Below are positions 1 to 64,000 of a stretch of DNA of 64,000 nt, piece after piece. The DNA comes from Planctomyces sp. SH-PL14. GTDB taxonomy: Bacteria > Planctomycetota > Planctomycetia > Planctomycetales > Planctomycetaceae. Position 1 is the stretch's first letter; the number at the start of each line of letters is the position of its first letter. Under the pieces are notes generated by a model that was not told where the DNA came from, did not search any database, and worked only from the letters and a program-made list of their open reading frames with translations. The translations under genes and the position numbers were made by a program. Location: contig NZ_CP011270.1 of assembly GCF_001610835.1 (NCBI RefSeq), positions 8,059,256 to 8,123,255 of the forward strand, read 5' to 3'.

Positions 1-475
1 CCTTCGACCAGAGAATCGCGCCGTCCGCCACTTGGAAGCAGAAGAGGTGTCCCTGGGCCCCGAGCGTGTAGACCCGGTCGCCATCGACCGTGGGGGTGCA
101 GCGGGGACCGGCGGGATAGCTGACCGTGTACCGGCAGTCGTATTCGTGCTTCCAGAGAACCTGCCCGTTCGCCTCATCGAGGCAAAGGACCCGTTCGGTC
201 GCGTCGGACGTCCCCCGGACCTGGCGATCGGTGACATAGACCTTGCCCGCCGCCACGGCGGGGCCGGCATAGCCGCCGCCGACCGGAACCCGCCAGCGGA
301 CCTTGGGGCCCTCCGGCGGGAAGGCCTCGATGATTCCGGTTTCCCGCCAGACGCCGTCCCGCTTGGGTCCCATCCACTGGGGCCAGTCGTCCGCCACCGC
401 CGTCGCGGCGGACGTCAAAACCATCGCCGCCGCGGCGAACACCCGAAACATCGCCACTCCGGACCGACTTCGCAT
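1..475 (-). CDS. PQQ-like beta-propeller protein, N-terminal part (runs off the window)
   Basis: Only the first 158 residues are visible; the rest lies beyond position 1. The start is a signal peptide (hydrophobic FRVFAAAAMVLTSAATAVA followed by DDWPQW), so the protein is exported. The mature part opens with DWPQWMGPKRDG, the usual entry of planctomycete PQQ-type propellers, and continues with blade motifs such as GKVYVTDR, RVLCLDEANGQVLWKHEY and DGDRVYTLGAQGHLFCF, the last being the typical 'compartment-to-compartment' WD-like blade. Cofactor binding cannot be judged from the sequence. A second start at 451 (MFRVF) has a better GGAG spacing and gives a cleaner signal peptide; either is possible. 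Confidence 0.85.
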   Translation of the reverse strand, partial: MRSRSGVAMFRVFAAAAMVLTSAATAVADDWPQWMGPKRDGVWRETGIIEAFPPEGPKVRWRVPVGGGYAGPAVAAGKVYVTDRQVRGTSDATERVLCLDEANGQVLWKHEYDCRYTVSYPAGPRCTPTVDGDRVYTLGAQGHLFCFQVADGAILWSK

Positions 476-494
476 CACACCACCCCGCTGAGGA

Positions 495-770
495 ACCAGC
501 GTCCCGCTGGACTGGGTGGCCGTCGGGACGATCGGTTGCGCAGAGGCAACTTAGCCGGCGGGCACCGTTCTCGACAGACCAGCGTTCCGCTGGGACCGGG
601 GTGGCCGCAGGAGCGATGGGTTGCGCAACGAAAGCTCAGCCGGCGAGGGCGGTTGCGGGGCTTCCACCGGGCACTCGCTGATTCCGGTCGCCCGTTGTGG
701 TTTGGACGGTTCCGCGAGAGGAGCGCCTCCGGCGAGGGCAGGGGCGAGCCCCTGCACCCCGGCTGGCTTC
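495..770. repeat. Intergenic degenerate direct repeats plus a family D-like core
   Basis: The 336-base gap between the propeller gene and the hybrid kinase holds no convincing gene. Two degenerate direct copies about 83 bp apart begin with ACCAGCGTCCCGCTGG (495) and ACCAGCGTTCCGCTGG (578); both continue with GTGGCCG, a GGTTGCGCA stretch and an AGCCGGCG stretch. From about 694 to 770 the sequence resembles the core of family D repeats seen at 14.98 kb and 28.65 kb (TTTGGACGGTTCCGCGAG, then GCGCCTCCGGCG and a CACCCCGGCT end). Confidence 0.5.
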
Positions 771-811
771 GCCGGGTTCGGTTGCCTGGATCCCGACGGG
801 CGGGACGCTGG

Positions 812-3800
812 TTATTCGCCGCTCCCGTCTTGCGGGGCGCTGGTTTCCCGCAGGAGGCGCTGGAGCATGGCCGGCTCGACTGGTTTCACCAGGTGGCGGT
901 TGAAGCCCGCTTCCGTCGTCCGCCGGCGGTCCTCCGCCTGGCCCCAGCCGGTCAGGGCCACGAGCGTGATGCCCGCCCCCCACGGCTGCTGCCGGATGTG
1001 CGCCGCCGCCTCGTAACCGGTCCGCTTCGGCATCCCGAGGTCCATCAAGATGAGGTCCGGACGGAACGCCTCCGCCACCTCGATCCCCTCGTCGCCGTCG
1101 TAAGCGGTCGCGGCCTCGCAGCCGAGCATCCGGACGAGCTTCGTCAGCGTGTCCGCCGCCGGACGGTTGTCGTCGACAACGAGGACCCGCAGGCCGCCGG
1201 ACCGCCATTCGGACTGCGGCGACGCCGCGTCGGAAGGGGCCTCCTGCTCCTCGAGAGGGATCGGGAGCCGGACATGGAACCGGCTGCCGCGGTCCGCCCC
1301 TTCGCTCTCGACCGCCACGTCGCCGCCGTGCATCTCGGTCAGCCGCTTCACAAGCGTCAGGCCGATCCCGAGACCCCGATACCCTTTCTCGATCGGCCGC
1401 TCGATCTGGGTGAACATGTCGAAGATCCCCTTCTGCATCTCGCGGGGGATGCCGATGCCGTTGTCCTCGATCGTGATGACCGCCTCGCCGTTCTCGCGGC
1501 GGACCGTGAGGCCGATCGTGCCCCCTTCCCGGGTGTACTTGGTCGCGTTGTTGAGCAGGTTCGAGACGACCTGCGCCAGCCGGGTCGGGTCGGCGGTGAG
1601 GACGATCGGCTCGCCGGGGAGCGTCACCGTCAGGCGATGCCCCGCCTCGTCGACGAGCGGCCGGGCCGCCTCGACGGCGGTCTGGATGATCTCGGCCAGG
1701 TTCGCGCGGCACAGCCGGAGCTGGAGCTTCCCCTGGGAGATCCGGGAGACGTCGAGGAGGTCGTCGATCAGCCGCACCATCTGGAGGGTCTGCCGCTCCA
1801 TCATGCTCCGGGCGTCGTCGATGATCTCCGGGTCGTTCCCCGCGATCCGGATCAGCTCGAGGCCGGTCCGGATCGGAGCGAGGGGATTGCGGAGCTCGTG
1901 GCCGAGAGTCGCCAGGAACTCGGTCTTGCGGCGGTTCGATTCCTCGAGCTCGCCCGCCAGGGTCTGGAGGGCGTCGGCCGCCTTCTGCCGCTCGGTGAGG
2001 TCGAGCATCGAGCCGACCATCCGCCTCGGGTTGCCGGCCGCGTCCCGGACGATGTGCCCCCGGTCGAAGATGAAGGCGTAATTCCCGTCGCGGCGGGCGT
2101 AGCGGTACTCGTCGGTCCAGAACGATTCCTGGCTGTCGATCACCGCGTGGATCCCGTCGACGACCCGCCTGCGATCCTCTGGATGGATGTGCTCGTACCA
2201 CCAGGTGGCGTCGGCGCCGATCTCGTGGGACTCGAAGCCGAAGACCCGGCGGACCCCTTCGTTCCAGGTCACCTCGTTGGTCTGCAGGTTCCAGTCCCAG
2301 ATCGCGTCGTTGGCGGCGTTGCCGACGAGGCGGTACCGCAGCTCGCTCTCGCGGATGAGCTGCTCCGCCTGCCGCTGCTCGCTGACGTCCCGGAAGATCA
2401 GGACTACGCCCAGGATGGTGCCGTCGGCGTCCCGGATCGGGGCGGCGCTGTCGTCGATCGGCCGCTCGGTCCCGTCGCGGGCGAGCAGCAGCGTGTGGTT
2501 GGCGAGGCCGACGATGATGCCTTCGCGAAGGACCCGCTGGACCGGGTTCTCGACGGGGCGGCGGGTCCCTTCGTTGATGATCGGGAAGATCTCTTCGAGC
2601 GGGCGGCCGTGCGCCTCCTGCGGTTCCCAGCCGGTCAGCGACTCGGCGACGCCATTGAGGAAGATCACCCGGCCGTCGTTGTCGGTGGCGACGACCGCGT
2701 CGCCGATGCTCGAGAGGGTCACCTTGAGCCACTCCCGCTCCTTGCGGAAGGCGAGCTCGGCCGCCTTGCGGGGGGTGATGTCCATCAGCACGCCGATGAG
2801 CCGCTCCGTCCGGCCGTCGGGACCGGGGACCGGCTGGCCGTGCTCCTCGACCCAGATCGTCTCGCCGGTGTCGGGGCGGATCATGCGGAACTGGCAGACG
2901 AAGGCTTCGCAGCGGGCGATCGCTTCCTGCAGGTCGCGGTCGTGGGCGGCGCGGTCTTCGGGGTGGACCAGGTTCGCCCCCTGGTTGCCGCGGTGGATCT
3001 TCTGCGGACCGGGGAGGCCGAGGACCTCCGCCGCGTTGGCCGAGAGGGTCACCTCGTCGGTGGCCGGGACCCATTCCCAGGCGAGCATGCGGGCCGCCTT
3101 GAGGCCCAGCCGCAGCCGCTCCTCGCTCTCCCGGACCACCTGGTGGGCCTCGTGCCGAACCTGGGACATCTGGAGGTGGGCGTGGACGCGGGCCAGCAGC
3201 TCGCGGGCGCTGAACGGCTTGACGAGGTAGTCGTCCGCCCCCGCCCCCATCCCTTCCACCCGGCTCTCTTCCCCGGCGCGGGCCGAGAGGAGAATGACGG
3301 GCAGCTCGCGGGTCGCCGGCTCGTCCCGGATCGCCTTCAGGAGGCCGAAGCCGTCGAGTCGGGGCATCATGACGTCCGAGAGAACGAGCCTCGGCGGGCG
3401 CCGGCGAAGCCGCTGGAGGGCCGCCTCGCCGTCGGAGACCGCTTCGACCTCGTACAGGTCGGAGAGGAGCCGGACGAGGTACTGCCGCATGTCGCTGTTG
3501 TCGTCGGCAATCAGGACGCGGGGACGATGCGTCGACCCGCTCCCGCCTCCGCTTCCGGCCGGGATGTCTCGCGCCGCGCGGGGCTCGCTCTCGGGGGCAG
3601 GATCTCCGAACAGTCCGGCCGGCTCCGCGGGGTCGCTCCAGTGGAGCGCCTCTTCGACGAACGAGGCGGCGGTCGACGGTCCGTGGCCCCGCTCGTCGGT
3701 CCCCGGGCCGATGTGGTCGGCGGGGAGATGGTCCCGGCCGAGGGGAATCCGGACGACGAACGTGGTGCCGGCGCCGAACTCGCTCTCGGCCGAGACCGTC

Positions 3801-5494
3801 CCGTGGTGCTGCTTCACCAGCTCCTGCACGAGCGCCAGGCCGATGCCGCTCCCTTCGTGCGTCCGGCCCCGCGCGTTCTCGACGCGGTGGAACCGGTCGA
3901 AGAGCTTCGGCAGCTCCTCCGCGGGGATGCCGGTCCCGGTGTCCCGGACCCGCAGCACGACCGACTCCCCTTCCCTCCGGAGCGAGAGCGCGATCTCGCC
4001 GGCGAATGTGAACTTGAACGCGTTCGAGAGGAGGTTGAGGACGATCTTTTCCCACATGTCCCGGTCGACGTAGACCGGCTCCGCCAGCGGCGGACAGTCG
4101 ACCACGAGCCGCAGCCCCGCCCGCTCGACCGCCGACCGGAAGACGCTGCCGAGCTCCGCCGTCTGCCGCGCCAGGTCGGTCGGCTGGAAGTGGGACCGGT
4201 TCCGCCCCGCCTCGATCCGCGCGAAGTCCAGGATGGCGTTCACGAGCCGCAGGAGCCGCGTCCCGTTCCGCTGCACGAGATCGAGCTGCTCCCGGACCGG
4301 ACCGGCGAGTTCCCCCTGCTCTCCCTGGAGCAGGTCGCTCACCGGGCCGAGCATCAGGGTCAGCGGGGTCCGGAACTCGTGGCTGATGTTCGAGAAGAAG
4401 GTCGTCTTGGCCCGGTCGAGCTCCGCCAGGGCCTCCGCCCGCTGCCGCTCTTCCTCGTAGGCCCGGGCGTCGGCGACGGCGTTCGTGATCTGACCGGCGA
4501 GGATGTCGAGAAACCCCCGGTAGCCGTCATCGAGCGGCCGCCGCGGGCTGATCCCGGCGACGAGGTAACCCGCGACCGCGGTCTGCCCCGGCCGGGCGAG
4601 CGGCAGCACGAGGGCCCGCTGCGGAGGCTCGGGCCACGCCCCGCACGGCAGCGGACCGAACCGCTGGACGAGGTCCGTCACCTCGACCGCTTTCCCCTGG
4701 TCCCGGACTTCGGCCAGGGGCCACGGCGCCTCGGGGTCGCTCAGGACGATCGTCTGCGGCGCGCTCCGGTGGCTCCCGGGGAGCCCGGTGCTCCCCGCCA
4801 GCGTCACCGCCGCCCCGCCGTCGATCGCCAGGTACAGGAGCGAGAAGGCGACGTCGTACGGGTTTCCTTCGAGAATCCGGATCGACGCCTCGCACGCGCT
4901 CTCGACCGACTGCGTCGACCCGAGCACTCGCGACCCCAGCTCCCGGAGCGTCCGGAGCCGCCTCTCGGCGATCGTCCGCTCGGTGTCCTCCGTGACGACG
5001 CACAGCATCCCGCCGATCCGCCCCTGGTCGTCGAGGACCGGGCTGTAGGAGAAGGTGTGATACGTCTCCTCCGGGAACCCGTTCCGCTCCAGGAACAGCA
5101 GCAGCCCTTCGTCCCAGGTCGCCTGGCCGGTCTTGAGCACCGACTCCGCCCGGGGACCGACATCCGCCCAGATCTCGGACCAGACCTCGCGGGTGGGCCG
5201 CCCCAGCGCCCAGGGGTGCTTGGGCCCCAGGGTCATCCGGCCGTAGGCGTCGTTGTAGAAGAAGGTGAAGTCCGGCCCCCATCCGAGCCACATCGCGTAC
5301 CGCGAGTCGAGCAGGATCTGCACGGCGGTCCGCAGGCTTTGCGGCCAGGCGGCCATCGGCCCGACCGGCGTCCGGCTCCAATCGAACCGGCGGGTCCGGT
5401 CCGCCATCTCGCTCCCGTGGGCCACACTGGAGATGGGGACCATCGACTCATCTGGGGTCATGCTGACAACAAACGGTTGGAGATCAGGGATCAT
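812..5494 (-). CDS. Hybrid sensor histidine kinase with two kinase cores and two receivers
   Basis: A 1560-residue signalling protein with no signal peptide or membrane segment, so probably cytoplasmic. Order: N-terminal PAS-like domain (about 35-175, FDWSRTPVGPMAAWPQSLRT), GAF-like region (about 180-345), HisKA (His372 in SNISHEFRTPL) with HATPase_c (about 475-585, GSGIGLALV), receiver 1 (about 658-775, Asp707, Lys759), three PAS domains (about 790-910, 920-1045, 1050-1170), a second HisKA (His1199 in TLGHELRNPL), a second HATPase_c (about 1298-1412, GLGIGLTLV) and a C-terminal receiver (Asp1485, Lys1537). All key residues are present. Two complete kinase cores in one chain is unusual. Other starts exist at Met12 and Met30; the FDWS motif begins shortly after Met30. 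It stands alone, with no adjacent response regulator. Confidence 0.93.
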   Translation of the reverse strand: MIPDLQPFVVSMTPDESMVPISSVAHGSEMADRTRRFDWSRTPVGPMAAWPQSLRTAVQILLDSRYAMWLGWGPDFTFFYNDAYGRMTLGPKHPWALGRPTREVWSEIWADVGPRAESVLKTGQATWDEGLLLFLERNGFPEETYHTFSYSPVLDDQGRIGGMLCVVTEDTERTIAERRLRTLRELGSRVLGSTQSVESACEASIRILEGNPYDVAFSLLYLAIDGGAAVTLAGSTGLPGSHRSAPQTIVLSDPEAPWPLAEVRDQGKAVEVTDLVQRFGPLPCGAWPEPPQRALVLPLARPGQTAVAGYLVAGISPRRPLDDGYRGFLDILAGQITNAVADARAYEEERQRAEALAELDRAKTTFFSNISHEFRTPLTLMLGPVSDLLQGEQGELAGPVREQLDLVQRNGTRLLRLVNAILDFARIEAGRNRSHFQPTDLARQTAELGSVFRSAVERAGLRLVVDCPPLAEPVYVDRDMWEKIVLNLLSNAFKFTFAGEIALSLRREGESVVLRVRDTGTGIPAEELPKLFDRFHRVENARGRTHEGSGIGLALVQELVKQHHGTVSAESEFGAGTTFVVRIPLGRDHLPADHIGPGTDERGHGPSTAASFVEEALHWSDPAEPAGLFGDPAPESEPRAARDIPAGSGGGSGSTHRPRVLIADDNSDMRQYLVRLLSDLYEVEAVSDGEAALQRLRRRPPRLVLSDVMMPRLDGFGLLKAIRDEPATRELPVILLSARAGEESRVEGMGAGADDYLVKPFSARELLARVHAHLQMSQVRHEAHQVVRESEERLRLGLKAARMLAWEWVPATDEVTLSANAAEVLGLPGPQKIHRGNQGANLVHPEDRAAHDRDLQEAIARCEAFVCQFRMIRPDTGETIWVEEHGQPVPGPDGRTERLIGVLMDITPRKAAELAFRKEREWLKVTLSSIGDAVVATDNDGRVIFLNGVAESLTGWEPQEAHGRPLEEIFPIINEGTRRPVENPVQRVLREGIIVGLANHTLLLARDGTERPIDDSAAPIRDADGTILGVVLIFRDVSEQRQAEQLIRESELRYRLVGNAANDAIWDWNLQTNEVTWNEGVRRVFGFESHEIGADATWWYEHIHPEDRRRVVDGIHAVIDSQESFWTDEYRYARRDGNYAFIFDRGHIVRDAAGNPRRMVGSMLDLTERQKAADALQTLAGELEESNRRKTEFLATLGHELRNPLAPIRTGLELIRIAGNDPEIIDDARSMMERQTLQMVRLIDDLLDVSRISQGKLQLRLCRANLAEIIQTAVEAARPLVDEAGHRLTVTLPGEPIVLTADPTRLAQVVSNLLNNATKYTREGGTIGLTVRRENGEAVITIEDNGIGIPREMQKGIFDMFTQIERPIEKGYRGLGIGLTLVKRLTEMHGGDVAVESEGADRGSRFHVRLPIPLEEQEAPSDAASPQSEWRSGGLRVLVVDDNRPAADTLTKLVRMLGCEAATAYDGDEGIEVAEAFRPDLILMDLGMPKRTGYEAAAHIRQQPWGAGITLVALTGWGQAEDRRRTTEAGFNRHLVKPVEPAMLQRLLRETSAPQDGSGE

Positions 5495-5614
5495 CCGGCA
5501 GATGAGGGGGAAGCCCGATTCTAGAAGGGCCTTCCGGAAACTGCATCACCGGCGCCCCACGACTGACGAGCAAGGGGCATGCCCCTCAACAGGAACTTTG
5601 CGAGCCGCGGGCGA

Positions 5615-5703
5615 CGGGTGGCACTGCTGGCGTTCTGCCCGGCAGTGCTGCATGCATGCAGCCCCAAACGCTGCTGGTCCAAAGCGAACAGCAACGCCGC
5701 GCC
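5615..5703. repeat. Family B hairpin repeat (degenerate copy)
   Basis: It begins GGGTGGCACTGCTGG and carries GCAGTGCTG and GCTGGTCCAAAGCGAACAGC, matching in order the better copies at 22516-22610 and 32196-32278. It lies in the divergent gap between the large hybrid kinase and the lipoprotein gene. Confidence 0.55.
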
Positions 5704-5809
5704 GCCCAGGTAGCGGGCCCCAGGCGAGGCGAATTACGATCTCAACGTGGCTCAAAGAAGAGGCCTGCACTCCGGCGTCTTGTCGATCTTTCCAGCCGAA
5801 AGAGATCCC

Positions 5810-6424
5810 ATGAGCTTGAAGGGCTTTGTGCTGTTTGCGTGCGTTTGCTTCGCCGGATGTGAGCGGCGACCGGCGATCGACACGACGCCCACGCTCCAAC
5901 CAACGGTGGAAACGGGCCCTGCTCCACGTGACGTTCGAGCGGAAAGTGCAACCTCCTCTGAACCGCCCGTCGATACGCCTGTGAGTGGCGGAACGACAGC
6001 CGCCGCCGCGGTGAACGCTCCTCCCGCCAAGGAACCCGTGGAAGGCCTGACCGCCGCCCTGGAGTCAGTCCGCAACGGCAAGTCTGTGAAGTTTATCTAC
6101 TACGACCAGGATCAGGTCGAACGCTCCCTGGAGCTTGGACGTCGCCCCGTCGCGTTCCTCGAACGGTCGATTCGGCAGGGAGACACCGGGTTTGACAGGC
6201 GATTCCTGGAAAAGGCGCTTCCTCTTGGCTGGTTCTTCGTTGGCGACATCCAGATTGAGGTTCACGTCGGACTTCTGGTCTTGCGACAAGAGGGGAAGCC
6301 TGTCGCGACACTCCAGTCCGAGGAGATCAAGCAGTTGACATCTCACCTGCTCGACGAGCTGACGGACTCCCAACTGCAGAAAGCCTTTTCCGCCATAGGC
6401 GTCACGTTGCCGGTTGGCCGGTGA
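5810..6424 (+). CDS. Putative lipoprotein of unknown function
   Basis: 204 residues. The ATG at 5810 gives a short lipoprotein signal (MSLKGFVLFACVCFAGC) with lipobox FAGC, so it should be lipidated at Cys17. A Thr/Pro/Ala-rich linker of about 55 residues follows, then a compact domain of about 120 residues beginning EGLTAALESVRNG, with KFIYYDQDQVERSLELG and ending near AIGVTLPVGR. I do not recognise the family. A longer in-frame start at 5747 would place extra residues ahead of the signal and is unlikely. The next gene, also secreted, follows on the same strand after 114 bases. Confidence 0.75.
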   Translation: MSLKGFVLFACVCFAGCERRPAIDTTPTLQPTVETGPAPRDVRAESATSSEPPVDTPVSGGTTAAAAVNAPPAKEPVEGLTAALESVRNGKSVKFIYYDQDQVERSLELGRRPVAFLERSIRQGDTGFDRRFLEKALPLGWFFVGDIQIEVHVGLLVLRQEGKPVATLQSEEIKQLTSHLLDELTDSQLQKAFSAIGVTLPVGR

Positions 6425-6538
6425 GGGGACCTGGCGAGTCGGGCGCCGTCCACGTCCGAGGCCCACCACGGACGCGAGTCGACGCCGAGTTGATGCCCCG
6501 CATGCCCCCGAATTCACGCACTCCTCGGAGGAATCGTC

Positions 6539-7378
6539 GTGAGAGTTCCATGCCAGATCGTCTGGTCGATCGTTGCCGTTCTCCTCTTCGAAGCTGCCCC
6601 TTGCGTCGGCCAAGCCCCAGTCCTAAAGACGGACGAGTTGCTTGAGCGTCTGCAGTCCCCCGAAGGCCTGACCTGGGCCGACCGACTCGATCAGTCCAAT
6701 GACATTGCCGTGTACGCTTACTGGAAACAGCTCAGGCGCGACGTGGGCCGAGTCGGCCGCCGACAGAACGCCTTCACGGCATTTGTGGAAGGCCGCACAC
6801 AAACGGCAGTCCCCGACTGGTGGGCCCGGGTGCTGCGCCAAGGGACGGTTCACGAAAGCCACTGCAGCTTCCTCGGCCGCAAGGGAGATCTCGTGAAGCA
6901 TTGGGTCGAGCGAGACATGTTTCGACTCTCTGGACCATCCAGCATGTCGATCGAGGATGAGATCCTGAAACTCTCGTGGGGTGCCGATACGGTTTCCATT
7001 GATCGCAGCCTCATGCGGGCTGACGAGATCTCAGTGAATCGATCCTCAACCGTCGTGGCGGCGCGCCGCCAGGATGAGGTGTTCCTGATCTCGGACGATC
7101 TGGAGGCCGTGACCGGCGGGGGCGACCTGTGGTGCGTCCGTATTCCCGACAGCACGGTGAAGTGGCGTAGGAGTATCCCTGCCAAAGCCTTTCCGAACAT
7201 CGGCGGCGCCGGCCAGTTCGAAGCGTTCTCCGAGATCGTCACGACGGAGAGGCATGTCGCGGTGGCGACCGCGAGTGCAGAAGGATTGAGCCTCAACGTC
7301 TTTCAGGGGGACGGAACATTGACTCTCGGGTTCTCAACGTGCCTGATGGACCCCGCATTCTTCCCGTCGCGGCGTTGA
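6539..7378 (+). CDS. Secreted protein of unknown function
   Basis: 279 residues from a GTG start with a strong GGAGG at about 6526-6530, which decides the start. The N-terminus is a signal peptide (VRVPCQIVWSIVAVLLFEAAPCVGQA). The mature region has an N-terminal helical part (DELLERLQSPEGLTWADRL) and a C-terminal part rich in beta strands. I recognise no family. It follows the lipoprotein gene on the same strand, so the two may be cotranscribed. Confidence 0.75.
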   Translation: MRVPCQIVWSIVAVLLFEAAPCVGQAPVLKTDELLERLQSPEGLTWADRLDQSNDIAVYAYWKQLRRDVGRVGRRQNAFTAFVEGRTQTAVPDWWARVLRQGTVHESHCSFLGRKGDLVKHWVERDMFRLSGPSSMSIEDEILKLSWGADTVSIDRSLMRADEISVNRSSTVVAARRQDEVFLISDDLEAVTGGGDLWCVRIPDSTVKWRRSIPAKAFPNIGGAGQFEAFSEIVTTERHVAVATASAEGLSLNVFQGDGTLTLGFSTCLMDPAFFPSRR

Positions 7379-7778
7379 ATTCAGATTAGCCAATGTCCGG
7401 GTGCACGTCCGTGGCTCTTGTGCGACGATTGACTGAAGCGAGATCTCGCAGGAGGAGAGGGAGTCTTTGACACCCGGTCATGCCACCCGCAGAATTCGGG
7501 CGTGGCAGCTTGCAGGCGCTTGCGTCGACGCGGTCGCTGGACGGGCGGTCCGAACGGGACGGGGGAGTCTTTCGACATGGCGCAGGCGCAGGTCCTAACC
7601 TTCGTCCGCGAGGCCAAGATCGGCGAGGTTTGTCTTGGCCCGGGGGCCGCGGAGGGCCGGGACGAGGGTCGAGCCAGAGGGGCTGACGGAATCGCACGTT
7701 GACGTCCGCTGGCGGCAGCAACATCATGACTCCGGCGTTATAAGTCGGGTCCGATGAGGCCGGGAGGGGGGGACGCGG
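7379..7778. other. Gene-free stretch
   Basis: About 400 bases in which reading frames on either strand show no recognisable protein, no convincing ribosome binding site and no clear repeat of the window's families. A short direct repeat GGGAGTCTTT occurs near 7460 and 7565; I attach no function to it. Confidence 0.4.
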
Positions 7779-7982
7779 ATGAGTCGAGCCCTGATCGTCG
7801 TCGTAGCCGGTGCGTTGTTCGGGGCGATCGGCCTCGGGGCGGCCTACGGATTGTCGTCGCTCCGGATCGCCGGCCAACGGCCCGATCTCGAACGGCTGGC
7901 GATGGTGTTCCTGCCCGCTCTGTGGGCTGCGGCGGGGGTGGCCGTGAGCGTCGCGATGTCGGCGGGAGACCGCCGGAGCTGA
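7779..7982 (+). CDS. Small two-helix membrane protein
   Basis: 67 residues, ATG preceded by GGAGGGGGGGACGCGG. Two hydrophobic segments (ALIVVVAGALFGAIGLGAAYG and MVFLPALWAAAGVAVSVAM) flank a short charged loop. No family recognised. It is convergent with the next small gene, 6 bases away. Confidence 0.65.
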   Translation: MSRALIVVVAGALFGAIGLGAAYGLSSLRIAGQRPDLERLAMVFLPALWAAAGVAVSVAMSAGDRRS

Positions 7983-7988
7983 GCGGGC

Positions 7989-8261
7989 CTACCGCTTCCC
8001 CGCGGCCGGGGAGCCGATGGAGGTCCATTTGTCGTCCGGGGCCGCGCTCCGGTACCAGCACTCGCCGGTGGCGGTGTCGACCAGGAACACCGTGGAGTAG
8101 CCGCCGCTGGGGGGCCGGGGAACGACTTCCATCTGATAGCGCGTCGGCAGCGCCGCGGGGCCGGGCTCCTCAGCGGCCGCCGGCGGGGAGGTGGACCAAG
8201 CGGCTCCTATGACGGACGCGACGAGGAGCGCGGAGACGAGGACGGACGATCGTGTGGACAT
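7989..8261 (-). CDS. Small secreted protein of unknown function
   Basis: 90 residues. The ATG at 8261 follows GGAGGCCTCGC and gives a clear signal peptide (STRSSVLVSALLVASVIGAAW). The mature part is about 60 residues with YQMEVVPRPPSGGYSTVFLV and GECWYRSAAPDDKWTSIG, which looks like a small beta-rich domain. An upstream start at 8297 would hide the signal peptide and is rejected. Confidence 0.7.
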   Translation of the reverse strand: MSTRSSVLVSALLVASVIGAAWSTSPPAAAEEPGPAALPTRYQMEVVPRPPSGGYSTVFLVDTATGECWYRSAAPDDKWTSIGSPAAGKR

Positions 8262-8366
8262 GCGAGGCCTCCGGGTGGGTTGCCCGGACTCCAGCACGTC
8301 TCACGCCGCGGCGTTTCGTCTTTGACGCAATGAGGCCGCTCGGAGCTCCCGAAGGACGGGCGCGAC

Positions 8367-9557
8367 TTAATTGGGAGCGGTCGACACCGGGACCAACTGG
8401 CCATTCTGCATCCGGTCGATCCGTTTGGCGACGCGGTCGACGACGCGATCCCCTTCTTCCAGCTCGAACGCCGCGACGTCGAATCGCTCCTCGGGAATCG
8501 GCGAGTTGACGCGGCTCTCGACGAACTGAAACTCTCTCCCGTGGCTGAGCGTCCCTTCGTCGTCGAAGGCGGTGTGGACGTACCGGCTCGGCACGAGGGA
8601 CTCGCCGGCCGTCTCATACTCCCAGACGGTCGCCTCCACGACCGTCCCGTCCGCTTCGCGAAACATCCGCGCCGACCGGGGCAGACAGCCGCGGTCGAGA
8701 GTCAGCGTCAGCTCCAACGTCAGCCGGTCCTCGGGCCGGTCCGCGAGATAGCTCTTGCGGATCTGCAGCGTGGACGAATCCGGCGACCGCCAGACGGAGA
8801 GAAGCCGGGAAACCTTCGGGCTGCGCAGCTGCCCGGCGTATCGACTCAGCAGAGCGTCGAGCCGGTGGCCGCCGGTTTCGAGCGTGATCGTGGGGTCGAT
8901 CAGAAAGGAAGACATCCGGACCTGGGAAGCGCTCTCGGGCGCCTCGCGGTTCACGTAGCGTGAGAGGGGCTGGTCGGCCGTCACCGAGCGTGGGAATCCG
9001 ACGAAATCGCCCGCCAACTCATCCGGCCACAGGGTGTCCATCCCCTCGGGGCGGACGATCACCTTGACGCGCTGGCGGTCGTGGGAGGTGGAGATCCGCT
9101 GCGTCCTTCGATTCCGGAGCGTGGTCGGCTCGACGTTCTCGGACTCGGAGAAGAGGGCGGAGTTCTCCCGGTCGTACCAGAACCGGGCCCGGGCCCGCCG
9201 CTCCCCCTCGACCACGTCCTTCACGTTCTCCGGCGTCCCCTCACCCGTCGCCGTCGATCCCGAGGATGCGGGGGCGGCGGGGGCGGCGGGGGCGGCGGGT
9301 TCCTCGTTCGGTGCGTCCTGGGGAGCGGGGGGAGCCTCCCGGAACGTGAAGCGGTCGACGACGAGGATCTCCCCTTCCCAGGTCCGCACCCCGTCGAAGA
9401 TCGCCCGCATCCGGTCGGCGCCCGTCTCCAGGATCTGCGCCGCCGCTTCCGGCTCCAGCCGGACGAAACGCCCGTCGGCCGGTTCCTCGCCAGTCGCAGC
9501 CGCCGCCAGCCCCATGCAGAACAGCGCGGTCGTCAAACACCGATTCGCGGATTGCAT
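8367..9557 (-). CDS. Secreted protein, possibly LolA-like fold
   Basis: 396 residues from the ATG at 9557 (AGAAGG upstream), with a signal peptide ending near TTALFCMGLAAAATG. After it comes a helix with repeated Ala/Glu (EPEAAAQILETGADRMRAIFDG), a strand EGEILVVDRFTF, a Pro/Ala linker coded by a perfect 9-bp microsatellite (PAAPAAPAA), and a long beta-rich region (RARFWYDRENSALFSE, LTLELTLTLDRG, RYVHTAFDDEGTLSHGREFQFV). This resembles the layout of LolA/outer-membrane lipoprotein-sorting-like proteins common in this phylum, but I cannot confirm it. Confidence 0.7.
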   Translation of the reverse strand: MQSANRCLTTALFCMGLAAAATGEEPADGRFVRLEPEAAAQILETGADRMRAIFDGVRTWEGEILVVDRFTFREAPPAPQDAPNEEPAAPAAPAAPASSGSTATGEGTPENVKDVVEGERRARARFWYDRENSALFSESENVEPTTLRNRRTQRISTSHDRQRVKVIVRPEGMDTLWPDELAGDFVGFPRSVTADQPLSRYVNREAPESASQVRMSSFLIDPTITLETGGHRLDALLSRYAGQLRSPKVSRLLSVWRSPDSSTLQIRKSYLADRPEDRLTLELTLTLDRGCLPRSARMFREADGTVVEATVWEYETAGESLVPSRYVHTAFDDEGTLSHGREFQFVESRVNSPIPEERFDVAAFELEEGDRVVDRVAKRIDRMQNGQLVPVSTAPN

Positions 9558-9707
9558 CGGTCGCCTTCTTTGCTTCCAACTGTCCGTCTTGGCCCCACGA
9601 CGACGCGACATGCCTCTCAGGCGAGGCAGCCCGCGTCGATCGAACGAGTGTAGGTCCGGTTCGCGGACTCGTTCAAGACGGCGGATGGGCCGCCGGTGCA
9701 CGGGCTT

Positions 9708-11411
9708 CTACGTCCCGGACCCCTCGGCCGACGCCTCCTTGCGAACCTGTTCGGCGAAGTGCCGCTTCAGCCGCTCGATCCCGGCATCGGTCCAGCCGGC
9801 CGGCTCGGTCACCTCCCGCCAGGCGTCGATGTAGCTTCCATGGTCGTAGTTGTGCCCGTAGCCGAGGGGGGTGCTGGTCGCCATCGGGAGGTCAAAGAGG
9901 ACCTGCAGGAACGTGACCACGGGATACCAGCGGAGGTACGGCGAGACATCGGGGCCGCGGGGCTCCGCGAGCCATTCCGGCCGGCGGTACAGCAGGTCCG
10001 TCCGGAAGAAGACCATCGGGTCGCTCGCGTGCTGGATGTAGACGAACCGCAGCGGCCCCCAGCGACGTCCCGCGTCCCGCAGGGCGTTCTCGCGGCCGGT
10101 GAAGCGGAGCATCGACCCGTCGCGGATGACCGGCAGCCAGACCGGCGTGCCGGGGTTCCGCCCTTCGACTGCGTGGGCCCAGACGGTGCTCGGGAACGGC
10201 GGACCGCTCCAGACCGCGCCGTGGATTGGGTCTTCAAAGATCGTGAACAGGTCCGCGCTCGATTCCGAGCCGAGCGAGCCCAGACTGAGGCCGTGCAGGT
10301 AGAGCCGGGGGCGGCGGTCCTTCGGCAGGCTCTTCCAATGGCCGTAGACCGCTCCGAAGAGGGCCTCGGCCGCCTCGCGCGAGCGGTTCGGATCGACAAG
10401 GATCGTGATCCAGCTCGGCAGGTAGGAATACTGCATGCTGACGATCGCGGTATCCCCGCCGTGCAGGGCCTCCACCGTGTCGACCGCGGCGGGGTCGAGC
10501 CAGCCGGTCCCGGTCGGCGTCGCCACGATCAGCACGGACCGCTCGAACCCGCCGCACCGCTGCAGCTCCGCCAGGGCCAGTTCCGCCCGGTCGGCCATCG
10601 TCTCGCGGGAGCCGAGGCCGGCGTAGACCCGCAGCGGCTGCCGGGCCGATGCCCCGCGGAGGGGCCGGATCGTCTCGGCGCTCGGCCCCTTGAGGAGAAA
10701 CTCCTTCCCCTGCCGGCCGATCGTGTCCCAGGGGACGAGGGACTGCGGGCTGCCGCAGGCCAGCGGGTCCTGCGGGGCGGACATCCCTTCGTCGACCGCC
10801 ATGTCGATCCGGAGGAACGCCCGGTCCGCCAGGTGGAGCGCGACCCGGGCCACGACCCGGTTGACGAACATCACGACGGCCGTGACGACGAGGAGCGTCG
10901 TCAGGACGTACGAGACCCGCCGCGGGACCACGCGGCTGATCCGCACGTGCACCACGCCCCAGAGCCGGACCAGGCCCCGCGTCGCCATCACGAAGGCCAG
11001 CCCGACGACGGCCGCGATCGCGGCGACATGGAGCGGGTAGGCGCTCGCCACCGGCTCCATCGCCATCCGCTCGCGGATCGAGTTCTGCCAGACCGTGTCC
11101 CGCCACAGGAAGATCACGGCCACGACTGCCACCGCGACCCCGGTCACGCGGCGGCTGACCGACTCCAGCCGGGTCCCCGGCCGGGGAAGCTCGAGGTAGC
11201 GCCAGAGGAGAACCAGCCCGACGCCGATCGAGTACCCCGCCGCGAGGGCGAATCCCGAGAGGATCCCCTGCACCGGGTAGTGCCGCGGCAGGAGCGACGG
11301 CGTGAGCGACACGGCGAAGAACAGCGTCGCCACGACGAGCCCGATGAACGAGAACGAATCCCACTGCCGCCGGAGGAGGGAGGGAGGCGTCGGGGCGGTC
11401 TCGGACATCAT
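9708..11411 (-). CDS. Abhydrolase_9-type membrane-anchored alpha/beta hydrolase
   Basis: About 567 residues. Hydrophobic segments in the first 230 residues (FIGLVVATLFFAVSLTPSLL, ILSGFALAAGYSIGVGLVLL, VTGVAVAVVAVIFLW, HVAAIAAVVGLAFVMA, YVLTTLLVVTAVVMFV) form a membrane domain. The soluble C-terminal half carries LRVYAGLGS, ERSVLIVATPTGTGWLDP, the nucleophile-elbow-like LYLHGLSLGSLGSESSADL, PVWLPVIRDGSMLRF and YIQHASDPM (probable Asp and His context). This matches the alpha/beta-hydrolase family with its N-terminal membrane domain (Pfam Abhydrolase_9_N plus Abhydrolase_9); substrates are not known. The start is one of two adjacent ATGs (11411 or 11408); upstream extension lacks a signal. Confidence 0.85.
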   Translation of the reverse strand: MMSETAPTPPSLLRRQWDSFSFIGLVVATLFFAVSLTPSLLPRHYPVQGILSGFALAAGYSIGVGLVLLWRYLELPRPGTRLESVSRRVTGVAVAVVAVIFLWRDTVWQNSIRERMAMEPVASAYPLHVAAIAAVVGLAFVMATRGLVRLWGVVHVRISRVVPRRVSYVLTTLLVVTAVVMFVNRVVARVALHLADRAFLRIDMAVDEGMSAPQDPLACGSPQSLVPWDTIGRQGKEFLLKGPSAETIRPLRGASARQPLRVYAGLGSRETMADRAELALAELQRCGGFERSVLIVATPTGTGWLDPAAVDTVEALHGGDTAIVSMQYSYLPSWITILVDPNRSREAAEALFGAVYGHWKSLPKDRRPRLYLHGLSLGSLGSESSADLFTIFEDPIHGAVWSGPPFPSTVWAHAVEGRNPGTPVWLPVIRDGSMLRFTGRENALRDAGRRWGPLRFVYIQHASDPMVFFRTDLLYRRPEWLAEPRGPDVSPYLRWYPVVTFLQVLFDLPMATSTPLGYGHNYDHGSYIDAWREVTEPAGWTDAGIERLKRHFAEQVRKEASAEGSGT

Positions 11412-11846
11412 TGGCACCCGGCAGGGAAGATGAGGTGGGGACAAGGCCGCGAGGGGACAAAGGGATGTCTGTCCGACTCGCGGTCGCTCCAGTCTACCGA
11501 CCGGATCCGGTTCTGCCCGACGCCAGGACGTCGGAAACCGATCGGAGTCATTCGGTACCCAACATCGGACGACGCGTCGAGGACACCTCTCTTCACCGAC
11601 CCGGCCCTGCCGCCGACTCGACGGCAAACCGGATGCGAAGCCGCTAGCATTCAGCCGGCCGCGCGGCCCCTTCTCTGAACTCTCGTTCCATCTTCACAGC
11701 AAACCCCCGGCAGGACGAAATCCTTCACCCGTGCCGGTCCGATCACCGGCCGCGCTCTTCCCCTTTCGAACCCGGATCCCGCAGCCGTCGCGCGCCGCCC
11801 GCCGGTCCGCGATGGCGTCTCGTCCTTTCCCCCTTTGGAGCTCATC

Positions 11847-13514
11847 ATGATCAAGACACCGCTTCGTTATGCCCGGGGGGCCCTGGCCCTCCTGCTCGCC
11901 GCAGCCGCCTGCTGCGGTCTCGCCACCAGAGAGGCCCGGGCCCAGACCGCCGCGAAGCCCAACATCCTGCTGATCGTCTCGGACGACACCGGCTACGGAG
12001 ACCTGGGACCTTACGGCGGCGGCGAAGGCCGGGGGATGCCGACGCCCAATATCGACCGCATCGCGCGGGAAGGGATGCAATTCTTCACGTTCTACGCCCA
12101 GCCGAGCTGCACCCCCGGCCGGGCCGCCATGCTGACGGGGCGGATCCCCAACCGGAGCGGGATGACGACCGTCGCCTTCCAGGGCCAGGGGGGCGGACTC
12201 CCCGCCGCCGAATGGACGCTCGGGTCGGTCCTGAAGACCGCCGGGTACAGCACCTTCTTCACCGGCAAGTGGCACCTGGGCGAGTCGGACTACGCTCTCC
12301 CCAACGCGCAGGGCTATGACGAGATGCGGTACTGCGGGCTGTACCACCTCAACGCCTACACCTACGCCGATCCGACGTGGTTTCCCGACATGGACCCGGA
12401 GCTCCGGGCGTTCTTTGCCAAGGTGACCAAGGGGTCGCTCTCGGGGAACGCGGGGCAGCCGGCCAAGGAGGACTTCAAGATCAACGGCCAGTACGTCGAC
12501 ACGCCGGACAAGGGCGTCGTCGGGATCCCGTTCTTCGACGGCTATATCGAGAAGGCGACGGTCGAGTACCTGGAGAAGGCGGCCAAGACGCCGGACAAGC
12601 CGTTCTTCGCGCACGTCAACTTCATGAAGGTCCACCAGCCCAACCTTCCGCACCCGGACTTCATCCACAAGTCGATGTCGAAGAGCAAGTACGCCGACTC
12701 GGTGGTGGAGCTCGACGCCCGCATCGGCAAGATCATGGACACGGTCCGCCGGCTGGGCCTCGATAAGAACACGCTGGTCTTCTACACGACCGACAACGGG
12801 GCGTGGCAGGACGTTTATCCGGACGCCGGTTACACGCCGTTCCGCGGGACCAAGGGGACCGTCCGCGAAGGGGGGAACCGTGTCCCGGCGCTCGCCTGGA
12901 TGCCGGGGAAGATCGCGGCGGGTTCGAAGAGCCACGACATCGTCGGGGGCCTCGACCTGATGGCCACGTTCGCCTCGGTGGCGGGGGTGAAGCTGCCGAC
13001 GAACGACCGGGAAGACAAGCCGATCATCTTCGACAGCTTCGACATGTCGCCGCTGCTGTTCGGAACGGGGAAGTGCGAGCGGAAGTCGTGGGCGATTTTC
13101 ACGGAGAACGAGCTTTCGCCCGGGGCTATCCGCGTCAACAACTACAAGTTCGTCTTCAACCTCCGCGGGGATGACGGCGCCCACACGGGCGGCCTGGCGG
13201 TCGATACGAACCTGGGCTGGAAGGGTGCGGAGAAGTACGTCGCCACGGTGCCGCAGGTCTTCGACCTGTGGCAGGACCCGCAGGAGCGGTACGACATTTT
13301 TATGAACAACTTTACGGAGCGGACCTGGATGGCGGTGGTGATGGAGCGGGAACTCAAAACGCTCATGAAGACGTATGTGGAGTATCCGCCGCGGAAGGTG
13401 CAGAGCTATGGGTACACGGGGCCGCTGACGCTCTCGAATTACGAGAAGTTCGAGTGGGCGCGGGAGCAGCTGAAGAAGGATGGGGTCAACATTTCGCTTC
13501 CGACGGGGAACTGA
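11847..13514 (+). CDS. Secreted S1-family sulfatase (arylsulfatase-like)
   Basis: 555 residues. The ATG at 11847 follows GGAG by 6 bases and opens a signal peptide ending near ATREARA. The sulfatase signature CTPGRAAMLTG starts at Cys88, the residue converted to formylglycine by a sulfatase-modifying enzyme (not encoded here). Metal ligands are expected in IVSDDTGYGD (Asp46, Asp47) and in FYTTDNGAW; FTGKWHLGES is also typical. Family knowledge says it hydrolyses sulfate esters, often of polysaccharides; the substrate cannot be read from sequence. It stands alone and is followed directly by a family A repeat. Confidence 0.93.
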   Translation: MIKTPLRYARGALALLLAAAACCGLATREARAQTAAKPNILLIVSDDTGYGDLGPYGGGEGRGMPTPNIDRIAREGMQFFTFYAQPSCTPGRAAMLTGRIPNRSGMTTVAFQGQGGGLPAAEWTLGSVLKTAGYSTFFTGKWHLGESDYALPNAQGYDEMRYCGLYHLNAYTYADPTWFPDMDPELRAFFAKVTKGSLSGNAGQPAKEDFKINGQYVDTPDKGVVGIPFFDGYIEKATVEYLEKAAKTPDKPFFAHVNFMKVHQPNLPHPDFIHKSMSKSKYADSVVELDARIGKIMDTVRRLGLDKNTLVFYTTDNGAWQDVYPDAGYTPFRGTKGTVREGGNRVPALAWMPGKIAAGSKSHDIVGGLDLMATFASVAGVKLPTNDREDKPIIFDSFDMSPLLFGTGKCERKSWAIFTENELSPGAIRVNNYKFVFNLRGDDGAHTGGLAVDTNLGWKGAEKYVATVPQVFDLWQDPQERYDIFMNNFTERTWMAVVMERELKTLMKTYVEYPPRKVQSYGYTGPLTLSNYEKFEWAREQLKKDGVNISLPTGN

Positions 13515-13560
13515 TTCGGAAGATTGCGGGATGCCGCTGCTGGCCCGCATCTGATATTGC

Positions 13561-13745
13561 GGGTCCAGGGCGGCAGCCCTGGTGAGGGATGCAAGGGGGC
13601 CTGTGTTGTTCTTTTGGCCCCCTTGCCCGCCGGAGGCCTGGCCGTCGGACGATGTCTGAAGGATTGAGTGTCCAGGCGCGGACAACGTGCCGGATGCCCC
13701 CTCACCAACCCGCGGGGAGGACAAAGCGAGCGTTGGAGAGTAAAG
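13561..13745 (+). repeat. Family A hairpin-rich repeat, copy 1 (5' two-thirds)
   Basis: Starts 46 bases after the sulfatase stop. It contains CCAGGGCGGCAGCCCTGG, then GCAAGGGGGCC ... GGCCCCCTTGC (an 11-bp perfect stem around a T-rich loop with TGTGTTGTTC), then CCGCCGGAGGCCTGGCCGTC, ATGTCTGAAGGA, a GTGTCCAGGCGCGGACA segment and ATGCCCCCTCACCAACCCG. The same order recurs at 33.8, 45.6, 54.8 and 60.1 kb. The 3' part with the second stem is missing here. Confidence 0.8.
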
Positions 13746-13845
13746 GAGTCTCTAAGACCGACCAGTGAATGCCGCTACGAGCCGCGCGGGACGGCCGTCT
13801 TTGCGTATCGAATTCACGACGACCACTCTTTCTGTGGGGCCGCTG

Positions 13846-14886
13846 ATGAGCATCGATCCTCCATCTGTCGAGCCGAAGCCTGGTGATCCGACACCACCGG
13901 GCGAGCCGACGCAGCCAAGGCCAACCGACGACCGTACTCCGGCGCCGCTCTCCTCACCCTCCGCGGACCTCGCTCCCGCGACCGCGGCGGACGATGCGCC
14001 GGCGCTCACGCCGCAGCTCCCACCGGTGGGGCGGCCATGGATCACGGTCCTGGCGATCGTAATCTGTGTCGGCGTGTTTTTCGGTCTCAACAGCCAGCCG
14101 GACCCCGAGTCGTGGGACGCGATGTCGAAGTTCGGCGTCCTCCCGGCCGGCGAGATCTGGGACGGAGGCTACTGGGCGCTCGTCTGCTCCGCGTTCGCCC
14201 ACGTCCAGCTGTGGCACGTGGGGCTGAACCTCTACTGGCTCTGGATTTTCGGCGCGCCTCTCGAGCGGGCGATCGGCTCGATGCGCTTTCTCGCGTTCTT
14301 TCTCAGCGCCGCCGCGGTGAGTTCGGCGTACCAGCTGGCGTTTTCGGACTCGACCGGCATCGGCGCGTCCGGCATCTTGTATGCCATGTTCGGGTTTCTC
14401 TGGTGGGGACGGGACGCCTCTCCCGAGTTCGCCAAGGCGCTCAGCGGTCAGACGTCCCAGTACCTGTTCATCTGGCTCTTCGTGTGCCTGATCGCGACCT
14501 GGACGGGCCAGTGGCAGATCGGGAACGCCGCGCATTTCTCGGGGCTGCTGTTCGGGATTGCGGTCGCGGCGGCGTTCGTCGTCCCGGGGGCAGCCCGTAC
14601 CGGGAAGGTCGCCGTCGCCGGATTGGCCGCGGCGGCGATCGTTCCCCTGTTCTGGGCGCCGTGGTCGGTGAGCTGGCTGGGCTATCACGCCTATAAGGCC
14701 CACGCGGCGGAGCGGTATGACGAGGCGTACGAGCTCTATTCCCAGGTGATCGAGCGCGCTCCGGAGAGCGCGTGGGCGCACCTGAACCGGAGTTACGTCA
14801 ACGAGGCGCTCGGCGAACCGGAGCGAGCCCGCATGGATCGGCAGATCGCCCTCTCGCTCGATCCGACAATCGAGCAGCAGCCGTAG
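13846..14886 (+). CDS. Rhomboid-family intramembrane protease with C-terminal TPR-like segment
   Basis: 346 residues. A Pro/Thr-rich cytosolic stretch (1-60) precedes the membrane core (about 64-300). Rhomboid hallmarks: HVGLN (His124, Asn128), catalytic Ser175 in GIGASG and catalytic His230 in NAAHFSG. The C-terminus (about 310-345) reads as one or two TPR-like helices (ERYDEAYELYSQVIERAPESAWAHLNRSYV). It should cleave transmembrane proteins; substrates unknown. The ATG at 13846 follows GTGGGG; an upstream in-frame start at 13765 overlaps the repeat border and is less likely. Confidence 0.9.
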   Translation: MSIDPPSVEPKPGDPTPPGEPTQPRPTDDRTPAPLSSPSADLAPATAADDAPALTPQLPPVGRPWITVLAIVICVGVFFGLNSQPDPESWDAMSKFGVLPAGEIWDGGYWALVCSAFAHVQLWHVGLNLYWLWIFGAPLERAIGSMRFLAFFLSAAAVSSAYQLAFSDSTGIGASGILYAMFGFLWWGRDASPEFAKALSGQTSQYLFIWLFVCLIATWTGQWQIGNAAHFSGLLFGIAVAAAFVVPGAARTGKVAVAGLAAAAIVPLFWAPWSVSWLGYHAYKAHAAERYDEAYELYSQVIERAPESAWAHLNRSYVNEALGEPERARMDRQIALSLDPTIEQQP

Positions 14887-14892
14887 AGGGAT

Positions 14893-15097
14893 GGCGATCC
14901 AGGAGGAAGCCGGACCCCGGCGACGCCCCTGACCGCAAGCGGCTTGAGAGCTCGCTCGTTCACCGGCGATACCCGCCGTGGCTTGGACCGTTTCACAGGG
15001 AAAGGCCTTCGGCGGCAAGCCCCTCAACTCGCAACACAGGCTCCCTTGCCCCCGGCTCAGTGGATGCGGCCACAACCGGGCCAGGCCGCTCACGCCC
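14893..15097 (+). repeat. Intergenic family D repeat
   Basis: The core (about 14975-15065) reads GGCTTGGACCGTTTCACAG, GCCTTCGGCGGCAAGCCCC, TCAACTCGCAACACAGGC and CTTGCCCCCGGCT. The same order, with substitutions, occurs at 28650-28725. It fills the convergent gap between the rhomboid gene and the three-gene DUF1559 cassette. Confidence 0.6.
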
Positions 15098-15655
15098 TTA
15101 TCCAGACATGATCCGAACCGGGCACACCACTGCAAATCGTCTCGGGGCCGTCCGGTCGCCGGGGCGGAAGAGGTGGAACTCGACGATCAAGAAGAACTCG
15201 CCCAGGTGATCGGGCACCGTCCAGGTGTCGCTGAACTCGGCCCGCAATCGATCTTCACTTCGCGTTTCCTTCGCCGTCACGACGGTCTGACCTTCGGCCA
15301 GCATGCCGACGGGATTGGAATCCCGGCTCAGGACTGAGAACTGAATGGCGACGAGCGTAGACCCCTGCTGGACATGACGGAGCTCGACGGAACCGCGAAC
15401 AGGCACCATGGAATTTGCCCGAAGCGTGATTTCCTGAGTTCCAGCCGCCGTTCCATCGACAAGGACTTCGGCTCTCTCCAGATAGTCTTTGTCGATCAGC
15501 AACTCGACCGTCGGACGTTCTGCGGCCAATCGCTCTGGATTCGGCGCAGTTCCGTTGTACCAGACCCGAGGGGGCTGCCGCGGATAGAAGCACCAGGCCA
15601 TCGCGCCCAGCAGGATGATTCCGGCCAGGAGGCGGAAGCGATTGGAATTCAACAT
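15098..15655 (-). CDS. Single-pass membrane protein of the DUF1559 cassette, function unknown
   Basis: 185 residues from the ATG at 15655, which lies 14 bases after the stop of the DUF1559 gene. One N-terminal hydrophobic segment (FRLLAGIILLGAMAWCFY) anchors a periplasmic-type domain with PTVELLIDKDYLERAEVLVDG, SVELRHVQQGSTLVAIQFSV and a C-terminal AVVCPVRI. I recognise no family. A longer start would overlap the upstream gene. Position suggests it works with the pilin-like protein encoded before it. Confidence 0.75.
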   Translation of the reverse strand: MLNSNRFRLLAGIILLGAMAWCFYPRQPPRVWYNGTAPNPERLAAERPTVELLIDKDYLERAEVLVDGTAAGTQEITLRANSMVPVRGSVELRHVQQGSTLVAIQFSVLSRDSNPVGMLAEGQTVVTAKETRSEDRLRAEFSDTWTVPDHLGEFFLIVEFHLFRPGDRTAPRRFAVVCPVRIMSG

Positions 15656-15668
15656 GCGGCGTCCGTCC

Positions 15669-16646
15669 TCAGAATGAACTGGCGAGGCTTTCCCGCCCAT
15701 CTCTCGACCCGATCGCCAGCCAGACCGCGAGATCGATGTCTTCCGTCGCGAAACGGACGGCACCATCCGCCAGGAGGAGATTCACGCCGCCGGAATGGTT
15801 GCTGACGGCCGGCGACGAAAAGAGCAGGCCGGAACTGATGCACGACGGTCCATTGGGGGACACGACATGATTATAGCCGGCGTTGGGAGTGAGATAGCCG
15901 ATCCCCCCCGCCTGTGTGATCGGCGGGATCGTTTGAGAGACATGAACACAATCACTCGAGAAGGCATTCAGCTGCGCCAGCGAGACGGCCGACGCGGAAG
16001 CGTTGTTCACGAACCAGTTTCCAAATCTCGCATCCGGAAGCGCCAGCGGCTGAAAGGGAGGAGCATTCCGCCGTTCCGAGCAGAACGCCGTGTGAGCAAG
16101 TCCGTCCGAGACATCCCGCCAGGAGAGTCCGCGACCGTCGTCCGGGACGAAGGCTCGCTGTTGTTGCGCTGCGTCCGTCAGTCCCCGGTTCACGGCATAG
16201 CTGGCGGCTCCGGCAGACGTCGCTTCCGTATCGTCCGGACAGAGGTAGGCTGCGATCCGCCTGGCGGTCGTTGCTGCCGTCAGCTGGTCATTGGGATCGC
16301 CAGCCAGCAGACCTTGAAGTCGGTCGTGTTCCGCCACCTGTTCCAGGTGTGGCAAGAGCGAGAAGAGAAGGCCCGCCCCGCGGAGACTGAATGGCAGTTG
16401 ACGATGAAGCGTCTCATAGGAATGGGCGGCGATTCCGATCTGCCGGAGGTTGGACGCACACTGGCTGCGTCGCGCGGCTGCACGGCTCAACTGAACTGCT
16501 GGAAGCAGCAGCGCGACCAGCAGGCCGACAATGGCAATCGCCACCAACAGTTCAACAACGCTGAAAGCTCGTCGAGTCGCGACGAATGAACGCGATGCAA
16601 ATCGCACGGCGGGCCCTCCGAAGAGTGACCGGCCCGCGGCGATCAC
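15669..16646 (-). CDS. DUF1559 prepilin-like protein (H-X9-DG type)
   Basis: 325 residues. Residues 27-49 form a class-I-like prepilin N-terminus (AFSVVELLVAIAIVGLLVALLLPAV), with cleavage expected just before the Phe by a type IV prepilin peptidase. Then QCASNLRQIGIAAHSYE, the usual DUF1559 motif, and a C-terminal NHSGGVNLLLADGAVRF, which fits the planctomycete H-X9-DG signature. DUF1559 proteins are greatly expanded in this phylum and are thought to form or decorate pseudopili; the exact role is not known. It is the middle gene of a three-gene minus-strand unit. Confidence 0.92.
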   Translation of the reverse strand: MIAAGRSLFGGPAVRFASRSFVATRRAFSVVELLVAIAIVGLLVALLLPAVQLSRAAARRSQCASNLRQIGIAAHSYETLHRQLPFSLRGAGLLFSLLPHLEQVAEHDRLQGLLAGDPNDQLTAATTARRIAAYLCPDDTEATSAGAASYAVNRGLTDAAQQQRAFVPDDGRGLSWRDVSDGLAHTAFCSERRNAPPFQPLALPDARFGNWFVNNASASAVSLAQLNAFSSDCVHVSQTIPPITQAGGIGYLTPNAGYNHVVSPNGPSCISSGLLFSSPAVSNHSGGVNLLLADGAVRFATEDIDLAVWLAIGSRDGRESLASSF

Positions 16647-16688
16647 CGCGGGCCAGCAGCCATTCCATGTCCAGGGGCGTTGCGATCG

Positions 16689-17069
16689 TCAGGGGACCGT
16701 GCAAGTCGAAACGTCCGACGTTCCCGGATAACTCGGCATCGACGCGGTGTAACGGTATGTCCCCTTCGCGGTAAAGTTGTTGTTCCCGCTTTGCATCGTC
16801 GTCGACCAGGTGTTTGATGACACCCCGCAGACCCAACCTGCATCAATCAGGGTAAACCCGGTGGCACCTGGTGCCTGGTGATAGACGAACGTCGTCACCG
16901 TTGTGCCATTTGGGTTGCCCGTGCCACTCACCGGGTTGCCTGGGAGGGCCGGCGACGACAGTCCATTTGCCGGAACCACCCACGCCACGGCCGCGGCGCG
17001 GAGTTCGTTCGTGCCAACTCCCACGACCAGAAGCGCCGTCAAAAGCCCTCGCATCCAGTTCTTCAGCAT
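16689..17069 (-). CDS. Small secreted protein, first gene of the DUF1559 cassette
   Basis: 126 residues from the ATG at 17069 (GGGAG upstream). A signal peptide (MRGLLTALLVVGVGTNELRA) is followed by a mature part rich in Ser, Thr, Gly and Asn (ANGLSSPALPGNPVSGTGN, SSNTWSTTMQSGNNNF) with only two Cys (GWVCGV and STCTVP near the end), which could form one disulfide. The composition is that of an extracellular surface protein. No family recognised. It ends 42 bases before the DUF1559 start. Confidence 0.75.
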   Translation of the reverse strand: MLKNWMRGLLTALLVVGVGTNELRAAAVAWVVPANGLSSPALPGNPVSGTGNPNGTTVTTFVYHQAPGATGFTLIDAGWVCGVSSNTWSTTMQSGNNNFTAKGTYRYTASMPSYPGTSDVSTCTVP

Positions 17070-17211
17070 GGCCTCAGTCTCCCTTTCGAGCGTCAAGGAA
17101 AGAAGCAGAATTCCCGGCCTCCAGGAGTCCGCCGCCCATCTTATTCCTCTGATGTACAACCTCAATAGATTCCTTGGAAGTTGCATTATTGTTTTGCGAT
17201 CGCCTCATTTA

Positions 17212-17241
17212 ATTAGACGCCATCGGATTCAAGGTGGTCAA
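17212..17241 (-). promoter_or_regulatory. Putative sigma-70-type promoter of the DUF1559 cassette
   Basis: Read on the minus strand: TTGACC (17241-17236), an 18-base spacer and TCTAAT (17217-17212). It sits in a clearly AT-rich patch, about 140 bases before the first start codon at 17069, which leaves a 5' leader of roughly 130 nt. Confidence 0.45.
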
Positions 17242-17598
17242 ATGACATCGCGTCGCCACGCATTCCTAACGTGAATGTTCAGGTCATGGTCTCCATTGAG
17301 ACGGTCCTCCGGAAATTTCCTGAGGCACAACCGCACCGGAGAGGTCGCCGTGGACGTCCCCCCCGAACCGTGCGTGCGGCAACAGAGGTCGAGCCCCCCG
17401 CGTCGGCAGGTCCGCCCCGCCCGGATCCCACTTGCTCCAATTCTGCGCACCGTTCAAACGGGGGGGGGGCTGCAGCGGAGTGGCCGGAGCCTTGTACCGC
17501 CGTGATTCTCCCGGGAGACGTTTATTGCCCAAGCGTAGATCCCATGGCCCGTGTGTGGCTGGCGAACTCTCTCTCCGACCTGCGGCGCCCGTCGTGGA
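17242..17598. other. Gene-free stretch with G9 run
   Basis: No supported gene. A run of nine G lies at about 17460-17468. The segment 17490-17560 (TTGTACCGCCGTGATTCTCC, then ATGGCCCG) resembles 28530-28600 (GTACGACCGTGATTCTCTCC, then ACGGCCCG), so it is probably another degenerate intergenic repeat of the window. Confidence 0.4.
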
Positions 17599-18288
17599 TT
17601 ACCGCCGCCTCGCCGCCGCTTCCTCCAGGACTTTCCGGACATCGTCGGTCACGCCGGCCTTGGCAGGATGGTCGCTGGTGGCCAGCAGGCCGAGCGTCGT
17701 TGAGCCTCCGCCGTACATGTTGGCCGGGGCGTTCACGTCGGCGCCTGCTTCGACCAGCAGGCGGGTGATCTCTGCGAGGTTCAATGGGACTCGCTGGCGG
17801 TACGTTTCGACGCCGTTCGAGCCGACGTAGTGCAGCAGCGTCGAGCGATGGCCATATCGAGATCTCCGGTGAATCAAACGCGGATCGCCGGCCAGGAGAA
17901 CGCGGAGCGTCTCGACATCGCCTCGGAGCAGCGTGTCTACGGCCAGCTCAAAGTCCGCGTCCGGCGGGTCGCCCCCTTCGGCCGCCGCGTGCAACCAGTC
18001 GGTGAAGCCGTACTCCCGGGCGATGGTCTGCCGGGCATCGTCCGGCGTGAAGGCGCTGTTCATGATGTCGTCGGCCGAATGGCACGCCAGTCGGGGATGC
18101 CAGCAGGTGATCTGCGGGACGATCGCCCGGTCGCCCGCCTGGTGAGCGTCCAGAATCCGGTTCGCCTGCCGGTCCAGCTGGTCGCGGATGGGGAGCCGAC
18201 GGACGGTGTCCGTGAGCAGGTCCCGATGAAGTCGTTCGACCTCCCGGACCTGCTCGCAGACGTACACGGGTTGTTCGCCCTGGCTCAT
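17599..18288 (-). CDS. Ankyrin-repeat protein
   Basis: 229 residues. The N-terminal half is helical (VREVERLHRDLLTDTVRRL, FTPDDARQTIAREYGFTDWL). The C-terminal half carries ankyrin-like units, including FELAVDTLLRGDVETLRVLLAGDPRLI, STLLHYVGSNGVE and ITRLLVEAGADVNAPANMYGG. There is no signal peptide, so it is likely cytoplasmic and a protein-binding module. It is the last gene of a three-gene run, 51 bases after the small membrane protein. Confidence 0.85.
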   Translation of the reverse strand: MSQGEQPVYVCEQVREVERLHRDLLTDTVRRLPIRDQLDRQANRILDAHQAGDRAIVPQITCWHPRLACHSADDIMNSAFTPDDARQTIAREYGFTDWLHAAAEGGDPPDADFELAVDTLLRGDVETLRVLLAGDPRLIHRRSRYGHRSTLLHYVGSNGVETYRQRVPLNLAEITRLLVEAGADVNAPANMYGGGSTTLGLLATSDHPAKAGVTDDVRKVLEEAAARRR

Positions 18289-18339
18289 GCGATTCTCGCT
18301 CGTTGCGGTCGAGGTGGCCCCGATCGGGAGAGGGCCGGC

Positions 18340-18540
18340 TCAGGCGGCGTTCTGGAGCTCCACGCCGAGGCTCCACAAAAGGAAAAGCGAAATCCCCCAG
18401 GTGAGCATAGCGCCGAAGAGGCAGACGGGCCAAGGAGCGTTGACGCTGCCGAAGGCTTTGCTGACCACCACGCAGAGGGCCAAGAGGTCAGCGAACAGCG
18501 ACAGCAGGAACAGAAAGCCCAAGATGTCATAGCTTCTCAA
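18340..18540 (-). CDS. Small two-helix membrane protein, TTG start
   Basis: 66 residues. No ATG is available, but a TTG at 18540 follows GGAGGTGTCGA at ideal spacing, and the product is a clean two-helix protein (LGFLFLLSLFADLLALCVVV and VCLFGAMLTWGISLFLLWSLG). It lies 26 bases after the DUF899 gene and 51 bases before the ankyrin gene on the same strand. No family recognised. Confidence 0.65.
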   Translation of the reverse strand: MRSYDILGFLFLLSLFADLLALCVVVSKAFGSVNAPWPVCLFGAMLTWGISLFLLWSLGVELQNAA

Positions 18541-18566
18541 TCGACACCTCCGGACATCAGTCGCTT

Positions 18567-19265
18567 CTACTCCACAGACTTGTCGGTCCGCGTCCACTGG
18601 GCCACGGGACGGCCGTCGCGACGCCACCAGGAGCCTGCTTCGTCGAGCTGGACGGTCACGGGGGAGTCCTCCCACGTCTCCTGCCGGCCATACGGGGTCA
18701 GGTCCAGCAGCTGCAGCGTGGGGAGCATCGCCTCGATCCCCCGCCACTTGGTTTCGTACGTTTGGAACACCCCGTCGCCGGTCCTGAGGTAGCAGCGGAG
18801 GTCTCCGCCGTCCCGGGTGGCGAGGGCCGGTCCGGAGTCCGCCGTCGAGTACCAGGGCGTCCCCCAGCCCATGAAGTCCCGATAGGCGAGGAGTTCCTCG
18901 AACGGACCGCTGCTGAAGACGGCGTAGGTCACATCCCGCTCGGCGAGATAGGCAGAGACGGCCGCGGTCATGGCCGCCTGGCTGTGCGTGCAGCCTTCGC
19001 ACTGTTTGTGGTGAGCCGCCCCTCGGTTCCACATGAAGTGATAGACGAGCAGCATTCGCCGGCCTTCGAACACGTCCCGCAGCGTGACGGGCCCGCTGGC
19101 TCCCGCGACGGTGACCGGCTCCATGGGCGTCATCGGCAGACGTCGCCGGGCGGCGGCCAGCGCGTCGCCGGCATGCGTGTGCTCCTTCTCGCGAACCAGC
19201 AGGTCCGCCCGCGCCCGCTCCCATTCCTCGCGGCTGACAACTCCGGGTGTCGCTGCGTCCTTCAT
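18567..19265 (-). CDS. DUF899 thioredoxin-fold protein
   Basis: 232 residues with GGAGGGAACACG before the ATG. DUF899 features: REEWERARADLLVREKEHT, MLLVYHFMWNRGAAHHKQCEGC, TYAVFSSGPFEELLAYRDFMGW and a C-terminal EDSPVTVQLDEAGSWWRRDG. The QCEGCTHSQ pair of cysteines occupies the place of the thioredoxin-like motif in this family; enzymatic activity is not established for the group. It is the first gene of a minus-strand run with a small membrane protein and an ankyrin protein. Confidence 0.88.
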   Translation of the reverse strand: MKDAATPGVVSREEWERARADLLVREKEHTHAGDALAAARRRLPMTPMEPVTVAGASGPVTLRDVFEGRRMLLVYHFMWNRGAAHHKQCEGCTHSQAAMTAAVSAYLAERDVTYAVFSSGPFEELLAYRDFMGWGTPWYSTADSGPALATRDGGDLRCYLRTGDGVFQTYETKWRGIEAMLPTLQLLDLTPYGRQETWEDSPVTVQLDEAGSWWRRDGRPVAQWTRTDKSVE

Positions 19266-19449
19266 CGTGTTCCCTCCGAGGCCGACGACCGTGTGATCGC
19301 CGTATGATGGATGATATCAAATTGCGGCCCGGCCGGAGGGCGAGCCCGGCGGCATGGGACATGGCCGCCGGAGTTCGTGACGCCGTCAGGGTGCATCTCA
19401 TAGACTCAACGTGCGTTGTGTCGTCTTTCCCTTTTCTCCCGGGCCCGCC

Positions 19450-21054
19450 GTGACGATTCATCAGGATGCCGCCGACGGCAACATCGAAGGGATCCGGCGG
19501 CATCTGCGGAAGCGCGCGGCGGTCGACGAGCGTGACGAGGACGGACTCACGCCGCTGGCCCACGCGGCCTGGAGCCCGCTCGCGGGTGCCGATGTGGTGC
19601 GGCTGCTGCTCGAGGCGGGGGCGGATCCGAACGGGGCGCTGAAGGACCGCGACCACGCCGCGCTGGAACTGGCGGCCTGCTCCGGGAGCCTCGACAAAGT
19701 CGAGGCCCTCCTGTCTGCGGGAGCGGAGATCGGCTGGGCCTCGCCGCAGGGCTACACCACCCTCGTCAAGGCGATCTACAAGCTCCAGAACAACCCCTCG
19801 CTGATCCCGATGGTCGATCTGCTGATCCGCCGCGGGGCCGAGCTCGACAGCACGACGGAGTACGGCGAATCCCCCCTGAGCGTGGCGTCGCGGTTCGGCC
19901 GCTTCGACCTGGTCCAGATCCTGCTCGACGCCGGAGCCGATCCGACGGACACGCTCGGCTGGTCCCCCCTGATGCAGGCCGTGGCTCTGGGGACGGCGGA
20001 CGACGTGGCCCGGGCCCTGGAGACGTGCGGGCCCGCGGACGTCGCCGAGGACCGGGACGGATACGGGCGCACGCCGCTGCATCTGGCCGCTCTCACGGAC
20101 GACGTCCGGAAGATCGAACTGCTGGTCGCCCACGGCGGCGATCTGACGGGGACGGATCGCGTGGGGACTACCCCCCTGATGGAGGCGGCCCAAGAAGGCC
20201 GGCTGGCCGCCCTGCAATGCCTCCTCGAGCTGGGAGCCGATCTGGAAGCGGTCGACTCGCACAATCAGACGGCGCTCCTGGTCGCCGCCGCGGCTGGAGA
20301 GACGGAATCCGTTCGAGTCCTGCAGGATGCCGGAGCGAACGACGACCATCGCAACCAGTTCGACGAACTCGCGGTCTCCCTGGCCGTCAACGTCGCGACC
20401 GCCCGGTTGCTCACGCACGGGGAAGACCTCAGCCTGCTCCGCACCGACGTCCAGCGGAGGATCATCGGCCTGCCGGTCGAGGCTCCCATCGAGTCGACCC
20501 CGGAGGAGTACCGCACCGGTCGGACGCGGTGGTTCGGGACCTTGAACCCGCAGCTGATGAACGTCCCCCACTGGAGGGCGATGATCCGGGCCGGCTGCTG
20601 CGCGTATCGGGCGGCGGAGAAGTTCGACGATACGGACACCCTCGGGTCCGGGCCGGGGTGGTGCTTCGACCGGTTCGGCATGTCGCTGACGGAGCTGCCG
20701 GACGGGCGGTTCGTGAATATCGGCGGAGAGCACGAGGACCACTACGACCCTGACTTCTGCATCTACAACGACATCGTGATCCACGACGGCGCGGGGGGCT
20801 TCGACATCCTGGGCTACCCCGAGACGCTGTTCCCGCCGACCGACTTTCACACCGCCACGCTGGCGAGGGACGGCATCTACATCATCGGGGGGCTGAACTA
20901 TCCGCACGGCCGAGTGTTTGGGACGACCCCCGTTTACCGCCTGGACTGCCGGACGTGGAAGATCGAACCGGTGAAGACCACGGGGGACAATCCGGGCTGG
21001 ATCTACGGCCACCGCGCCCGGAGCGAATCGCCGACGCGGATCGTCATCACCTAG
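19450..21054 (+). CDS. Ankyrin-repeat protein with Kelch-like C-terminus, cut by an in-frame amber codon
   Basis: 534 residues to the TAG at 21052. Residues 1-300 are ankyrin units (DGLTPLAHAAW, VVRLLLEAGADPNGALKDR, YGRTPLHLAAL, TPLMEAAQEGRLAALQCLL). The C-terminal part is Kelch-like (GMSLTELPDGRFVNIGGEHE, FHTATLARDGIYIIGGLNY, VYRLDCRTWKIEPV). After the TAG the same frame stays open for 34 more codons (21055-21159: GKVCREEDGAEEHVENKDRF, then TLDLSTMRW), which reads as the missing last Kelch strand. So the gene is probably a recent truncation. The start is a GTG at 19450 (VTIHQDAADG); a GTG at 19411 is also in frame and neither has a strong ribosome site. Confidence 0.8.
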   Translation: MTIHQDAADGNIEGIRRHLRKRAAVDERDEDGLTPLAHAAWSPLAGADVVRLLLEAGADPNGALKDRDHAALELAACSGSLDKVEALLSAGAEIGWASPQGYTTLVKAIYKLQNNPSLIPMVDLLIRRGAELDSTTEYGESPLSVASRFGRFDLVQILLDAGADPTDTLGWSPLMQAVALGTADDVARALETCGPADVAEDRDGYGRTPLHLAALTDDVRKIELLVAHGGDLTGTDRVGTTPLMEAAQEGRLAALQCLLELGADLEAVDSHNQTALLVAAAAGETESVRVLQDAGANDDHRNQFDELAVSLAVNVATARLLTHGEDLSLLRTDVQRRIIGLPVEAPIESTPEEYRTGRTRWFGTLNPQLMNVPHWRAMIRAGCCAYRAAEKFDDTDTLGSGPGWCFDRFGMSLTELPDGRFVNIGGEHEDHYDPDFCIYNDIVIHDGAGGFDILGYPETLFPPTDFHTATLARDGIYIIGGLNYPHGRVFGTTPVYRLDCRTWKIEPVKTTGDNPGWIYGHRARSESPTRIVIT

Positions 21055-21159
21055 GGGAAGGTCTGCCGGGAAGAAGACGGCGCCGAAGAGCACGTCGAGA
21101 ACAAAGACCGGTTCACGCTCGATCTGAGCACGATGCGGTGGACGCGGGACGGAGCTTGA

Positions 21160-21500
21160 TCGGGTGGTGACGGGGTGGCTCTGCACGAGCATGCCACCTG
21201 TCACCCGAAAGCATGGCCACACAAAGCTGCGGCCATGCCACCCTGCCTATCAGATGCAGCCGGGTGACGAAGAACGCGGCGTGTCGGGCCAGACCGAACA
21301 GGAGTTCGCTCGTCGTCCTCCGTTGACTCCGGCACTCGCTCGAACCCCGGGGCGCCGGCGACCGCGTTCGATGATCGAGCGAACGTCTTCGTGTGCCCCA
21401 CGGCTCCGGTCGGATCGTCACTTGCGAAGGCGATCCGACACTTGCGACACCGTTGCGCAAACGCATCCAAGGCGTGGTGCCCGACCTGCCGCGTCGATCC
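21160..21500. other. Gene-free stretch with a family C repeat
   Basis: No supported gene. A family C repeat occupies 21172-21247: GGGTGGCTCTGC, GAGCATGCCACC, GCATGGCCACACAAAGCTGC and GGCCATGCCACCCTGCC, able to fold into nested hairpins (CATGGCC with GGCCATG). A minus-strand frame over part of it encodes only the repeat and shows no gene features. Confidence 0.5.
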
Positions 21501-21526
21501 ATTGAAAATGATTGTCGTATTTCAAT
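21501..21526. promoter_or_regulatory. Inverted repeat upstream of the winged-helix regulator
   Basis: ATTGAAA (21501-21507) and TTTCAAT (21520-21526), perfect 7-base arms separated by 12 bases, in a local AT-rich patch. The pair ends 24 bases before the ATG of the regulator, a position that suits autoregulation. No function shown. Confidence 0.35.
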
Positions 21527-21550
21527 GGCCCGGGTACACTCTCCCCTGAG

Positions 21551-22162
21551 ATGACCGCTTCGCTGCCAGAACTGTTTACGGTCCGAAGTGACGCCGAGTG
21601 GAGTGCAATCAACTCTTCAGTCCGCGTGGAGATGCTCGTCTTTATGCTCACGGTTGGTCCGTGTTCGATCCGTGAATTGGCGTCGCTGATGAACCGGCCC
21701 GCTGATGGCTTGTACCACCACATGCGCAAGCTCGTCTCGGCGGGAATCGTTCGTGATGTTGATGTTCGAAGCGTCGGCACGCAGACCGAGACGATCTACC
21801 AGACGGTGGCCAAGGACATCACGATCGAACGCAACATTGGCCGAAAGCGAACGCGTGACAGAAGCATTCGCCTCTTTCGGACGATGATGCAGCACGCCCT
21901 GCGTGTCGTCGAAGCCGCCATCGAAACTCAGAGAGCCGTGCTTGAAGGATCGAAGCAGAATTTCCGGTTGAACTGGCAGGTCTCCTGGCTTGATGACCGA
22001 CAACTGGCAGAGATCAAAGAACACCAGGCGGCTATCAGCGGAATCCTGCAGCAAGGAATGCAACAAAGGCAAGGGCAATTGATCGCCCATTTGACCTACA
22101 TGGTTCCCGTTGTGCGTACTCGCGAAGCTCCTTCTCCTCAAGACCCAGAAAGCAAGACATGA
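21551..22162 (+). CDS. Winged-helix transcriptional regulator
   Basis: 203 residues. A winged-helix core spans about 20-85 (WSAINSSVRVEMLVFMLTVG, SIRELASLMNRPADGLYHHM, KLVSAGIVRDVDVR), of ArsR/MarR-like type, with HHMRKL as the recognition helix end. The C-terminal part is a long helix (AALRVVEAAIETQRAVLEG-like) that may dimerise or bind a ligand. GC is lower than in the flanks. The stop overlaps the next ATG (ATGA), so it is coupled to a small membrane protein, a pairing that suggests a sensor-regulator unit. Confidence 0.8.
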   Translation: MTASLPELFTVRSDAEWSAINSSVRVEMLVFMLTVGPCSIRELASLMNRPADGLYHHMRKLVSAGIVRDVDVRSVGTQTETIYQTVAKDITIERNIGRKRTRDRSIRLFRTMMQHALRVVEAAIETQRAVLEGSKQNFRLNWQVSWLDDRQLAEIKEHQAAISGILQQGMQQRQGQLIAHLTYMVPVVRTREAPSPQDPESKT

Positions 22163-22374
22163 CAACCGATTCGAACAAGAAATTGGTGTCCATCAATGCG
22201 TTGATTTGGGCGGTTGCGACGATGGCTTCAGTAATTCTTCCGTTTGTGACGGATTCGCTGACAGACGGTCGCAGCGCGTTCGCCCGGATCTTTGTCCAAG
22301 CGGCACCGCTGATTGCGGGGATGTTTATTTCCTCGATCTCAGTCGCCAAGGCCGTTCGACGTCCAGTCAGCTAG
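22159..22374 (+). CDS. Small two-helix membrane protein coupled to the regulator
   Basis: 71 residues. ATG overlaps the stop of the winged-helix gene (ATGA at 22159-22162). Two hydrophobic segments (INALIWAVATMASVILPFVT and IFVQAAPLIAGMFISSISVA) flank a polar loop (DSLTDGRSAFAR). No family recognised. The tight coupling suggests it works with the regulator, for example by sequestering it at the membrane; this is inference. Confidence 0.7.
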   Translation: MTTDSNKKLVSINALIWAVATMASVILPFVTDSLTDGRSAFARIFVQAAPLIAGMFISSISVAKAVRRPVS

Positions 22375-22455
22375 GCCGTGTGGACATTGAGGGTGGCGTT
22401 TTCCTCTGGAGCGGGCATCATCGGCTGCTCTGCAGGCCGGACAAGGAAGGCCACG

Positions 22456-22533
22456 ATGTCCGGACGCCACGCTCCCACCGACGCTCAGTGGAACCAGATC
22501 CAGGATCTCCTGCCCGGCGGGTGGCACTGCTAG
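22456..22533 (+). pseudogene. 5' stub of an IS5-like transposase
   Basis: The frame from ATG at 22456 reads MSGRHAPTDAQWNQIQDLLP and then enters a family B repeat, where it stops (GGWHC, TAG at 22531). The conserved opening of IS5/IS4-type transposases (TDAQWxxIxxLLPG) is clear, but nothing downstream continues it. So a copy was cut short, with the family B repeat at the breakpoint. Confidence 0.65.
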
Positions 22534-22610
22534 TGCTCTGACCAGCAGTGCTCAATCTGAGTTGGACGTCCAATCACTGCTCGCCCAAAGCTGCCAGCAG
22601 TGCCACCCCG
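22516..22610. repeat. Family B hairpin repeat
   Basis: Reads GGGTGGCACTGC, then TGACCAGCAGTGCTCA, TTGGACGTCCAATCACTGCT, GCCCAAAGCTGCCAGCAG and TGCCACCCC. The ends are inverted (GGTGGCACTGCT with AGCAGTGCCACC), and TTGGACGTCCAA is a perfect palindrome inside it. A close copy lies at 32196-32278. It sits in a convergent gap and abuts the transposase stub. Confidence 0.75.
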
Positions 22611-22727
22611 GTGCCTATCAAGGCACGGAGGACGCTGGAATCCTTCGCCACGCCTTTGCGAAAAGCCTCATGCTTCGGCCACCTATCCGCTTCGCTCCTC
22701 GCCGAACTGAGCCTTTACGGGCCCCCA

Positions 22728-23114
22728 TCAGCGGTGCCCCGTCCGTCCGGCCTTCAGGTCGACTGCATACCCGAGAAGTCCTCCCACCAGAAGAAGCGGG
22801 AGTGCGAGAAGTGGAAGGAAGATGAAACCCATCGCGAGCTCCCGGCTCTCGTCGTGGCTCATGACAAAGTGAACCAGTCCCAGGAATCCAAACACCAGCA
22901 CGCAGGGGAGGAGCAGGGAGATCGGCTTCCTGTAGATGGATGTGAGCGCCAGGAGACCAAACCAGAAGGGGATATTGACCGCCGTGACGAAGAGGACACC
23001 GGTGATCCCTCCGTTATCGATGTACTGTCTCAAAGGACCGCCGCCGCACAGGAGGCGTACGCAGAACGGGAGAAGGATCCCGATGGTCGCAATGAAGGCC
23101 CTGGCCCTGTTCAT
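22728..23114 (-). CDS. Four-helix membrane protein of unknown function
   Basis: 128 residues from the ATG at 23114. Hydrophobic segments: FIATIGILLPFCVRLLCG, ITGVLFVTAVNIPFWFGLLAL, ISLLLPCVLVFGFLGLVHFV and FIFLPLLALPLLLVGGLLGY. A longer in-frame start at 23369 would add a basic, non-conserved stretch through a family C repeat and is rejected. No family recognised. Confidence 0.7.
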   Translation of the reverse strand: MNRARAFIATIGILLPFCVRLLCGGGPLRQYIDNGGITGVLFVTAVNIPFWFGLLALTSIYRKPISLLLPCVLVFGFLGLVHFVMSHDESRELAMGFIFLPLLALPLLLVGGLLGYAVDLKAGRTGHR

Positions 23115-23335
23115 CAGAGGGTCCGTCCAGTTATGCCCCGAACACGGACTCGAACGACGGCCGGGGACGGGACCTTCAGGTGTACGGCCAATCCCAGCTC
23201 CGCTCAACCGTCCCCGGCCGAATGTTGCCGAGCGTTTCCATGCGAACGCGAGCTTCAGGCGACTGAGCCTCCTGCGCCTCACCTCACCGCGAGTTCGGAC
23301 CGTCGCAAGGTCGCCTGCTACGGGCACCCTCCCCA

Positions 23336-23377
23336 GAGACATGGCCACAAAAAACGGTGGACATGCCACCCTGCCAG
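23336..23377. repeat. Short family C repeat
   Basis: CATGGCCAC, an A-rich loop, GTGGACATGCCACCCTG. It matches the core of 21172-21247 (GCATGGCCAC ... GGCCATGCCACCCTG). It ends just before the promoter of the ars operon. Confidence 0.5.
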
Positions 23378-23378
23378 G

Positions 23379-23407
23379 TTGACTTCCACTATTCCACGGA
23401 ATAGTGT
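23379..23407 (+). promoter_or_regulatory. Promoter and palindromic operator of the ars operon
   Basis: TTGACT (23379-23384) and TAGTGT (23402-23407) with a 17-base spacer. Inside, ACTATTCC (23388-23395) and GGAATAGT (23398-23405) form a perfect 8-base inverted repeat around a 2-base centre that covers the spacer and touches the -10. An ArsR-type repressor bound here would block RNA polymerase; arsenite would release it. Confidence 0.7.
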
Positions 23408-23429
23408 AGTCGCGTTGTTGGAGGAGGGG

Positions 23430-23810
23430 ATGCCCACGAAACGTCAGACTGCCGATCCCCCCTGCTGTGCGCGAGTGCCGCTCGACGAACGGCCCCTCTT
23501 GACGCCGATTCAGGCGGGAGGGCTAGCAGCGGTCTTTAAGGTGCTGGCCAATGACACGCGGCTCCGCCTGCTGCACGCCCTGGTGCGGGACGGCGAACTG
23601 TGCGTGACCGAGCTGGCCGCTTCGATCGGCATGAAGCCGCAGGCCGTCTCGAACCAACTCCAGCGGCTGCTGGATCTCGGAATCCTGAGCTCGCGGCGTG
23701 ACGGGAACAACATCCACTACCGGCTGATCGATGCCTGCGTCCGCTCCCTGATGGATCAGGCCCTGTGCCTGATGGAAGAAGTGAGCGGGACCGGAAAGGG
23801 CTGCCGGTGA
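23430..23810 (+). CDS. arsR: ArsR/SmtB-family repressor of the arsenic operon
   Basis: 126 residues; GGAGGAGGGG precedes the ATG at 23430. Winged-helix core at about 25-105: LAAVFKVLANDTRLRLLHAL, CVTELAASIGMKPQAVSNQL, LLDLGILSSRRDGNNIHYRL. The classic ELCVCDL metalloid site is replaced by ELCVTEL, with only one Cys; other cysteines lie at the N-terminus (DPPCCARV) and C-terminus (ACVRSL, ALCLME, GKGCR), so the ligand site may differ. It is translationally coupled to the aquaporin gene (TGATG overlap). Confidence 0.88.
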   Translation: MPTKRQTADPPCCARVPLDERPLLTPIQAGGLAAVFKVLANDTRLRLLHALVRDGELCVTELAASIGMKPQAVSNQLQRLLDLGILSSRRDGNNIHYRLIDACVRSLMDQALCLMEEVSGTGKGCR

Positions 23811-24490
23811 TGACGAGCCGACGCAGGCAGTGTCTCGCCGAGGGCTTCGGCACCTTTGCGATCGTGTTCGCCGGGACCGGCGCCATCGTGATCAATGACG
23901 TCTCCGGCGGGGCCGTCACGCATGTCGGCATCTCGCTGACCTTCGGCCTCATCGTCCTGGCGATGATCTACGCCCTGGGGGACGTCTCCGGCTGCCATCT
24001 GAATCCCGCAGTGACGCTGGGGTTCTGCGCGGCCGGGCGTTTTCCCGCCCGCTCTGTCCCCTCCTACCTCGCCAGCCAGTCCCTCGGGGCGCTGGCGGCC
24101 AGCCTGACTCTCAAGGGGATGTTTCCTGAGCACGCCACGCTCGGAGCGACCGTTCCGGCCGGCGGACCTCTGCAGGCCTTTCTCATGGAGGCGATCCTGA
24201 CCTGGATCCTGATGACCGTCATCCTCCGGGTTTCGGTCGGCGCGCGGGAGACGGGGGCCATGGCGGGAGTCGCCGTCGGCGCGGTGATCGCCCTGGAAGC
24301 CCTGTTCGGCGGTCCCGTCAGCGGCGCCTCGATGAATCCCGCCCGTTCGCTGGCGCCGGCCATCGTCTCGAGGCAGCTCGGGACGCTCTGGATCTACATC
24401 GCCGCTCCGATTCTGGGAGCGCTCGCCGGGGTGGCACTGGATCGCGCGATCAGTGAGCCGCCCCTCGAACCCGTCACGTCCAAGGAATGA
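23810..24490 (+). CDS. aqpS: Aquaglyceroporin of the ars operon (AqpS-like)
   Basis: 226 residues, six-helix MIP fold. Both pore motifs are intact: HLNPAVT in loop B and SMNPARS in loop E. Helices include GTFAIVFAGTGAIVI, ISLTFGLIVLAMIYAL, AILTWILMTVILRV and LWIYIAAPILGALAGVAL. In ars operons that lack an ArsB or Acr3 pump, such as that of Sinorhizobium meliloti, AqpS lets arsenite made by ArsC leave the cell down its gradient. That fits here, as no pump is seen. The start overlaps the arsR stop by one base. Confidence 0.88.
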   Translation: MTSRRRQCLAEGFGTFAIVFAGTGAIVINDVSGGAVTHVGISLTFGLIVLAMIYALGDVSGCHLNPAVTLGFCAAGRFPARSVPSYLASQSLGALAASLTLKGMFPEHATLGATVPAGGPLQAFLMEAILTWILMTVILRVSVGARETGAMAGVAVGAVIALEALFGGPVSGASMNPARSLAPAIVSRQLGTLWIYIAAPILGALAGVALDRAISEPPLEPVTSKE

Positions 24491-24495
24491 TTGCC

Positions 24496-24894
24496 ATGCC
24501 GGCCGCGCTCAGGAAGATCGTTTTCGTCTGCGTCGAGAACTCCAATCGCAGCCAGATGGCGGAGGCGTTCGCCCGCATCCACGGCGCGGGCAAAGTCGAG
24601 CCCTTCAGCGCCGGGTCGCGTCCCTCCGGCCGCGTCAATCCCAAGGCGATCGAGGCGATGCGGGAGGTCGGTTACGACCTTACCTCCCACCGGTCGAAGG
24701 GACTGGAACAGTTCAACGGCACGGACGTCGAGGCGGCGGTGACGATGGGCTGCGGCGACGAATGCCCGCTGGTGCGGGCGAATCGTCGCGTCGACTGGCA
24801 GATCCCCGACCCGCGGGACATGAGTCCCGAGCAGTTCCGGGAGGTTCGCGATCTCATCGAGGCCCGGGTCAAAGAGCTGATCGCATCCCTGTGA
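24496..24894 (+). CDS. arsC: Arsenate reductase, thioredoxin-coupled LMW-PTP type
   Basis: 132 residues. The P-loop CVENSNRS (Cys12-X5-Arg18) is that of the low-molecular-weight phosphatase fold used by this type of ArsC; further cysteines at Cys86 and Cys90 (GCGDEC) can carry the disulfide relay, and Asp105 lies in PDPRDM. The ATG at 24496 has AAGGA at good distance; a start at 24487 overlaps the aquaporin stop and is also possible. It reduces arsenate to arsenite for efflux through the channel encoded before it. Confidence 0.9.
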   Translation: MPAALRKIVFVCVENSNRSQMAEAFARIHGAGKVEPFSAGSRPSGRVNPKAIEAMREVGYDLTSHRSKGLEQFNGTDVEAAVTMGCGDECPLVRANRRVDWQIPDPRDMSPEQFREVRDLIEARVKELIASL

Positions 24895-24928
24895 GAGGGA
24901 TCCTCCCCCTCCGGGAACGCGCACCGCT

Positions 24929-26113
24929 TCACTCGTCGCCCAGTCGCAGGCAAAGGAGGGAGCCGCTCCCCCGGACGTAGAGCCGCCTCCCGACGAGGGC
25001 CGGGTGGGAATACAGTCCCGCTTCGTCGTCGAAGACCCGGACTTCTGAGATCTTCCGATAGCCCTCCGCGTCCGCCGCGAAGAGAATGAGCTGTCCCTGC
25101 AACGTGGTCGCCAGGACGCAGTCCGGTCCGGCGATGAGGCTGGCGTACTCCCGGAATCCCGACTCATCCGATCGCCACCGCAGGCGGAGCGCGTCCCCCG
25201 TGTCGAGGCAGAACAGCTGGTGGGCCACGCCGAAGAGCATTCCCTCGACCAGCACCGGCGTCTGGCAATCGGGCAGAAGCTCGTCGCTGGCGGCGAGGGG
25301 CGTGGCGACGAGGCCGCCGGCGGGATCGAACTCGTAGAGTCTCGTTCCATTGTTCTCCGTCGCCACGATCAGGCGGCCGTCCGACACGATCGGCGTCGGG
25401 ACATTGAAGTCCCCGGAATGCTCCGGCTTGAGCGTCCACCGCCGCTCCCCGGTGGCGACGTCCCAGCCGCCGAGCGTCTGGTCGTCATAGCCGATGAGCT
25501 GCGTCCTGCCGGCGATCTCGGCCGCGATCAGCGAGCTGTGCCCCGGCGGTCGGCCGGGGGATTTCCAGAGGACCTCGCCCGTAGCCGGATCGAGCGCCAC
25601 GATCGACGCGTCCCGGCCTCCGGGTTGGATCACGAGGCGTCCCTCAACCACGATCGGCGAGCCGCAGAACCCCCAGGACAGCTTCGCGGGCCCGTCGAAG
25701 TCCTTCAGAAAGTGCTTCTTCCACAGCACCTTCCCCGTGGCGAGCTCCACCGCGTGGAAGTGGCCGTGGGCTCCGGACAGATAGGCGACCTTGTCGTGGA
25801 GGAGCGGCGTTGCCCGCGGGGAGTTTCCGTAGTCGAGGCTGCCGGGGGCGGAGTACCGCAGCGTCCACGCCTCGCTTCCGTCCGCATGGAAGCAGCGGAA
25901 GATATCGACGCGGTCGGCGGGGTCGCGGTCCGCCACGATCACGAACTCGCGCGTGGCGGCGACTCCGGCGAGCGCCGGGCTCGACATCCGCCGGCTCCAC
26001 GCCACCGCATCGGGACCGGGAAGCCGCTCCGGCAGCCAGGGGACCACCGCATCGCGACGGGCTCCTCGCCATCCGGTCCAGTCCGGGTTCTCAGCGGCCG
26101 TTTCGAGGGCTAC
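24929..26113 (-). CDS. PQQ-like beta-propeller, apparently translated as a fusion with the upstream PhnD-like protein
   Basis: About 394 residues of frame. Propeller blades include RATPLLHDKVAYLSGAHGHF, ELATGKVLWKKHFLKD, ALDPATGEVLWKSPG and TLQGQLILFAADAEGYRKIS. The conserved entry NPDWTGWRGARRD is coded at about 26050-26090, yet no ATG, GTG or TTG precedes it in frame; the first possible start (GTG, 26047) lies after it. The frame is open back into a run of nine A (minus strand) at the end of the upstream gene. One extra A in the transcript, or a -1 ribosomal shift, would join the two into one exported protein. A plain indel in an ancestral fusion is the other reading. Confidence 0.8.
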   Translation of the reverse strand, partial: VALETAAENPDWTGWRGARRDAVVPWLPERLPGPDAVAWSRRMSSPALAGVAATREFVIVADRDPADRVDIFRCFHADGSEAWTLRYSAPGSLDYGNSPRATPLLHDKVAYLSGAHGHFHAVELATGKVLWKKHFLKDFDGPAKLSWGFCGSPIVVEGRLVIQPGGRDASIVALDPATGEVLWKSPGRPPGHSSLIAAEIAGRTQLIGYDDQTLGGWDVATGERRWTLKPEHSGDFNVPTPIVSDGRLIVATENNGTRLYEFDPAGGLVATPLAASDELLPDCQTPVLVEGMLFGVAHQLFCLDTGDALRLRWRSDESGFREYASLIAGPDCVLATTLQGQLILFAADAEGYRKISEVRVFDDEAGLYSHPALVGRRLYVRGSGSLLCLRLGDE

Positions 26114-26976
26114 TTTTTTTTTGCCGCGTCGGCCTCGGCCACAAAGCCGCGCTTCGTCTCCAGCGCCAGCCGGAGCGCGATGTCGCCCGTCGACTTGACG
26201 AGCGCCGCGGCGATGCGGTCACGCTCCGCGGAGTCGAGATCCGCGTTCACATAGGCAGCGATGAAGGGGATCTCCCCGGTTTCTCCCACGACTCGCAGCG
26301 ACCCCTTGGGGACCTGGCCGCACCCCTCGAGCAGCGGCTTCGCGTAGCTGGAGATGACGGCGCAGGCTGGAGTCTTCTCTTCGGCCAGCTTCAGGATCTT
26401 GATCGCACCCTCGTCGCAGGCCACCGCGGTTTCGATCGTTGCCGGAGGCTTGACCCCGTGTTCCTGCAGCAGCTGTATCGCCGCGTGATGCTTCTCCTCG
26501 CACTCCTGCGGGCCGAAGAACATCCGGTAGTCCTTGAGGTCAGCGACGTTCTGGGCGGAATCCGACGCGGCTACAACGATCAGGCCCCGCTGGGTCGTCT
26601 TGCCGTCCTTTCCCGTCAGCATCGCCACCTTGGCGAAGTTCATCCCCAGGGCGGCGGCATCGTGCAGGACGACCGACTGCTTGCCGATGACGAGATCGAC
26701 GGCGGCAAGGTCAGCCTTCTTCTTCGCGCCGCGGAGCGACTCGTTGAAGACCAGCTTGACCTCCTGGCCCAGCGATCGGGACATCGCCTCGGCGAGCTTC
26801 TCGTAGTCGCGCTGGGCGTACCCGGCAACGCACGGACAGGAGAGCGGCTTGGCGAGGGGGTCCATGACCACGAGAACCATCGGCCGGGCCGGCCGGCCCG
26901 GCCCGGCGTCCTCCGCATTCAGAACGGGCGTCAGGCCGAGCCAGAACGCAACACACAGGCACAGGACACGGCGCAT
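26110..26976 (-). CDS. PhnD-like periplasmic binding protein ending in an A9 slippery run
   Basis: 288 residues in the zero frame, ATG after GAAGGAGAATCC. A signal peptide (CLCVAFWLGLTPVLNA) is followed by PhnD/SsuA-type substrate-binding features: YEKLAEAMSRSLGQEVKLVF, ADLAAVDLVIGKQSVVLHDA, ADLKDYRMFFGPQECEEKHH, EIPFIAAYVNADLDSAERD. The protein ends AAKKK and TAG, all within the A9 run that leads into the propeller frame. The N-terminal LSCPCVAGYAQRD is an unusual Cys pair. Some PhnD-like proteins bind arsenite (AioX) or phosphonate; the ligand here is not known. Confidence 0.82.
   Translation of the reverse strand: MRRVLCLCVAFWLGLTPVLNAEDAGPGRPARPMVLVVMDPLAKPLSCPCVAGYAQRDYEKLAEAMSRSLGQEVKLVFNESLRGAKKKADLAAVDLVIGKQSVVLHDAAALGMNFAKVAMLTGKDGKTTQRGLIVVAASDSAQNVADLKDYRMFFGPQECEEKHHAAIQLLQEHGVKPPATIETAVACDEGAIKILKLAEEKTPACAVISSYAKPLLEGCGQVPKGSLRVVGETGEIPFIAAYVNADLDSAERDRIAAALVKSTGDIALRLALETKRGFVAEADAAKKK
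26114..26122 (-). other. A9 homopolymer, candidate programmed slippage site
   Basis: Nine A on the coding strand, read gcA AAA AAA AAg TAG in the zero frame. Adding one A gives gcA AAA AAA AAA gta gcc and enters the propeller frame with no further stop. A9 runs are known sites of transcriptional slippage, for example in dnaX of Thermus thermophilus. Confidence 0.6.
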
Positions 26977-27036
26977 GGATTCTCCTTCAATGCTTCGGCG
27001 GATTCCGGCAAGGCCCTGGCGAACTCCCGTTCGCCG

Positions 27037-28392
27037 CTACTTCGCGGCCGCGTCCTGGCGGGCAAGCACGATGATCTGCGACTTGTGGATGTCGATGTAG
27101 AACAGGTGCTTGTCGTCGGCGGTCGCGGCGACGCAGGAGTTCTTGCAGCCGGGCTCGACATCCGCGACTCCGACGAGCCCTACGAACTTCCCGGCGGGCG
27201 TGAAACGCTTCACCACCCCGTTGCTCTCCGCGACATAGACCTCGCCGTCCTTGTTGAAGCACAGGTTCATCGGGTTGCAGCATCCGCCGAAGCACTCCGG
27301 GTCCTCCTCGTCGCGGGCCCGCTTGCCGAACTGCGCGACTTCCTTTCCGTCGCGGTTGAACTTGGCGACGCGATGCCGGGAGTTTTCGCACACGTACAGC
27401 TCGCCGTTGGCGCACTGCACGTCCATCTGTCCGCAGCAGCCCGACAGGCTCTTGACGATCTCCTTGGCCTGTCCGAACTGCTTGTCGGTCCGCCAGACAC
27501 CGTATCCGTACCCCTGCATCGCCGGACAGGTGACGAAGACGTCGCCGTCGCTGCCGCAGATGGCGTTGATCCGCCGGGCTCGCGAGGTGACCTGTTCGAC
27601 GGTCTCCTCCACGGTCTGTTTTTCGAGGACGTTCAGCTGCTGCTTGTAGGTGCTGATGATCTGCTTCAGAAAGTTCTCGTCGAACGCGATCTCGCGGGGT
27701 TGCTCCACGGGGGCGTCCTTCTCCTTCTTGTCCCCCTCCTCCTTGGCTTTCTTCTTGGCGTCCGCGAGTTCCTTGAGCTGGTCTTCGAATTCCTTGATCT
27801 GGTCGGCGTACATCGCCCGGTCCGATTCGAGCTGCTCCTTGGCCCGCTCGCGCATCTCCTCCGGATGGGTCGTGATGTAGGTCATCTGGGGAGACTCGGC
27901 ATCGTGCAGCTTCGACCCGTGGGGATCGAAGCGGGCGATGTGTCCGTCCCCGCCCACGAGGATCGTGCCGTCGGGCGCGGTATTGATCGCCTGGCCCTGG
28001 AATCCGACGGGCCACTTCTCGATCAGCTTTCCGCCGGCATCGAAGACATGGACCGCCGAGTCAAACTTGGGCGGCTTTGCCTTGGGGCCCTTGAGGAGCT
28101 GGAGCACGCTTTCGAGCGCCGATCCGCTCCCTTCGGAGTCGCCGCCGCTCGACCCCAGCAGAGCCAGAATCCGCCCCTTCGAATCGACGCAGAAGTCCTC
28201 CAGCTTCGATCCCTCTTTGGCGCTCGCGACCGTCACGACGGTCTTCTGCTTGTGCGTGGAGGGGATCTTCTCGAATCCCGCGGGAAGCGGTTCGCCCGCG
28301 GCGGCCACGCCGATCAGCAGAGACAACGTCGCGCCCGCCGCCACCAGTTCCTTCATCGCCCGGCGGCCATGATCACAGAAAGGCCCAAGCAT
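27037..28392 (-). CDS. Exported Cys-rich NHL-type beta-propeller with coiled-coil insert
   Basis: 451 residues; GAGGAGGTAGTCG precedes the ATG at 28392. The N-terminus resembles a Tat signal (HGRRAMKELVAAGATLSLL). NHL-like blades: LEDFCVDSKGRILALLG, QAINTAPDGTILVGGDG, INAICGSDGDVFVTCP, MDVQCANGELYVCENSRHRV, NLCFNKDGEVYVAESNG. A charged helical insert (about 170-265) divides the propeller. The Cys content is high for an exported propeller (SGCCGQ, CFGGCCNPMN, GCKNSCVAA), suggesting metal binding or disulfides. The PhnD-like gene follows 60 bases later, so the three frames form one operon. Confidence 0.82.
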   Translation of the reverse strand: MLGPFCDHGRRAMKELVAAGATLSLLIGVAAAGEPLPAGFEKIPSTHKQKTVVTVASAKEGSKLEDFCVDSKGRILALLGSSGGDSEGSGSALESVLQLLKGPKAKPPKFDSAVHVFDAGGKLIEKWPVGFQGQAINTAPDGTILVGGDGHIARFDPHGSKLHDAESPQMTYITTHPEEMRERAKEQLESDRAMYADQIKEFEDQLKELADAKKKAKEEGDKKEKDAPVEQPREIAFDENFLKQIISTYKQQLNVLEKQTVEETVEQVTSRARRINAICGSDGDVFVTCPAMQGYGYGVWRTDKQFGQAKEIVKSLSGCCGQMDVQCANGELYVCENSRHRVAKFNRDGKEVAQFGKRARDEEDPECFGGCCNPMNLCFNKDGEVYVAESNGVVKRFTPAGKFVGLVGVADVEPGCKNSCVAATADDKHLFYIDIHKSQIIVLARQDAAAK

Positions 28393-28504
28393 CGACTACC
28401 TCCTCAAGTGAGAACCGGTCCCATCCATCGGTAAGCCATCTCCCAAAAGGATACCGGTGGCCCGTCGTTGCGGTCAATTTGGCGCGATGCACAACACTTT
28501 CCCA

Positions 28505-28735
28505 GCAACGTTCGGCGGGAGGGCTGGGGCGGTGTACGACCGTGATTCTCTCCTGTAACGCTTAGGGCGCCAGTCCGGATCACACGGCCCGGACGTAGTC
28601 TGCAGAATCTCTAGTCTGCCTGCAGTGCCCGTCGTCGCTTGGATCGTTCGGCAGGGAAGCGCCTCCGGCTGCAAGCCCTCAAATCACAACACAGGCCCTC
28701 CTTGACGCCGGCTGCCGAATCCCGCAGCGTTGTGT
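28505..28735 (+). repeat. Family D repeat in the gap between two minus-strand genes
   Basis: From 28393 to 28789 no gene is supported. The core at 28650-28725 reads GCTTGGATCGTTCGGCAGG, GCGCCTCCGGCTGCAAGCCC, TCAAATCACAACACAGGCCC and CTTGACGCCGGCTGCC. It is parallel to 14975-15065, and its CAACACAGGC motif also occurs in the long-loop hairpin of family A. Confidence 0.6.
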
Positions 28736-28789
28736 GTCGAACGCTTCGCCGGCATGGTGATTTTCGAAGGCCCGCCGGCCCCGGAATCC

Positions 28790-29167
28790 CTACCGGAACA
28801 GCGGGGACCGCTTCTCCTCGCGGCCCAGCCTCGTCAGGAACTCCCGGACGAGCTCGTCGTACCGCGCCCGGTTCTCGTAGGTCGGCACGAATTGCTCCTG
28901 CAGCGTCTTGAGCTCCTTTACAAGTCGCTCGGTCTCCCCGCTCTCGATCTCCTCGATCGTCGTACCGATCAGGTTCCACGACGCCGCGCCATACCAGGCG
29001 TTCGAGTTGAAACGCTCAAACGAGCCGAAGACGGCGGCCACTCCAAAGCTCATCGCGATGGCACCCAGTCCCGTCGCAATCCGAAGCCAGCGATGCGGCT
29101 GGAACTCCGAGAGCAGCCACGCCACCGGGAGCACCACCACGAGCGTCAGGATGACATGCGGTCCCAT
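28790..29167 (-). CDS. Small membrane protein with C-terminal helical tail
   Basis: 125 residues from the ATG at 29167 (GGGGAGAACGGCAACC upstream). Two hydrophobic segments (HVILTLVVVLPVAWLLS and LRIATGLGAIAMSFGVAAVFG), then a charged helical tail (TTIEEIESGETERLVKELKT, YDELVREFLTRLGREEKR) that may be a coiled coil. No family recognised. The longer start at 29305 adds a basic non-hydrophobic stretch and is rejected. Confidence 0.7.
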   Translation of the reverse strand: MGPHVILTLVVVLPVAWLLSEFQPHRWLRIATGLGAIAMSFGVAAVFGSFERFNSNAWYGAASWNLIGTTIEEIESGETERLVKELKTLQEQFVPTYENRARYDELVREFLTRLGREEKRSPLFR

Positions 29168-29454
29168 GGTTGCCGTTCTCCCCTGTGACGAGACGTGGAG
29201 GCCGCGTCCTTCACCGGTGCGGGCCTGTGGCAGCCGCCGCGCGGACGTCTCGCGGTCGCGGGGCCCGATCCCATTGTGCCACGGCCGTCCGGTCCGCGGG
29301 AACACGGACAGGCCGCCCGTCTGGGCTTTCCGCCGGTTCCGCTTCTCTTTACGGTCCCCCCTCCCCCGCCGGGAACCGCGGCGGCGTCAGGGCCCGGATG
29401 GGACGCCCGGCCGGCGCTCGTCATTCGTGGAAGGCCGTTTTGGACCTCATCAGC

Positions 29455-29853
29455 ATGCGGCACGTCGCCATTGGCTATCTGGGCCTCGTCCTCGTGATGA
29501 GCCTGTGGACGTTTCTGGTGTACGGCTTCGACAAACGCCGCGCGGTCCGGGGAGGACGGCGGGTTCCCGAGCAGACGCTCCATCTGCTGGCCCTCCTGGG
29601 AGGCTGGCCCGGCGCGTATCTCGGACAGCGGCTGTTCCGGCACAAGATCAGCAAGGTGCCTTTTCTGGCCATCTTCTGGCTCGTCGTCGCGATCCACTTC
29701 GCTCTCGTGGGAGGAGTCGCGTACGCCGTCCTGGCCGGCGGCGCCCAGCATCCCCTGCCATGGCCGCCGTCGCTCTGGCAGGCGGAGCGGGAGCCGGAAC
29801 CGTCGATGACCATCTGCGGCGTGAGACCGGAGCCACCACGACCGCCTCGATAG
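29455..29853 (+). CDS. DUF1294 membrane protein
   Basis: 132 residues. DUF1294 features: YGFDKRRAVRGGRRVPEQTL, LLALLGGWPGAYLGQRLFRH and the K-tail HKISKVPFLAIFWLVVAIH. Three hydrophobic segments. The ATG at 29455 matches the family N-terminus; a TTG at 29440 has a better GGAAGG and would add five residues. Function unknown for the family. Confidence 0.85.
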   Translation: MRHVAIGYLGLVLVMSLWTFLVYGFDKRRAVRGGRRVPEQTLHLLALLGGWPGAYLGQRLFRHKISKVPFLAIFWLVVAIHFALVGGVAYAVLAGGAQHPLPWPPSLWQAEREPEPSMTICGVRPEPPRPPR

Positions 29854-29964
29854 AGGACCGGCCGTTTGAGGTCGCACTCGCCGCGGCGGTTGGCGCGGCT
29901 TTGCAAGAGACGAGGTCCACCCGCGACAATCCCCCCGGACCACAGGCCATTCCGGGAGACGGGC

Positions 29965-30663
29965 ATGCAGAGGATCTCATCGAAACTGGTCGGACGGATC
30001 GCCTTTGCGGTGCTGGCGGTTGGGGCGGGGGCCGCGTGTCTGGGGTGGCGGGCCCACGCCGCGGACAACCGGTACGTCCCGCGCGACAAGTTGCCGTGGG
30101 AGGAGGACCGGCTGATCTCCATCGAGATGCCGGACTACCTGAACAAGACCCGGGACGAAGCGTTCGAGCAACTGAGCGAAGCGTGGCGGAACATCGACCG
30201 CGCGGCCAAGCGGTCCATCGACATCGTCGCCGACGAACGGGTGCCGCTGGAGCAGAGGATGGACGCGCTCGGGCTGACGGAGATGTTCGCCCCCATGCAC
30301 ACCGTCCGGCGGCTCTGTCCGCTGATCGACATCCAGGACCCCCGCAACGTCTTCTTCCGGGAAAAGGCTCGCGGCCGGTATCCGATCATGACGGTCCTCA
30401 AGCAGTACGGCCGCGGCATTGAAGGAAACCTGGTCCAGGCCCTGCGGGCGGAGACGAGCCCGGAGAAAGCCAAGCTCCTGTGTGAGGTCCTGACCTCCAT
30501 CGCGGGTCAGGAGGAGGCTCGGAAGAAGGTCCAGGAAGGGATCGCCGACGACCGCTTCCCCGACGACACCCGCCAGCGCCTTCAAGCCGCGCTGCAGCTC
30601 ATCGACAACCCGCCCCCGCCGGCGGAGGAGTCGTGGCGCCCTGGGGGACCGCCTGCGTCGTAG
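29965..30663 (+). CDS. Exported helical protein of unknown function
   Basis: 232 residues, GGGAG before the ATG at 29965. N-terminal hydrophobic segment (IAFAVLAVGAGAACLGWRAHA) is a signal peptide. The mature part looks alpha-helical with repeats of charged helices (EAFEQLSEAWRNIDRAAKRS, EQRMDALGLTEMFAPMHTV, EEARKKVQEGIADDRFPDD), reminiscent of HEAT-like folds. No family recognised. It follows the DUF1294 gene on the same strand by 111 bases. Confidence 0.7.
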   Translation: MQRISSKLVGRIAFAVLAVGAGAACLGWRAHAADNRYVPRDKLPWEEDRLISIEMPDYLNKTRDEAFEQLSEAWRNIDRAAKRSIDIVADERVPLEQRMDALGLTEMFAPMHTVRRLCPLIDIQDPRNVFFREKARGRYPIMTVLKQYGRGIEGNLVQALRAETSPEKAKLLCEVLTSIAGQEEARKKVQEGIADDRFPDDTRQRLQAALQLIDNPPPPAEESWRPGGPPAS

Positions 30664-30797
30664 CGGAACGGAGCCATCGATCGAGCGAGGGACTTCGGCC
30701 ACGGCCCGGAGTTTCGTGGGCTGGGTCGACTCTCCGGGGGGTGCGTACTGTCAGGCTCTACGCCAGCAAGGCCGCTGAGCGCGCGGAGAACCGGTCA

Positions 30798-31235
30798 ATG
30801 GTCCATCGCTTCGAAGTCGAAGTGACTCCCCCCAATGAATGGGGCGGCCGCCAAGCCATGATCCGGGTCGATGGCCGCCCGCTGATCGATCTGATCCGGG
30901 ACCTCGAATCGGCGTCTGCTGCCGCCGACGGCCAGCCGGACCTCGCCGGGAAGTACGGTTATCTCAGCGCGGCGGACGCCCTGTTCCCCTCTCGGCAGCT
31001 TTTGGGCGAGGCTGTTCGCCCGTTGCTTGCGTACGACGACAGGGTTTCCGTCCTGGAATGTGAATGCGGCTGCGAGGGATGCTGGCCACTGCTGATGCAG
31101 ATCACGGTTACCGAGGACTCCGTGATCTGGAGCGCCCCGCGGCAACACCATCGAGACCACTGGCTCTATCCACCGGATTGGCAGCTCGTGTTCGATCGTC
31201 GCCAGTACGAGCGGGCTTTGGGCTTCCCTGTTTGA
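30798..31235 (+). CDS. Cytoplasmic protein with a CECGCEGC cluster
   Basis: 145 residues. The ATG at 30798 (MVHRFEVEVTPPNEW) is the first sensible start. Features: MIRVDGRPLIDLIRDLES, LEGEAVRPLLAYDD-like helix and VLECECGCEGCWPLLMQITV, where four Cys sit within eight residues and may bind a metal; then HHRDHWLYPPDWQLVFDRRQ. I do not recognise the family; the layout recalls small proteins of unknown function found beside toxin or immunity genes, but no such partner is seen here. Confidence 0.72.
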   Translation: MVHRFEVEVTPPNEWGGRQAMIRVDGRPLIDLIRDLESASAAADGQPDLAGKYGYLSAADALFPSRQLLGEAVRPLLAYDDRVSVLECECGCEGCWPLLMQITVTEDSVIWSAPRQHHRDHWLYPPDWQLVFDRRQYERALGFPV

Positions 31236-31255
31236 GCCACGGGTCGGGGGGCACG

Positions 31256-32017
31256 TCAGCGCGCCCCATCACGACTCGCCGCGTCCGGTCGAGCGGGACG
31301 CTGGTTCAGGTAGGTCTGAATCCGCCTGGTCGCGGCTTCGACGGCGGGGTCCGCTGGAACGGGCGGAGGAGCGGTCTTGTCGCTCTTCACTTCGGCGGGC
31401 TGCGCCGTGGCCGGCGCAATTTTGACCGGCATCTCACTGACCGTCGGAAGGTACCCGGCCGCGACGGAGATCTGCGGCGGGATCTTGAGCGATCCCAAGT
31501 CGATCGCCTGATGGTCGACGAACAGCGTCAGCGTCGGCGGGACCGCGATCGGCTTGCCGGTGAACTCCATCACGCCAAACCGCCGCCCGTCGAGCTGTTC
31601 GTACCAGCGGTCCAGAATCGCCTGGTCGCCGATCGAGAAGACGGCGGCGACTCCGTTCCCCGTCTTGAGGGAGGTTGTCCAGCCGAGCCCCTTTGGCTCC
31701 GGCAGAGGAGCGAGGCGGATCTGTAGCCGGTCGGACTGGATCCTGGCGAACTGCTCGATCAGCGCGTTGATCTGGGCCGGGTCGTGGGCCTGGTAGAGAT
31801 AGTGATTGACGTCGTTGGGCCATTCGGAGAACCAGTCGTTCCAGCCCTCCGTGCGGGACGGAAGGTTGACGAATTCGGCGGTCCCTTGGGGAAGGGATTC
31901 CGAGACCGTGGCCGGTCGACCGGGTTCGGCGATCCGGCTGCTGCCGGCAATTCCATGAGCAATGGAGGCGACGAGGAGCGCCGCGGCGAAAGCGGCAAAG
32001 CGATGAGCAAGACGCAT
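31256..32017 (-). CDS. Exported protein of unknown function
   Basis: 253 residues from the ATG at 32017. The signal peptide is FAAFAAALLVASIAHGIA. The body has WNDWFSEWPNDVNHYLY, INALIEQFARIQSDRLQIRL, AVFSIGDQAILDRWYEQLDG and VPPTLTLFVDHQAIDLGSL, and ends in a Pro/Ala-rich tail with TRRIQTYLNQR. No family recognised. The gene is convergent with the CECGCEGC gene (20 bases). Confidence 0.7.
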   Translation of the reverse strand: MRLAHRFAAFAAALLVASIAHGIAGSSRIAEPGRPATVSESLPQGTAEFVNLPSRTEGWNDWFSEWPNDVNHYLYQAHDPAQINALIEQFARIQSDRLQIRLAPLPEPKGLGWTTSLKTGNGVAAVFSIGDQAILDRWYEQLDGRRFGVMEFTGKPIAVPPTLTLFVDHQAIDLGSLKIPPQISVAAGYLPTVSEMPVKIAPATAQPAEVKSDKTAPPPVPADPAVEAATRRIQTYLNQRPARPDAASRDGAR

Positions 32018-32099
32018 GGCAGACTCCGTTGAACGATGCGGCCGAACGCCGATCATTCTGCCCGTCGTCGTCCTCGGCCGTCAAAGCCGCTGGCCGCGG

Positions 32100-32195
32100 C
32101 CGGGTGGCATGGCCACAGCGTTGTGTGGTCATGAATGCGGGTCGAGGCGACGGCTGACCCACCATGCACAGCCATGCGCAGGCCACCCCGCCGCT
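32100..32195. repeat. Family C repeat
   Basis: CGGGTGGCATGGCCACAGCG, TTGTGTGGTCATG, then ACCCACCATGCACAGCCATG and GCAGGCCACCCCGCCG. The ends are inverted (GGGTGGC with GCCACCC-like). It directly abuts a family B repeat. Confidence 0.55.
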
Positions 32196-32278
32196 GCTGG
32201 TGTTTTGACCAGCAGCACTCAGGTCGAGCGGGACGTCCAATCACTGCTGGCCCAAAGCTGCCAGCAGTGCCACCCGGC
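32196..32278. repeat. Family B hairpin repeat
   Basis: CTGCTGGTGTTTTGACCAG, CAGCACTCAGGTC, GGACGTCCAATCACTGCTGG, CCCAAAGCTGCCAGCAGTGC, CACCC. On the minus strand CACTGCTGG and CCAGCAGTG form a 9-bp stem right after the stop of the gene ending at 32284, so it could end that transcript. Very close to 22516-22610. Confidence 0.75.
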
Positions 32279-32283
32279 CGACG

Positions 32284-32835
32284 TCACTCTCTGGGAACGC
32301 GGTATCGGTGCACAAACTCGCTCTCGGTCTCGTTGTGGTTCAGGAACGCGAGACCCAGGTCGGACGCGAAGACCTTCTCCTCTCGCTGCGTCAGCAGGCC
32401 CAGTTCGATCAACCGGTTGGCGCGGAGCACCGCTCCGAGGTCCTCTTCGTTCAGATCGATCCCCTCGGTCCGGCTTGCGTGAAGAAGCAGCAGGTACTCA
32501 TGTGAAAGCAGGGTGATGACATCCGCCCCCTCCTTGCTTGAGAGGGACCGCTTCGCCGGTCGTCGTTCGACAACCGGACTGGCTTCGTCCGCTTCCACAA
32601 TCTCGACCGTGAGGAAGTCGCCGACCGTCAGATTCCGAGGACTTGACCATTCCCGATGCTCGGCCTGTCCGCTGGCATCGGACCGGGACAGCCCGCCGAC
32701 GTGCAGTCTGAAGTGGTGGTCTTGTGGAACACCGTCCCTGACACTCCCGCTGAGGATCGCGCTCAGAACGCTCAAGTCCTCAGCCCCGGCGATGGTGAGC
32801 AGTTGGTAGTTGAGCCGAACTTTGAGAGCAATCAT
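32284..32835 (-). CDS. Protein of unknown function
   Basis: 183 residues from the ATG at 32835. N-terminal MIALKVRLNYQLLTIAGAED reads as a beta-hairpin-like start; later DHHFRLHVGGLSRSD, LTVGDFLTVEIVEADEASPV, then a helical C-terminus (VITLLSHEYLLLLHASRTEG, LGAVLRANRLIELGLLTQRE). The amino-acid mix is that of a cytoplasmic protein. No family recognised. In-frame starts further upstream have no support. Confidence 0.65.
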   Translation of the reverse strand: MIALKVRLNYQLLTIAGAEDLSVLSAILSGSVRDGVPQDHHFRLHVGGLSRSDASGQAEHREWSSPRNLTVGDFLTVEIVEADEASPVVERRPAKRSLSSKEGADVITLLSHEYLLLLHASRTEGIDLNEEDLGAVLRANRLIELGLLTQREEKVFASDLGLAFLNHNETESEFVHRYRVPRE

Positions 32836-33009
32836 TTCTCGTAGTCTCTGGAGTGATGCGACCGCGACTGTCGAGTCTCGTAGCGTGCGTTGAGGTTTTG
32901 CGAGACGCACCAGAGTTCCTGCCGCAGTCACGGCGCATTTCGAAGACTCAACGCACCCGACGTCGCTGTGGCCACGCCGCCCCGCCCCGCCGTTGCCCGC
33001 CCCACACAC

Positions 33010-33045
33010 AAGACACTGCTGGCCCCCGGCGGCCAGCAGTGTCTT
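33010..33045 (-). terminator. Perfect 15-bp hairpin after the gene ending at 33056
   Basis: Arms 33010-33024 and 33031-33045 pair without mismatch (GACACTGCTGGCC with GGCCAGCAGTGTC plus two A-T pairs) around a 6-base loop. It lies 11 bases beyond the minus-strand stop. There is no U-tract, so it may end or protect the transcript rather than be a classical terminator. Its CACTGCTGG/CCAGCAGTG stem is shared with family B. Confidence 0.55.
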
Positions 33046-33055
33046 CCATCGCCCG

Positions 33056-33664
33056 CTACCGAAGCTGAACCACGTACCGGTTCCCGTCGACTTCAATCTG
33101 GTACGTGAAGTCCCGCTTCCCGATGACCCGGCCCACCTTTGCGTCCTGCGGTTCCTCCAGCGCCTCGAACCCGAACCGCAGCGTCTTCGGCGGCGCGTCC
33201 AGGCCCATCGCCTTCGGGTCGGTCACGTAGGTGTAGCAGAAGGCCTGCTTGTCCGGCGTAGTGCTGTCGCCGTCATGATCGAAACGGACCGCCATGCGGC
33301 TCGTCTGCTTCGAGAACTTCTGCGACTTCCCTGCCGGCATCACGAACCGGTCCGTCGCCGGGCCCCACGCCTTGGCCAGCAGCCGTGACTGACGGGTCGG
33401 ACGCACGTTGTTCTTGAGGGAGTAGGTCACCTCGTCCGCGGGGATGCACCCGTCAGGACAAAACGTCGGCCAATCATAGTTGCCAATAAGGTAGACGGAT
33501 TCAGGTTCGTCTCCGCACATCTCCTGATACTCGGCGTAGTAGACCTTCATCCCTTCCCACTCGTCGACCTCCCAGATCGGACAGATCACGGCCCCGGCCC
33601 AGGCCGAACTCCCCGAGAACGCGGCGCACGCCGCAACGACCAGCGACAATCCCCATCGCAGCAT
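33056..33664 (-). CDS. Exported Cys-containing protein of unknown function
   Basis: 202 residues; GGAGATGATCG precedes the ATG. Signal peptide LVVAACAAFSGSSAWA. Mature part: VICPIWEVDEWEGMKVYYAE, MCGDEPESVYLIGNYDWPTF, CPDGCIPADEVTY, FSKQTSRMAVRFDHDGDSTT and a C-terminal TYQIEVDGNRYVVQLR. Five cysteines in the mature protein suggest disulfides. No family recognised. Confidence 0.75.
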   Translation of the reverse strand: MLRWGLSLVVAACAAFSGSSAWAGAVICPIWEVDEWEGMKVYYAEYQEMCGDEPESVYLIGNYDWPTFCPDGCIPADEVTYSLKNNVRPTRQSRLLAKAWGPATDRFVMPAGKSQKFSKQTSRMAVRFDHDGDSTTPDKQAFCYTYVTDPKAMGLDAPPKTLRFGFEALEEPQDAKVGRVIGKRDFTYQIEVDGNRYVVQLR

Positions 33665-33837
33665 CGATCATCTCCAAACAGAGTGACGAACTTCGCCGAG
33701 CCCCAGCGGCCCTCCGAAGCCGTCCACTGCCGCGGAGGATACCCAACCCGTCGACATCCCGGGGAGCGTCGCGGAACGGAGAGAGACGCGCCGCCGACGA
33801 ATGCACTGCTCACCACTCGTCACTGCAGACTCTCGAC

Positions 33838-33990
33838 GTGGTGAGGGGGCATCCGGCCCCGTGCCGCATTCGCACACCCCCTCCTTCAGACGACTCTCGA
33901 CGGCCAGGCCTCCGGCGGGCAGAGGGCCAGGAAAACGACACAGGCCCCCTGCACTCCCCGCCGGGGCCCCTGCCCGGGCCCCGGGGATCT
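33838..33990 (-). repeat. Family A hairpin-rich repeat, copy 2 (inverted, partial)
   Basis: Read on the plus strand: GTGAGGGGGCATCCGGC, CCCCCTCCTTCAGACGACTC, CGACGGCCAGGCCTCCGGCG, GCAGAGGGCC ... GGCCCCCTGC with the loop carrying ACGACACAGG. This is the reverse complement of copies 1, 3 and 4. It lies in the divergent gap before the second hybrid kinase. Confidence 0.7.
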
Positions 33991-34084
33991 GCGGCACCGG
34001 GACTGCGCATTGCGCACACGACCACCCTTCCCGACCCTCCACCCACCAGAGTAAAGTGGATCCCACGGGCCGCGGGAATCAGCC

Positions 34085-36631
34085 ATGCCTCCACAACTCG
34101 GGACGGATCACGGCGGAGAAAACACCCTCCCCGATCGGCTCGCCAGAGCCGAGGCGGAGATCGCCGCCCTCAAGGCCAGCCTCCAGCAGCGCACCGCCGA
34201 GCTCGCCACCGCGGCCGAAACCCTCCGCTGCGAATCCGAAGAACGACGCCGCGCCGAAGTGGTCCTCCGCCGCGGCGAAGAACGCTACCGCTCCCTCGTC
34301 GAAGCGGTCACCGCCGTCGTCTGGAACACCCCCGCTTCCGGCGAGTTCGAATCCCCCCAGCTCGGCTGGAGCGCCTTCACCGGCCAGGATTTCGACCACC
34401 TCAAGGGCTGGGGCTGGCTCAACGCCGTCCACCCCGACGACCGCGAGAACACCGCCCGCGTCTGGTCCGGGGCGGTCGCCAGCCGCTCGCTGTATCAGGT
34501 CGAACACCGCCTCCGCCGCCCCGACGGCAGCTACCGCCACATGATGGTCCGGGCCGTCCCGATCCTCGACGAGACCGGCGCCATCCGCGAATGGGTCGGC
34601 ATCCACACCGACATCGACGACCTCAAGCGGGCCGAAGCCGCCCAGCGCGAAGCCAAGGAGGCGGCCCAGGCGGCCAACCGCGCCAAGAGCGAGTTCCTGG
34701 CCAACATGAGCCACGAGATCCGGACCCCCATGAACGGCGTCATCGGCATGACCGAGCTCGCCCTCGGGACCGACCTCACCGCCGAGCAGCGGGAGTACCT
34801 GGAGCTCGTGAAGTCGTCGGCGGATTACCTCCTCGCCGTCATCAACGACATCCTCGACTTCTCCAAGATCGAAGCGGGCAAGCTCGACCTCGACCCCGTC
34901 GACTTCCCCCTCCGCGACCACCTCGACGAAACGATCAGCACGCTCTCGCTCCGGGCCCACGCCAAAGGGCTCGAGCTCGCCTGCCACGTCCTCGACGACG
35001 TCCCGGAAGCCCTCGTCGGCGACGCCGGCCGCCTCCGGCAGATCCTCGTCAACCTCATCGGCAACGCCATCAAGTTCACCAGCGAAGGGGAAGTCGTCGT
35101 GCGGGTCGAGCGGACCCCGCCGGTGGAACGCGAGCCGCAGGACGCCGCGTCGGTCACGCTCCACTTCTCGGTGCGGGACACCGGCATCGGCATCCCGCGG
35201 GAAAAGCTCAGCCTCCTCTTCCAGGCCTTCTCGCAGGTCGACGCCTCGACCACCCGCAAGTACGGCGGCACGGGCCTGGGCCTTGCGATCTCGCTGCAGC
35301 TGGTGAAGCTCATGGGAGGCCGCGTCTGGGTCGAGAGCGAGCCGGGCCGCGGCAGCACGTTCCACTTCACGATCCGCCTCGGCCTCTCGACCTCGACCGC
35401 CCCTCCCACGGTCCCGGCCGAGCTCTCCCGCCTCCGCGGCCTCTCGGTCCTGGTGGTCGACGACAACGCGACGAACCGCCGCGTCCTGCACGACATGCTC
35501 CGCCGCTGGGGCGCGGCGCCGGTCCTCGTCGAAGGGGGACGCGACGCCCTCGCCGCCCTGCATGCCGCGGCCCGGACCGGCGAACCGTTCTCGCTGGTCC
35601 TCCTCGATCACATGATGCCCGAGATGGACGGCTTCATGCTGGCCGAGGCGATCGCGCGGGAGCCGGGCCTCGCCGGCTCGACGCTCATGATGCTCTCCTC
35701 CGCCGACCGCCGCGAGAGCGTCGCCCGCTGCCGCGAGTCGGGCATCAAGTCGCACCTCACGAAGCCGATCAAGCGCGCGGAGCTGCAGGCCGCCCTGCTC
35801 TCGGCCCTCGGCAGCACCGCCGGCGCGGAGCCGCACGCCGGGAACGGAGCCCGCCGCTCGATCGCGTCCGGCGGCAGCCCCCTGCGGATCCTGCTGACGG
35901 AAGACAACGCCGTGAACCAGACGCTGGCGGTGCGTCTGCTCCAGAAGCGCGGGCACTCCGTCGTGGTGGCCAGCAACGGCCGCGAGGCGCTCGAGACCAT
36001 TGCCCGCGAGTCGGTCGACGTCGTCCTGATGGACGTGCAGATGCCGGAGATGGACGGCTTCGAGGCGACGCGGCGGATCCGCGAGCGGGAGCGGACCACC
36101 GGCGACCACCTGCCGATCATCGCCATGACGGCCCACGCCATGAAGGGGGACCGGGAGCGGTGCCTCGAAGAGGGGATGGACGGCTACATCTCGAAGCCGC
36201 TCCGGCCGAGCGAGCTCTTCGAAGCAGTCGAAAGCCTGGCGTCCGTCGGCCGGAAAGGGGCCAAGCCCGCCGTCGCCGCCGCTCCCTTCGACGAGGAGCT
36301 GGCCCTCAAGAGCGTGGGGGGAGACCGCGAGCTGCTGTGCGAGATCATCGAGGCCTTCCTGGAGGAGTGCCCGCGGATCACGACCGCGCTCGCCGCCGCC
36401 ATCGAGCGCCGCGACACCTCCGCCACCCACCGCGCCGCCCACACGCTCAAAGGGGACCTCTTCACCCTGGGAGCCTCCGAGGCGAGTTCCGTGGCCCAGC
36501 AGATGGAAGCCCTCGCCTGCAAGGGGGAGTGGTCGCTCGACGCGACTCACACCCAGTTGCTCGCAACCCTCTCCCGCCTCCTGCCGGTCCTGGCGGAGTA
36601 CCGCCGGACGCAGGCCGAGAGCGCCCGCTGA
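34085..36631 (+). CDS. Hybrid histidine kinase: PAS - HisKA - HATPase - REC - REC - Hpt
   Basis: 848 residues, no membrane segment. A coiled-coil start (15-65), PAS (about 65-180), HisKA with His210 ([12 protein letters not shown]), HATPase_c (about 315-435; [16 protein letters not shown]), receiver 1 (about 453-575, Asp508 in [12 protein letters not shown]), receiver 2 (about 600-720, Asp650 in [12 protein letters not shown]) and a C-terminal Hpt domain with His786 ([10 protein letters not shown]). This is the BarA/ArcB-like phosphorelay order, so phosphate can pass from His210 to Asp650 to His786 and on to a separate regulator not encoded nearby. The ribosome site is weak. Confidence 0.93.
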
Positions 36632-36731
36632 ACGACCGCAGGAAACCGGTCGAGCATTCTCCCTGCCGGAGAGGCGCGTCCACGCGCAGCGGTCTAGGCC
36701 ACCATCGGTGCGGGAGGCCAACGGCCGACTC

Positions 36732-39700
36732 TCACGGCCGTCCCGCCGACTCCGGTTCCGGCGGCGGCGGAAAGCGGAGCGACGTCAGCCGCGGTTCGAT
36801 CCACACCGCGCGGGCGAACCAGTACTCCTTGGCGCAGTGGACCCGCAGGACGATCTGCGCCCCCTTCGGGAACGCCACGCGGCACGACTGGAGCTTGTCG
36901 ATCTCGCGCGAGGGCTGCGACTTCCAGAGCGACTTCCCGTCGGACAGGACCTCGAAGGTCAGGTTCGAGCCGACGAGCTTCGTCCCCGGAACGTCGGTCG
37001 CTTCCGGAACCCCCACGCGGGCGGTGAAGGTCTCCCACTCGCCGGAGAGGGCGATCGCGACCTCGGAGAAGTCCTCCCCCCCGGGATGGGCCAGGATCGC
37101 CTCCCGGTAGACCTGGCCGCCGAACCGGATGTCGCCGCCGAGGCTCTGCCCGGAGAGGCCGCGGCCGTCCCGTGTGAACCAGTTGTTCAGGACCTTGACC
37201 TTCGCCGGTTCCTGGCGGCTGAGGAGCAGAGTCGGCTGGACCTGGTCGACGAACGCCTGCCGCTCCTTCCGCAACCCGTTCGCCGGCCCATCCAGCTTGC
37301 TCCGGACGGCGGAGTCGATCGCGGCGTCATAGGCCGCCAGCATCGTCTGGATCGACGCCTCGTGCCGCTTCCGGAGCTCAGCCGGAAAATCGGCCGGAAG
37401 GAGGTGTTCCGACTCGTACCGGGCCCGGCCTTTGGCGAGCGTCTCCTTGTCTGGACCGACCGCTTTCGCTTCCCGGTCGGCGAACGTCCGGTCGATCTCC
37501 TGGCGAAGCGCCGTGATCCGCGCGCGATACTTCGGCCGCTCCTCCTCGACCGGCAGCCGGACGATCGCCGGACTCACGTTCACGGGCCGCCGGAGCGGCT
37601 CCCGCTTCTCGTAGACCTTCAGCGTCTCGAGCAGGCCCCGCGTGTTCTGGACCCGCTGCGACTTGATCGCCGCCGAGAGGGTGTCGGCCGCCTTCGTGAA
37701 CTCCTTCCCCTCGGCGTACGCGGCCGCCAGGGCCATGTCGACCTCGCCGTCGCTGCCGGGACCGTATTTGCCGGCGGCCCGCGCGTGCCGCATCGCCGCG
37801 GTCGCATCGCGGTACTTCGCCTCTCCGCAGGTCGCCCGGATCATCGCCAGGCCAATGTGCGTCATCCGGTCATCCGGGGCAATGGCGAGCGCCGCCTCAT
37901 AGTCCTCGATCGCCTTCCCGATCTGGCCGGTCCCTTCGTAGCCGCGGGCCCGGCGGACGAGGGCCGACGGGACCTTGGGAGACAGCTTCACCAGTTCGGT
38001 GAACCGGGCGAGGGCGTCGATGTTGTATCCCCGTATCCGGGCCACCTGACCGCCGACGAGCCAGACCGGCGGAAAGTCCGGGGAGGCGGTGATCGCTTCC
38101 TGGACGAACTTCTCCGCGTCGTCGAGCTTCTTCGAGTCGATCCGCGCCCGGGCGTTGATGAGGGCCGACCACGCCACGGAGAACTCGTCGTCCATCTCCC
38201 GGGCGCGGCGGGGGGGCAGATCGATCCCGAGCCGGATCAGCTCCGCGGAGGCCAGCACGCAGGAATCGCGGTCCGTCGTGGGAGAGCCCGCGGCCCGCTT
38301 CAGCCATTCGACCGCCTCCTTGCGGCGGTTGCGGGTCAGGAGCAGCCGGCCGAGGCACCACGCGCGGTCGGTCAGGATTCCATAGCCCGAGACCAGGAAC
38401 GTCTGACAGTACCGCGCCTCCGCCTCGGAGAACGGCGGCGCCCCTCTGCCGGACCGCAGCAGTTGCTCGCACAGCAGCGTCGCCCCGTCTTCGCCTCCCT
38501 GCGCGAGGACCATCCGGGCCCCCTTGTCCCGTTCCTCCGTCTCGTTCATCTGGTCGAGGATCACGATCGAGCGGAGAGCCAGGTCCGGCGGGGTGACGGA
38601 GTTGATATCCGGACGGTGTTCGAGCGCCTGCTTCAGGTCCCCTTCGAGCTGGTAGACGAGCGAGATCCCGGAGAGATTCCGCCGCTGCTGGGGACTGAGG
38701 CGCGAGACGTACTGGAAGCACGCGTCGAGAGCCGCCGTGGCGTTGCCGCGGCCGGTCCGGCGGCACCAGAAGTACCACCCCGCCCACTCGTCGGCGTACC
38801 GCTGCGAGATCGCCTTCTGGAATCCCTCGGCCTCGTTCCACTCCCCGAGCCCCTCGCAGCACTCGACGGCGCACCGCAGTCCCCACTCGGAATAGGAGTT
38901 GGCGGCCCGCAGGGCGTACGGCTTGGCCGCCTGCCACTGCTTCTGCTCCATGTACCAGTCGGCGATCTCCCGGCAGATGCTGGCGTGCTCCAGCCCCAGG
39001 ACCGGCTGCTCCAGCGCCTTGTCGAGCGCCTCCTTCCACAGGTCATACTTCTCGAGCCGACGGTAGGACGTGGCCAGCTTCCGGTAGGCCTCCATCGACG
39101 GGTGCCGCTCCACGACGATCTTGAGGATCCGCGCGGAGGCCTCGGCGTACTTCGGGTTCTCGAAGTTCCGGTTCTCGTACTGCTGGGCCAGCCGGGCGAG
39201 GACGACCGCTGACGGCGACTCCTTCTCCCACGTCTCGGCGAGCGGGGCGACTTCCTTCCAGTTGAAGTCGATCGACCGCACGATCGCCAGCGGGCACTTC
39301 GGAGCCATCCCGAGGGCGTGACGCGCCCGCCGCTGCCGTTCCCGGATGTCGGTCGCCGGGCGGACTTCCCACGGGACGAGGTCGGGAAGGATCTCGTCCC
39401 GCTGCCGCACGATGAACGGCATCAGGGGCTCATACGGAACCATCTGCCGTTCGCCCCAGTGGTCCGCATAGGCGTAGACGGTGTTCGACAGCGGCCTCTT
39501 CATCAGCGCGGCGACCGCCTCTCCGAGCGCCCCCCGCCGCTGCCGCGGGTCGGACCCGTAGGCGCGGAGGAATCCCCTGTGCGGGTGGCCTTCGAGGAGC
39601 GGCGCGAGGGCCAGGATCGTCTCGCGGGTGTCGATCCCCACGTAGTCCGCGTCGGTCGAGAGCCGCTGGATGACGTGGACGAAGCTCAGGTTCTCGGCGA

Positions 39701-41051
39701 GCGTCGCCAGCATCGGCAGCGCGGGCTCGCGGAGATCGCCCCGGGCCTCCGGGCTGCGGAGGGCTTTGACGAGCCCGACATGCTGCGCGACCGCCGCGGC
39801 GAGGTCCCCCCGGACGACGGCGCTCCCCAGCGCCTTGTCGAGCTCGGCGGTCCGGTGCGGCACCGTCTTGAGCCGCTCGGGGAAGTCGCTCAGGAACTGC
39901 TGAAGCTGCGCCGGCCCGAGCGCGCGGCGGAGACCGAGCGCCTTGTCCTCAGCCAGCACCGCCACCGCCCGCAGGCACTCCGGGCTCTGTTGGTAGCACC
40001 GGTTCGCCGCGGCCCGCCGTTCGTCGTCGGTCCCCGCCAGTTCGGCGGCCAGAAACGCCAGGTACCCCGCCAGCGGCTTTCCCGCCGTCGCCAGCCGCTC
40101 CAGCTCCGCGCTGTTCCAGCGGACGTAGGGATCGAGGCCCTCGGCCCATGGCGGCGCGGCATCCGGGGCTTTCTGTCTGGCCTTGTCGAGGTCCTCGATG
40201 GCCCGATGCGGAAGACCGCACAATCCGCGGACGAGCGCCCGCGACCAGAGCGGCTCGGCGTTCTCCGGGTCGCGCTGCACTGCCGCCTCAGCGTAGAGGA
40301 GCGCGCGGGCCTTGAAGGTCTTGTGCTCCGTCCCCCAGTGGACCTCCGTCACGCTCCCCAGGAGGGCATAGCCGCGGGCCAGCCGCGCCAGGAGCGGCAC
40401 CGAGTCCGGACTGGCCCGCAGCGCCGAGTGGGTCCCCCGCAAGTCTCCGAAGAGGGTGACGAGATCGAGAGCGATCCGCTCCTCGGGGAGCGCAGGGCCG
40501 GCGGCCGCTTCGGCGGGGACCGGTTCGAAGCCCGCGTCGCGGAGCAGGACGACGAAGGGACCCGGCTCGGTCGCTCCGCGGGCTCCGCGCGACCATTCGA
40601 CGGATCGGGCGAGAGCGGTTTCGAGAAGTTCCTCGGGAGTCGCTTCGAAGGTTGCGGTCCAGGGCTCGGCATCGACGACGCGCCCGGTCTCGCCGATCGA
40701 GACGGTCACCTGTCCGGATGCGGGAAAGGCGACCTCGACCCGGAAGGTCCCGGTCTCGTCCTTGCTGTCGCCGGCGGGCTCGCGGAGCCATTCGTCGCGG
40801 GTCGCCGCGCCGAACCGTTCGCGGGCGGTCATGAGGAACCCCTGCCGGACGATCTCTCGGAGCAGGATGCGGCTGACCGACTGCTCGATTGTCTCGGGCT
40901 CATCGAGGCGAACGACGCGCCGCGTCTTCGCCGGTCCCGCCGCCTCGACGGAGCTCACGATCGCCAGGCAGGCGGCGAGCGCGATCAGGAGCCGACAGCG
41001 CGGCCGGCACGGGACCGCTGCATGGGAGAGAAAGGATCGCAGGACCGTCAT
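36732..41051 (-). CDS. Very large exported TPR protein with C-terminal NPCBM domain
   Basis: About 1439 residues. A signal peptide (LLIALAACLAIVSSVEA) starts from the ATG at 41051; an ATG at 41090 would add 13 residues. The body is mostly TPR-like helix pairs, for example RPSVARARGY-like GYEGTGQIGKAIEDYEAALA, LAAAYAEGKEFTKAADTLSA and EAVEWLKRAAGSPT. The end (about 1290-1439) is an NPCBM-type carbohydrate-binding module: FGGQVYREAILAHPGGEDFS, ALSGEWETFTARVGV, SNLTFEVLSDGKSLWKSQPS, FARAVWIEPRLTSL. The combination suggests a cell-surface or periplasmic scaffold that holds polysaccharide. Function not otherwise known. Confidence 0.85.
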   Translation of the reverse strand: MTVLRSFLSHAAVPCRPRCRLLIALAACLAIVSSVEAAGPAKTRRVVRLDEPETIEQSVSRILLREIVRQGFLMTARERFGAATRDEWLREPAGDSKDETGTFRVEVAFPASGQVTVSIGETGRVVDAEPWTATFEATPEELLETALARSVEWSRGARGATEPGPFVVLLRDAGFEPVPAEAAAGPALPEERIALDLVTLFGDLRGTHSALRASPDSVPLLARLARGYALLGSVTEVHWGTEHKTFKARALLYAEAAVQRDPENAEPLWSRALVRGLCGLPHRAIEDLDKARQKAPDAAPPWAEGLDPYVRWNSAELERLATAGKPLAGYLAFLAAELAGTDDERRAAANRCYQQSPECLRAVAVLAEDKALGLRRALGPAQLQQFLSDFPERLKTVPHRTAELDKALGSAVVRGDLAAAVAQHVGLVKALRSPEARGDLREPALPMLATLAENLSFVHVIQRLSTDADYVGIDTRETILALAPLLEGHPHRGFLRAYGSDPRQRRGALGEAVAALMKRPLSNTVYAYADHWGERQMVPYEPLMPFIVRQRDEILPDLVPWEVRPATDIRERQRRARHALGMAPKCPLAIVRSIDFNWKEVAPLAETWEKESPSAVVLARLAQQYENRNFENPKYAEASARILKIVVERHPSMEAYRKLATSYRRLEKYDLWKEALDKALEQPVLGLEHASICREIADWYMEQKQWQAAKPYALRAANSYSEWGLRCAVECCEGLGEWNEAEGFQKAISQRYADEWAGWYFWCRRTGRGNATAALDACFQYVSRLSPQQRRNLSGISLVYQLEGDLKQALEHRPDINSVTPPDLALRSIVILDQMNETEERDKGARMVLAQGGEDGATLLCEQLLRSGRGAPPFSEAEARYCQTFLVSGYGILTDRAWCLGRLLLTRNRRKEAVEWLKRAAGSPTTDRDSCVLASAELIRLGIDLPPRRAREMDDEFSVAWSALINARARIDSKKLDDAEKFVQEAITASPDFPPVWLVGGQVARIRGYNIDALARFTELVKLSPKVPSALVRRARGYEGTGQIGKAIEDYEAALAIAPDDRMTHIGLAMIRATCGEAKYRDATAAMRHARAAGKYGPGSDGEVDMALAAAYAEGKEFTKAADTLSAAIKSQRVQNTRGLLETLKVYEKREPLRRPVNVSPAIVRLPVEEERPKYRARITALRQEIDRTFADREAKAVGPDKETLAKGRARYESEHLLPADFPAELRKRHEASIQTMLAAYDAAIDSAVRSKLDGPANGLRKERQAFVDQVQPTLLLSRQEPAKVKVLNNWFTRDGRGLSGQSLGGDIRFGGQVYREAILAHPGGEDFSEVAIALSGEWETFTARVGVPEATDVPGTKLVGSNLTFEVLSDGKSLWKSQPSREIDKLQSCRVAFPKGAQIVLRVHCAKEYWFARAVWIEPRLTSLRFPPPPEPESAGRP

Positions 41052-41324
41052 AAGCTGCCCAGGTCGATAGCCAAAGGAGACGGAGGCCATGATAGCGGCC
41101 GCTCGTTTCCCGAGACGATGGATCAGGAAAGCTCCCCCGCGCCATTATCTTTGGGGAGACTTCCGTTGCGACGAAATCGTCTCCCGAGGGACATGAAGAC
41201 GCCCACGGGGACGCGGCCGGCCGCTTTGGGCGGCCTTGATTATGCACCGGGCCGGCAACGGCACGGCTCATCAAAGCCCGAGTCGCAGCCCCCGGCGGAA
41301 CCCGACCGCATTCGAGACTTTGCC

Positions 41325-41741
41325 ATGAGCATCGAGGCCTTCGTCTGGAACTACCGGAACGGCGAGCCCGTCGGATTTGCCTATGACGTGATCCGGGAGA
41401 TTCTCCTGCCCGGCTCAGCGGGCGGGGAGATCGTGGACGGATTCCTGACGGTCCGGTTTGCGAACCCGGCCGACTCCGTTGCCATCCACGTAGGCCGGGA
41501 GGCGGAGCAGACCAACCACATCCCGGTGCTCGTGATCTCGCGCCCGCTCACGCATCCCGACTACCTCGCGCGGATCTTCCGGCTGCTGCAACTCGGCGAT
41601 GTCCTGCACTTCTACTCCGACGACACGACCCCGGTCTTCGCCCGGGGAGCGGACACCGGGCATTACCCGGCTGAGCTACTGGCCGAACTCGGCACGCCGC
41701 GGTTCATCGACACCCCCTCCGGGCTGCTGCACCAGTCCTGA
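41325..41741 (+). CDS. Small protein of unknown function
   Basis: 138 residues from the ATG at 41325 (MSIEAFVWNYRNGEPVGFAY). The body reads VIREILLPGSAGGEIVDGFL, TVRFANPADSVAIHVGREAE, PVLVISRPLTHPDYLARIF, a compact alpha/beta layout without signal peptide. The style matches small immunity-like or SUKH-adjacent proteins, but no family can be named. Nothing in the neighbourhood explains it. Confidence 0.65.
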   Translation: MSIEAFVWNYRNGEPVGFAYDVIREILLPGSAGGEIVDGFLTVRFANPADSVAIHVGREAEQTNHIPVLVISRPLTHPDYLARIFRLLQLGDVLHFYSDDTTPVFARGADTGHYPAELLAELGTPRFIDTPSGLLHQS

Positions 41742-41927
41742 CAGGCACCATGGGGCCGATGGTCGATCGCGACGGGGCGGTACGTGTCCGGATGTGTTGC
41801 CGGCCGAGCCCTGGAGGAGTGTTGCCGCGTGGCCACGTTTCTGACGGGAACGTCATGGAGATTGCAATTTGCCTGGAACCTGAAGACGTCCCATAGTTGC
41901 GCCGCGGGGCTTTTGCGGGGACACACC

Positions 41928-42128
41928 ATGCTGGATGAGGACAATCTGGGACTGGAGAGCGCGATCCGATTCTGCGAGTCGGCGAAGCGACTCCTGGAAC
42001 GCGCTCATAACTCTCTCGAACTCGATGACCGACTGCAGCCAGACGTGCTGAACACGGTGGAGTCGCTGGCTCAGACGTGCGGAGAGGTCATCACTTACCT
42101 GGAGACCGAGATGCGATATCGGAAGTGA
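41928..42128 (+). CDS. Short helical protein of unknown function
   Basis: 66 residues from the ATG at 41928 (GCGGGGACACACC before it). Mostly helical: NLGLESAIRFCESAKRLLER, LQPDVLNTVESLAQTCGEVI. It could form a small helical bundle. Longer in-frame starts carry no ribosome site. No family recognised. Confidence 0.55.
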   Translation: MLDEDNLGLESAIRFCESAKRLLERAHNSLELDDRLQPDVLNTVESLAQTCGEVITYLETEMRYRK

Positions 42129-42681
42129 GAGATCCGCCCGTCCGGGCTTTGCCAGTCAGGACTCGGCCGGTCGCTCGATCCGCAGCCCCTTCAGCCTCTT
42201 GAGAATTGGCTCGATCCCGGGACCGTCGCCGCACAAACAGAACCCCGTCGACGTCGCCCTGCGGAGCCGTCGCGATGCTGCCCGGCCGCCGGTCGTCCGT
42301 CGCAGGCTGTGAACAGAGCGCGGGACATTGCCCTCCGCGCACGAAAAAGCCCGTCGTCAGGAACAGGACGAGAGGCGGGCCAGCACTCGCATCCGCTCGA
42401 CCGACGTCGGGCATGCAGACATCATCGCGTCCCCGCCGGAATGGACTAGGCGTTTTCGGCAAAAATGCGGGAGATTCCGGCTTCCGGCGAATTCCGCCCA
42501 CAAACAGCACGCTGCGGCCGGGCCGTTACGGAGCAAGGGGGTTCGGATCACGCCCCAGGCGCCGGGCCTCACCACGCGGCGGGACCGGAGGTCGAGCGGT
42601 TTCTATCCCCCGGGCCCGGGGTGGTCGACTCCTGACGCCGGGCCATCTGACCTGGCCAGGCCGTCGCTCCTGGAGTGGCCT
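42129..42681. other. Gene-free stretch
   Basis: About 550 bases without a supported gene. Open frames on both strands exist but give Arg/Pro-rich products typical of high-GC non-coding sequence. One minus-strand frame ends in GPGIEPILKRLKGLRIERPA, which looks protein-like, but it has no start and no clear upstream continuation; it may be a decayed 3' end. Confidence 0.4.
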
Positions 42682-42969
42682 CTATCCCGGATCGTCCCCC
42701 TTTCGACGATCGACGAACCGTTGCAGCAGCCACTCGATACAGTAGGCCCACAGCGGGGCGTTGAGCAGGACGATTCCGCCCACCGTGCTTTCGGGGTGCG
42801 GGGAGACCCACATGATCCAGCCGATGGGGAGAGTCGTGAGAACCATCAGGACGACGCCGAGTGCTTGAGAGACCCGCGACATCGGGTCGTAGATCTGGAG
42901 CGTCGCAACGACGCACAGGAACACGGCGGCGATGTTGAACAGCATCAGCAGGACAAATCGGGCGCCCAT
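42682..42969 (-). CDS. Small three-helix membrane protein
   Basis: 95 residues; GGGAGTGTCGACC precedes the ATG at 42969. Hydrophobic segments: FVLLMLFNIAAVFLCVVATL, ALGVVLMVLTTLPIGWIMW and VGGIVLLNAPLWAYCIEWLL; basic C-terminus. No family recognised. The same frame is open upstream as far as 43362, where it carries a HEAT-like piece, but the ribosome site and membrane start favour 42969. Confidence 0.65.
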   Translation of the reverse strand: MGARFVLLMLFNIAAVFLCVVATLQIYDPMSRVSQALGVVLMVLTTLPIGWIMWVSPHPESTVGGIVLLNAPLWAYCIEWLLQRFVDRRKGDDPG

Positions 42970-43089
42970 GGTCGACACTCCCTGAGCCGGGTTCGGGACT
43001 GGCGCGGGGTCTTCCGTTGTCAGTGATCCGCGTTCTGTCAGAGGAGGGCCGTACCATCGAGATGACGATGCCGCGTCCGCGCCCATTGT

Positions 43090-43314
43090 CCACGGCAACT
43101 CATCGCGGCGCTCCGGCGCGGCCGTGGTGGACCGAGCGTAGATCCGCTTCGGAATCAGCTCCTGCAGGATCTCGATCGCGACGTCCTGGTAGCGAAGGAC
43201 GGTCCGGCTGGGATGGAAGACGCGCCAGAAGCCGACGGCGCGGATCCGACGGCGGTCGCGCAGCAGATTGATCAGCCGCGGGATGGCGGGTCGGCCGATA
43301 TCCCGCAGGCCGGC
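43090..43314 (-). pseudogene. HEAT-like gene remnant between the M14 gene and the membrane protein
   Basis: In the frame of the membrane protein but upstream of it, residues read GLRDIGRPAIPRLINLLRDR, RAVGFWRVFHPSRTVLRYQD and VAIEILQELIPKRIY, a convincing HEAT-type pattern. No start codon with a ribosome site lies ahead of it; the piece begins 8 bases past the stop of the M14 gene. It is likely the leftover of a larger HEAT gene, or an N-terminal extension of the membrane protein. Confidence 0.4.
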
Positions 43315-43321
43315 CGCCGCG

Positions 43322-44443
43322 TTACTCCGGCGGCGGGAGCTCGAAGTAACGCGCTCCACCACTGTTCGTCTGGACCGCCCGCAAGCCCGGCGGTTCAGGC
43401 AGAAACTGTACGTACCCCTTCATCCCGTCCGGACGCGGCTGGGCCTCTCCGGCCGGAGCCGCCGTCCCAATCTCGTCCTCCAGCCGGATCGAATTCCTGT
43501 CCCGGACGGCGGGACGCGATTCGGCCGCGATCCCCGCATTGGCGGCGGTCGGAACGCGGTCGGTCAGCAAGGTCACGATCTGACGGACCGAACCGGGAGT
43601 CGCGGATTGGTCGCGGGAGGCGGGCAGCACCAGGTTGATCACTTCCACCTTGAGCCGCGTCACGGCGTAGTCCTCGATCGACGCGGCCCGCACCTGATCG
43701 ATCCGCAGCGGGTCAAACCCGTCGATCGCCTTCGCGTCGAAATTCGCGATTACCGCTCCCCGCAGGCTCCCCCCCGACGTGATGTGAATCACGCGTGTCG
43801 GCCGGAAATCGGCCAGGATCTGGATCAGTGCCCGCGTTTCGGGTTCGCTCGCCGGCGTCTCACCGGTCAGCTTCGACGCGTTGGCCGGGAAACGGGCGGA
43901 CGGAAAATTCCGGTTGAGATCGACCCCCCGGGCATTCGTCATCGTCCGGTCCGCCGCGCCGTCGGGATTCGGAGTGCGGATCGCCAGAACGGCGCGATCG
44001 GTCAGCGGCGTCTTCGAGATCGAAAGCTCCGCGACGGCCGCCTCGAGGGCCCGAATCGTGTCGAGCTCGTTGCCGTGCAGACTGCTCAGCACGGCGATCC
44101 GCTCGTCGCCGGAGCCGAGGCGAAGCGTTTCGATCGCCCGCCGGTCGACGCTCTCATAGTCGCGGCGCCACGGCAGTTCGGTCTGCGAGACCGCCTGTGT
44201 CCGGCCGCTGTTGGCCGGAGCGGTCGTCACGATGTCGCGGCGGGGGCCCGCCGGATCGGGAGCTTCATTCAGCAGCGCGCGCTCGCGCGGCGTCAGTTCG
44301 TTCGGGGAGCGGGCCGGCAGCGACTGGGCGAGGCCCGTCTGCGGCGCGGCGATCCGGAACGACTGCACGAGGGTGCGGGTTCCTCGGGCGCAGCCGGGGG
44401 CGAGCGCAAGAACAAGCAGAGACACGGTCGTCAGGCGACGCAT
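43322..44443 (-). CDS. M14-type zinc peptidase lipoprotein (MpaA-like)
   Basis: 373 residues; AGGAGCCCAGC precedes the ATG. Lipobox LAPGC (Cys18). The catalytic domain (about 100-300) shows SLHGNELDT (His123, Glu126 as zinc ligands), GVDLNRNFP (175-181) and RVIHITSGGS (His220, third ligand), the pattern of the MpaA/M14 carboxypeptidase-like amidases that act on murein peptides. The general-base Glu cannot be fixed by eye. Location would be the periplasm, membrane-anchored. Confidence 0.85.
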   Translation of the reverse strand: MRRLTTVSLLVLALAPGCARGTRTLVQSFRIAAPQTGLAQSLPARSPNELTPRERALLNEAPDPAGPRRDIVTTAPANSGRTQAVSQTELPWRRDYESVDRRAIETLRLGSGDERIAVLSSLHGNELDTIRALEAAVAELSISKTPLTDRAVLAIRTPNPDGAADRTMTNARGVDLNRNFPSARFPANASKLTGETPASEPETRALIQILADFRPTRVIHITSGGSLRGAVIANFDAKAIDGFDPLRIDQVRAASIEDYAVTRLKVEVINLVLPASRDQSATPGSVRQIVTLLTDRVPTAANAGIAAESRPAVRDRNSIRLEDEIGTAAPAGEAQPRPDGMKGYVQFLPEPPGLRAVQTNSGGARYFELPPPE

Positions 44444-44572
44444 GCTGGGCTCCTGGGGGAAAGAGGACCAGATGATCGGCGGGGCGCAAGAACCAGGGTC
44501 CAGGGGCGGGAAACCGGGGAAGGAGCAACTCCTGTGACCCCGGTCCCTCGCGCCTGGACCCTTATCTTCTTC

Positions 44573-45259
44573 TCAATCGGCTTCCACGCCGATGAGGTAC
44601 TTCAGCTCTTCAAATTGTTCGGCGTACTCCTCGCTCGAGGAGTGGACGTGCTCCCCTTCGGTGATGAACCGCAGGGTGTCGCTGCTGTAGAGGCGGTTGT
44701 CTTCGAGAATGTCCTCGAAGCCCTGGAGGTTGTGTCCGTAGACGACGAGCAGCTTGTGCTCGTCGAACTGGACTTCCATGGGGGCCCGCGGATTCAGGAC
44801 GGCGATTCCGGTACAGCCGTCGTTGGTCAGCAGGTCTTCGAAGTCGTACAGGAGGCTTTTGAGGATCGGGAGGTCGATCTGTTCCCGGTAGGTGTCGACG
44901 TGATCGCGGCGGCGGGTGTCGTGGCTCGATTCCAGGACGACGTCGACGGTTTCGCCGAGCGGGTCCAGCAGGTCCATGAACAGCTCGAAGAGGCGTTCCT
45001 TGGTCTGCGAGGCCATGAGGACCGGAATCGTGGCGCCGGTCCCCGTGTCCTTGAACGAGTCGCGTCGCCAGCCCGCGCTCGGGACGACCTGGAGGTCGAC
45101 CGAGGGACGGATGGCGTCGGTCAGCAGGTAGCTGCCGTACCGCGCGATGCGGAGGTGGTCTTCGAGCTGCTGCTCGCTGACCGTGTCGAACGAGCTGCGG
45201 CCGCGGGCGACCGTCTCGTCTCGAAAGGCATTCTTGATGAGCCGCTTGAGGAAGCTCAT
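44573..45259 (-). CDS. Conserved-looking cytoplasmic protein of unknown function
   Basis: 228 residues from the ATG at 45259 (MSFLKRLIKNAFRDE). Notable pieces: SEQQLEDHLRIARYGSYLLT, MDLLDPLGETVDVVLESSHD, ILKSLLYDFEDLLTNDGCTG, EVQFDEHKLLVVYGHNLQGF and a final EEYAEQFEELKYLIGVEAD. It is acidic and without signal peptide. No family recognised. A start at 45280 adds only seven residues. Confidence 0.75.
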   Translation of the reverse strand: MSFLKRLIKNAFRDETVARGRSSFDTVSEQQLEDHLRIARYGSYLLTDAIRPSVDLQVVPSAGWRRDSFKDTGTGATIPVLMASQTKERLFELFMDLLDPLGETVDVVLESSHDTRRRDHVDTYREQIDLPILKSLLYDFEDLLTNDGCTGIAVLNPRAPMEVQFDEHKLLVVYGHNLQGFEDILEDNRLYSSDTLRFITEGEHVHSSSEEYAEQFEELKYLIGVEAD

Positions 45260-45585
45260 TGTGGTGACCGCTCCGCGCAAACCCGCTTGAGGGCAGATCC
45301 GTCTGCGAGTGGCGATCCATCGGGCAACTCTAGCACGCGCTTCCCGGCCACTGACGACGACCCGTCAAAACCTGTAAGAATTTCAGCCCGCGCCCGCAGC
45401 CGATGGCAGAAGTACCATAAATGGCCATCCGGCAAAATGGTTAAAAGGTCCGGCTGAACCGGTTGTAACGTGGCGGCGATCTCCCCCGCTGGGGGCGCCG
45501 GAACAGAGGCGGAGTTGAGGGAGCACGAGTCCAGGGGCGGAGCCGGGTGCGTTCGCTGGATGGAGGTGGACGGATGATCGAACCG

Positions 45586-45874
45586 GGGTCCAGGGGGTCA
45601 CCCCTGGTGGGGGATGCAAGGGGGCGACGCCCCCTTGCCCGCCGGAGGCCTGGCCGTCGAGAGATGTCTGAAGGAGATCGTGTCCAAGAGCGGACACTGT
45701 GTCGTATGCCCCCACAGCAACCCGCAAGGATTACAAAGCGAGCGATGAGTCCTCAGCGCCGGCTCCACAAAGCGGATGTCCGTTGCTTACCACGGTTCCT
45801 CGTTGAAGCGCCTCCGGCGGCAAGGGGGCGTGGCCCCCTTGACCCCAGGCTGCCGTGGCACGTTGGGTTTGAGC
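45586..45874 (+). repeat. Family A hairpin-rich repeat, copy 3 (complete)
   Basis: The only thing recognised in the gap 45260-45931. Order: CCAGGGGGTCACCCCTGG; GCAAGGGGGC ... GCCCCCTTGC; CCGCCGGAGGCCTGGCCGTC; ATGTCTGAAGGAG; GTGTCCAAGAGCGGACAC; CAACCCGCAAGGATTA; CCACGGTTCCTCGTTGAAGC; CGGCGGCAAGGGGGC; GCCCCCTTGACCCCAGGCTG. Three stems with short loops. It begins downstream of the pseudokinase gene's stop (58 bases). Confidence 0.82.
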
Positions 45875-45931
45875 TAGGAGAGCCGCGCCGGCAAGGACGC
45901 GGTTTGCGATACTGCGATCGGACGAGCCGCC

Positions 45932-47971
45932 TTAGACCATCAGACGTTCGAGCTGAGCGGCAAACTCGCGGCCCGTCTGGAAGCGGTCCTGCGGAGCCCG
46001 CGCGAGGGCCTTGGCCATGAACGGATTCCAGTCCGTCGGGATCGCCGGATTCAGCTCGCTCGGACGGGGCCAGTTCGCTTGGGAGGCCTTGGTGAGGATC
46101 TCGACCTGGTTCTGACCGTCGAACGGCCGCTTCCCGGTGATCGCCTCGAACAGACACGCGGCGAGGCCGTAGGTGTCGCATGCCGGGGTCAGATTCCCCG
46201 CCCCCTGCAGAACTTCCGGCGCCTGATACTGGTATTCCCCCATGTCGAGCCGGCCACGGGTGATGTCGTACAGCGTCTCCATCACCTCGCCTCGGGAGAG
46301 GACAAAGTCCCCGAGCTTCGCCTGCTCGTCTCCGTCGAACAGGATGCAGCTCGGATTCACGTTGCGATGCAGGATCTGCTGCTCGGCCGAGGCCTGGAGC
46401 GCCTGGGCGATATCGAGCCCCGCCTGACGGACCATGTCGAGCGGGAGCGGCCCCTTCGTCCGCGCGATCCGGTCCCGCAGGCTACCGTTCGGCAGGAACT
46501 CGCTCGCCAGGAACCAGATCGTCATGCCGCTGCGGCGGGTCATCCCGCCGCGGTACATCTGGACCACGTTCTTGTGCTTGATCCGACCCGCCTCGGGGAT
46601 CGCCCGCAGGAAGCGGCGGATCTGGTCGTTCTGGTCCTGGAATTCCGCCGGGAAGATCCGCAGCGCGACCTTCTTGGTCTCGCCCGACTTCCGCATCCAC
46701 CGCGCGACGTACAGGTCCCCTCCCCGGCCGTGGTGCAGCCGCTTCAGGAGATCGAACCGCGGAATGATCCCGGTCCCCTCGAACTCGAGATTGACGAGGA
46801 AGGAGTGCTTGCCGAAGCGGAGCTCGTCCCCGCGGACGACCCGCTGCGGCCCCTCGACCTTGCGGCCATTGAGGAACGTCCCGCTGGGATGGAAGAGGTC
46901 GTACACGTGCCAGTCGAGGAACTGGCAGGCGAGGAGGGCGTGCCGCGTCCCGATGTCCGGATCCTGAATCGGCAGGCTCGCCTGCTCGACCCGGCTGACG
47001 AGCACCATCCCGTCGCTCTCGTAACGGAAGGAACGGCTGGGGGGCCGCCGCTCCGTGAGATGCAGCGCCGGCGGGACGCGGCGGACGGGGATCGCATCGG
47101 CCGGCGCGGTTTTGGCAGACGCCTCGGGGGCGAACGGCGGGAGGACGCGGCGGGAATGGAGTCCGAGCTGGCGGAGGTGGTTGCCGAGATCGCGGGCGGT
47201 CTGGAACCGCCGCCGCGCCGGAGTCTTGACGATCAGGCCGCTGACGACGTCCGCCAGCGAGGTCGCGACGTCCGGAACCTTCGAGGCCCAGTCTTCGAGT
47301 TCCGCCTGCTCGTTGGCGTGCCAGACGAGCCACCGCCGGCCCCGCTCCTGCTCGTCGGCGGAGAGGCCGAAGAGCTTGGGGAAATTCGTCCCGGCGATCA
47401 TCTCCAGGGCGAAGAAGCCGAGGCAGTACAGGTCCGAAACGGGGCTCGGACGGCCGAAGCGGTTGTCGATGATCTCGGGGGCCTCGTAGCGGACCTGCCG
47501 CCACATCTCGGCGCTGGGATAGCCGGTCTCGTAGCGGTAGCCGAGGAAGTCGCCGAGGCGCGTCTCTCCTCCCGGATCGACGAACACCGTCTGGGCGTTG
47601 ATCCGGCCGTGGACGTAGCCCCGGGCGTGCAGGCTCTCCAGCCCCTCGACGCACTCCAGCAGGACCCGCGCCACCATGTCGTTCGACAGCGGGCCGTGCT
47701 TGTCGACGAACTGCTTGATGGTGCACTGGCTGTCGTCGAAAATCAGGAGCCCCTGGCCCGGGTCGGCGTGCCGGACCGGCAGGATCCGGGGATGTTCGAC
47801 CGCGCGGAGGAACTCCACTTCCTGTTCCAGCCGCTTCTGGTGGGAGGGGTTGGCCCGCGCGTCGTCGGTCAGCTCCTTGATGAGAAACCGCTGTCGCGAC
47901 TGGGGATCTTCGCCGCGCCAGATGCGCCAGACGGAGTTTTCGACGAGGGTGTGAAGTGTGCGGAAATCCAT
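45932..47971 (-). CDS. Pseudokinase - FHA - pseudokinase protein of the Tad locus
   Basis: 679 residues, no membrane segment. Domain 1 (about 10-270) is a protein-kinase fold with Lys32 kept, but HRD is HGR (121-123) and DFG is DFL (141-143). An FHA domain follows (about 318-395; SGTFLNGRKVEG, RGDELRFGKHSFLV). Domain 2 (about 403-675) has Arg438 in place of the VAIK lysine, HRN (535-537) for HRD and DFV (555-557) for DFG. Both therefore lack the catalytic base. The FHA core should bind phospho-threonine. As the last gene of the Tad run it probably works as a phospho-dependent scaffold for pilus assembly. Confidence 0.9.
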   Translation of the reverse strand: MDFRTLHTLVENSVWRIWRGEDPQSRQRFLIKELTDDARANPSHQKRLEQEVEFLRAVEHPRILPVRHADPGQGLLIFDDSQCTIKQFVDKHGPLSNDMVARVLLECVEGLESLHARGYVHGRINAQTVFVDPGGETRLGDFLGYRYETGYPSAEMWRQVRYEAPEIIDNRFGRPSPVSDLYCLGFFALEMIAGTNFPKLFGLSADEQERGRRWLVWHANEQAELEDWASKVPDVATSLADVVSGLIVKTPARRRFQTARDLGNHLRQLGLHSRRVLPPFAPEASAKTAPADAIPVRRVPPALHLTERRPPSRSFRYESDGMVLVSRVEQASLPIQDPDIGTRHALLACQFLDWHVYDLFHPSGTFLNGRKVEGPQRVVRGDELRFGKHSFLVNLEFEGTGIIPRFDLLKRLHHGRGGDLYVARWMRKSGETKKVALRIFPAEFQDQNDQIRRFLRAIPEAGRIKHKNVVQMYRGGMTRRSGMTIWFLASEFLPNGSLRDRIARTKGPLPLDMVRQAGLDIAQALQASAEQQILHRNVNPSCILFDGDEQAKLGDFVLSRGEVMETLYDITRGRLDMGEYQYQAPEVLQGAGNLTPACDTYGLAACLFEAITGKRPFDGQNQVEILTKASQANWPRPSELNPAIPTDWNPFMAKALARAPQDRFQTGREFAAQLERLMV

Positions 47972-48053
47972 GGCGTCGACTGTCGGAAGGGACGGTGTTC
48001 GTCCGTGGGCGAGGCTCGATACTGGGGTTGAGGGATGCGCCTCCCCGGCTCAG

Positions 48054-48854
48054 CTAGTCGTACTCCAGGAGCTTCTGGCTGGCGATCCGTTCCGCCATCT
48101 GAAGAACCTCCCGGATGGAGTCGTCGTTGACCCCCGCCGGGGTCTGGGCGCCGGTGGCGGGGCCGAAGACCTCAACGAGGTCCCGAGCCGTCTCCCGGAC
48201 GCGGCGGTAGTCGCTGGCCGCGGCGGGCCGGTCCATCCGCGCCTCCGCCAGCCGGGCCGAGATCAGGCTGTCGGAGAGCTGCCGCCACTCGACCTCGACC
48301 CCCCGCCGCTGGGCGATGTTCCGGAACGTCTCGTCGGCGAGGGTTTCGAGGACCCGCTGCGATTCACGCCGCATCGCCGAGACCGTGAGCGGCGCCGTGC
48401 CGCTCCGGCGGTTTCGAGTGGCTCCCGCTCCCGCCAGGACCATCAGGGCCACGACGACCAGGGCCCCGGCGATGACCCAGCTCGTCTGGACGGTCCAGCG
48501 GTTCCGATCGGCGTCGGTCTCGATGACCCGCCGCTGGTCCTCGGGATCGATCACCGAGTGGTCCGTGATCAGGACCAGCGAGGTGACGGCGGAGGGCTGC
48601 AGGCTCCCCTGGTCGTACCAGACGCGGCGGTCGTTGATCGCCAGCGCCTCGCCGTCGAGCCAGATCGGATAGCGGAGCATGTTGATGACATGGTACGCGG
48701 CGTTCCGGTACTCGACGACCACGTGCCCCTGGAGCTGGGTGTCACTGAGCCGGATGTCGGCGTCCGCCTCCGCCCCGATCAGGACCCGCTGCCGCTGGAC
48801 GATGAACTCGCGTCCGGCGTCGGGCCCGTTCGTCACTCGAATTTTCGTCGCCAA
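48054..48854 (-). CDS. FHA domain protein with a transmembrane helix
   Basis: 266 residues. An FHA-like N-terminus (about 5-90: NGPDAGREFIVQRQRVLIGA, DADIRLSDTQLQGHVVVEYR) with SDTQL in the position of the usual SRxH motif, so phospho-binding may be weak. One TM helix at about 123-145 (WVIAGALVVVALMVLAGAGA), then a helical C-terminal part (MRRESQRVLETLADETFRNI). Lies between TadC and the pseudokinase gene, so it is likely a membrane partner of the latter. Confidence 0.85.
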   Translation of the reverse strand: MATKIRVTNGPDAGREFIVQRQRVLIGAEADADIRLSDTQLQGHVVVEYRNAAYHVINMLRYPIWLDGEALAINDRRVWYDQGSLQPSAVTSLVLITDHSVIDPEDQRRVIETDADRNRWTVQTSWVIAGALVVVALMVLAGAGATRNRRSGTAPLTVSAMRRESQRVLETLADETFRNIAQRRGVEVEWRQLSDSLISARLAEARMDRPAAASDYRRVRETARDLVEVFGPATGAQTPAGVNDDSIREVLQMAERIASQKLLEYD

Positions 48855-48966
48855 GGGACTCTCCGAAATCGGCCAGCCGGGCGTTCTTCCATCGGGCTGG
48901 TCCGCGACTCACACACTCCGGGACATGGCTCGGCGGGATCGGGGCGGGCCGCCGAACCGGGCCGCT

Positions 48967-49872
48967 TCACAACGAAAGGGTGTTGCGGGCGGCCAGGATG
49001 AACGGCGTCACGACGATCAGGAGACACGCCAGCATGACCAGCAGGCCGGGCCATGTCACGTGGACCTTCGCTTCCTCGGCGGCCCGCTCCAGCCGCTGCA
49101 GCCGCCGCTGCTGGAACTGGTCGGCCAGGGCGCGGAGGCTCGCTTCGACCGAAGTCCCCCGCTCGAGCGACGTCCGCAGGACGAAGGCGACCTCGATGAA
49201 GTCGTTGTCCCGCGTCCGCTGCGCCCAGGCGGTGAGGGCCCGGAGCGTATCTTCCCCGCGGCGGACCATGCGGAGGAGTTTCATGAACTGCGTCCCGAGC
49301 GGATGGTCGCGGTTCTCGGCCGCCGCCGTCTCGAAGGAGTCCATCATGTCGGTTCCCCCGGATTCCATCATCAGGGCCATCAGCTCCAGGGCCGACGGCA
49401 GGCGGGCCCGGGCCCGCCGCCGCAGATAGTCGGCCCGCTTCCCGTCCCGGCGGAGCCACATCCACCACAAGGCCACGCTCCCAAGCGCGATCGCCACCAG
49501 GGCAGTGATCGCCCCCCACTGCATGACGATCATCGCCACGAGCGCCGCGCCGCAGGCGACGAGCACCGACTGCGCGAACCGCAGCGCCATGTGCTCCGGC
49601 GCCGTCAGGACGTTCCCTTCGAACTGGTCGAGGTCGAGATCCAGCTTCCGCACCCGTTCGGGAAACCGCGTCTCGAAGAACGGGGCGAGACGCCGGATCA
49701 GCGGCTCGAACAGCGCGAACAGCCGCTTCTGGCGGCACTCGGCCCGCCGCTGGAGTTCCCCAGGTCCGAGGGTTTCGGCCGAGGGACGCTGTGGGAGCAG
49801 GCCGACGGCGTCGGCCGCCAGCCAGCCGGCCAGGCCCCCGAAGCAGGCGGATGCGATAATCTCCGCGGTCAT
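48967..49872 (-). CDS. tadC: Tad pilus inner-membrane platform protein TadC
   Basis: 301 residues. T2SSF-type protein with TM helices near 10-25, 95-140 (VLVACGAALVAMIVMQWGAI, LVAIALGSVALWWMWLR) and 275-300 (LLVMLACLLIVVTPFILAA). The cytosolic T2SSF part reads PSALELMALMMESGGTDMMD and FIEVAFVLRTSLERGTSVEA. GGAGAG precedes the ATG. It follows TadB by 33 bases, the usual TadA-B-C order. Confidence 0.9.
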   Translation of the reverse strand: MTAEIIASACFGGLAGWLAADAVGLLPQRPSAETLGPGELQRRAECRQKRLFALFEPLIRRLAPFFETRFPERVRKLDLDLDQFEGNVLTAPEHMALRFAQSVLVACGAALVAMIVMQWGAITALVAIALGSVALWWMWLRRDGKRADYLRRRARARLPSALELMALMMESGGTDMMDSFETAAAENRDHPLGTQFMKLLRMVRRGEDTLRALTAWAQRTRDNDFIEVAFVLRTSLERGTSVEASLRALADQFQQRRLQRLERAAEEAKVHVTWPGLLVMLACLLIVVTPFILAARNTLSL

Positions 49873-49905
49873 GATTGAACTCTCCGTTGTCCCGGTGTTC
49901 CGCTG

Positions 49906-50757
49906 TCAGTCCACGATCGCGAGGAGCCAGAAGGCCCATCGGACCGCGACGTAGGTCAGGAGGGCCACGATGCAGATCGCGATCTGTCCCGAGAAGGTCG
50001 AAAACAGGAGCCCCATCGAGGCGGGATCGATGAGGGAAAACATCAGGGCGAACAGGGCGGGAAACAGGGCGAGCACGATCACCAGGGCCCGGCCCCCGGC
50101 GGTGTTCGACTCCCGCGTCCGCTCGACCCGCTGCATCTGCTCCAGGCTGTCGCTGATCTTCTCCATCGCGACGGTGATCTTCCCCCCCTGCCGCTCGGTC
50201 GCCAGGAGGGCGATCACGAACAGCGAGACGGCGTCGACGTCGATCCGTTTTTTGAGAGCGGTCAGGCTCTCCCGCAGCCCTTCCCCCCGGTCGAACGACT
50301 GGACGCACTCCATGAGCTCCTCCCGCAGTGGCGAGCGGGATTCCCGCGCGACCGCCCGCAGTCCTTCCGGCGTCGAGAGCCCCGCCCGGAACTGGGCCGA
50401 GAGGGCCCGCGCCGCGGAGACGATCTGGTCGCGGAACTTGATGCGGCGGTTGTCGAGCCGGAGGCTCAGGACGATCCGCGGCACCTGGACGAGGAGCGTC
50501 CCCGCCAGGACCGCGACCGGCGGCATCTTGAGCGTGAAGGCGATGAAGAGGACGAGGAGGGCCGTGAAGGCCCACCACCACCGCTGCCAGATCCGGATCG
50601 TCTCGAGTTCGAGCCCGAGCTGCGTCGGCTGCGCGGTGAGGCGGCGGGTGCTCACGGTGCTGATCCAGTCGATCAGCTGCATGACCGGGCCCGAGATCGC
50701 CATGGCGGTCATGCCGAACAGGACGGAGGCGACCATCTGCCACGACTGGGCGTTCAT
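49906..50757 (-). CDS. tadB: Tad pilus inner-membrane platform protein TadB
   Basis: 283 residues; the ATG at 50757 overlaps the TadA stop (ATGA). TM helices at about 65-85 (AFTALLVLFIAFTLKMPPVAV) and 235-280 (ALVIVLALFPALFALMFSLI, IAICIVALLTYVAVRWAFWLL). T2SSF motif: QIVSAARALSAQFRAGLSTP, DVDAVSLFVIALLATERQGG. Longer in-frame reading into the ATPase gene is just overlap. Works with TadC as the platform rotated by TadA. Confidence 0.9.
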   Translation of the reverse strand: MNAQSWQMVASVLFGMTAMAISGPVMQLIDWISTVSTRRLTAQPTQLGLELETIRIWQRWWWAFTALLVLFIAFTLKMPPVAVLAGTLLVQVPRIVLSLRLDNRRIKFRDQIVSAARALSAQFRAGLSTPEGLRAVARESRSPLREELMECVQSFDRGEGLRESLTALKKRIDVDAVSLFVIALLATERQGGKITVAMEKISDSLEQMQRVERTRESNTAGGRALVIVLALFPALFALMFSLIDPASMGLLFSTFSGQIAICIVALLTYVAVRWAFWLLAIVD

Positions 50758-52724
50758 CGGCTCCCTCCCCCGTCGTGATCGGCGTGCCGCGGACCGACAT
50801 CGAAAAATGTGTCGAGCGTCAGTCCCCCGTCCATGATCAGCTCGTCGATGAAGGTCGGCAGGAAGCCGGTCGGACGGAGCTGCCCGTCCTTGGACCGCTG
50901 GAAGATCGGTTTGAGCCACAGCCCGCCGGCGTCGGGGTCGACGCCGACGACCTCCGTCACCTCGGAGATGATTCGCCTGCGGATCCGGACTTCGGGGTTC
51001 AGGGGGTCGGTCACGATCTCGCTCGACAGCTGCACGATCAGGTCGAGGGCCGACGCGACCTGCCGGTGGATCGATTCGACCGGGAGGTTCGTCCCCTCGT
51101 TCTGCTGGCACATCATCTCCAGTCGCAGCACGACGTCCCGCGGCGTGTTGGCGTGGATCGTCGTCATCGAGCCGTCGTGGCCGGTGTTCATTGCCTGGAG
51201 CATGTCGAGCGCCTCGCCGCCGCGGCACTCCCCGATGATGATCCGGTCGGGCCGCATCCGGAGGGCGTTGACGACGAGCGCCCGGATGTCGATCCCCCCC
51301 ACCCCTTCGACGTTCTTCTGTTTCTTCTCGAGCGGCACGACATGCAGCCGCTGGATCCGCAGCTCCGCCGTGTCCTCGATGGTGATGATCCGCTCCTTCT
51401 CGGGGATCTCGGCGCTGATCGCATTCAGCAGCGTCGTCTTTCCCGAGCCGGTTCCGCCGGCGACCAGGATGTTGCACCGCAGCCGGACCGCGGCGGCCAG
51501 GAAGTCCCGGGCCACCTGGGTCATGGCCCCCTTGCGGACGAGGTCGTCGCAGGTGAAAGCCCGCTGCGGAAACCGCCGGATCGTGAGGCATGGGCCGCGG
51601 ACCGTCAGCGGCTTGATGATGGCGTTGATCCGGCTCCCGTCCGAAAGCCGGGCGTCGACCAGCGGCGTCGAGGTGTCGATCTTGCGGTGCACCTGCGACA
51701 CGATCCGCTGGATGATGTCTCCTACGTCCTTTACGAACCGCCGGCCGGAGTTCTCGATCTGGCCGTCCTTCTCGATGTAAATGTTCTCCGCGTCGTTCAC
51801 CATGATTTCGGAGACGTTGGGATTGTCGAGGAGGTCTTCAAGGGGACCGAGACCGAACCAGATGTCCTTGACGTCCTTCTTGATCTGCTTCAGGAGCATG
51901 TAGCGGCGGGTGTCGACCCGGACGCCGGCGAGGAGCTCGTTCCACGCGTCCCAGTAGTGCATCTCCAGCCGCCGCACCTGCCGCGAGAGGTCCCGCTCCC
52001 GATCGAGGGCGAGCCGCTGCGTCAGCCGCATCAGGAGCCCTTCGATCTCCCGCTCCCGCTCCGGCTGGAGCGTCCGCTGCAGCGACCAGGGTTTGCTGGA
52101 CGCCGACGAGTCGTCCGCCTGTCCGGAGCGTTCGACCAGCCGCCGCAGGAGGAGCGAGCGGGCACACAGGCCGGCAAAGTGGTCGCCGACTTCGCTGCTG
52201 GTGAGGTCGTCTCGCGGCAGATCCGAACGCTGCGAGGCGAGGTGGTCCAGCTCCCGCTCCAGCGTGAGGAGCGCGTCTTCGCTGTACCGCTCGGTGTCCC
52301 CCGGGTCGAGGACGTTCCGGTTGACCGTCGTCAGGAGCTCTCGGTGGAGCTCGTCGACGAGGGACGAGCACCGCCGGTCGAGGTCGGCGGTCCCTTTGCT
52401 GTCCGCCCCGATCTCATCCCGGGCGTCGAGGTGGACCGTCAGCGTGAACGGGTGGATCTGGATGTTGCAGTTGTTGGTCAGCGGCGCGGAGCTGTTGACG
52501 AGCAACGGCTGCTCGTTCACGGCGCAGTTGTCGACCCGGGCGCAGAACCGCCACCCCGTGCCGTCGCCGAAGTTCTGGATCAGCCCCGCCTCTTCCTGGA
52601 CGTAGTTGCTCTTGAGGCAGACGTCCATGCGGGGATGGCTGCCGATCCGGATCGGGTTCTTGCCCGAGGGGAGGACGACGTTGTCCACGGCGCCGGTGAT
52701 GTCGTTGCTGGCCAGGATCCGCAT
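50754..52724 (-). CDS. tadA: Tad pilus ATPase with FHA-like N-terminal domain
   Basis: 656 residues; GCGGAGACACCGC precedes the ATG at 52724. N-terminal FHA-like domain (about 1-100: VVLPSGKNPIRIGSHPRMDV, AVNEQPLLVNSSAP), a helical linker (110-275), then a TadA/CpaF secretion ATPase (about 280-600): Walker A GGTGSGKT (423-430), Glu450-Asp451, RMRPDRIIIGECRGGEALDM and GHDGSMTTIHAN. FHA on the pilus ATPase links motor activity to phosphorylation. The stop overlaps the tadB start. Confidence 0.92.
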   Translation of the reverse strand: MRILASNDITGAVDNVVLPSGKNPIRIGSHPRMDVCLKSNYVQEEAGLIQNFGDGTGWRFCARVDNCAVNEQPLLVNSSAPLTNNCNIQIHPFTLTVHLDARDEIGADSKGTADLDRRCSSLVDELHRELLTTVNRNVLDPGDTERYSEDALLTLERELDHLASQRSDLPRDDLTSSEVGDHFAGLCARSLLLRRLVERSGQADDSSASSKPWSLQRTLQPEREREIEGLLMRLTQRLALDRERDLSRQVRRLEMHYWDAWNELLAGVRVDTRRYMLLKQIKKDVKDIWFGLGPLEDLLDNPNVSEIMVNDAENIYIEKDGQIENSGRRFVKDVGDIIQRIVSQVHRKIDTSTPLVDARLSDGSRINAIIKPLTVRGPCLTIRRFPQRAFTCDDLVRKGAMTQVARDFLAAAVRLRCNILVAGGTGSGKTTLLNAISAEIPEKERIITIEDTAELRIQRLHVVPLEKKQKNVEGVGGIDIRALVVNALRMRPDRIIIGECRGGEALDMLQAMNTGHDGSMTTIHANTPRDVVLRLEMMCQQNEGTNLPVESIHRQVASALDLIVQLSSEIVTDPLNPEVRIRRRIISEVTEVVGVDPDAGGLWLKPIFQRSKDGQLRPTGFLPTFIDELIMDGGLTLDTFFDVGPRHADHDGGGSR

Positions 52725-52838
52725 GCGGTGTCTCCGCTCCACGCGGTGCATCGAGCTGGTCGGGAATGGGTCGCTCCGGCGCGCTCGCCGGAGGGGCCCC
52801 TGCCATACAGAGCGGGGGCTGGCTGCCGGGACCGGGCG

Positions 52839-53612
52839 TTACGACGGAGGAGGCTCAGTCGTCGACGGAGCAGCAGGCGAAGTGGCGGCCGGAGGGGGAG
52901 GCGGACTCGGCCGGGGGACGTTCGAGACCGGCGTTGTCATTCGGCGCTGCACTTCCGGCGACAGGATGACGAGGGCCAGGATCTTTTCGGGCTGGTTGCG
53001 GTCTCCCCGGGCGGCGCTGATGAGCCGCAGGGCGGTTGGATCGAGACCGCCCCCCGTTTTCCCGTCATAGGGGACGGCGATCGTCAGGATCTTGGCGTTC
53101 GCCCGCCGCTCCCGTTCGTCGCTCGCCTCGCTGACCTGGTTCCCGACGCCGACGACCCGGAACGGCTGGACCAGTTCCGTTTTCCCGTCGGTCTGCTGCA
53201 GAAGAAAGCCGATCCAGACCCCGAGCTTGAGCTGGCCGTCCGCATAGTTCACCTGGTCGAGCGAGACATGGACACCGACTTCGTTGGTGGCGAGCGCGGG
53301 GGCCTCCTTTTCGGGCGACTGCATGTCCGCCAGCGAGAACAGTTCACCCCGCTTGACGTCCCGCTTGAGCTCGCTGAGGAGCACGGCCTGCCCGCGGTCT
53401 CCCCACGGAACGAAGGTCCGGAACAGGGACTCGGGACCCTGGACGGAGACTTCCGCGAGGTGGTTTGCCCGCAGGACGGTCCCCGCCGAAAGGTCTTCTG
53501 AGGCGGCGGTCAGCCGGATCGTTTCGGCATCCTGCTGCACGGCCATGTGGTGCGCGAACGCGAACGCCAGAAAGAACGCCGCGGGAACAATCAGCTTCAA
53601 CGGACCGCTCAT
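52839..53612 (-). CDS. cpaB: CpaB/RcpC-like pilus assembly protein
   Basis: 257 residues; AGGAGCTCCC precedes the ATG. N-terminal anchor (LIVPAAFFLAFAFAHHMAV), then a SAF-like domain (TAASEDLSAGTVLRANHLAE, PWGDRGQAVLLSELKRDVKR), a beta-rich region and a Pro-rich tail. RcpC/CpaB proteins act in the periplasm between platform and secretin. No secretin gene is seen next to it. Its start overlaps the stop of the preceding gene by 4 bases. Confidence 0.85.
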   Translation of the reverse strand: MSGPLKLIVPAAFFLAFAFAHHMAVQQDAETIRLTAASEDLSAGTVLRANHLAEVSVQGPESLFRTFVPWGDRGQAVLLSELKRDVKRGELFSLADMQSPEKEAPALATNEVGVHVSLDQVNYADGQLKLGVWIGFLLQQTDGKTELVQPFRVVGVGNQVSEASDERERRANAKILTIAVPYDGKTGGGLDPTALRLISAARGDRNQPEKILALVILSPEVQRRMTTPVSNVPRPSPPPPPAATSPAAPSTTEPPPS

Positions 53613-54631
53613 GGGAGCTCCTGTACGGAGTCTGTCTTCAGAATAATCAGGAGACGGGAGGGGGGAGTCTGGGAGGACGCGCTTTCGGCGGAAGGGCCGG
53701 AAGCGGCCGGGGAGGATTCCGCCGAAGGGGGGCTGGACGAGGACGGTACGGATCGTTCGGCCGCCGACGCGAGGGTAGAGAGTTCCGGGACCGGAGTCTC
53801 TGACAAGCTCATCACAAGCCGCTGCGCCGGTCCGCGCTGGACCTGCCAGGCGGTCAGAGGTCCCCGCGATTCGGCGCGATCGACGGTCCAGCCGTTCTCC
53901 TGGAGGCCCCGGACGAACTCTGCCTCGGGAGTCGTTGCGATCACCATCTCGCCGGACAGGCGTTCGTCGGACGACCAGCGCCGCAGGAGTCGCGTCCCTT
54001 TGATGTCGGTGATCAGCGACTCGGGTTTCCGGTCCCGTCGTGCTTCCGGGGAAGGAACGATCTCACCCAGGGCCCATCCCGCTCCGTCGCGGAGGGCGAT
54101 CTGAAACAGCCGGAGCCGGGGAGGACTGTCGCTGGAGAAGACGCCGCGGATCCGGATGTTGCCGAGGCTCCGCTCGTAGAACGTCATGTTCATTGCGCCC
54201 GTTGCGTTTCCTCCGGACGCCAGCAGACGGGCCAGTTCCTGATCCAGCGGGGACGACTCGGGAAGAGGTTCGGGGCCATCTGACCTCCAGCGGCGGGCGA
54301 GGAGTTCCGCGTCGGCGCGCTGTCCCGAGAGACCGAACCGGGAATCGTCGGTCGTCCAGTATCCTCCCAGGAGATCCGTCAGGAGAGCGGGATCGGACGG
54401 CGATTGCTGCGGGGCCGGCGGTCGAGGAGTTTGTGGGGGAGCGGGCGGACTGAGCAGGGGGATGAGGTGTACGACGAGGTACCCTGTGGCGGCGACGATG
54501 GCCAACCAGAGAGCAATCCGGACCACCTTCGTCAGGATAGGGGGGCCCGTGGGGGGGAGCTGGGAGCCCTGGGGGGATGGGGAGCCGGCTGCATCGGGTG
54601 AGGAGGCCGTCCCTGAGGTCCGCGTCAGCAT
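53609..54631 (-). CDS. Anchored periplasmic protein of the Tad locus, unknown family
   Basis: 340 residues from the ATG at 54631 (GGAG upstream). A TM helix at about 35-57 (IALWLAIVAATGYLVVHLI), Pro-rich linker, then a domain with LLTDLLGGYWTTDDSRFGLS, GAMNMTFYERSLGNIRIRGV, VIATTPEAEFVRGLQENGWT and a Ser-rich end. It is the first gene of the CpaB-TadA-B-C run and overlaps cpaB. I cannot name a family; it may be a piece of the periplasmic assembly apparatus. Confidence 0.75.
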   Translation of the reverse strand: MLTRTSGTASSPDAAGSPSPQGSQLPPTGPPILTKVVRIALWLAIVAATGYLVVHLIPLLSPPAPPQTPRPPAPQQSPSDPALLTDLLGGYWTTDDSRFGLSGQRADAELLARRWRSDGPEPLPESSPLDQELARLLASGGNATGAMNMTFYERSLGNIRIRGVFSSDSPPRLRLFQIALRDGAGWALGEIVPSPEARRDRKPESLITDIKGTRLLRRWSSDERLSGEMVIATTPEAEFVRGLQENGWTVDRAESRGPLTAWQVQRGPAQRLVMSLSETPVPELSTLASAAERSVPSSSSPPSAESSPAASGPSAESASSQTPPSRLLIILKTDSVQELP

Positions 54632-54751
54632 CGAACTCCGCCCGTTGAGAAACCGCGAGACATGCCCGCACCGGAAGGAGAGGGCGATTTTAGTGGAATG
54701 GAAGGGGCGCACGCAAACGGCACGTCGCAAACGGAGCGCCATCACCTGAAC

Positions 54752-55040
54752 CGGGTCCAGGGGGACCGTGGTGGGGGATGCAAGGGGGCAACGCCCTCTT
54801 GCCCGCCGGAGGCCTGGCCGTCGAGAACTGTCTGAAGGAGGACGTGTCCAAACGCGGACGCCGTGCCGGATGCCCCCTTACCAACCCGCGGGGATTATCG
54901 AGCGAGCGGTGAGTCCTCAACGCAGGTTCCACAAAGCGGACGCCCGTTGTGTCCCACGGTTCCTCACCGGAATGCCTCCGGCGGCAAGGGGGTGAGACCC
55001 CCTTGACCCCAGGCTGCCGTCGCACGATGGGTTTGAGCCA
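54752..55040 (+). repeat. Family A hairpin-rich repeat, copy 4 (complete)
   Basis: Fills most of the gap 54632-55066. Same order as copy 3: CCAGGGGGACCGTGGTGG, GCAAGGGGGC ... GCCCTCTTGC, CCGCCGGAGGCCTGGCCGTC, CTGTCTGAAGGAGGAC, TCCTCAACGCAGGTTCCAC, CGGCGGCAAGGGGGTGAG, ACCCCCTTGACCCCAGGCTG. It sits immediately beyond the stop of the TadG-like gene (26 bases). Confidence 0.82.
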
Positions 55041-55066
55041 GCAACGTCGTGCCGGCAGGAAGATTT

Positions 55067-55867
55067 TCAGAACGACTGCACTTCGTTCCCCTGCGATGCT
55101 TCATACAACTGCCGCATCGGATTCAACACCGAACGAATCTTGTCCGCCGCATCCCGCAACTCTCCGGCGTTCCCATCGCCGCCAAACAACTGACCCAGAA
55201 AACCGCCAGTCGCCGCATCAATCGCGTCCGCAATCGTCTCCGCGGTGTCGGCCACAAACTCCAGCGCCGCGATATTGCCGTACAGCACGTACCCCGCCGC
55301 AATCGCCGGATACTTGAGCGCCCGCGACTGCAGCGCGGGGACAAACACAATTGGATTCTCGTAAAGCCGCATCCCGAAACCCATCGCCTGAAAGGCCACA
55401 TCCACCGACTGATCCAGCGGGATCCCACCCAGATACGACTCCGCATACTTCGCGATATACCCCAGCGGCTTCGTATGGACGTCGAAGTCGTTCGTTCCGG
55501 TCGCGAACTCGACCGACCGGCTGTCCCATGGACCACCCATCGTCTGGCTGCCCGACTTCGTCACGACCGGCGCCGCCTTCCACCAGCCGTCATACACGAT
55601 GGAACGCTCCGCCAGGTTCTCCACCCGGCCATCCGAGAGCTCCGCGTTGTAAGCCAGAGGCTCCTGCGCGGTCCCGGGGCGCAGACCCTGGAACGTCTTG
55701 AGCCGGGCTTCGGCCACCGTGTTCAGCCCGTTGAGCGTCGTCTTCGTCAGGACGAACAGGGCGTAGACACAGCCTGCCAGGAGCGGCAGGACCATGACGA
55801 GTTCCAGCGAGGCCACGCCCGAGCGGCCAGGCGACCGGCGATCGTTGATGAGTGGAGCGGGTTTCAT
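55067..55867 (-). CDS. TadE/TadG-like pseudopilin protein
   Basis: 266 residues from the ATG at 55867. TadE-like N-terminus: SPGRSGVASLELVMVLPLLA, GCVYALFVLTKTTLNGLNTV, the class that anchors a pseudopilin in the inner membrane. The large C-terminal domain (ENLAERSIVYDGWWKAAPVV, QSVDVAFQAMGFGMRLYEN, ELRDAADKIRSVLNPMRQLY) is exported. It ends 26 bases before a family A repeat. Likely a minor pilin or tip-type protein; not certain. Confidence 0.85.
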   Translation of the reverse strand: MKPAPLINDRRSPGRSGVASLELVMVLPLLAGCVYALFVLTKTTLNGLNTVAEARLKTFQGLRPGTAQEPLAYNAELSDGRVENLAERSIVYDGWWKAAPVVTKSGSQTMGGPWDSRSVEFATGTNDFDVHTKPLGYIAKYAESYLGGIPLDQSVDVAFQAMGFGMRLYENPIVFVPALQSRALKYPAIAAGYVLYGNIAALEFVADTAETIADAIDAATGGFLGQLFGGDGNAGELRDAADKIRSVLNPMRQLYEASQGNEVQSF

Positions 55868-55926
55868 GATCTGTTCCCCGATGGACGGGTGGCCGATGGG
55901 AATCGAAAGGGACAGGCGAGGATGGC

Positions 55927-57636
55927 CTAGTGAGTCCGGGCTGCCGGCTTGTCGAGCAGGCTCCGGTCGAGCAGCTTGCGGATATCGCCGAACTGCCAGC
56001 GTGCGGCGTCTTCGATCCGGGTCGTCGGAACGAGCAGGGGCTTCCAGTTGAGGACGACCTTCGGCTCCGGCGCCCGGTCCCGATAATACGAGACCTCCAC
56101 GTCCTTGCCCGGCTTGGGATCCGCCCCCCCCTTCCACTCCGGCACGCGGGTCTCCGCAAAGTTCAGCGTGTCCCAGCCGATCTGAGCCTGAACCGTCTCG
56201 GTGCCCGAGCCGCGGGTCGTCTGGTTCGCGTTGTAGATCATTGCCTGGGCGAACGCCCCGAATCCGTCTTTGTGCGGAGAATCGAAGAAACGGGGGGCGG
56301 CGATCTCACGCCGCTCGTGCTGGGCGAAGCCGACGATGGCGAACAGCTCCTCCGCCCGCTTGCTTCCGTTCGAGTACGACCACTTCTCCTCACCCTTGTT
56401 CCCTTCCAGGACGTCCAGATCTTTCATGATCAGGAGCTGGATGCCGTTCTCCTTGGCGCGGGTCGTCATCTCGATGATGTCCGACTGCGTGAACTCGACG
56501 TAATACGCCTTGAACCGGCTGAGCCAGAGCGCATCCTCGCCGAACTGGAGCATCGGCAGCCGCCAGTGGTGCACCCAGGGGACCGCCGCCCGGGCCAGCT
56601 GGGACTTCCAGACTTCGTTCTTCGGAAACGTCTCCTGCTCCGCGACGACCGGGAGCTGCAGCAGCGGATAGGTCGGCGACTTGAAGTTGGGGAAGAGCGA
56701 GCCGTCGACGTCGTGATACTTCGCCGTCTCGTCGACGACCTCTCCCATCCGCAGCGGGACGGTGAACCGGGCGGCGTTGCTGTACAGGTTGACGACCTTG
56801 AGCACCTTGTCCCGGACCGTCGTGATCGCCAGCTTCAGGGCGCCGAACGAAGCGACGTCCTCCATGGCGTTCAGGACCTTCCACTCCGCGAGCCCTTCCT
56901 CTTCGAAGGCCCGGCAGGCCCCCATGATGATCCCGGCGTAGATCTTGATGAGCGGCCCGATGTACGGAACGATCTCTCCGAGGAGGTAGAGCCCGCCCGC
57001 TCCCGCATGGACCTCGTAGGCGTAGGCCCCCACGTTCTTCAGATGCAGCCGGGACTTTCCGATGGCCGCCTCCACGACGATGTCCTTGTCGAACCCGTCG
57101 TCGTAGGTCTCCGTGCGGGGGCGAAGGAAATCGGGCGCGGTCGACGTGGTGGCCCGAGCCAGCTGGTAGAACGTCGTGACGGCGGTCCGGACCTTGGTGG
57201 GGGTCCGGTCGCTCGAGTTCCCCTCCTCCATGTCGTCCCCGCCGAGCGCGTGGTAGAGGATCGTCAGGGCGTGCATCTCGCCGATGAGATGGTTGGCGGC
57301 CGTGATGGCGTTCATCCCGCGGGCCATCTGGGTCGCCGCGGCCTCGGTGATTCCGTCGGCGGCGTTCTGTGTTTCGAGCTTTCCCCGGACCGCATGGACC
57401 ACGTTCACCATCGCGCAGAGCGAGAGCACGAGCGTAAGGAGGACCACCAGGCTGAGGATCGAGAGCTGGCCCTCTTCGTCTTCGTGGACGTCGGTGAGCC
57501 GCCGGGCAATCCAGCCGGGGAGGCCGGGGCCGTTCTCCTGATCCGCGGGCGGAGTCCCCAGTGGAGACCGCGGCGTCCGGGTGTCAGCGGCCGGGCCCGA
57601 GGCGATCAGCGTGTTCGCGTGCTGTGAATGTGTCAT
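55927..57636 (-). CDS. TadG-like membrane-anchored protein
   Basis: 569 residues; GGAGGCGACC precedes the ATG at 57636. After a 55-residue polar start, a TadE/F/G-type segment (EEGQLSILSLVVLLTLVLSL, CAMVNVVHAVRGKLETQNAA) with DGITEAAATQMARGMNAITA, the TadG pattern. A large exported domain (about 120-560) follows, with no clear von Willebrand motif. It probably forms the pilus-associated surface protein. Longer start at 57675 has no ribosome site. Confidence 0.85.
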   Translation of the reverse strand: MTHSQHANTLIASGPAADTRTPRSPLGTPPADQENGPGLPGWIARRLTDVHEDEEGQLSILSLVVLLTLVLSLCAMVNVVHAVRGKLETQNAADGITEAAATQMARGMNAITAANHLIGEMHALTILYHALGGDDMEEGNSSDRTPTKVRTAVTTFYQLARATTSTAPDFLRPRTETYDDGFDKDIVVEAAIGKSRLHLKNVGAYAYEVHAGAGGLYLLGEIVPYIGPLIKIYAGIIMGACRAFEEEGLAEWKVLNAMEDVASFGALKLAITTVRDKVLKVVNLYSNAARFTVPLRMGEVVDETAKYHDVDGSLFPNFKSPTYPLLQLPVVAEQETFPKNEVWKSQLARAAVPWVHHWRLPMLQFGEDALWLSRFKAYYVEFTQSDIIEMTTRAKENGIQLLIMKDLDVLEGNKGEEKWSYSNGSKRAEELFAIVGFAQHERREIAAPRFFDSPHKDGFGAFAQAMIYNANQTTRGSGTETVQAQIGWDTLNFAETRVPEWKGGADPKPGKDVEVSYYRDRAPEPKVVLNWKPLLVPTTRIEDAARWQFGDIRKLLDRSLLDKPAARTH

Positions 57637-57714
57637 GGTCGCCTCCAGGCCGGCGTTCTCGCGCGGCCGGCACACCGCCTGTCACGGCGGTCGATTTCGG
57701 AACCCGGGCAGGTC

Positions 57715-58449
57715 TCAGAAGGCCCGGTAGTCGATTCCCAGCTTCTGGTCGGGCGTCTCGGGGCACTCAAGCGTCATCCGGACGGACGACTTGATCGGAT
57801 ACTCGTAGGGATACTTGCGGTCGGGATCGAGCAGCCGCGCGGCGCCGGGTGTGAACAGCGGAGCGCGGAACTCGACGTCGACCCACGCCTCCTCGCCGTG
57901 CCGCCGGTTCGGGATCTGCGGCGTGATCGTCGTGCGGGCGGAGACGTTCTTCACATGGTTGATGAGCTTCTCGCGGCGGACGGTCTCGCCCGAGAATTCT
58001 TCGAGCTGGTCGACATAGCTTTCGGCGTGCTTCTGGGCGTTCCCCGGGGGCGTGCCGTTCTCACTGCCGGAGGCGTTCGACGAAATGACGAACGGGGAGA
58101 GGGCGGTCACGACCGCCTGCCGGACCCGATCGTCGCGCAGGTTGCCCGGTTGCATCGTTTCCCAGACGACCAGCGAGCGGCTCCCGGCGTAGGCGGCGTA
58201 GACGGTGCCGACCTTCGCGAGCACGAGCATCGTCGTCTCGGCGATCGTCACCAGGATCAGGGCATAGACCGGCATCGTGATGACGAACGACAGGGTGTAG
58301 GAGACCCCCTGCTCGCCCCGCAGCTCAGCCCAGCGGAACCGCGAGCGTTTCTTCACGAGCCGCCAGATCACCACGACGCCGAGCGTCAGGCTGATGAGCC
58401 ACAGGGCCCAGATCCCTTCGAAGCCGTCGATAAAGGAGTGGATGGTCAT
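57715..58449 (-). CDS. TadE/F-like protein with an extra N-terminal helix
   Basis: 244 residues. First helix IWALWLISLTLGVVVIWRLV, then a TadE-type segment GEQGVSYTLSFVITMPVYAL, ILVTIAETTMLVLAKVGTVY, and an exported domain (ESYVDQLEEFSGETVRREKL, EYPIKSSVRMTLECPETPDQ). No Shine-Dalgarno is seen before the ATG, which is odd, though the first helix and spacing support it. It ends 78 bases before the large TadG-like gene. Confidence 0.8.
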   Translation of the reverse strand: MTIHSFIDGFEGIWALWLISLTLGVVVIWRLVKKRSRFRWAELRGEQGVSYTLSFVITMPVYALILVTIAETTMLVLAKVGTVYAAYAGSRSLVVWETMQPGNLRDDRVRQAVVTALSPFVISSNASGSENGTPPGNAQKHAESYVDQLEEFSGETVRREKLINHVKNVSARTTITPQIPNRRHGEEAWVDVEFRAPLFTPGAARLLDPDRKYPYEYPIKSSVRMTLECPETPDQKLGIDYRAF

Positions 58450-58497
58450 GGGAGGAACCGCGTGGAGAACGGACTCGGTCCGAAAGACGGTTGGTCG

Positions 58498-58707
58498 TCA
58501 CATCAAAGGGCTGCCGACGACGTTGGCCACATGGGAGTGGTACATCCGCAGGCCTTCCCCGATCAGTCGAAAGAGGAGGAACGCCAGCGGAAACATGGCG
58601 CCGAGCACCATGACGATTTCGAGCGTCGCCATCGCGGTCCGCCGGCGCAAGGCCAAGCCGCGGCGTACACCGCGGCGGCCCTGTGGCAAAATCGATCGTG
58701 GAATCAT
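58498..58707 (-). CDS. Short TadE-like pseudopilin
   Basis: 69 residues; AAAGGAGAGTGGCC precedes the ATG at 58707. A basic start (SILPQGRRGVRRGLALRRR) is followed by TAMATLEIVMVLGAMFPLAF, LLFRLIGEGLRMYHSHVANV, a TadE-like hydrophobic segment (Glu5-like position within TLEIVMV). Probably a small pseudopilin. GTG/ATG alternatives two codons upstream make little difference. Confidence 0.75.
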   Translation of the reverse strand: MIPRSILPQGRRGVRRGLALRRRTAMATLEIVMVLGAMFPLAFLLFRLIGEGLRMYHSHVANVVGSPLM

Positions 58708-58765
58708 GGCCACTCTCCTTTCCGAAACAGCGGACGTCGCCGTCCGCGGTTTCCAGACACAGTCG

Positions 58766-59560
58766 TCACGTCAGCCGCAGCAACAGTTCCAGGGCGGTGT
58801 GGCCCGGCCAGGCGAGCGGCACGCCGATCGCAACCACGGTTCCCAGCAGGAAAAAGGGGGCCAGAGGGATCTTGAACTTGAGCCATCCGGCCACCAGTTT
58901 TGCCGCCATCTGCCGTGAATCGGACGAGTTGCGGGCGAGGGCGGAGGAAAGCAGGGGCACCGCCACGCCAGCCCCACGCCAGGCGACCCATCCCACGGAG
59001 AAGAGGGCCGCAATCAGCATGGTGATCAACCAGATCTCGGCCGCCATTCGCCAGCCGAGATAGCATCCGAACATCGAGATCAGCTTCACGTCGCCGGCCC
59101 CTCCCCGGAACAGGAGGAACAGGCACAGGGCTCCGCTGAAGCAGATCGAGACTCCGGCCATGGATGCGAGGAGGCCGATCCCGCCGAGCCACTCGGCCAC
59201 CGGTCCCGAGGAGAATGAGACCATGGCGTTGAGCAGCAGCCCGTAGACGATGGCCGGATACATCGTCCAGTTGCGGATCTTTCGGCCCCTCAGGTCCGTC
59301 ACGCAGGCGACCAGCAGAGCGATCGCCAGGAACTGACCGGAGAGCCCGCCGGCACCTGGAGGGAGGGGACCCCAACTTCCCCAGCCGCTCCAGGTCCAAC
59401 CGGCTGGAATCGCCCCAAGACTCCAGGCCAGCGGCACGAGCCAGGCCACCACAGCAGGATTCTTGAAGAGCGGCGGGTGGGAAGTGGCTTCCACCGTTCG
59501 CTCCTGCATCGGCGACAGGATTGCCGTGTCGCCGGCCGGGATGGGTGTCGTGTCGGTCAT
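58766..59560 (-). CDS. Type IV prepilin peptidase (A24, TadV/CpaA-like)
   Basis: 264 residues. After a polar start of about 30 residues, helices carry the two A24 aspartates: Asp89 in ACVTDLRGRKI and Asp157 in GGAGDVKL (GxGD). It cleaves Flp and the TadE-like pseudopilins. The ATG at 59560 overlaps the Flp stop (TGATG), so the two are coupled. The methylase domain of larger prepilin peptidases is absent, as is usual for TadV. It may also serve the DUF1559 prepilin, though no proof is visible. Confidence 0.9.
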   Translation of the reverse strand: MTDTTPIPAGDTAILSPMQERTVEATSHPPLFKNPAVVAWLVPLAWSLGAIPAGWTWSGWGSWGPLPPGAGGLSGQFLAIALLVACVTDLRGRKIRNWTMYPAIVYGLLLNAMVSFSSGPVAEWLGGIGLLASMAGVSICFSGALCLFLLFRGGAGDVKLISMFGCYLGWRMAAEIWLITMLIAALFSVGWVAWRGAGVAVPLLSSALARNSSDSRQMAAKLVAGWLKFKIPLAPFFLLGTVVAIGVPLAWPGHTALELLLRLT

Positions 59561-59796
59561 CACTTCCAGTTGAAGATGTTGTCCATGACTTCGCGGACCC
59601 ACTTCACGACGTTGCCGTTGCTGCCTTCGCCGGTGTCGGTCTCGTTGTCGGACTCGCCACCGAACATCTTATAGGCGAAGGCGAGGATGATCGCAGCGAG
59701 GGCGATGATCAGGACGACCTGCAGGGCCTCCATCCCGTCTTCATTCCGATGAACGCGACCCAGAACCCGCTTAGCCCGATTGATAATGCGCAACAT
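59560..59796 (-). CDS. flp: Flp-type major pilin
   Basis: 78 residues. Class IVb prepilin features: a basic leader (MLRIINRAKRVLGRVHR), NEDGMEALQVVLIIALAAII with cleavage expected after the Gly and Glu in the +5 area, then LAFAYKMFGG and an acidic Gly/Asn-rich tail (ESDNETDTGEGSNGN). AAGGGGACAGAGAA precedes the ATG. It opens the pilin sub-block of the Tad locus and would be the main pilus subunit. Confidence 0.9.
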   Translation of the reverse strand: MLRIINRAKRVLGRVHRNEDGMEALQVVLIIALAAIILAFAYKMFGGESDNETDTGEGSNGNVVKWVREVMDNIFNWK

Positions 59797-59819
59797 TTCT
59801 CTGTCCCCTTGAAAAGTGT

Positions 59820-59840
59820 CCCGGAAGAGGGTCTTCCGGG
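59820..59840 (-). promoter_or_regulatory. Stem-loop in the leader of the Flp pilin gene
   Basis: CCCGGAAGA and TCTTCCGGG form a perfect 9-bp stem with a 3-base loop, ending about 24 bases before the pilin ATG. It could stabilise the mRNA or regulate the ribosome site. It is not followed by a T-run on the minus strand. Confidence 0.5.
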
Positions 59841-60078
59841 CGTGGCCGAAAGCTGAACTGACCAGTCAGACGAGCGGATGTCGCGTGATTTGCGAATCTG
59901 TCCTTTTGGTCATTCGTTTGTCCCGCACCATGCGGTCTTCACAAGAGAAAGGCCACGAGTCGGGGAAACATTTCGCGCGGGGGGCAGTTTTTTTGAAATT
60001 CGTGTCCCGCGAGGAAAAAGGCTGGGTCCCGGGGGGCTGTTTTCTGTCGGACCGTGGTCTGGCCGGCACAATTCTGCT

Positions 60079-60385
60079 GGCTCAAACCCAATTCGCGACG
60101 GCCGCCGGGGTCAAGGGGGTCTCACCTCCTTGACCCCGGAGGCACTTCCATGAGGAACCGTGGCACACAACGGACGCCCCCTTTATGAAACCGGCGCCGA
60201 GAACTCCTCATTCGCCCTGCACTCCCCGCGGGTTAGATAGGGGGCATACGGCACCCAGTCCGCGTTTGGACAAGTACTCCTTCAGACATCTCTCGACGGC
60301 CAGGCCTCCGGCGGGCAAAAGGACCAAGAAAACAACACAGGCCCCTCTGCATCCCCCACCAGGGGTACCCCCTGGACCCCGGCTC
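60079..60385 (-). repeat. Family A hairpin-rich repeat, copy 5 (inverted, complete)
   Basis: Reverse complement of copies 3 and 4. Read on the plus strand it starts GGCTCAAACCCA, then GGGGTCAAGGGGG, GACAAGTACTCCTTCAGAC, CGACGGCCAGGCCTCCGGCG, an internal stem with the long loop carrying AACAACACAGG, and ends TACCCCCTGGACCCCGG. It ends 3 bases beyond the TadA2 stop. The remaining gap (59841-60078) holds no supported gene. Confidence 0.82.
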
Positions 60386-60387
60386 TC

Positions 60388-61533
60388 TTAGCGGTCCCGT
60401 GTTCGCAGCGCAAACAACTCCGCGCACAGCGGGGCCTCCGCTGCGTAGCCGTAAACATGCGCAAGACGTGCGTACGAACACGGCCGCCCCGTCGGAACCA
60501 ACGTCGGCGTCGCCTCCCGACCCTCCGTCACCCCGTCCGTCGACAACCGGAACAACTCCCGCACCCGATACCGCTCCTTCTGATCCAGCCCCCTGACCTC
60601 CGCAATCGACGTCACATGCCGCCGCCCTGTGTGCGCCCGCGTAATCTGCACCACAACGTGAATCGCACTCGCTACTTGCGTCCGCGCCACATACGCCGGC
60701 AACTGCACATCACTCATCAGGCACAACGTCTCCAGCCGGACCAGCGCCAGCTTCGGCGAACTCGCATGCACCGTCGTCAGCGACCCGTCATGCCCCGACA
60801 ACATCGACTGGATCAGATCCAGCGCCTCCCCCCGCCGCACTTCCCCCACCACGATCCGGTCGGGCCGCATCCGCAGCGAATCGACAAACAGGTTCCGGAT
60901 CGTCACCCCGCCCGTCCCGTTGGGAAGCGGAGCCCGCGCCTCCAGGTAAACGGTATGCGGCTGCTGCAACCGCAGTTCCGACGAGTCCTCGATGACGACA
61001 ATCCGCTCCGTCGGATCGATCGCCTCCGAGATGGCATTCAGCAGCGACGTCTTCCCCGTGCCGGTTCCCCCCGACACGACGAGATTCCGGTGCAGCTTCA
61101 CCGACGTCACCAGGAACTGCCGCGCCGCCTCGGTCATGCTGCCGAGGTCGACCAGGCTCTTGAGGGTGTGCGACGCGCGGCGGAACTTCCGGATCGAAAC
61201 TACCACCCCATTGCGTGAGCACGGTGGAATGATGACGTGAACACGGAACTGCTCCGGTTCCGGCAACCGGGCGTCCATGCTGTGATGCAGGTCGTCGACA
61301 CGGCGGTCGACGTACTCCGCCAGGTTGTTCACCGCCGCCAGCAGCACTTCTTCACTCGGGAAGCGGGCGTCGATCTTCTGGAGCTTCCCGCTCCGCTCGA
61401 CATAGATGTTGTCCGGCCCGTTGATCAGGACTTCCGTTACGCTCTCGTCCTCATACAGCACCTTGGCGACCGGCGCAAAGAAGTGCCGGAGCGAACGCTG
61501 ATAGATCTCGCGGCGGGTGATGAGCATGTTCAT
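60388..61533 (-). CDS. Second Tad-type secretion ATPase
   Basis: 381 residues, ATG overlapping the previous stop (ATGA). A compact TadA/CpaF protein: LYEDESVTEVLINGPDNIYV, RNGVVVSIRKFRRASHTLKS, Walker A GGTGTGKT (155-162), ERIVVIEDSSELRLQ, RMRPDRIVVGEVRRGEALDL and GHDGSLTTVHAS. It has no FHA part, unlike the ATPase at 50.8 kb. Two ATPases in one locus suggest separate extension and retraction or two assembly steps; this is inference. Confidence 0.9.
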   Translation of the reverse strand: MNMLITRREIYQRSLRHFFAPVAKVLYEDESVTEVLINGPDNIYVERSGKLQKIDARFPSEEVLLAAVNNLAEYVDRRVDDLHHSMDARLPEPEQFRVHVIIPPCSRNGVVVSIRKFRRASHTLKSLVDLGSMTEAARQFLVTSVKLHRNLVVSGGTGTGKTSLLNAISEAIDPTERIVVIEDSSELRLQQPHTVYLEARAPLPNGTGGVTIRNLFVDSLRMRPDRIVVGEVRRGEALDLIQSMLSGHDGSLTTVHASSPKLALVRLETLCLMSDVQLPAYVARTQVASAIHVVVQITRAHTGRRHVTSIAEVRGLDQKERYRVRELFRLSTDGVTEGREATPTLVPTGRPCSYARLAHVYGYAAEAPLCAELFALRTRDR

Positions 61534-62438
61534 TGCGGGGCCTTCTCCGGTGCTCCATCGGCGGGACCAGGCGCCGCCGGTTCTGCGTTCCCATTCGTCT
61601 TGGCCCCCCCGGCAGCCGGTGCGACCGAGTCCCCGGGAGCGGCGGGCGTCATTGGCGGTGGGGCCGTTCTCTCAGGCTCGGCCTCCGTCGGAACGGCGCG
61701 GGTGGTCGGGGTCCGCTTTGGCGGCTTCTTCGTCGGAAACGCCAGGATGGCCATGACCCCCAGGAACAGGAGGCCCAGGATGGCGTACTGCTGCCACTTC
61801 GGCCGCTGCGAAAAGCTGTCGGTCAGCCGCTCCATCGTCCCCCGTCCCGAACGCCCGCGCCGTTGAGGCCCGTCCGCCCCGAGCACGGCGAACGCCGGCA
61901 CCTTCACCGGTTCGCCCCCCTGGGGACCGGGACGCGCCTCCGGACCGGGGGCGATCGGCCGGAAATCGGGGACCGCCGCCGCGGGAGCCGGCGAGAACGG
62001 GGCCGGCGCCGGTGCCGCCGGCCGTTCCGGTGCCGGAGGCATGGCAGCAGCGGGCGAGAACCCTGGTGCGACTCCGGACGAAGCGGCAGGCGCCTTTGAC
62101 AGTGGAGAAAACGGTGCGGCGGCCGCGCTCGCGGCCGGGAGCGGCGGGGGTGGTGCATCCGCGACCGGAGCGGCGGACGCAGGCGGCGGAGGGGCCGCGG
62201 CGGCGAACGTTTCCCGATCGAGTGCCAGCGACCGGTCCGCGCGCGAGGCGGGGCCGGTTGTCACCGCGCTGATGATCGAGATGTCGTTCGCCAGCTGCAG
62301 CCGGACCCCGCTTCCGCAGGCGCCGCAGGTCGTTTCGAGGATCAGCCGCCGCGACAACTCCTTCTGCTCGTTCCGCGAGAGATGGAGGATGATCGGCTGG
62401 CGGCAGTCGGCGTTCGGGCAGCGAGTGGTAAGTTTCAT
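61530..62438 (-). CDS. Zinc-ribbon membrane protein with Pro/Ala-rich linkers
   Basis: 302 residues from the ATG at 62438. N-terminal zinc ribbon MKLTTRCPNADCRQ ... ETTCGACGSG (CxxxxC and CxxC), a long Pro/Ala-rich part, a TM helix at about 222-240 (WQQYAILGLLFLGVMAILAF) and a Pro/Ala-rich tail. It may tether or sense at the membrane side of the ATPase it is coupled to. No family recognised. Confidence 0.8.
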   Translation of the reverse strand: MKLTTRCPNADCRQPIILHLSRNEQKELSRRLILETTCGACGSGVRLQLANDISIISAVTTGPASRADRSLALDRETFAAAAPPPPASAAPVADAPPPPLPAASAAAAPFSPLSKAPAASSGVAPGFSPAAAMPPAPERPAAPAPAPFSPAPAAAVPDFRPIAPGPEARPGPQGGEPVKVPAFAVLGADGPQRRGRSGRGTMERLTDSFSQRPKWQQYAILGLLFLGVMAILAFPTKKPPKRTPTTRAVPTEAEPERTAPPPMTPAAPGDSVAPAAGGAKTNGNAEPAAPGPADGAPEKAPQ

Positions 62439-62507
62439 CGGCCGGAGAGGAAAACGGACCGCGGTGGGGTCAGTCCGGAGGTGAGGGCGAAGGGAGTGGT
62501 GCAAGGG

Positions 62508-63947
62508 TCAGAAGCGGTCCAGAACATAGATCTCCGCATCGATCTTACGAATCGTCTTCTCGATCGGAACCCGCTCCCGCGGCCGGACCGCCAGGACCGC
62601 CCGCCAGTGGTTCTGTGCCTTCCGCAGGAAACGGGAGTCTCCCCGTCCGAGCTGACGGTAGATCCGGGCGATGGCGCGATTGGCGAACGGGTCCTCGGGA
62701 GCCATCCGGTGGAGCAGCAGCATGACGCCGAGGCACAGGTGATCGAACCCGCCCGCGTCGCACATCCTGGCAAGTCCAATCAGGGCGCTCTGGCTCCACG
62801 GCGACTCCTCCAGGAGGGCCTTCATCTGCTGCAGCCCCAGGACGCGGCGTCCCGCCAGGAATTCCGCCTCGGCCCGGCTCTGGCGGCCCGCCTCCCGAAT
62901 CACGCGGACAATGTGGGGCAGTCCGCGGGCGGGGGGGCGATACAGGTTGTGCTGGGACTTGAGGAATCCGTAGACCTGCTGCGCGAGGTCGAACGCGTCC
63001 GGGTCGAAATGCTCCGGCGGCGACGCCATGTCGGCGAACGGCCGGGAGTGGACGATGGCGGAGGTGTCCCCCCGGGGGGCGGTCTCGACCGACGACCGCG
63101 ACGGCGGCTCCAGCGGGAACGACGGGAGAGGCGGCAGTGGTGTCGCGGCCGGTGCCGCAGACGAGGGCACAGGCGGCGGAGCGGCCGATGGAGCGACGGA
63201 CGGCATTGCGCCGGAGGCACTTTTCCGAGCCAGCTCCGGCGGCTCGGCAGGCGGGCGGGGAGGGAAAAAGTTCCGGCGGAAGAAGCCCGGCGAACTCGCC
63301 GCGGAATCGGTCGTGGAGGACGCGGTCGGCTGGAACTTCGACGAGGTCGAAGCGCTCGCCGAGAGCACTTCGATCACGACCCCCTTGGTCTCGATCCGGT
63401 CCCCCCCTTCCAGCTCCACACGGGTCCGCCAGTCCTTGCCGTTGTGCCGGCCGACCCGGCCCAGCAGATCGTAGAGGTACCAGTGGCCACGGGCGGGAAC
63501 GAGGAGCGAGTGCCGGTCGGGCGAATTCGCGTTTCGCGGCAGTACGATATCGCACAGGTGCGACGAGCCGATGAGCGTATCAAACGTCACATCGTGCGCG
63601 TTCGGAGCCATCCCCGGGGCGGAGACCGAGATCCGGCACTGCTGCGACATCCGCGGGAGAGCCGCCGCCGGACCGCTCGCTTCCGAAACCTGGAACGCGA
63701 TCGAGCCGACCTGAAGCTGATCGCCATCCCCCACCTCGTGGCGGGTCATGACGTCGACACGGTTGAGCTGCAGCTGCGTCGCCTGCAGGTTGTGAAGCAA
63801 CCAGCTGCCGCCGTAGCGGGCGACCACCGCCGCGAGCGGCGGCAAGCCCAGAACACGGCAATTGCAGTGAGGCGCGCTGCCGATCAGCATCACGTTGTCA
63901 CTGGCCAGGAACTTTCCCGGCTTGCCGCATTGCTCCAGTGTCAGCAT
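62508..63947 (-). CDS. Double FHA-like protein with C-terminal helical domain
   Basis: 479 residues; GAGGTGTTG precedes the ATG at 63947. Two FHA-like N-terminal domains: about 1-90 (VMLIGSAPHCNCRVLGLPPL, EVGDGDQLQVGSIAFQV) and about 100-200 (TLIGSSHLCDIVLPRNANSP, DRHSLLVPARGHWYLYDLLG). A Pro-rich linker precedes a helical C-terminal domain (VYGFLKSQHNLYRPPARGLP, HLCLGVMLLLHRMAPEDPFA, ANRAIARIYRQLGRGDSRFL). First gene of the Tad run in the window; the true promoter may lie beyond the window end. Confidence 0.85.
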   Translation of the reverse strand: MLTLEQCGKPGKFLASDNVMLIGSAPHCNCRVLGLPPLAAVVARYGGSWLLHNLQATQLQLNRVDVMTRHEVGDGDQLQVGSIAFQVSEASGPAAALPRMSQQCRISVSAPGMAPNAHDVTFDTLIGSSHLCDIVLPRNANSPDRHSLLVPARGHWYLYDLLGRVGRHNGKDWRTRVELEGGDRIETKGVVIEVLSASASTSSKFQPTASSTTDSAASSPGFFRRNFFPPRPPAEPPELARKSASGAMPSVAPSAAPPPVPSSAAPAATPLPPLPSFPLEPPSRSSVETAPRGDTSAIVHSRPFADMASPPEHFDPDAFDLAQQVYGFLKSQHNLYRPPARGLPHIVRVIREAGRQSRAEAEFLAGRRVLGLQQMKALLEESPWSQSALIGLARMCDAGGFDHLCLGVMLLLHRMAPEDPFANRAIARIYRQLGRGDSRFLRKAQNHWRAVLAVRPRERVPIEKTIRKIDAEIYVLDRF

Positions 63948-64000
63948 CAACACCTCGGTTCGGAATGCTGTGGCTCGATCCCGCTCCTGGACTGTCGACG

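Follow-up and report, generated by a model that had tools for sequence, protein, structure and literature searches.

In type VIIb secretion (T7SSb), the pseudokinase domain of YukC and the FHA region of the ATPase YukB are purified together (PMC9600267), and EssB is recruited by FHA2 of EssC (PMC9436818). The FHA domains of EssC have no phosphothreonine site, while some kinase-bearing T7SS variants retain it (PMC11217815). Tad motor ATPases with an N-terminal FHA domain are also known: KilF of Myxococcus xanthus (PMC8460266) and the 'class III' CpaF (PMC12019362). The locus described here ends a Tad operon with a gene for a single protein in which an FHA domain is flanked by two kinase domains, both predicted to be inactive, and this protein belongs to one Tad subtype, with which it is conserved and co-inherited.

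The window, by which we mean the whole stretch of 64,000 nucleotides of Planctomyces sp. SH-PL14 that was analysed, contains a minus-strand block with tadA, tadB, tadC and a gene that we call FHATM, and the last gene of this block (45932..47971, minus strand; 679 aa in a single open frame) encodes the protein in question. We refer to it as KFK, for kinase–FHA–kinase, and to its N-terminal and C-terminal kinase domains as K1 and K2. The sequence-only reading had already placed KFK at the end of a Tad operon, and this is indeed borne out by one T2SSE and two T2SSF proteins and an A24 peptidase: the block has the TadA ATPase, the TadB/TadC platform proteins and the prepilin peptidase of a Tad/Flp operon. 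All genes listed here are on the minus strand. FHATM (48054..48854) starts with an FHA-fold domain (Yop-YscD_cpl, slightly below the cut-off), followed by a hydrophobic segment that looks membrane-spanning. It is preceded by tadC (48967..49872) and tadB (49906..50760), both T2SSF by Pfam, and by the tadA/cpaF motor ATPase (T2SSE; 50754..52751), which has an N-terminal FHA-fold domain of its own. Beyond these lie genes for a cpaB-like protein (52839..53612; a weak SAF match, with a counterpart in three KFK operons), a TadE/G-like protein (55927..57675; Pfam Tad below the cut-off, with a counterpart in four KFK operons), a conserved protein of KFK-type Tad operons without a Pfam match (57715..58449) and the prepilin peptidase (Peptidase_A24 by Pfam; 58766..59602). 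Neither a secretin nor a Flp pilin was identified among the listed operon genes by Pfam annotation, and a promoter and terminator scan of the flanks of the KFK gene gave nothing above chance.

At the far end of the Tad cluster there are a further T2SSE ATPase, the shorter of the two, and one more FHA-domain protein (60388-61533 and 62508-63953). Divergent from this end of the operon, and beginning about 220 bases past window position 64000, there is a Hanks kinase with intact motifs (L246:3978-5189; HRDLTPRN, DFG), and an ECF sigma factor-like gene is close by.

There is little doubt about the folds of KFK. Pfam matches Pkinase over two stretches (whole-protein E 6e-40) and FHA (PF00498) at residues 329-387 (E 1e-7), and when the halves are run separately the best PDB sequence matches are StkP for K1 (2e-12) and PknB for K2 (1e-27). 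Structure prediction of both domains, which the sequence-only reading had called for, gives an AlphaFold2 model with kinase regions on either side of a β-sandwich (mean pLDDT 79.5); at a pTM of 0.44 the model does not define the mutual placement of the domains. The K2 model fits PknB with a Z score of 31.5 and an rmsd of 2.1 Å. Thus the profile, the PDB matches and the K2 structure identify a Hanks-type Ser/Thr kinase fold, and PF00498 together with the β-sandwich region identifies an FHA domain. No transmembrane segment is evident in the KFK sequence. JAK and EGFR-KDD appear as two-kinase PDB matches because in them two kinase domains share one chain; at an rmsd of 14-23 Å we reject them as close relatives. 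EssB and YukC are absent among the fold matches listed, which is uninformative either way, as active kinases fill these lists.

The residues tell a different story from the folds. K1 (residues 5-270; 47162..47959, minus strand) keeps β3-Lys32, αC-Glu51 and Asp141-Phe, with HGR for HRD and DFL for DFG. K2 (residues 403-677; 45941..46765, minus strand) has lost the αC-Glu and has Arg438 for the β3-Lys (VALR), HRN for HRD and DFV for DFG. These are the same motifs that had been read before. The FHA domain (residues 323-396; 46784..47005, minus strand) does have the GTFLNGRK core noticed earlier and keeps Arg327 and Asn368, but the Ser of its SRxH motif is Gly (GTRH). The combination of VAIK Lys, HRD Asp and DFG Asp expected of an active Ser/Thr kinase is missing from KFK and likewise from its orthologues, which suggests that none of these domains is an active kinase; the set of phosphothreonine contacts (GR, the SxxH Ser and Asn) appears incomplete in KFK as well, given the Gly.

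Is this perhaps a chance event in a genome with many kinases? The host genome (8.44 Mb) has 87 Pkinase matches, and the HRD Asp is present in 76 of the 81 kinase domains that were scored; K1 and K2 are two of the five exceptions. We consider the losses in KFK not to be due to chance, because so many host domains keep this Asp and because it is missing from both domains in all seven KFK orthologues. The other three host domains without it (L225, L230 and L232) have HGN, HRA and HRS, and the frame that contains L225 is 660 aa long and has a second kinase domain.

The orthologues come from profile searches that covered three overlapping samples, namely 398 genomes at the level of the class, 95 of Gemmataceae and 343 at that of the phylum; few candidates were scored per genome, so that all counts of KFK are lower bounds. 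A search for the same domain order beside tad genes had been proposed, and it returned at least six further full-length KFK genes, all in Gemmataceae, one of them in a Fimbriiglobus sp. MAG; a peptide-pattern scan of genome contigs found the Fimbriiglobus MAG only. The 343 genomes of the phylum sample yielded no KFK besides that of the host. The distribution is thus patchy: KFK was found in at least 6 of the 95 genomes of Gemmataceae, and within the family of the host in no other sampled genome. Most Tad systems can therefore do without it. The proteins are 679-712 aa long and 26-36% identical to the KFK of the window (seven-row alignment), all seven frames are uninterrupted, and many non-catalytic positions are invariant. 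In every case (7/7) the gene directly follows TadC–FHATM, with FHATM immediately upstream, and TadA lies further upstream in all six operons whose contig extends that far.

In the aligned columns the catalytic Asp is missing from 14 of 14 kinase domains. K1 keeps the β3-Lys, αC-Glu, DFG Asp-Phe, APE and αF-Asp in 7/7; at the position of its catalytic Asp the seven proteins have R, S, C, C, H, N and A, the DFG Gly is lost in all of them, the Gly-rich loop is poorly conserved and 6/7 lack the Asn of the catalytic loop. K2 has lost the β3-Lys (R or Q), the αC-Glu and the catalytic Asp in 7/7, has an intact DFG in one of the seven, and is eroded further in L047 and L048. Since the same residues are lost across all seven, the losses are old and retained, and only K1 still has the Lys–Glu pair together with the metal-binding Asp. 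Homologues with the KFK architecture and intact catalytic residues, which would have spoken against two dead kinases, were not found in several hundred genomes; by sequence, all seven full-length proteins are dead in both kinase domains.

What is the origin of the two halves? Elsewhere in the Planctomycetia, FHATM is followed by a gene for a single-kinase protein; in some relatives no kinase gene adjoins FHATM. The kinase in this Tad slot is intact (HGD, DFG, VA[IV]K) at nine loci (L093, L094, L095, L098, L102, L103, L108, L121 and L122), of which L094/L095 and L103/L108 are near-identical pairs. It is part-degraded in family f9 (L085, L089 and L091), with the β3-Lys and DFG lost. In the tree, K1 and the Tad-linked single kinases form one clade of 27 rows (100/100), within which the degraded Tad-linked kinases, including K1 of KFK, cluster at 94/80. 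This suggests that K1 is a Tad-linked kinase that has decayed, and given its intact single-kinase relatives in the same slot, it most likely became inactive secondarily. The C-termini of the Tad-slot kinases vary: Ig-like or cadherin-like repeats and TPRs in f9, and a caspase-like part in L093. Elsewhere in the host genome the Tad-linked kinase has an orthologue with intact motifs (L185:7938-10667; HGDVKPSN, DFGL), and the 19.5 kb analysed at that locus showed no Tad genes.

The other half probably has a different source. K2 clusters with FHA–kinase proteins at 97/96, and a wider search showed that many genomes across the class have this stand-alone family, often with several members per genome. 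Like KFK, its members have an FHA domain followed by an HRN kinase, and they form the sister group of the FHA–K2 half; unlike KFK, they are about 410-580 aa long, have no K1, and their β3-Lys and FHA site are mostly intact. In the 15 best-scoring members (L130-L144, e.g. L132, L138 and L144) the HRD Asp is Asn in 14 and Gly in one, although these are the top matches to a query that itself carries HRN and thus do not measure the share of pseudokinases in the family; their DFG is mostly DLM (GDLM), and the β3-Lys, FHA Arg and FHA Ser are mostly kept. In our reading, KFK combines two fused parts, a decayed Tad kinase and an FHA–pseudokinase. A second Tad-linked fusion, in G277 (L081:9421-13494), has the modules reversed: after FHATM come FHA, an HRN kinase, an HGA kinase, a caspase-like domain (Peptidase_C14) and TPR, and both kinases are catalytically dead by sequence. 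It is an independent-looking event.

If the kinases do not act as kinases, does the FHA domain still read phosphothreonine, as had been supposed? Here we depart from the sequence-only reading. The FHA Ser is kept in 2/7 and the Arg in 3/7 of the KFK proteins; in L045 the Ser, Arg and Asn are all kept. With the site degenerate in the KFK of the window and in most orthologues, and lost from TadA too, the FHA domain of KFK is probably not a phosphothreonine reader. The host TadA is an FHA-bearing ('class III') CpaF/TadA with the FHA domain in front of the ATPase. This FHA-fold domain (residues 10-99; 52455..52724, minus strand) has lost the phosphothreonine Arg and SxRH (IGS, QEEA). A model of residues 10-135 (pLDDT 85.8) matches the FHA domains of EmbR, GarA, MDC1 and FhaA, and PDB 3oun, the MviN(Rv3910)–FhaA structure, is among its matches. 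The TadA N-terminus also aligns with FHATM (hhalign E 4e-7).

The state of the TadA FHA site goes along with that of the kinase next door. Beside intact kinases the Arg is kept in 7/7 and the Ser in 6/7 (seven of the nine loci have a readable TadA), beside the part-degraded f9 kinases the Arg is kept in 3/3 and the Ser in 0/3, and beside KFK both are gone (0/6 each, in the six operons with a readable TadA). A Fisher test of TadA-FHA Ser against kinase state gives p 0.0009, a value that ignores relatedness and is not a usable probability. The TadA tree has two main groups, the degenerate one at 99/100, and therefore the link between TadA FHA and kinase amounts to roughly one deep contrast and not to a count of independent events. 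The Ser/His part is also gone in those operons of the second group in which no kinase is adjacent. The KFK operons form one TadA clade (100/99), with the same branching order as K1.

What could such a protein do? We propose that KFK is a phosphorylation-independent, non-catalytic cytoplasmic adaptor that would dock FHA-fold parts of the Tad motor, a reading to which we give about an even chance. Catalysis would have been lost first, with the kinase and FHA folds retaining their contact surfaces. KFK would bind the FHA-fold domains of TadA and/or FHATM, by which the motor ATPase would be tied to the membrane platform; K1 may perhaps still be a nucleotide-binding switch, as its β3-Lys, αC-Glu and DFG-Asp are kept, and K2 would be a pure scaffold. 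We suggest docking independent of phosphorylation by analogy with the T7SS variants, which show the same two states. Of the earlier idea that KFK assembles Tad proteins in a phosphorylation-dependent way, the Tad-linked, non-catalytic assembly role thus stands as the best reading, but the dependence on phosphorylation does not.

That dependence nevertheless deserves a fair hearing. An active kinase could phosphorylate the Tad proteins or KFK in trans, with the FHA domain of KFK reading the phosphothreonine. Candidate kinases with intact motifs are available (L246:3978-5189 and L185), the Asn and Arg are kept in the KFK of the window, all contact residues are present in L045, and the stand-alone FHA–HRN family retains its site. 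The Ser, however, is Gly in the KFK of the window and survives in only two of the seven, and the TadA site is lost in all six readable KFK operons, so in our opinion such a scaffold is unlikely. Far less credible is that K1 (or K2) moves phosphate or AMP via a rearranged active site. Some kinase folds without the HRD Asp are enzymes, SelO being one, and K1 does have the Lys, the Glu and the metal-binding Asp; but the seven different proteins offer no conserved alternative residue at the place of the catalytic Asp, and K2 has neither Lys nor Glu.

The same three residues of K1 could instead serve nucleotide binding without transfer, K1 switching the Tad machine with ATP while K2 and the FHA domain merely anchor it. 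Their retention in 7/7, despite the loss of the catalytic Asp and the DFG-Gly in 7/7, speaks for this; the poor Gly-rich loop and the loss of the catalytic-loop Asn in 6/7 speak against it, as does the fact that the working analogue YukC binds no ATP (PMC9600267). We think it rather improbable. As for a decaying kinase-derived pseudogene, the lost catalytic motifs and the further erosion of K2 in L047 and L048 are what one would see, yet seven full-length, syntenic copies with uninterrupted frames, a constant place in the operon, invariant non-catalytic positions and a branching that matches TadA lead us to reject it as hardly credible.

The adaptor reading fits into a wider, more tentative picture, in which Tad operons would exist in two states: an active kinase with a phosphothreonine-competent TadA FHA domain, versus joint decay of both into a phosphorylation-free joint, of which KFK would be the most derived form. 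We put this at somewhat below an even chance. If true, the two-state contrast arose independently in a machine unrelated to type VII secretion. Tad pili are widespread and serve adhesion and contact killing, and the coupling of their motor to cytoplasmic signals is poorly known. In the related lineages compared here, the kinase that accompanies the same operon ranges from active-type through half-decayed to a double pseudokinase, and the FHA domain of TadA changes to match; this makes it a testable question how a signalling pair of kinase and phosphothreonine reader turns into a permanent structural joint.

An FHA domain that binds a pseudokinase fold, as we propose for KFK, has a precedent in MviN(Rv3910)–FhaA of Mycobacterium; the contact there needs a phosphothreonine made by PknB, and it joins two separate proteins in cell-wall synthesis. 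Among Tad systems, the Kil/Tad-like apparatus and the 'class III' CpaF resemble the host in that their ATPase starts with an FHA domain and other FHA proteins are encoded in the cluster; the passages covered describe neither a kinase nor a pseudokinase–FHA–pseudokinase for them (PMC8460266, PMC12019362), and in the host TadA the phosphothreonine residues of the FHA domain are gone. In the titles, abstracts and passages covered in the open-licence literature, we found no report of a Tad operon that encodes a kinase or a pseudokinase–FHA protein, nor of a pseudokinase–FHA–pseudokinase linked to Tad, in agreement with the sequence-only reading. FHA-bearing CpaF/TadA is known; KFK is, provisionally, undescribed.

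The kinase-bearing T7SS with the TscD and TsdD kinases are comparable to the Tad operons with intact kinases: the kinase is intact and the T7SSd/e ATPase FHA keeps its site; unlike KFK, they have single kinases in the opposite active-site state, in an unrelated machine (PMC11217815). The closest parallel to KFK itself is EssB/YukC, also a pseudokinase encoded together with an ATPase whose N-terminal FHA domain has no phosphothreonine site, with the docking experimental there and proposed by analogy here. EssB has one pseudokinase, a transmembrane segment and an extracellular part, and belongs to a T7SS locus with WXG100 and an FtsK/SpoIIIE-type ATPase, whereas KFK has two pseudokinases, its own FHA domain, no evident transmembrane segment and a Tad (T2SSE) ATPase; with such an architecture and a Tad locus, we reject its membership in the EssB/YukC family. 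KFK may nevertheless work like EssB, and it would then be the second case, after type VIIb secretion, of a pseudokinase paired with a phosphothreonine-blind FHA domain on an export-motor ATPase.
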